From positions 1 to 24,188 of IMG/VR virus record IMGVR_UViG_3300037010_002200: a DNA stretch of 24,188 bases, one strand, 5' to 3'. Every line of letters starts with the position of its first letter. The first letter of the stretch is position 1. Positions 1 to 24,188 of this stretch are shown here, piece after piece. The position numbers and the translations under genes were made by a program. The DNA comes from a virus. A model generated the notes under the pieces. The model was not told where the DNA came from, did not search any database, and was given only the letters and a program-made list of their open reading frames with translations.

Positions 1-1825
1 TCGCTTGAATGTCATCGGCCGTCAAGTGTTCGGACAGCCCCAGCATGTCTTCGTTATTGCCTGTGATGATCAGGCGGATCGCCCCGATGATCGTTCCTTC
101 GTGATGATACCGCTTCTTAAACGGTCGTGACCTGGCCGCTATGAACTGCCGAAGCTCTGCCGTTCGCCCATGGCCGCGCCAATCCTTCGGCAGCTGTTCG
201 TCAGCAAGGATTAGAGGGCAGCGGCTGATCGAATCGTTCCAGTCCCCCAGGGCCGAGTCCAGGTCCGTCGGTTGATTCGTGGTCCAGAGTCGTGAGAGAC
301 CCAGAGCCAGGAGCGTCTTACCCGTCCCGGGGGCCCCCGTGAGCATGAGGGCAGCACAGATCTGGTCCAGATTCGTGACCTGGGCAATCCACGCGAGAAC
401 GTCCAGGAGATTGTCCCCCATGGCGATTTCCAGCCAGTCTGCCACGTCCTGATCCCATTGCGGCGTCAAGGGCCGAAGGGGGCACGGGGCATCGATAAAG
501 ACCCTGGCGGCCCCGTCATACCGTGCGAGCTGGGCCCGGAGATCCTGGACGTAATCCGTGGCCACGCTGCCGAATTCGCCCATGATGCTCGGGAGTCCCT
601 TTCGCATCCGTTCCCCGCCTTGACCCTCAGTCCAGAGTTCAACGCCGGCAGACGTGGCAGGGGCGAGATCCCGAAGTATCGCGTTCCCGATGTCCTTGTC
701 CGAATAGGCGGGGCTGTAGGTCGCTCCGGGGCCGAGAACGTAAAAGATACTGCCCCTTTGAATGACCCAGCGTTTGCGCAATTCGTCGCGCGTACAGGCA
801 CACAGGGCGGCCATGGCGTCCAGTTCCTGCTCCCGATAGGGGTAATCCCGTTCGGGGTCCAAATGCGCGAACGCCTGCCGGATCCTCAGCTTGCCTTCGG
901 CGATCGTGATCTGCTCCTGGGCGAGAGTCTCTGACATGACTTTCTCTGACGCCCTTTCGAGCTTGCCCCGCACGTCGTCAGCCGTGATCGGTTCTTTCCC
1001 GGGCATGACCTGCAACGACGTTGCAAAATGCTCAGCGATCGAAGCCGGGTCAGCGTCAGGCAGTTCCTTCGCGAGATCGTTACAGAGCTGGAAAAGGGCG
1101 TTATCTCGGTTTCCGGCATCGGCGAACGGATCGCCCTTGCATACCTTGCTGAGCATTTCGCCCATTTCCGAGCGGTATTGATCCCGGGACTTTTTCCAGC
1201 GCTGGGCCAGGCGTTCTAGCCTCTCACGGGTTACCTTTTCGGCCTTGCTCGCGCGACTATGCCCGAAGCTATGATCGGCAATCGTGGCCACGTCGAGGGG
1301 GCCGCCCTTGAACGTCACGAAGTGGCAGAGTCTGGGATCGGTCCCGGGCGGGGCCGAAGGGCCGAAGTAACAGCGGTTAATGTCTTTATCGTTCGGATCG
1401 TTCAACCCGCAAAAATGGGCCGAGAACGACAGCCAGAACGATTCCCACTCAGAGGGCTCGATCGGCCGAGAGAGACGCACACAGACACGGACCCGCCATA
1501 GCCCCTGGGCAGCGCTCTGGGGATGACGCCATGACGTATACAGAACGGCGTCCAATCCTTCCAACTTCTCGCATACGGCCGAGAGCTGGGCAGCCGTTAC
1601 CATGTCGAGATCAAGGACCCCGAACCAGACCCGAACGACGTTCTTTCCCACGCGGGGCAGACCCGGCCGGAATTCGGCAGGGGAGAACATGGGGATCTGT
1701 TTCTTATCGGCGACGTCGAAACGGTGAGGGCCCAGCCCGGATACGAAATCGTCCCAGGTCGTTACCAGAGGTTTCGGCGTCCCGTCCTTGGCATGGGCGA
1801 AGAGAGACAGTCTGATCTCGGTCAT
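1..1825 (-). CDS. Primase-polymerase / SF3-type helicase, C-terminus cut by window edge
   Basis: The reading frame is open from an ATG at 1825 to the left edge, about 608 residues with no stop. The N-terminal part resembles an archaeo-eukaryotic primase (AEP): a D72-L-D74 metal-binding pair follows a hydrophobic strand, and S98-W-R-H101 fits the AEP sxH motif. The C-terminal part has Walker A GAPGTGKT (497-504), Walker B ending in D542-E543 and a sensor-like ITGN with N590, typical of D5/SF3 phage helicases. The likely role is to synthesise primers and unwind DNA at the phage origin. Its ATG overlaps the methylase stop (ATGA), so the two are translationally coupled. The candidate origin lies about 1 kb upstream in the same transcription unit. 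The domain assignment rests on motifs read by eye; the helicase call is firmer than the primase call. Confidence 0.85.
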   Translation of the reverse strand, partial: MTEIRLSLFAHAKDGTPKPLVTTWDDFVSGLGPHRFDVADKKQIPMFSPAEFRPGLPRVGKNVVRVWFGVLDLDMVTAAQLSAVCEKLEGLDAVLYTSWRHPQSAAQGLWRVRVCVRLSRPIEPSEWESFWLSFSAHFCGLNDPNDKDINRCYFGPSAPPGTDPRLCHFVTFKGGPLDVATIADHSFGHSRASKAEKVTRERLERLAQRWKKSRDQYRSEMGEMLSKVCKGDPFADAGNRDNALFQLCNDLAKELPDADPASIAEHFATSLQVMPGKEPITADDVRGKLERASEKVMSETLAQEQITIAEGKLRIRQAFAHLDPERDYPYREQELDAMAALCACTRDELRKRWVIQRGSIFYVLGPGATYSPAYSDKDIGNAILRDLAPATSAGVELWTEGQGGERMRKGLPSIMGEFGSVATDYVQDLRAQLARYDGAARVFIDAPCPLRPLTPQWDQDVADWLEIAMGDNLLDVLAWIAQVTNLDQICAALMLTGAPGTGKTLLALGLSRLWTTNQPTDLDSALGDWNDSISRCPLILADEQLPKDWRGHGRTAELRQFIAARSRPFKKRYHHEGTIIGAIRLIITGNNEDMLGLSEHLTADDIQA

Positions 1826-2565
1826 CGTGTGCCCCGGAGAGTGGCCCAGCCCATGGGGCTGAACCTGTGAACGTAAAGCCGTTCGATCCGAGTCCTGCCA
1901 GCGCGATTCGGATCGAGTAGGCTCGTTTGTGCCCACTCGGAATAGATAACCCAGTCACTCGGGGGATTAGCCCCGGCCCCTTCCGAGACGAAGACAAGGG
2001 CCCCGCACTGGTGCCACCAGAGGGCATGGCTCCAGAACTCTGCCGGGTCGAAGGCCCCGACCCCTTTGTATCCCGTGGTCCCCTCATAAGGGGGATCGCA
2101 ATAGAGCAAGGTCCCGGCCGGGGGATCCGGGAGGTGTCTGTAGTCCCGAGAGTGGATCTCTAGATCGCGGCAGTCCCGGAGCTTTCTCAGGAGAGAGTTC
2201 CGGGCCCCGGCCGTGTAGTCCTGGCCCTTTGAATTCCGAGCGTAGCCCCCGGCCCACTTCCCCCCGAAGGAACAGCCGAACATGGCAAAGCCCGTCAAGG
2301 GATCGGCCGGGTTCGGGTTGGCTTTGATCCACTGATACTGCCCCTCTGAAACCACGGTCGGGGGATCCCAGCCCCCTTGCACGGCCCGGAGAGTGGAGAT
2401 CAAGGGCTGGCACGCATCCAGGGCCACGCGAGGGGCCTGAGCATGACGAACGACATTCAAGGCACCACAGAACACGTCCACGAACAGGGCCCCGGGCTTG
2501 CGCCAGTGCTCTATCGCCTGGACGATGGCCCGGCCGTGTTTCGATTTCCCGCCCAGGTATTGCAC
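1822..2565 (-). CDS. dam: DNA N6-adenine methyltransferase, D12/Dam class
   Basis: A 247-residue protein that begins with a YLGGKSKHG-type N-terminus and carries the S-adenosylmethionine site FVDVFCG (28-34), an acidic strand end ALD (48-50) and the catalytic motif DPPY (157-160). This order matches D12-class adenine methylases such as Dam, and the length is close to the family norm of 250-280. It transfers a methyl group to adenine N6. GATC is the usual target of the class and is strikingly frequent here, but the target cannot be read from the protein. No restriction endonuclease partner lies next to it, so it looks like an orphan methylase for self-protection or timing. The GTG start lies 3 bases after the regulator stop, and the stop overlaps the primase ATG. 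Confidence 0.9.
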   Translation of the reverse strand: MQYLGGKSKHGRAIVQAIEHWRKPGALFVDVFCGALNVVRHAQAPRVALDACQPLISTLRAVQGGWDPPTVVSEGQYQWIKANPNPADPLTGFAMFGCSFGGKWAGGYARNSKGQDYTAGARNSLLRKLRDCRDLEIHSRDYRHLPDPPAGTLLYCDPPYEGTTGYKGVGAFDPAEFWSHALWWHQCGALVFVSEGAGANPPSDWVIYSEWAQTSLLDPNRAGRTRIERLYVHRFSPMGWATLRGTR

Positions 2566-2568
2566 GGG

Positions 2569-2862
2569 TCAGACTCGGGATCCGGAAATGGGCCCCGTGT
2601 AAGACTCGGGGGGCGGGGGAATCGGCGGCAGGGCTTCCTTGACCCGAAACAGGTTCCCGGCCGGGACTTCATAGAAAAGGGCCAAGCGCATGATCTGGCT
2701 GGCCCTTGGCTCGCTCCGGGCTTGCTCCCAGTTGCTCACGGTGTCGGGGTCCACGCCCAGGGCTTCGGCGGCCTGTGCCTGCGTCTTACCGGCCCCCCGA
2801 CGCGCAAGGACAAGGGCCTGGGCAAACACGGGATCGGCTGCCTTGCTTCGGTGTCGGGGCAT
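2569..2862 (-). CDS. XRE/Cro-CI family helix-turn-helix regulator
   Basis: A 97-residue protein from the ATG at 2862, which has AGGG a few bases upstream; a TTG at 2898 would add 12 residues but lacks a better ribosome site. The central region has the classic XRE pattern: GKTQAQAAEALGVDPDTVSNWE for the helix-turn-helix, then a further helix around RASQIMRLALFYEVP. The C-terminus is short and proline-rich, with no peptidase or dimerisation domain recognised, so it is more Cro-like than CI-like. It is the first gene of the minus operon regulator-methylase-primase and lies next to the divergent control region. It is the best candidate in the window for the protein binding the 18-bp palindromes of the plus-strand promoters, but that link is inference. 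Confidence 0.85.
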   Translation of the reverse strand: MPRHRSKAADPVFAQALVLARRGAGKTQAQAAEALGVDPDTVSNWEQARSEPRASQIMRLALFYEVPAGNLFRVKEALPPIPPPPESYTGPISGSRV

Positions 2863-3047
2863 GGGCCCTAGTAGGAAGGAATTCGGGGCAGGCGTCAACG
2901 GGGAAAGGCTGCCCCGGGCGAATCTTAGTTTTCCAGGGTACGTAAGGCAGCCGGCAGAGATTCGGCGCGCGCTAGTCGTGACCAGCAGACCGTTGGACAG
3001 GGGCTTAGAACTCCTCCTGAGTACCCCCTGATTTCTTCGATCTGTCC

Positions 3048-3076
3048 TACATCCTGATACTTATCAACTTTGTCAA
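3048..3076 (-). promoter_or_regulatory. Promoter for regulator-methylase-primase operon
   Basis: Reading the minus strand, TTGACA (3076-3071) is followed by a 17-base spacer and GATGTA (3053-3048). The -35 is a perfect sigma-70 consensus and the -10 is weak. The spacer holds a small inverted repeat, TGATA-N2-TATCA (3055-3066), which could be an operator. It points at the XRE regulator, leaving a leader of about 180 bases. A run of seven T (minus strand) sits just upstream of the -35. Confidence 0.55.
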
Positions 3077-3149
3077 AAAAAATCAGTTTCACTCTGTGGT
3101 CACTGTCCGAAAGGGGTTCTTCTGGATAAATCCTCGGGAATCAAAGGCG

Positions 3150-3177
3150 TGGACACTCTCTGGACAGCCTCTGGACA
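3150..3177 (+). repeat. Three TGGACA iterons with 11-bp period
   Basis: TGGACA occurs at 3150, 3161 and 3172, so the copies sit on the same face of the helix. The flanking bases are also similar: TGGACACTCTC, TGGACAGCCTC, TGGACAGCTCC. A further isolated copy is at 2994. The array ends about 17 bases before an AT-rich segment, as origin iterons often do. A tandem regulator-binding array is the alternative. Confidence 0.6.
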
Positions 3178-3180
3178 GCT

Positions 3181-3357
3181 CCCGGAGCTGGTCAAGGAAT
3201 TATTTATTAATCAACCTTTAATTGATTTCCTGCCCTCTCCCGGCCGGGTCTAGCCCTGGTCACGCCCCGTCATGTGGGACAATGTAGTCTGGTCACGCTC
3301 ATGACCAGCTGTCACTGGTGGGATAAGGTGGGACATGCCCAGCCCCGGAGCTGGTCA
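3181..3357 (+). repeat. 14-bp direct repeat pair and CTGGTCA motif family
   Basis: CCCGGAGCTGGTCA occurs at 3181-3194 and again at 3344-3357. Its second half belongs to a wider family: CTGGTCACG at 3256, 3289 and 3351. A short inverted pair, GGTCA and TGACC, is at 3291-3306. The copies bracket the AT-rich block, which suggests binding sites of one protein on both sides. Confidence 0.55.
3194..3228. other. AT-rich segment, possible DNA unwinding element
   Basis: About 35 bases with only a handful of G or C stand out sharply from the GC-rich surroundings. They contain a 6-bp inverted repeat, AATCAA (3209-3214) and TTGATT (3222-3227). The position between the iterons and the GGTCA repeats fits a melting region of an origin. 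Confidence 0.5.
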
Positions 3358-3385
3358 CGACCCCGATCACAGATCACGATTTCGG

Positions 3386-3414
3386 TTGACGCTACGTCAG
3401 AGCTGTCGTATTGA
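3386..3414 (+). promoter_or_regulatory. Operator-promoter P1
   Basis: TTGACG (3386-3391), a 17-base spacer and TATTGA (3409-3414). The imperfect palindrome TACGTCAGAGCTGTCGTA (3393-3410) fills the spacer and the first bases of the -10, so a bound repressor would block RNA polymerase. It is the first of five related copies and the only one without a terminator hairpin directly upstream. The leader GGCTCACCGAAAGGAA (3418-3433) is shared with P2. Confidence 0.75.
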
Positions 3415-3441
3415 TCGGGCTCACCGAAAGGAATCAAGGCC

Positions 3442-3786
3442 GTGCCCAATACATTGATCCCCCGAGTAGAGATCCTGGCGTCCCGGGTCGTGCTTCATAA
3501 GCCGAGCACTTACCAGATCAAGGCTGCCGCGAAGGCGTTCAGGGCCCTCACGGGCGAGAAGCCCACGATCGGGATCCAGGGCTTCTTCCCCCCGAATGCG
3601 ATCTATGGGCTCCTGGGGCAGTACCCCGCCGGGCTTGACCTTCGCCCCACGGGGTCCACGGCTTTCGCCCCCTGCCCCGTGATAAAGGTCGGGACCACTT
3701 ACCTGACGGTGAAGCTTCGGACGGGGGAAGAAGATCTGATCCCGGCCCGTGGTTCGGAGATCGAAGTAACCCTGGAAATGCCCTAG
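3442..3786 (+). CDS. Hypothetical small protein, paralogue of 7043-7351
   Basis: A 114-residue protein of unknown function from a GTG at 3442, with AAAGGA about nine bases upstream. It is the only gene between promoter P1 and the terminator at 3793. It shares blocks with the protein at 7043-7351: a helix followed by FRALTGEKP (FEALTGAYP in the other), and a C-terminal DLIP motif followed by an alternating hydrophobic strand. There is no signal peptide, membrane segment or catalytic motif. As the first plus-strand gene beside the origin and under the strongest-looking control region, it may be an early host-takeover protein, but this is a guess. Confidence 0.7.
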   Translation: MPNTLIPRVEILASRVVLHKPSTYQIKAAAKAFRALTGEKPTIGIQGFFPPNAIYGLLGQYPAGLDLRPTGSTAFAPCPVIKVGTTYLTVKLRTGEEDLIPARGSEIEVTLEMP

Positions 3787-3792
3787 TCTGCC

Positions 3793-3821
3793 GGGCCCCG
3801 GGATAAATCGTCCCGGGGCCC
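3793..3821 (+). terminator. GC-rich hairpin between cassette genes
   Basis: An 11-bp perfect stem, GGGCCCCGGGA (3793-3803) with TCCCGGGGCCC (3811-3821), and a 7-base loop. Only two T follow before the -35 of P2 starts at 3822, so the terminator and the next promoter abut. Without a T-tract termination may be partial. Confidence 0.65.
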
Positions 3822-3850
3822 TTGACCGTGCGTCAGCTCTGCCGTACCTT
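3822..3850 (+). promoter_or_regulatory. Operator-promoter P2
   Basis: TTGACC (3822-3827), a 17-base spacer and TACCTT (3845-3850). The operator copy TGCGTCAGCTCTGCCGTA (3829-3846) is the most degenerate of the five. The leader GGCTCACCGAAAGGAA (3854-3869) is identical to that of P1 and carries the ribosome site for the next gene. Confidence 0.7.
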
Positions 3851-3877
3851 CACGGCTCACCGAAAGGAACCCGACCG

Positions 3878-4291
3878 ATGAAAATCACGATCGAAATGCT
3901 GCCCCTTCTGAATATGCTCCTGGAGCAGGACCCCGACCTGGGGAAGGCCGTCCAGATCGCTTTCGAGCGACGCACGCGCCACTGGTCCGATCTGCTGTCG
4001 ATCCCTGCCACGGTCCGGGCTGCCGCCCCGAAGGGCGTCAAGGCCGTGGACGGGGGCGAGATCGCGAACCACGTGGAAAGCCCCCTGGTGGTCATGCTCC
4101 AGAAGCTGGGCAGCTACTTAGCCGATTCTCCGAAGGGCGGCAGGTACAGCCCCGCCCAGGTCCGTGAAGCGCTGGGCGTCAAGGCGGGGGATGAAACGTT
4201 CAAGCGCGCGCTGGCCCAGCTCCTGGCCGAAAAGAAGATCAACGCCGAAGGTGGGGGCCCGGCCCGGAGATACTGGGGGGCGGGGAAGTGA
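3878..4291 (+). CDS. Hypothetical protein with C-terminal winged-helix-like domain
   Basis: A 137-residue protein from the ATG at 3878, with AAAGGA upstream. The N-terminus is helical (LLNMLLEQDPDLGKAV). Residues from about 90 read like a winged helix-turn-helix: YSPAQVREALGV, then ETFKRALAQLLAEKKI, then a glycine-rich wing ending RRYWG. A DNA-binding role is plausible but the target is unknown. It is the first gene of a five-gene operon (to 5093), and its TGA overlaps the next GTG start. It is not a known repressor family as far as I can tell. Confidence 0.7.
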   Translation: MKITIEMLPLLNMLLEQDPDLGKAVQIAFERRTRHWSDLLSIPATVRAAAPKGVKAVDGGEIANHVESPLVVMLQKLGSYLADSPKGGRYSPAQVREALGVKAGDETFKRALAQLLAEKKINAEGGGPARRYWGAGK

Positions 4292-4518
4292 GGGCCGCGA
4301 TCCTCGCGTTCCTGCTCCTGGCTTTCGGGGCAGGCCGTGCGGCCACGTCCTGCCCCGACCCGGAAACGTGCGGGCCTGACCCCATCGAAGACGCCGGGGC
4401 CGATACCGTTCAAGGGCTGGGCAGTGGACCCGCCCCCGCCCCGACGTCTTTTCCCCCGTGCTCGATCGATGCCGGGTATCCTTGCTGGGTCGATTCGGGA
4501 GCAGGGGGCGGGAAATGA
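4288..4518 (+). CDS. Small secreted Cys-containing protein
   Basis: A 76-residue protein with a clear signal peptide: MRAAILAFLLLAFGAGRAA, with probable cleavage near residue 19. The mature part is rich in Pro, Gly and Asp, with four cysteines (22, 28, 58, 66) that could form two disulphides outside the cytoplasm. The GTG start overlaps the upstream stop (GTGA), so translation is coupled. No known family is recognised. An exported small phage protein could alter the host envelope, for example to block superinfection, but nothing in the sequence proves this. Confidence 0.6.
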   Translation: MRAAILAFLLLAFGAGRAATSCPDPETCGPDPIEDAGADTVQGLGSGPAPAPTSFPPCSIDAGYPCWVDSGAGGGK

Positions 4519-4543
4519 CATGCGATCAAGGGAGTTCTCTGAC

Positions 4544-4753
4544 ATGAAAACGAAATCGGTTAGCTACGGGCGCACGATCGAGCTGGGCAAGTTTGGCCGG
4601 GGCCATACGCAAAAGGTCTGGTTCGGTCACGAAGTGGAACGCGAAGAAGGGGAAACCGAAGAACAATGCATGTCCCAGCTCCGGGCCTGGGCCGATGTCC
4701 AGGAAGCCAAGGAACGCAAGGCGTGGAAAGACGCCGGGGGGCGTGAGCCTTGA
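4544..4753 (+). CDS. Hypothetical small charged protein
   Basis: A 69-residue protein from the ATG at 4544, supported by GGGAG about ten bases upstream; an in-frame ATG at 4520 would add eight residues with no good ribosome site. The N-terminal half looks like beta strands (SYGRTIELGKFGRGHTQKV); the rest is a highly charged helix. No family is recognised. The stop overlaps the TTG start of the next gene. Confidence 0.55.
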   Translation: MKTKSVSYGRTIELGKFGRGHTQKVWFGHEVEREEGETEEQCMSQLRAWADVQEAKERKAWKDAGGREP

Positions 4754-4938
4754 ACCGGGCTCAGAAGCGCACCCAGCGCCGGATCCGCCGGGCTATGAAA
4801 GCCAAGCTGGAAGAAGCCCGGGAGCATTACCAGGCTGTGGTCGTGATCTTGAATGAGACTCGGGACGAACGGGACCACTACCAGGAGGCGACGATCGATC
4901 TGAATAAAGAGATCGATCGGTTGAAAGGCAGGCCGTGA
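4750..4938 (+). CDS. Small basic coiled-coil protein
   Basis: A 62-residue protein from a TTG start that overlaps the previous stop (TTGA). The first 20 residues are strongly basic (RAQKRTQRRIRRAMKAK). The rest has heptad-like spacing of hydrophobic residues, so it is likely a helical coiled coil. The combination suggests nucleic-acid binding or an adaptor. The unusual start codon makes the exact N-terminus uncertain. Its stop overlaps the next GTG. Confidence 0.55.
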   Translation: MNRAQKRTQRRIRRAMKAKLEEAREHYQAVVVILNETRDERDHYQEATIDLNKEIDRLKGRP

Positions 4939-5093
4939 ACCCGATCACGTTCTGGACCCTGCAATTCCTGGCGGGGTCCGTGCTCGAATCCCTGAGCGTG
5001 CTCGAATCCCAGAGCGTCAAAGCCCCCCTGGGAAATATGGCACTATCGGGGCAGACAACGCCGGCAGCGACGGAAGCTGGCCGGGGCCCTTGA
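4935..5093 (+). CDS. 52-residue coupled small protein with tandem repeat
   Basis: A GTG at 4935 overlaps the preceding TGA and opens a frame of 52 codons ending in TGA at 5091-5093. The N-terminus MNPITFWTLQFLAG is hydrophobic but short for a membrane segment. The middle is a duplicated six-residue unit, VLESLS VLESQS, encoded by the 18-bp tandem repeat. It is supported only by coupling and by the similar GTGAACCCGATC start context of the gene at 9079; it may not be functional. Confidence 0.4.
   Translation: MNPITFWTLQFLAGSVLESLSVLESQSVKAPLGNMALSGQTTPAATEAGRGP
4980..5015 (+). repeat. 18-bp tandem repeat inside small gene
   Basis: Two adjacent 18-base copies (4980-4997, 4998-5015) beginning GTGCTCGAATCCC and differing at one base. 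The length is a multiple of three, so the reading frame is kept. Confidence 0.8.
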
Positions 5094-5130
5094 CCGCGCC
5101 AGCCGGCGAAGAACCCTAGCCCCACGACCC

Positions 5131-5155
5131 GGGCCCCTGCTATGCTCAGGGGCCC
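5131..5155 (+). terminator. 9-bp hairpin ending directly at a start codon
   Basis: GGGCCCCTG (5131-5139) pairs perfectly with CAGGGGCCC (5147-5155). The loop CTATGCT contains a -10-like TATGCT (5141-5146), and the GTG of the next gene follows at 5156 with no gap. There is no T-tract. It could end the upstream operon, or, if transcription comes from upstream, hide the start codon. Confidence 0.5.
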
Positions 5156-5710
5156 GTGGTCCCCCTCGAATACAACCCTTCAGAGCCATGGGCCCGGCAG
5201 CCCTTCGACACCGATCTGGCGTGGGCGTGCTTCCAGCTCTATCTATCGCTGGCCATCCCACGGCGTCTGGTCGATCTCGTAAAGTCCCCCGGCTGCCCTC
5301 TCTCATGGGGGCAGCTCCAGACCATAGCCTGGGAAGATGGCTGGGCCGATCGAGCGAGGCGCTGGGACTCTCACCTGGACGCCCTCCGATTCGCCACGAT
5401 CGAAGAAGTGACCCGCGAAGACGCGAAGGCACGGGCCGAGAGACATGGGAAGCTGTCGAGAAAGCTCCAGACTTTAGGGGAGCACGAACTGGACAAGTGG
5501 ATCGGTGTAGCCTCACGGGCAGACGGAATGCCGGGGCTGGTCCAGGTCAAGGACGTGATTCGGCTTATCGTTCTCGGAGTAAAGACGGAGAGACTGGCCC
5601 TGGGCGAATCGACCGATAAGATCGAAACCGGCCCCGATCTCTCGGCCCTAAATATCGATCAGCTCCGGGCCCTTCGGGAGCTTCAGGAAGCCGCCGAATC
5701 GAAGGCTTGA
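5156..5710 (+). CDS. Putative small terminase-like DNA-binding protein
   Basis: A 184-residue protein from a GTG at 5156. The first half follows a pattern seen near phage terminases: a helical segment (LAWACFQLYLSLAIPRRLVDLV), an HTH-like stretch, then DGWADRARRWDSHLD. A long charged helix follows, then ERLALGES and an acidic C-terminal tail with LSALNIDQLRALRELQEA. This layout suits a small terminase that binds DNA and recruits the large subunit, but the large subunit is not nearby, so the call is tentative. The start codon abuts a 9-bp hairpin, and a TATGCT nine bases upstream could give a leaderless message. Confidence 0.45.
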   Translation: MVPLEYNPSEPWARQPFDTDLAWACFQLYLSLAIPRRLVDLVKSPGCPLSWGQLQTIAWEDGWADRARRWDSHLDALRFATIEEVTREDAKARAERHGKLSRKLQTLGEHELDKWIGVASRADGMPGLVQVKDVIRLIVLGVKTERLALGESTDKIETGPDLSALNIDQLRALRELQEAAESKA

Positions 5711-5736
5711 ACCCCTGCCCCGGGCCGTGATAGCCT
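5707..5736 (+). promoter_or_regulatory. Promoter for a near-leaderless message
   Basis: TTGAAC (5707-5712), an 18-base spacer and TAGCCT (5731-5736). The -10 ends seven bases before the ATG at 5744, so the transcript would begin at or next to the start codon. No ribosome binding site is present. The -35 overlaps the stop of the upstream gene. Confidence 0.45.
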
Positions 5737-5743
5737 GGGGATC

Positions 5744-6466
5744 ATGTCTAAAGCCTCATTCGTTCGCGTGGTCGCTGCCTTCGTGGCCGCGATCAATATC
5801 ACTCATGATCTTGACGGTGACGGCCTGGCGGCTGCCCCCGCCGAGTGGGTTCACCTGCCCGGAGCCACGGGATCCACGATCACGATCGAGGATATGTCTG
5901 GCCACTCGGTCATCCTCACGTCAACGGATCAGGTCACGTCCTGGCGTGTCACCTTCCGGAAGATCACGGCAGCTTCGGCAGCCTTCCAGTTCGGGACCGG
6001 CCCCGGCCCGATGGGGCAGGGCGCGAAAGGGGATCAGGGGGGCGTCGGGGATCCCGGTCTGGTCAGCATGGTTCTCCCGATCACGACGGCGATCCCGGCC
6101 GGGACCGATCTCCCGGAGATCGTCCTGGGAACGAACGGGGGCGGGTCCAATCTCACGATCCCGGCGCTGGGGATCTCTTTCGAGGGCGGGGCCCTCACGG
6201 CCAGCGATACGAACTACCTGACGATCACTTTCTTGATCCGGGACGCCGCGAACGCGAACCCGGTCACGCTCGGGACGCTGGTCACGAAGATCACGGGAGG
6301 CACGGGCAACTGGGCCGGGACCGTGGGCACGAAGCAACAGGTTACCGTGACCGGGGGCGGGGGCGTGGTCACGCTGCCCCCCGGTTACTCGCTCCGAATG
6401 AAAACCGCTCACAGCGGATCCGGGGCAATCCTGCCCGTCGGCTTTTTCGAGGCGCTGACGTCCTGA
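5744..6466 (+). CDS. Collagen-like virion-associated protein
   Basis: A 240-residue protein with three parts. Residues 1-83 are beta-rich with an acidic HDLDGDG segment. Residues 84-104 are a short Gly-X-Y run (GPGPMGQGAKGDQGG). From about 108 a Thr/Gly-rich beta domain follows, like the heads of trimeric phage fibres or decoration proteins. The same collagen-plus-beta-head plan occurs in the gene at the right edge. It is probably exposed on the virion, although it is encoded away from the tail operon, on the other strand, among accessory genes. There is no ribosome site; the -10-like TAGCCT seven bases before the ATG suggests a leaderless transcript. Confidence 0.55.
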   Translation: MSKASFVRVVAAFVAAINITHDLDGDGLAAAPAEWVHLPGATGSTITIEDMSGHSVILTSTDQVTSWRVTFRKITAASAAFQFGTGPGPMGQGAKGDQGGVGDPGLVSMVLPITTAIPAGTDLPEIVLGTNGGGSNLTIPALGISFEGGALTASDTNYLTITFLIRDAANANPVTLGTLVTKITGGTGNWAGTVGTKQQVTVTGGGGVVTLPPGYSLRMKTAHSGSGAILPVGFFEALTS

Positions 6467-6484
6467 TCGTGGTAGTGATCCCGG

Positions 6485-6505
6485 GCCCCGATTCGGGGCT
6501 AAGGT
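6485..6505 (+). promoter_or_regulatory. Hairpin plus -10 element before lipoprotein gene
   Basis: A 6-bp stem GCCCCG / CGGGGC (6485-6490 and 6494-6499) is followed at once by TAAGGT (6500-6505), which ends seven bases before the ATG at 6513. The -10 spacing is the same as at 5731. No good -35 is visible, so promoter strength is doubtful. Confidence 0.35.
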
Positions 6506-6512
6506 GATCACC

Positions 6513-12905: not shown

Positions 12906-13241
12906 TCACCGTTTCTGGTCGTGGGTTGCGTCCTGAGCCTTGCACTTCTCTGGCTCGAATTCGCACCATGCCACGCGAAGATCACCCAGGCCCTTTCGGA
13001 TGGGCAGCCACTCGGCGCGAACCTTCGCCAGGCACGAATCGCGATCGGCCCTTGGCTTTTCCAGGCAGGCCATCAGCTCCGATTCATACCTGGCCCGAAG
13101 GAACGGATCGGCAGCCGATACGAACGAAGCCCCGGACCGTGCCATACCGATCACGGGGCTGATCCCCTGAGCGCATGACAGGCAGACAAGCGCCGTCAGG
13201 ATGATCGAAAGGGCCAGGAGTGTTATCGCGTGACGTCGCAT
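12906..13241 (-). CDS. Signal-peptide / lipoprotein-like protein, possible spanin part
   Basis: A 111-residue protein from the ATG at 13241. Residues 1-23 are a basic start and hydrophobic core ending LVCLSC. Cys23 could be lipidated, but -3 is Cys rather than Leu, so a plain signal peptide or anchor is possible. The rest is helical and charged, with four more cysteines. Its position beside the endolysin fits an outer spanin-type or other lysis protein, but the length and Cys content are unusual for spanins. The stop lies three bases before the next GTG. Confidence 0.55.
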   Translation of the reverse strand: MRRHAITLLALSIILTALVCLSCAQGISPVIGMARSGASFVSAADPFLRARYESELMACLEKPRADRDSCLAKVRAEWLPIRKGLGDLRVAWCEFEPEKCKAQDATHDQKR

Positions 13242-13244
13242 GAT

Positions 13245-13592
13245 TCAGGCTTTCGGCTGGGATGACAAGGGCGGGGGGCGTTCGGAGCAAGCGCACAGTT
13301 TCAGCCCTTTGGGCTTCTCTTCGCTGGGTCCGTCCCAGCCCCCGCAAGCCTCGCACGTGAACGCCTGAGAATTCATCCGAAGAACAGCGCGCTTGATCCC
13401 GGATAGCTCACGGGACAGACCCAGTTGACTGACCAGATCCCGGACCAGCTCCAGGGCTTCCTTCTGGTCCTTACGGCCTTCGCGAATATAGGCCAGGATC
13501 TCTGACGTGATCAGCTTTATGGCGTAGCACATTGCCCCGCCCACGGTCCCGGCGATCCCGGTAACTACGCCCTGGGGAAGATCGAAAATCAT
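13245..13592 (-). CDS. Membrane protein with coiled coil and Cys motif, holin candidate
   Basis: A 115-residue protein from the ATG at 13592, which overlaps the upstream stop (ATGA); the longer open frame above lies inside the J gene. Residues 8-28 (GVVTGIAGTVGGAMCYAIKLI) form one membrane helix, followed by a charged helical region (EGRKDQKEALELVRDLVSQLG) with coiled-coil character. The C-terminus has C80-x2-C83 and C100-x-C102, possibly a small zinc site. A one-helix membrane protein at the head of a lysis cassette suggests a holin-like role; the cysteine knot is not typical of holins. Confidence 0.55.
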   Translation of the reverse strand: MIFDLPQGVVTGIAGTVGGAMCYAIKLITSEILAYIREGRKDQKEALELVRDLVSQLGLSRELSGIKRAVLRMNSQAFTCEACGGWDGPSEEKPKGLKLCACSERPPPLSSQPKA

Positions 13593-14809
13593 ACGACCGT
13601 GATCCCGCTGGTCTGAACGAAGCCCATTTCGCGCGTACCCAGAGCCAGATTGACGTCCACGGCCTGCAACCCCTGAGCAAGGAACCCGACCTGGATCAGG
13701 CAGTCTTCGATCCCGGGTATGTCTGTGATCGCGGCTTCGTAGTGATTGCACCGAATCACGCTACCCATTCTGACCTTGACGGCGAATCGAGCAACGATTG
13801 CGGCTTTCACCAGCGCGGCGTATTGCGACGGGATCTGGTTCGCGTTCGTCAGGGTCAGAGTGGCCTTGAAAATCACTTCATCGATCAACGGCCGAGAGAA
13901 TGCCACGGGTCGGATCGTGCCCAGTGAATCCGTGGCGTTGCCCGTGCTGCCGCCCACGGTCGGGATCCCGCCGGGCTTCGATTCCCAGATCACTTGCGCG
14001 ATCGCATCGTTAGCCACGGACTGAGAGACCCCATCGAATACCAGGCATTCGATAGAGTGAGGCGGCAGGCCGTTCGCGTCGAAAGCGTCAGAGGTATTCT
14101 CGAAAACGTTCACGTCCAGGATCGGTTTCCCTCCGCTTGCGTCTTCGTAGGCTGCCAGGTCAGCTCGAATCGAGTCAACCGTGCCTGACCCCGTGGCCCT
14201 CAGCTCTTTCTCTCGCCGGATCCTCAGTTGTGGATCGTTGTCCTGGGTGCTCCCGATCTCAGCGTCGAAGGTGTTCGTTACCGAATTCAGCCCCACTACG
14301 GGGGACGCGATAACGGTCAAGGTCCCGGCGTTGCACGTGACAGGGCCTGTCACCGTACACAACGCCGAAACCAGATAGTTCCCCGTCCCGGCCGTGGCCT
14401 TTACCTTTTCAGAGGTAGCGAACAGGGTAAGCGGATCGCCTGCCACGTGGAACGATGTCCCGATCGGTAGATCGGTCCCGGCGTTCAGATTGACAGTCAG
14501 CTTTCTCGCCCCCACGAATTTCGATCGCGTGGCCGGGGCCCGTTTCGTTCCCGTGATCGCGCTCAGCGCCTCTAACAGGAAGGCTTCGGCAGCGTCGGGG
14601 TTGTTGCCATTATAGGCCACGCCCAGCGCTTCCCATGCTTCGCGCAAGTGGCTGGCGAAGATCCCGTTTAGCTGCCCCTGGGGGGAATCGGGATCCGTGT
14701 TCAGGAGCGGATCGATCGTCGATCTCTGCTCCTGGGCGATAAGATCCAGGAGCCCTTGAACGGTCGGGATCTGAAGCCCCTGGGGCGTGACGTATGTTGA
14801 CATAATCAC
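13589..14809 (-). CDS. Baseplate wedge protein, gpJ family
   Basis: A 406-residue protein. The GTG at 14809 overlaps the previous stop; an ATG at 14803 with AGGGTG in front is equally possible. The N-terminus (TVQGLLDLIAQEQRSTIDPLLNTDPDSPQGQLNGI) and the central DNDPQLRIRREKELRATGSGTVDSIRADL are typical of Baseplate_J proteins, as are the C-terminal repeat strands. Together with the gp25-like protein it forms the wedges that hold the sheath and trigger contraction. The order gp25-like then J is as in Mu, P2 and Pam3. Confidence 0.9.
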   Translation of the reverse strand: MIMSTYVTPQGLQIPTVQGLLDLIAQEQRSTIDPLLNTDPDSPQGQLNGIFASHLREAWEALGVAYNGNNPDAAEAFLLEALSAITGTKRAPATRSKFVGARKLTVNLNAGTDLPIGTSFHVAGDPLTLFATSEKVKATAGTGNYLVSALCTVTGPVTCNAGTLTVIASPVVGLNSVTNTFDAEIGSTQDNDPQLRIRREKELRATGSGTVDSIRADLAAYEDASGGKPILDVNVFENTSDAFDANGLPPHSIECLVFDGVSQSVANDAIAQVIWESKPGGIPTVGGSTGNATDSLGTIRPVAFSRPLIDEVIFKATLTLTNANQIPSQYAALVKAAIVARFAVKVRMGSVIRCNHYEAAITDIPGIEDCLIQVGFLAQGLQAVDVNLALGTREMGFVQTSGITVV

Positions 14810-15180
14810 CCTATGATGAAGGGCTCAGCCGTGGACGTGAGGGGGCTATCATCGTCCAGCGTGGCCGCAAAGTCTACTCGCAACGCTCGGGAGCCACGGT
14901 CAAGGGCGGCTTTTATGCTCTCCACTCTCTTGACGCCTGGCGTGGTCATAAGGACCTGGCGAAAGATGAAGCTGATCAAGATAGGATCTGGATTCTTGAT
15001 CAGAATGTCCCGGAAGTAGGGAACACCCTGCCGGGTATCCAGAAACCACTCTCCCAGGAACCATCGAAAGCGAACCCGAACCCTTTGGGCCACGGCTTCA
15101 GCCCCCCGAACGATTCGGAGGGGGATTTCCAGATCGCCCGTGGCAGGGTTCAGCGCGAAGGTAGACAGCTCCAGGGCCAT
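14806..15180 (-). CDS. gp25-like baseplate wedge protein
   Basis: A 124-residue protein whose ATG shares one base with the spike stop (TAATG). It carries RFRWFLGEWFLDTRQGVPYF, then ILISFIFRQVLMTTPGVKRVESI and a C-terminal strand pair, the pattern of gp25/gpW-like wedge proteins of simple contractile tails. Its end overlaps the J gene. The fold, the size and the place next to J support the call. Confidence 0.8.
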   Translation of the reverse strand: MALELSTFALNPATGDLEIPLRIVRGAEAVAQRVRVRFRWFLGEWFLDTRQGVPYFRDILIKNPDPILISFIFRQVLMTTPGVKRVESIKAALDRGSRALRVDFAATLDDDSPLTSTAEPFIIG

Positions 15181-15827
15181 TATTTCACCTTGACGATCGA
15201 GGCTTTGACGTCATCGAATGAGACCCCGCCCACTGCCGTTATTATTGCGGCCCCTCCGTCATTCGGGACAGCGATCGTATTAGCGATCGCGTTTTTCAGG
15301 GCGTTCAGATTCGACATGACCACTGACGCGAGGGCAGCGTAATCCGTGGCAGCCGCCCCCAGCTTGATTGACGGGGCTTCGATGACCAGAGCCACGTCCT
15401 GGGCCTGTGCAAGGGCAGCGGCCTGGGCATTGTGGGCGGCCCCCGGGATAGCATAGGCGTTACCCAGGCAGTGCGGCCTGACGTCCCCCGGGTCAGATGT
15501 CTCTCCCGTCCTACGCCAGCCCGCGAAGGATACCGCGCTGACGTGGACTAACACGTGATCGCCCGGGGCCAGCTGCCACGTGATCGCGTATGCATCGCCC
15601 CCGCCCCGTGGAAACAAGATCGGGACGTTCGGGAGCACGGGCAGATCCTCAGCGACGGTGCCCCCGTCTTCGGTTGGCAGCGACCGACGCACTACCGGGG
15701 CCAGATCGGCTGTCTGATTGGCTTTATCGTACGCCACGACCCGGGCAGGGAACGACGTCCAGACGTCAAGGATCCTCGATTCGATCGCCCTTCGGAATAG
15801 CTCCGGGTCACTGACGCTGATGGCCAT
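15180..15827 (-). CDS. Tail spike / central needle protein, Gp138 N-terminal type
   Basis: A 215-residue protein from the ATG at 15827. The N-terminal 110 residues form an OB-like beta domain (FPARVVAYDKANQTADLAPVV, LPVLPNVPILFPRGGG, LAPGDHVLVHV), matching the Gp138_N type of membrane-piercing spikes. An Ala-rich part (AHNAQAAALAQAQDVALVIE) and a C-terminal helix-strand region follow. It is short for a spike with a long beta-helix and lacks the HxH iron-binding tip, so a separate tip may exist. It follows the hub gene, as expected. Confidence 0.75.
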   Translation of the reverse strand: MAISVSDPELFRRAIESRILDVWTSFPARVVAYDKANQTADLAPVVRRSLPTEDGGTVAEDLPVLPNVPILFPRGGGDAYAITWQLAPGDHVLVHVSAVSFAGWRRTGETSDPGDVRPHCLGNAYAIPGAAHNAQAAALAQAQDVALVIEAPSIKLGAAATDYAALASVVMSNLNALKNAIANTIAVPNDGGAAIITAVGGVSFDDVKASIVKVK

Positions 15828-15828
15828 A

Positions 15829-16653
15829 TCAATACCGTTTCGCTTCTATGTCAATATACCAGTCTTCGCTGTGAGTGTCCCCCGAGTAACTACAGCTTTC
15901 GATCCGATACTGCCCCTTCAGGCGTTCGCCCTCTAGCACGATCTTCCGGCCCGGGAACACGTCTGGAATCAGCAGAACCTTCACGCTCAGAACGCCGTCG
16001 TTATCAACGGTCGGGGCCCCGACCATTCCCGTACGTTCGCTGATCACTACGGCCTGACCCTCTAGGGCAGTTCGGAGGGGCAGTATCTGTAATTTGCCGT
16101 CCTGGATTGACCACGTGACCCCGACCGATCGACAGATATCATTCATCTGGCGAAACGAGGATCCGCTGATCACTGCCCCTTCGGCGAAGTGGTTCGCAAT
16201 CCCGGCAGACTGGATCTGAGCTATGGCCTGACTAAGGTTCCCCTCTCCCACGCCCAGCGATTTCGCTACCGCTTCCAGGACCTTCGCCGGGGTCGCAACG
16301 CCCTTTTTCAGGCTCGTATTGATTCGAGCCTTTTTGACTTTCTTTTCGCCGTCCCCCGACCCCAGGCGGGTTATGTAATCGGGCCCTTCGTGCGTCGTGG
16401 TAGCAGTTCGCAGATCGCCCAGGAATAGAGTAGAGACCCCGCCCAGATACCCCGCCTCGATCATGACCGGGGCGATCTTCATCTGCTCCAGGGCCGACCG
16501 ATGATCCGGGTTCAGATTCATGATCGCCAGGTCTGCCGTGTTAGGTTCTGGCTTCAGGGACTTTTTGACGTGGAAAGCCATGTCGAGATCCCTGATCTCG
16601 ATTGTGGAAACGACCACGCGAATCTGTCGCCCGAATAGTTTAACGTCAGCCAT
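15829..16653 (-). CDS. Baseplate hub protein (gp27-like)
   Basis: A 274-residue protein from the ATG at 16653. It opens with a strand-rich tube-like domain (VKLFGRQIRVVVSTIEIRDLDMAFHVKKS, TADLAIMNLNPDHRSAL), then a helical module around VLEAVAKSLGVGEGNLSQAI and a C-terminal beta part with VDNDGVLSVKVLLIPDVFPGRKIVLEG. This is the plan of hub proteins that adapt the six-fold tube to the three-fold spike. It sits between the plug and spike genes. Confidence 0.8.
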   Translation of the reverse strand: MADVKLFGRQIRVVVSTIEIRDLDMAFHVKKSLKPEPNTADLAIMNLNPDHRSALEQMKIAPVMIEAGYLGGVSTLFLGDLRTATTTHEGPDYITRLGSGDGEKKVKKARINTSLKKGVATPAKVLEAVAKSLGVGEGNLSQAIAQIQSAGIANHFAEGAVISGSSFRQMNDICRSVGVTWSIQDGKLQILPLRTALEGQAVVISERTGMVGAPTVDNDGVLSVKVLLIPDVFPGRKIVLEGERLKGQYRIESCSYSGDTHSEDWYIDIEAKRY

Positions 16654-16655
16654 GG

Positions 16656-16982
16656 TTAGACCGGCGGAAAGTATAGCAGACGAACGCGCTTCCCCAGCTC
16701 CAGATACGTGGGGGATTCGCCATTTTCCGGCGATAGGTCAGCCGCGAAGAGACTGCCCTGTGGCAGACTCGGATCTGAGAATCGCCGAAGTAGTGGCCAG
16801 TTCGCCACGACCTTGATCCCCAGAGCCAGTGGCGTTTCGTCCACGCCCCGGATCGATAGATACCAGCGGCCCTCCCGATCGTTCCAGTCAAATTCAAAAA
16901 GGAAATCCCGACCGTCAAGGCCGATCCTTTCCGAATAAAGCGGGGTATCCTCTGAGATCGGGATTTCGATAGGGTCACTCAC
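16656..16982 (-). CDS. Pam3 gp18-type baseplate plug protein
   Basis: A 108-residue all-beta protein from a GTG at 16982 that overlaps the Dit-like stop (GTGA). The residues FLFEFDWNDREGRWYLSI, GIKVVANWPLLRRF and the ending RVRLLYFPP match the family of small plug proteins named after cyanophage Pam3 gp18. It lies inside the hub-tube channel. The position between Dit-like and hub genes is the family's usual one. Confidence 0.8.
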   Translation of the reverse strand: MSDPIEIPISEDTPLYSERIGLDGRDFLFEFDWNDREGRWYLSIRGVDETPLALGIKVVANWPLLRRFSDPSLPQGSLFAADLSPENGESPTYLELGKRVRLLYFPPV

Positions 16983-17698
16983 GGGGCCAGCCCTTTCAAG
17001 GCTTCCAGGGCTTTGACTGCCAGCGATGCTGCCTTCGGGGCGTCTTTCCCGCCGACGGGCTTTCCCGCCTGGCCGCCCTTAGATTGCGCCGGGGTTCCCC
17101 GCTTCTCTGCCGGCTTCGGTGCCTTGACGGATCCCGTGGTCACCGTCCGAATCTGTTTCAAGCTCAGGCTGAAGGTGGCCCCGCCGGGTTCGGTCCTTGG
17201 CAGGCTGACCGATGTCAGGGCCATTGAATCATAAGTTTTTGTCGACGTGACCACGGATGACGGGACTTTTCTGAGCCAGAGATCCAGTAACGTCGTGTGA
17301 ATCTCTTTCACTCGATCGAAGGGCTCCGGGAACGATAGGACCTGGGCCCGTATCGGGGCAGGCCCCCCGGTTATGGCGTCGACTACTGCCCCGATCGCAT
17401 CCCCTGCCAAGCGGAACAGAGCCCCTGGCGTGGGGGCCAGTGGCGCTTCGTAGGTCGGGATCGTGATCTCGACCGTGCTGATTCCCCCACGGCCCCCCAG
17501 ATCCGTGATCGGGGTATCAGTTACGTATAGCTCCAGGTTCAAACTCTCGGGATTCGTCCGAATATGATCCGAGATATTCGATCCCGTTTCGACAGGGTGC
17601 TCTGTTACCTCGGCTGTCGCTTCGTGACCCTCCGAAATGGTCAGATCGAACGAAACGATCAACGAAGAACTGTCATCTGGTAGCAGGTAGACGGCCAC
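16979..17698 (-). CDS. Dit-like / distal tail tube protein
   Basis: A 239-residue protein from a GTG at 17698, three bases after the tape-measure stop. The first 90 residues carry the Dit-like signature: ISEGHEATAEVTEHPVETGSNISDHI and SLNLELYVTDTPI. A middle region (FDRVKEIHTTLLDLW) and a strand pair precede a Lys/Ala/Pro-rich C-terminal tail from about residue 190, which is probably flexible. It likely forms the ring between the tube end and the baseplate hub. Confidence 0.8.
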   Translation of the reverse strand: MAVYLLPDDSSSLIVSFDLTISEGHEATAEVTEHPVETGSNISDHIRTNPESLNLELYVTDTPITDLGGRGGISTVEITIPTYEAPLAPTPGALFRLAGDAIGAVVDAITGGPAPIRAQVLSFPEPFDRVKEIHTTLLDLWLRKVPSSVVTSTKTYDSMALTSVSLPRTEPGGATFSLSLKQIRTVTTGSVKAPKPAEKRGTPAQSKGGQAGKPVGGKDAPKAASLAVKALEALKGLAP

Positions 17699-17701
17699 GG
17701 T

Positions 17702-19480
17702 TCAGCCCTCCGATTCAAGCGCGGCCAGCATGGCTCGATTTTGATCGCCGTTCGCTTGGCCGATACCCTCCCGGACAGCCCCGGCAATGCCCCCGCCTGC
17801 CCCGCTCTGGACCTGGATCGTATACCTCGCGTCCACGCTAGCAGTCCTGGACGTGGGGGCCTGCCGGCCCGTGGGGGCCACGGCCTGGACTCGAATCTGG
17901 GGGGCGAAGTTCCCCTGGGCAGGCATGACCTGAGCCCAGGTATCGTTCGCCTGGGCCCGAACTGCCGGGGCCGCGTCTGCTAGAGCGTTGATCGCACCCT
18001 TCGGCAGATACCCAGTCAGCTCATAAAGCAATTTGGAAGGGCTGTTGATCTTGAAAAACTTCTTAAAATCCTTTTCCAGGCTTGTGAAAAGCTCTGTAAA
18101 GGTGGCCTTGACCTTATCCCAGCCGTCCCGAAGGCCGTTCGATATACCGTCTGTGATCGCCCCTGCCGCGTCTTTCGTCCACTTGACGATCCCGTGAATG
18201 ACGTTCAGCAGGCCGATAGTGAAGCTATCGTTTAGCCCCGACAGCCAACCCGTGATTGATACGCCCTTTGTCAGGAACCCCCAGGCTTCGGGGATATCGT
18301 CAACGAAGAACCTAACGATCGACGCCCCGACAACAGAAAACCCTTCTTCGACCTTCGCGCCGATGCCCGGGAGCTTATCCAGGTCCTTGCCCAGCTTCTG
18401 GGCGTCCTTGCCCATTTGGCCGAACACTGCCCCAGCCGTCCCGGCCCCTCCGATCTTATCCAGGAGCCTGCCGATCGCGCTATCGCCCCCGTTGATCGCC
18501 GTGGTCACGTCGTCAACTAGCAGGACAAGGAACGCGAACAGGGCGATCGTCGGGAGCCACGCCAGGGCAGACTTGATCCCGGCGTCAATGGCTGCCCGTT
18601 TCAGCCAGAGCATTGCGGCAGCCAGGACCATGACGCCGGCCCGGACAACCTCAGTACCCTTGGCCGTCTTTACCATCCAGCCCACGACCTTCGATAACAG
18701 TTCCACCTTCGCAGTCATGGCCGGAAGAAGCACCGTAACGAGAGACGATTTAAGCGACAACAGCGCCAGGTCGTATTCCTTCGACGCTTTGCTATTCGCG
18801 GCCATGGCTGCCACGGCTTCGGCCGAGATTCCCCCGCCCAGTTCGTCTATCTTATCCAGGAACCCCTGGAGCCCCTTTTCGCCGTTGGCAAACATGGGTA
18901 GCAGGGCCGTCCCGGACCTGCCGAAAACCTTCATAGCGAAGGCAGACCGCTCAGCCGGGCTTTTCAGAGCGGCAATCGCCAGCCCGGCGTCCCCCATAAG
19001 CTGGCTGGATCCCTTGATCTGCCCTGCCGAATCCCTCACCTCGATCCCCAGCGCCTTGAACGCTTCACGGGCTGCCTTGCTACCCAGGGCGGCTTCGATC
19101 ATGCCGTCCCCCGCGTCTACAATGCCCCCCGCGGCTTCGTCCACGCCCCCCGCGGCAGCCGCCGCATTCTTCTGGAGCACGCGAAACCCGGTAGCAAGGG
19201 CCTGGATATTCGACCCGCTGAGCTTTGCGGCAGCTGTCCAGCGCTGGGTTTCCTCGAATGATTGACCCGTGAGCCTGGCCAGGCTTTTGATCTCTTCCGT
19301 CTGGTCTTTCAGGTCCGAAACCATGTCCTTGATTCCGGACATGAGATCGCCCCCGGCCACTTTCTCGGCCAGCGTTTTGAGCTTTTCCGCGAAAGCGTCA
19401 ACGTCCTTGACGGCGATCGATAGCTTTTTGCTGTCGACGTTGAAACCGAAGCTGGCAATGATTTCGCGTAAAGCGCCCAC
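17702..19480 (-). CDS. Tail tape measure protein
   Basis: A 592-residue protein from a GTG at 19480 with GGAG upstream. It is mostly helical: an N-terminal coiled coil (VDAFAEKLKTLAEKVAGGD), a TMP domain (ARLTGQSFEETQRWTAAAKLSG, with Ala-rich stretches), a hydrophobic region at about 280-330 (VMVLAAAMLWL, PTIALFAFLVLLV), and a C-terminal part including FFKINSPSKLLYELTGYLPKGAI, a motif common at tape-measure ends. At roughly 0.15 nm per residue it predicts a tail of about 90 nm. It follows the frameshifted chaperone gene, as is standard. Confidence 0.9.
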   Translation of the reverse strand: MGALREIIASFGFNVDSKKLSIAVKDVDAFAEKLKTLAEKVAGGDLMSGIKDMVSDLKDQTEEIKSLARLTGQSFEETQRWTAAAKLSGSNIQALATGFRVLQKNAAAAAGGVDEAAGGIVDAGDGMIEAALGSKAAREAFKALGIEVRDSAGQIKGSSQLMGDAGLAIAALKSPAERSAFAMKVFGRSGTALLPMFANGEKGLQGFLDKIDELGGGISAEAVAAMAANSKASKEYDLALLSLKSSLVTVLLPAMTAKVELLSKVVGWMVKTAKGTEVVRAGVMVLAAAMLWLKRAAIDAGIKSALAWLPTIALFAFLVLLVDDVTTAINGGDSAIGRLLDKIGGAGTAGAVFGQMGKDAQKLGKDLDKLPGIGAKVEEGFSVVGASIVRFFVDDIPEAWGFLTKGVSITGWLSGLNDSFTIGLLNVIHGIVKWTKDAAGAITDGISNGLRDGWDKVKATFTELFTSLEKDFKKFFKINSPSKLLYELTGYLPKGAINALADAAPAVRAQANDTWAQVMPAQGNFAPQIRVQAVAPTGRQAPTSRTASVDARYTIQVQSGAGGGIAGAVREGIGQANGDQNRAMLAALESEG

Positions 19481-19483
19481 GTG

Positions 19484-20133
19484 TCACCTACTCCGGGGGA
19501 ATCTTGATCGGGGGCTATCGTCGGGGGGCAGTTCGGCCGCTAGTGCCTCAGCTTCGTCTAAAGCGTCCAGGGCTTCGTGACAGGCTGCCACGTCGTCAAG
19601 GGTCCAGTATTCTTCCAGGTCGCGAAGACTTACCGTAACCCGTGGATCGGTCATAACCCGCCAGACGAACCAGTCTAATCCTTCGGGGATTCTGACTTGA
19701 ACAGACCCGGGAACAGATTTCCTGCCAGGACTGCCGCCCCCTTTCCGTCGAAAAAACTTGAGAAGTTCACCTGGACGGCCCAAACGAGCCACGCGAGGGA
19801 CTCGGGGTAACGCTGGGCGAAATGGCTGTCATAACAGCCAGTCAGAGCGACCTTGACCGAACCTGCCCCAGCCGCTGTCGTGGTCGGGAGAACGAGATCG
19901 GTTGACGCCGCGAAGGTGTCGATCAGGTAGTCCAGATCGGTTTCCGTGATCGATTGCAGGGCAGCGCTGATCGCGTTCCCCAGCCCTTCGGCCCCTGCCA
20001 CTGCCAGGACGGCGGCAGCCGGGCCAAGCGCTTTGACCAGCCGTAGCAGGACCCTCTGGCCCTGTCGCGTCCCGAGCATGGTCAGCCGGTACGTGTGATC
20101 CCCGATCTTCTTTTCTACAGTCTCGATTCCCAT
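19484..20133 (-). CDS. Tail assembly chaperone, -1 frameshift fusion (G-T type)
   Basis: The second frame (open 19792-19484) has no ribosome site of its own. It is in the -1 frame relative to the 152-residue gene and overlaps it around the slippery heptamer T-TTT-TTC at 19756-19750. Slippage there gives a 216-residue fusion: 128 residues of the first product, then 88 from RRKGGGSPGRK to the stop at 19484. The added domain has PEGLDWFVWRVMTDP and an acidic helix, typical of the T part. It would bind the tape measure during tail assembly. The next gene starts three bases downstream. Confidence 0.8.
19675..20133 (-). CDS. Tail assembly chaperone, short form (G type)
   Basis: A 152-residue protein from the ATG at 20133, with GGGAGA upstream. 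A longer frame to 20280 exists but runs through the hairpin and into the tube gene, so it is rejected. The residues YRLTMLGTRQGQRVLLRLVKALG and LDYLIDTFAASTDL match tail assembly chaperones encoded between tube and tape measure. It is made in excess over the frameshift product. A 20-bp hairpin separates it from the tube gene and could lower its expression. Confidence 0.8.
   Translation of the reverse strand: MGIETVEKKIGDHTYRLTMLGTRQGQRVLLRLVKALGPAAAVLAVAGAEGLGNAISAALQSITETDLDYLIDTFAASTDLVLPTTTAAGAGSVKVALTGCYDSHFAQRYPESLAWLVWAVQVNFSSFFDGKGAAVLAGNLFPGLFKSESPKD
19750..19756 (-). promoter_or_regulatory. Programmed -1 frameshift site
   Basis: On the minus strand the zero-frame codons AGT TTT TTC contain the heptamer T-TTT-TTC, a canonical X-XXY-YYZ slippery sequence. 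It lies inside the overlap of the two chaperone frames, which are related by -1 as required. No stimulatory structure downstream was worked out. Confidence 0.8.
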
Positions 20134-20157
20134 GATGATCTCCCGATCGAAACGATT

Positions 20158-20222
20158 CAGCCCCGAACCACGCCCCCAAACGAGATCGGGAGAAATCCCG
20201 CCGGGGGCGTGGTTCGGGGCTG
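20158..20222 (-). terminator. 20-bp perfect hairpin after tail tube gene
   Basis: CAGCCCCGAACCACGCCCCC (20158-20177) and its exact reverse complement (20203-20222) form a 20-bp stem with a 25-base loop. It starts ten bases after the tube stop and ends about 24 bases before the chaperone ATG. A loose T-containing stretch but no real T-tract follows on the minus strand. It may act as a partial terminator or as an mRNA-stabilising stem that keeps sheath and tube output high and chaperone output low. Confidence 0.7.
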
Positions 20223-20231
20223 AACCCAGAA

Positions 20232-20681
20232 TCAGTTCCCGCCGACGAATGCCGTACCGTTGGCCACAACGATCGTCCACTCGTTATTGCTTTGCTCGGC
20301 CCCGAACTTGATCGTTTTCGGATGGCCCTCGATCCAGCATGACGACCCGGCGATCACGGACAGCCCTTGACGATCACGGACCAGGAGCGGCCCCACGCCT
20401 GCCCCATTCGTGGCCTTTTCGTCTTCGATCAGGATGGCCGAAAGAACGGCGTTGATCGCTGCCGTTTGCAGAATGACCAGCTTGACCATCCAGACGTTAG
20501 AGTACGTCTTCGACCGAACGACCGAACCGTCAGCGCCGCGCTTGATCGTGAATGAGGGATCGGCCTTTTCGCATTCGATGCCCCCTGAGCCTTCGCCCCA
20601 GCCCCCCATTGCATCCAGGGGGATCCCCAGGAAGTTACAGGTTACCTCACCCAGATCGTATACCTTCGTTTTCTCAGCCAT
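20232..20681 (-). CDS. Tail tube protein
   Basis: A 149-residue protein from the ATG at 20681 with a strong AGGAG nine bases upstream. The strand pattern and the segments GIECEKADPSFTIKRGADGS, KTYSNVWMVKLVILQT and GPLLVRDRQGLSVIAGSSCWIEG match the DUF3277 (KPP10-type) inner tube family, whose usual length is 140-150. It polymerises into the rigid tube inside the sheath. The gene follows the sheath gene by 15 bases, as usual, and is followed by a large hairpin. Confidence 0.85.
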   Translation of the reverse strand: MAEKTKVYDLGEVTCNFLGIPLDAMGGWGEGSGGIECEKADPSFTIKRGADGSVVRSKTYSNVWMVKLVILQTAAINAVLSAILIEDEKATNGAGVGPLLVRDRQGLSVIAGSSCWIEGHPKTIKFGAEQSNNEWTIVVANGTAFVGGN

Positions 20682-20696
20682 GATCGAAGACTCCTA

Positions 20697-22019
20697 TCAG
20701 ACGGAAAGAGCGCCCTTGATCACGACCGTATGAATCGCCCCGGCCAGCGTGGCCGAGAACGTGATCCCGGGCAGACGTCGCGCGGCTTTGTCTGCCGTGG
20801 TCACGTCCTTGATCTTCGGGACCATGACCACGGGGGCCGGCGTCTCTGCCAGGAAGGTGGCCTGAATCCCGAGATCCAGAATTGACATGATCAGAGATCG
20901 GATGGTCTCTGCCCCGGAATCCGTCATCGGGATTTTATCCCGGCTGGCCAGCGCGGCGATAATCGCTTCCTGGATTCGGGCATAAAGCCAATCCGTCCCG
21001 ACCACGACGTCAGTATATCCACCGTCGGGGTCCTGCCCCCATTGCGTCACGTTCCAGCCGCCCAGGATCGTGTAGGTGTTCAGCCGCTTCGTGGTCGCTG
21101 CCGTCTTCGCTGCCCCGCCCAGGCTGTCGACCGTGATCCCCTTCAGGGTTTTGAAAGCCCACGAAGCCGAACCCGGATCGGTCGGGAGCATTCGGCCCAG
21201 CCACGCTGCCGCCGAATTCGACAGGAGTTCTTTGTAAGACCCCAGAACTTCGGTCCTGGCGTAGGAAGCCGCTTTCAGAGACGAGCACACGTCACTGGTA
21301 ACGAGGGCTTCCAGCACGTCTTCGTCAGACGTATTGAAAACGGCGATCTTGCGCCGGGCTTCGATCCAGGCCGCTGCCGCCTCGATCACGGTCTGGGGCG
21401 AATGGTCTGCCGTCACGGCGTACCATGATGTTGCGTCAGCGGCTTCGATGGCCGTCAGGTCTGCCACGATGCCGGGATCGGCCGTCACGTCCTTGATCTT
21501 CAGCTCCGAAGGAATCGGGAGCTTCCGAAGATTGAACAGCTTCCCCGCTGCCGCGGTAACCGTGATCTTCGTTGTGGCTGAAACGGCAGTCACGCTGGCG
21601 ACGGGATCGATCAACGCTGCCAGGGCCGTGCAAATCGTGGCTACCGTGGCCCCCGTCAGCACGGTGTAATCGATCGCCGTGACCACGCCCACGGGGTCCA
21701 CTACCTCGAAAGTGTAGTGATATCCGGCCGTCGTGATCGTGGGCGTGAGTTCCACGATCTGGGTATAGGCGTGCGTTCGTTTCCCGAGCACGATCCGCTG
21801 GGGCTTCGGGTTCTGGCTGAACGCCGTCTGGGCCATCCGATAGGCTGGATCCGTGACGGCGAATCCGTCATCCGTCAGCTCAGAAGGGCTGGTGTATACC
21901 TTCGTGATATCCGGGATCGTCAAATGGTACGCCAGACAGAGCATGGTCCCGAAGCCTGCCCTGGTGGCGCTTGACGATTCGGCCGTGATCTGTAGATCGA
22001 TTACTTCATCCAGAGACAT
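20697..22019 (-). CDS. Tail sheath protein, DUF3383 family
   Basis: A 440-residue protein from the ATG at 22019, with AAGGA upstream. It matches the DUF3383 sheath family: an N-terminal IDLQITAESSSATRAGFGTML, DPAYRMAQTAFSQNPKPQRIVLGKR, the central ADATSWYAVTADH and RRKIAVFNTSDEDVL, and a C-terminal LYARIQEAIIAALASRDKIPMTDSGAE. It forms the contractile outer layer. The short internal length compared with T4 sheath (about 660) fits simple myoviruses. A 64-base gap upstream holds a -10-like GATAAT (22052-22047) that could be an internal promoter. Confidence 0.9.
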   Translation of the reverse strand: MSLDEVIDLQITAESSSATRAGFGTMLCLAYHLTIPDITKVYTSPSELTDDGFAVTDPAYRMAQTAFSQNPKPQRIVLGKRTHAYTQIVELTPTITTAGYHYTFEVVDPVGVVTAIDYTVLTGATVATICTALAALIDPVASVTAVSATTKITVTAAAGKLFNLRKLPIPSELKIKDVTADPGIVADLTAIEAADATSWYAVTADHSPQTVIEAAAAWIEARRKIAVFNTSDEDVLEALVTSDVCSSLKAASYARTEVLGSYKELLSNSAAAWLGRMLPTDPGSASWAFKTLKGITVDSLGGAAKTAATTKRLNTYTILGGWNVTQWGQDPDGGYTDVVVGTDWLYARIQEAIIAALASRDKIPMTDSGAETIRSLIMSILDLGIQATFLAETPAPVVMVPKIKDVTTADKAARRLPGITFSATLAGAIHTVVIKGALSV

Positions 22020-22046
22020 GGTGCGCTCTATCCTTCTGGGGGGCAG

Positions 22047-22083
22047 ATTATCCCCCTTCTATGGTAACCGCAAGCCTGGATCG
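22047..22083 (-). promoter_or_regulatory. Possible internal promoter for sheath and tube
   Basis: In the only sizeable gap of the tail operon, the minus strand reads a good -10 GATAAT (22052-22047) with a weak TTGCGG 15 bases upstream. It would boost sheath and tube, the two most needed tail proteins. The -35 and spacing are poor, so this is only a candidate. Confidence 0.25.
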
Positions 22084-22632
22084 CTAGGGCCCCGGGTCCT
22101 GCCCGTCCGTCAAGTCCCCTGCAAAGTCTGCCGTTTCGACGTACGTGTATCGAATCGGATCCAGGGCAGTGGTCCGGGCAGACATGAAAAGATCGATCAC
22201 GGCGATCGATCGATTGCGCTGATCCTGGGCGGCAGTCAGATCCTGAGTGGGGGCCGAACCATACCAGGCACAATCGAGATCCCGGAGCGCTTGCGCCGAT
22301 GATCTGAAATTGAGGCTGTCCCGGATCGATTCCAGGTATTGATAGGCGGATCCCGTGTCGGTCTGGATCTCGGATTCCACCTTGATCGAAAGGGTGAATT
22401 TCCGGTTACCCCGCCATTCGTCCTGGAGTTCCTGCCCCTGGGGCAGAGTGAGATCCTGGATCACGTGGCATTCGTCCCAGCCTACACCGTCAACCGACGT
22501 CACGGATAAGACGGCCAGCGCTTCCGTGATCGGATCCGTGTAGCCCCGTGGTTCGTCAATCCAGACCACGGTCAATCCCGAGACGCTGGCGATCAAGGCT
22601 TTCAGCCCGGGTCGAATCTCTGCCCAGTTCAT
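22084..22632 (-). CDS. Neck / tail terminator protein, gp12-like
   Basis: A 182-residue protein from an ATG that overlaps the preceding stop (ATGA). The patterns VVWIDEPRGYTDPITEALAVLSV, GNRKFTLSIKVESEI, YLESIRDSLNF and IAVIDLFMSARTT correspond to the phage neck terminator (gp12-like) family that caps the tail tube and joins it to the head. It sits between tail completion and sheath genes, the expected place. Confidence 0.7.
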   Translation of the reverse strand: MNWAEIRPGLKALIASVSGLTVVWIDEPRGYTDPITEALAVLSVTSVDGVGWDECHVIQDLTLPQGQELQDEWRGNRKFTLSIKVESEIQTDTGSAYQYLESIRDSLNFRSSAQALRDLDCAWYGSAPTQDLTAAQDQRNRSIAVIDLFMSARTTALDPIRYTYVETADFAGDLTDGQDPGP

Positions 22633-23099
22633 AGGTCGTTCCTGGTCACTTTGAAGCGGATCGACGCTTTCATCTGGCCTGTATCCACCAGGGCCACTGT
22701 GGAATGCTTCCGATCGGAAGTGGCCTTTTTCAAGGGCGGGGCAATGTTGCTAGAAATCTTCGCCTGGACTTCGGCGACGAATAGATTTCCCGCACGCTCC
22801 AGGCCTGTCTGGGCAGAGAATGTGCCCTTAGCCACTGCAACGGCGATCTTTCGTAGCGTGTCTATGTGCTCTGATTGCTTTTCATCGGCCCAGGATCGGA
22901 TAAAGGATCTCTCCGGGCAGTTGCCCAGGCCGTATTCGTGAACCGTGGCCACTTGTAGAATCGTCAGGGGGCCTTTCCCGTCGATCTCGGCCCCCTCCGA
23001 ATCGTGGACGCCCACGGTAAGGACCAGGCTGTTTGAAGCCTTGACCCGGGCTAGCAGTGCGGCCAGCCCTTGATCCTTATCTGTGAGCCCCCCGGACAT
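22629..23099 (-). CDS. Tail completion / virion morphogenesis protein, HK97 gp10-like
   Basis: A 156-residue protein from the ATG at 23099. It carries the hallmark order of this family: TVGVHDSEG, then VATVHEYGLGNCPERSFIRSW, and at the end LVDTGQMKASIRFKV. Such proteins join head and tail. The start lies next to the stop of the 95-residue gene upstream (ATG directly before 23100), and its stop overlaps the neck gene. Confidence 0.8.
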   Translation of the reverse strand: MSGGLTDKDQGLAALLARVKASNSLVLTVGVHDSEGAEIDGKGPLTILQVATVHEYGLGNCPERSFIRSWADEKQSEHIDTLRKIAVAVAKGTFSAQTGLERAGNLFVAEVQAKISSNIAPPLKKATSDRKHSTVALVDTGQMKASIRFKVTRNDL

Positions 23100-23102
23100 G
23101 GC

Positions 23103-23390
23103 TCAGCTGTCGTCGGGAACGGGAGGGGCCCCGGCCGTGGGCACGTGAAGGGCGATCACAGTAGCTGCCGTGGTAGTGGCCTGATCATCCCAGCGGGCCG
23201 GGATCGTATAGATTACGACCTTTGTCGAATCGCCGTCAGCCCCCGACGTCAGCCCCGTGAACTGGGCCGATCCTTCGTTTGCCGTTTCGGGGTCGTATTG
23301 AACCAGGCCAGCCGTGATCATTTCCCCGGACAGGCTGGGGCCGAAGCCCTCCGATTTGTGGAACACGACAGCAAGGGTAACGAGCGACAT
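23103..23390 (-). CDS. Hypothetical structural protein
   Basis: A 95-residue protein from the ATG at 23390 with AAAGGA seven bases upstream. It looks all-beta (LVTLAVVFHKSEG, AQFTGLTSG, DSTKVVIYTIPARW) with a Pro-rich end. No family is recognised. Its place between the fibre and tail completion genes suggests a virion or head-tail protein. Confidence 0.6.
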   Translation of the reverse strand: MSLVTLAVVFHKSEGFGPSLSGEMITAGLVQYDPETANEGSAQFTGLTSGADGDSTKVVIYTIPARWDDQATTTAATVIALHVPTAGAPPVPDDS

Positions 23391-23401
23391 GAGAGATCCT
23401 T

Positions 23402-24184
23402 TCAGGTGAGAGTTACCTGAGCGTAAATATTCGCATATTCAGCGTCAGGGAACGAAACAAAACGAGTGGAGAACGTAGCCCCGGCAGGCATTTTGATCTG
23501 GATTCTGAAAACGTATGTTCCGGCAGCCAGAGACAATGGCCAGACCAGGGCGCAATTGCCGGAAAGACGGGCAGGGCCAGCCACGGTCGATCCCGAGATA
23601 TAGGCCAGCCGGAAATTCGCCGATCCAGCCCCTGCCGTCAACGTAGCCACGGCCGATCCGAACACGGTAACGAATGCGCCACCAGCCGGGACGACAACCG
23701 AGATCGTCAGAACGTCTACATACGTTGTGCTGGTGAAGTTCGTATCCGCGGCCAGGACCGATCGATATGACGTGACGAAATCATTACCAGCTGGGCCCGT
23801 GGCTCCCGTGGCTCCCGTGGCCCCGGTAGCTCCCGTGGGCCCCGTTGCTCCCGTTGCGCCGTTCGTCCCGTTGGATCCGGCTGCCCCGATAACTCCCGTG
23901 GGGCCGGTCAACCCCGTTGGACCCGTGGGGCCTGCCGGGCCCGTTGCTCCCGTGGCACCGTCAACGCCGTTGGATCCGGCTGCCCCGGTAGCTCCCGTGG
24001 GGCCGGTCAACCCCGTTGGACCAGTTGCCCCGGTAGCTCCCGTGGGGCCTGCCGGGCCCTGAGCGCCAGTCCCCCCGCCCCCGCCCCCGCCCCCGCCCCC
24101 GGGAGATCCTACCCACGAAAAGGGTCTGGCAGCGACGCCGGGAGAACCTGCAACGCGCATTGCCAGGCCAGCCACCATGACCAC
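23402..24184 (-). CDS. Collagen-like fibre protein, N-terminus possibly beyond edge
   Basis: The frame covers 260 residues from a GTG at 24184 (or ATG at 24178), but it stays open to the window edge, so the true start may lie outside. After a Gly-only run comes a Gly-X-Y domain (from about residue 40 to 130) made largely of GATGPTG-type triplets with Thr and Pro, then a beta-rich C-terminal head of about 125 residues ([21 protein letters not shown] onward). This is a trimeric phage fibre plan. It precedes the head-tail connector genes, so it may decorate the head or neck. The codons contain tandem DNA repeats that can vary in number. Confidence 0.75.
23869..24021 (-). repeat. 99-bp-period direct repeats in collagen-like domain
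   Basis: A block of about 54 bases at 23869-23922 recurs at 23968-24021 with only two or so mismatches. The 99-base offset equals 33 codons, or eleven Gly-X-Y triplets. Both blocks encode the AAGSNG interruption and its flanks, so the domain has grown by an in-frame duplication. Confidence 0.75.
24071..24100. repeat. CCCCCG hexanucleotide tract
   Basis: About four and a half copies of a C5G unit encode the poly-glycine hinge before the collagen domain. The unit is six bases, so slippage adds or removes two glycines without shifting the frame. The G-rich strand could form a quadruplex. Confidence 0.8.
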
Positions 24185-24188
24185 GATT

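Follow-up and report, generated by a model that had tools for sequence, protein, structure and literature searches.

SaPI Rep binds short iterons through its C-terminal domain (PMC7581432), and PICI origins carry two sets of iterons placed around an AT-rich region (PMC6092414). In SaPIbov1, EcCICFT073, and their kin, the short iterons cluster beside a self-loading helicase module that is often fused to a primase (PMC6092414, PMC7581432), and the origin lies immediately 3′ of rep or pri-rep. In satellite phage P4, a single protein, alpha, combines a Toprim-type primase, a helicase, and a winged-helix origin-binding domain that acts on repeats (PMC4234260). In the PLE of Vibrio cholerae, lineages differ jointly in the DNA-binding domain of the initiator and in an intergenic origin with iterons (PMC8263062); the iterons of PLE1 are three semi-palindromes of ~30 bp, and its initiator is of the RepA_N type. 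Finally, pRN1 encodes in one operon a small transcriptional repressor (orf56) followed by a primase-helicase with a winged-helix C terminus (orf904) (PMC4234260), and it lacks iterons and depends on a stem-loop 3′ of the gene. The phage locus described here resembles each of these systems in part.

The window analyzed is the whole 24,188-base virus record IMGVR_UViG_3300037010_002200, a fragment that truncates the primase gene at base 1. According to its ORF list, a divergent intergenic region (Table 1) separates rightward early small genes from a leftward operon that encodes, in order from the repeat array, an XRE regulator, a D12 methyltransferase, and the primase. The initial annotation, which proposed a replication origin here, described an operon facing the array and encoding a primase-helicase. 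The operon does encode this protein, but it runs leftward, away from the array.

Table 1. Coordinates of the features in and around the divergent intergenic region of the window
Feature	Position	Strand	Remarks
Divergent intergenic region (whole element)	2863-3441		Based on ORFs and on two relatives with an orthologous region
Primase-helicase (only the 5′ part; gene truncated at window end)	2-1936	-	Weak primase and DUF5906/AAA matches
D12-class adenine DNA methyltransferase	1822-2565	-	
XRE/Cro-CI type helix-turn-helix regulator	2569-2862	-	Likely start ATG at 2862
GAAAACTAAGATTC element before XRE, leftward promoter or leader candidate	2920-2933	-	Conserved in G001
Left pair of TGGNCA sites	2979-2999		TGACCA 2979-2984, TGGACA 2994-2999; start to start 15 bp
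C-tract element ACCCCCTGATTTCTTCG	3023-3039		Similar in G001 (CCCCCCCGATTTCTATA) and, on visual inspection, G003 (CCCCCCTGATCTGCTTCG)
Least stable 100-bp segment of window, candidate unwinding element	3031-3130		Nearest-neighbor stability, whole record
Single TGGTCA site	3097-3102	+	
Phased array, 11-bp register	3150-3177	+	TGGACA at 3150, 3161, 3172
TGGTCA site	3189-3194	+	17 bp after third array copy (17 bp in G001 too)
AT-rich block, 78% A+T	3196-3231		Missing in both relatives
Right-hand TGGNCA sites	3256-3357		3257, 3290, 3302 (minus), 3352 (CTGGTCA context)
Second repeat type GTGGGACAATGTAG	3274-3287	+	Similar GTGGGATGATGTAG in G001, GTGGGGGCATGTAG twice in G003
Rightward promoter-like site TTGACG-N17-TATTGA	3386-3414	+	CGTCAG..CTGNCG palindrome in spacer
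Small protein, predicted winged-helix C terminus	3878-4291	+	In both relatives, a homologue is the first rightward gene

When viral contigs were scanned for the primase, the gene order XRE/D12-methyltransferase/primase was found in only two further phages. These are G001 (IMGVR_UViG_3300035661_000106; 46,095 bases), whose primase is 86% identical to that of the window, and G003 (IMGVR_UViG_3300010371_000015; 44,984 bases), first found through its polymerase and with a primase that is 59% identical. Both records were reversed into the orientation of the window, and coordinates are given accordingly. Compared with G001, the XRE of G003 is at 54% over the matched part. A further fragment, G002 (79% identity in the primase C terminus), ends before the intergenic region. 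All three phages are metagenomic records, with no cultured relative in the collections searched. A nucleotide search of positions 1 to 8000 of the window against 50,697 phage records gave no match, nor did the primase protein against phages and plasmids. The primase and the tail sheath likewise had no match in genome contigs, so that neither a host genome nor a prophage copy came to light. Elsewhere, the window encodes a collagen-like Gly-X-Y repeat protein at its end (23402-24184, minus strand) and a short cysteine-rich lipoprotein-like ORF (6504-6917, plus strand), of a style that we take to be common in Myxococcota and a possible hint of the host.

Within the window, we observed the three TGGACA copies at the exact 11-bp spacing reported initially. 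Three or more directly repeated sites in helical register are a feature of iteron-type origins, and the register is the same in both relatives. The intergenic region holds 11 TGGWCA sites, where the rest of the window would predict 0.8 and Markov sequences give 0.65; TGGACA occurs four times and TGGTCA seven times, each against an expectation of 0.33. The two words belong to one family, TGGNCA. Triples of TGGNCA at 11/11 spacing occurred in 0 of 200,000 Markov-1 versions of the region. The cluster comprises about a dozen sites spanning 2979 to 3357 and is larger than first described. The repeated motif CTGGTCACG was recovered at 3256, 3289, and 3351 and on the minus strand at 2977. The 14-bp direct repeat of the initial annotation, CCCGGAGCTGGTCA, is exact at 3181 and 3344, but it amounts to a TGGTCA site with a shared flank; since it is present in the window only, it was rejected as a functional pair.

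The same TGGNCA cluster was detected at the orthologous place in G001 and G003. An unbiased gapped-word search ranked TGGNCA first for joint enrichment in the three regions (product of Poisson p, 3e-16), and its density peaks at the intergenic region in each record; the other densest repeats of the records appear to fall in coding sequence when their positions are compared with the ORFs. The best match to the array in each record lies at 3150 in the window (0 mismatches), 21080 in G001 (1 mismatch), and 28028 in G003 (0 mismatches), at distances of 287, 292, and 335 bases, respectively, from the start of the region beside XRE. The three sites read TGGCCA/TGTTCA/TGGCCA in G001 and TGGCCA throughout in G003. 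TGGCCA is the predominant form in the regions of the relatives (7 copies in G001 and 6 in G003) and has no copy in that of the window, which contains 14 elsewhere. The center base differs across the whole set of sites, being A/T in the window and mostly C in both relatives. Seven window sites could be aligned with G001; a hand count gave agreement of their outer letters (T, G, C, and A) at 28/28 positions in a region that is 51% identical, and five of the seven differ as TGGWCA versus TGGCCA. Absence of the repeats from relatives that keep the primase had been named initially as evidence against an origin. The exact TGGACA triple is indeed absent from them, but TGGCCA occupies the 11-bp register in its place, and the origin reading is not refuted. 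The second repeat type, also written GTGGGNNNATGTAG, occurs twice in G003 (L039, minus strand, about 980-1020), as does GGTGGTACTAAACAAT, each copy of which adjoins a TGGCCA site.

Taken together, these comparisons establish that the array is conserved and that its register and position are under selection; most likely, it serves for protein docking. A long noncoding gap with promoters would be expected to show low duplex stability anyway, and the repeats might then be due to chance, or the region an ordinary AT-rich promoter gap without special function. We consider this highly improbable. The sites are enriched over shuffles and over the remainder of each record, and phages whose primases are only 59% identical keep them at one position and in one register, which already contradicts such a reading.

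To the left of the array by 120 to 150 bp lies the least stable 100-bp segment of each record, at 20933-21032 in G001 and 27878-27977 in G003 (for the window, see Table 1); in G003, it is barely ahead of the next segment (133.2 versus 133.5). An adjacent region of low stability is typical of iteron-type origins and is also expected of a promoter region. In the window and G001, a pair of sites with a conserved 15-bp spacing (2979/2994 and 20907/20922, respectively) is followed by the AT segment and then by the array, such that two sets of sites flank the segment. No TGGNCA site was found left of the low-stability segment of G003, which is without a flanking pair; two site sets around an AT-rich segment, the layout described for SaPI and PICI origins, occur in just two of the three phages. 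The initial annotation had instead pointed to an AT-rich block after the array. This block is present in the window, where it contains most of the least stable 35-mer (3194-3228), but it lies to the right of the array and occurs in the window alone, and it was rejected as a conserved unwinding element. As the block is missing in the relatives, an origin would need a different melting segment.

A strict sigma-70 scan found no promoter. By comparing the three records, we found a family of rightward promoters, TTGAC (or TGGAC)..ACGTCAG.NCTGACGTAT, with a palindrome in the spacer. Its members in the window are at 3386, 3822, 6979, 7404, and 8554 (plus strand), with four in G001 and seven in G003. 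Several of these sites are preceded by a T-rich terminator-like run. The CGTCAG..CTGACG palindrome looks like an operator common to early genes. On the other side, the element GAAAACTNAGATTC precedes XRE in the window and G001 (reversed, 20859) and recurs 3′ of the primase in G001 (17236, minus strand); the element (2920-2933, minus strand, in the window) represents a possible second, leftward class of promoter with a poor -35 element.

These promoter positions bear on an alternative in which the array serves as an operator. XRE dimers would bind the TGGNCA sites cooperatively and balance the leftward replication operon, including their own gene, against the rightward early genes, with no origin function. 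We regard this reading as the main and a strong rival, although less likely than an origin. XRE comes first beside the array in each of the three phages, and phage repressors usually have their site clusters restricted to the divergent region of their own gene. Moreover, the recognition helix of XRE (DPDTVSNWEQ in the window, DPATIANWEN in G001, and DESTIANWER in G003) changes in parallel with the A/T versus C site center, three phages being too few to tie the site change to any one protein. However, the window sites overlap no identifiable promoter: the nearest ends 28 bases before the rightward -35 element, and all keep a distance of at least about 46 bp to the leftward GAAAACTAAGATTC element, a promoter candidate itself. 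Lying upstream of the promoter elements and not inside them, the sites weaken a simple repressor-operator reading and, at these distances, make simple promoter occlusion by XRE unlikely. In the relatives, a TGGNCA word does lie on the -35 element of this rightward promoter (G001, 21280; G003, 28294), which may be incidental. The other palindrome (ACGTCAGNNCTGACGT), inside the -35/-10 spacers of the rightward promoters, would be a more natural repressor operator, and a 12-site field of 380 bp is large for a simple repressor. No tyrosine integrase or large serine recombinase was matched in G001 and G003, which leaves a role for XRE as a lysogeny repressor without support.

In addition to XRE, two phage proteins could bind the sites: the primase-helicase and the small winged-helix protein of ORF 3878. 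The structure model of the primase, built from four sequences, is poor (mean pLDDT, 45.6), with the better parts of the C terminus at about 55 to 76. In this low-confidence model, the C terminus (residues 670 to 798; this part of the window's own primase falls outside the record) has the outline of a winged helix. It aligns with residues 449 to 562 of SaPIbov1 Rep (8tch; Z 6.7, rmsd 3.5, 99 aligned) and also with TcpK (Z 7.2) and other winged-helix proteins; these Z values may mean only a common arrangement, and middling values are frequent among winged helices. With such a candidate domain, the primase-helicase would resemble P4 alpha, a likeness limited by the Toprim type of the P4 primase. 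In P4, crr is a separate site.

For the ORF 3878 protein, a C-terminal winged helix is predicted confidently (pLDDT, about 76 to 88), and homologues lie directly beside the region in G001 and G003. If this protein docked on the array, it would activate one or both early promoters from upstream or act on them as an antirepressor. The position of the TGGNCA sites upstream of promoters is like that of activator sites, and the left pair stands about 46 bp or more upstream of the leftward element with its poor -35. Nevertheless, the site register is kept although the protein is poorly conserved (28 to 33% identity), another ORF intervenes in the window between the gene of this protein and the region, and winged helices often bind proteins or RNA. 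We therefore judge such a role improbable.

We interpret the region, with close to even confidence, as an iteron-type replication origin merged with a divergent early control region. The data do not decide between origin and operator, and the origin is favored on the basis of the recurrent segment of lowest stability, the full replication operon nearby, the separate operator-like palindrome, and the analogy with SaPI/PICI and P4. From the typical origin plan of the initial annotation, the array, a low-stability segment in all three records, and a possible winged helix on the primase are retained; the AT-rich block and the 14-bp repeat are not. Arguing against an origin are the low stability and AT richness also expected in promoters, the lack of left-hand sites in G003, and the position of the array 5′ of the operon. 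GC skew, a check suggested initially, follows gene direction and is uninformative on the origin.

As an alternative location, we considered the region 3′ of the primase, as in pRN1, which the present operon resembles in encoding a small regulator ahead of a primase-helicase whose winged helix comes here from a weak model. This location was rejected: no repeat array and no conserved stem-loop were found there in G001, G002, and G003 (DNA fold z-scores, -2.1, -1.3, and +1.0, respectively), and the window lacks that place. Directly 3′ of the primase is a tRNA or tRNA-like gene (L043:10718-10791; L024:784-855), with an odd anticodon in G003, a tRNA-Gly in G002, and in G001 a T-arm-like stretch not called as a tRNA.

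Under the origin reading, a phage initiator would dock at the TGGNCA sites; the most likely candidate is the primase-helicase of the leftward operon, acting through its proposed C-terminal winged helix. Several subunits would bind one face of the helix through the 11-bp register at 3150-3177, which would bring the helicase onto the DNA and melt the low-stability segment (3031-3130) that separates the left pair from the main array. Synthesis would next be started by the primase and the family-A polymerase that the phage itself encodes; in G001, the leftward gene block encodes the primase-helicase, a family-A polymerase, a PD-(D/E)XK nuclease, and an SNF2-like helicase. In proposing this scheme, we infer protein binding at the sites, the identity of the protein, and the start of replication here. 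Such an origin would be like those of SaPIs and PICIs in its short iterons clustered round an AT-rich region beside a helicase module, and like SaPIbov1 in that the Rep C terminus of the latter is among the structural matches of the weak primase model. Unlike in those elements, the array lies 5′ of the operon, in a divergent early region, and it is carried by a tailed phage that appears autonomous and encodes its own family-A polymerase. Because the position 3′ of rep is not shared, we do not classify the array as a SaPI/PICI member.

The difference in site center raises a further possibility, which we consider rather unlikely: that the iteron set was respecified in concert. Position and 11-bp register would have been kept while the center base changed from A/T to C or the reverse, switching between palindromic and directional sites along with a change in the binding protein, in phages whose primases are still 86% identical. 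The PLE offer a precedent for an initiator domain and an origin that change jointly (PMC8263062), although the sites here are 6 bp long and held in 11-bp register, unlike the PLE1 iterons.

If the region is an origin, it represents a short-iteron origin of the SaPI/P4 kind in uncultured tailed phages without relatives in the phage, plasmid, and genome collections searched, and the three phages provide a three-point series of docking sites changed as a set, so that how the specificity of an initiator or regulator can change without loss of a dozen sites becomes testable. If it is instead an operator array, it would define the regulatory logic of phages that possess, in addition, a distinct promoter family of striking uniformity.
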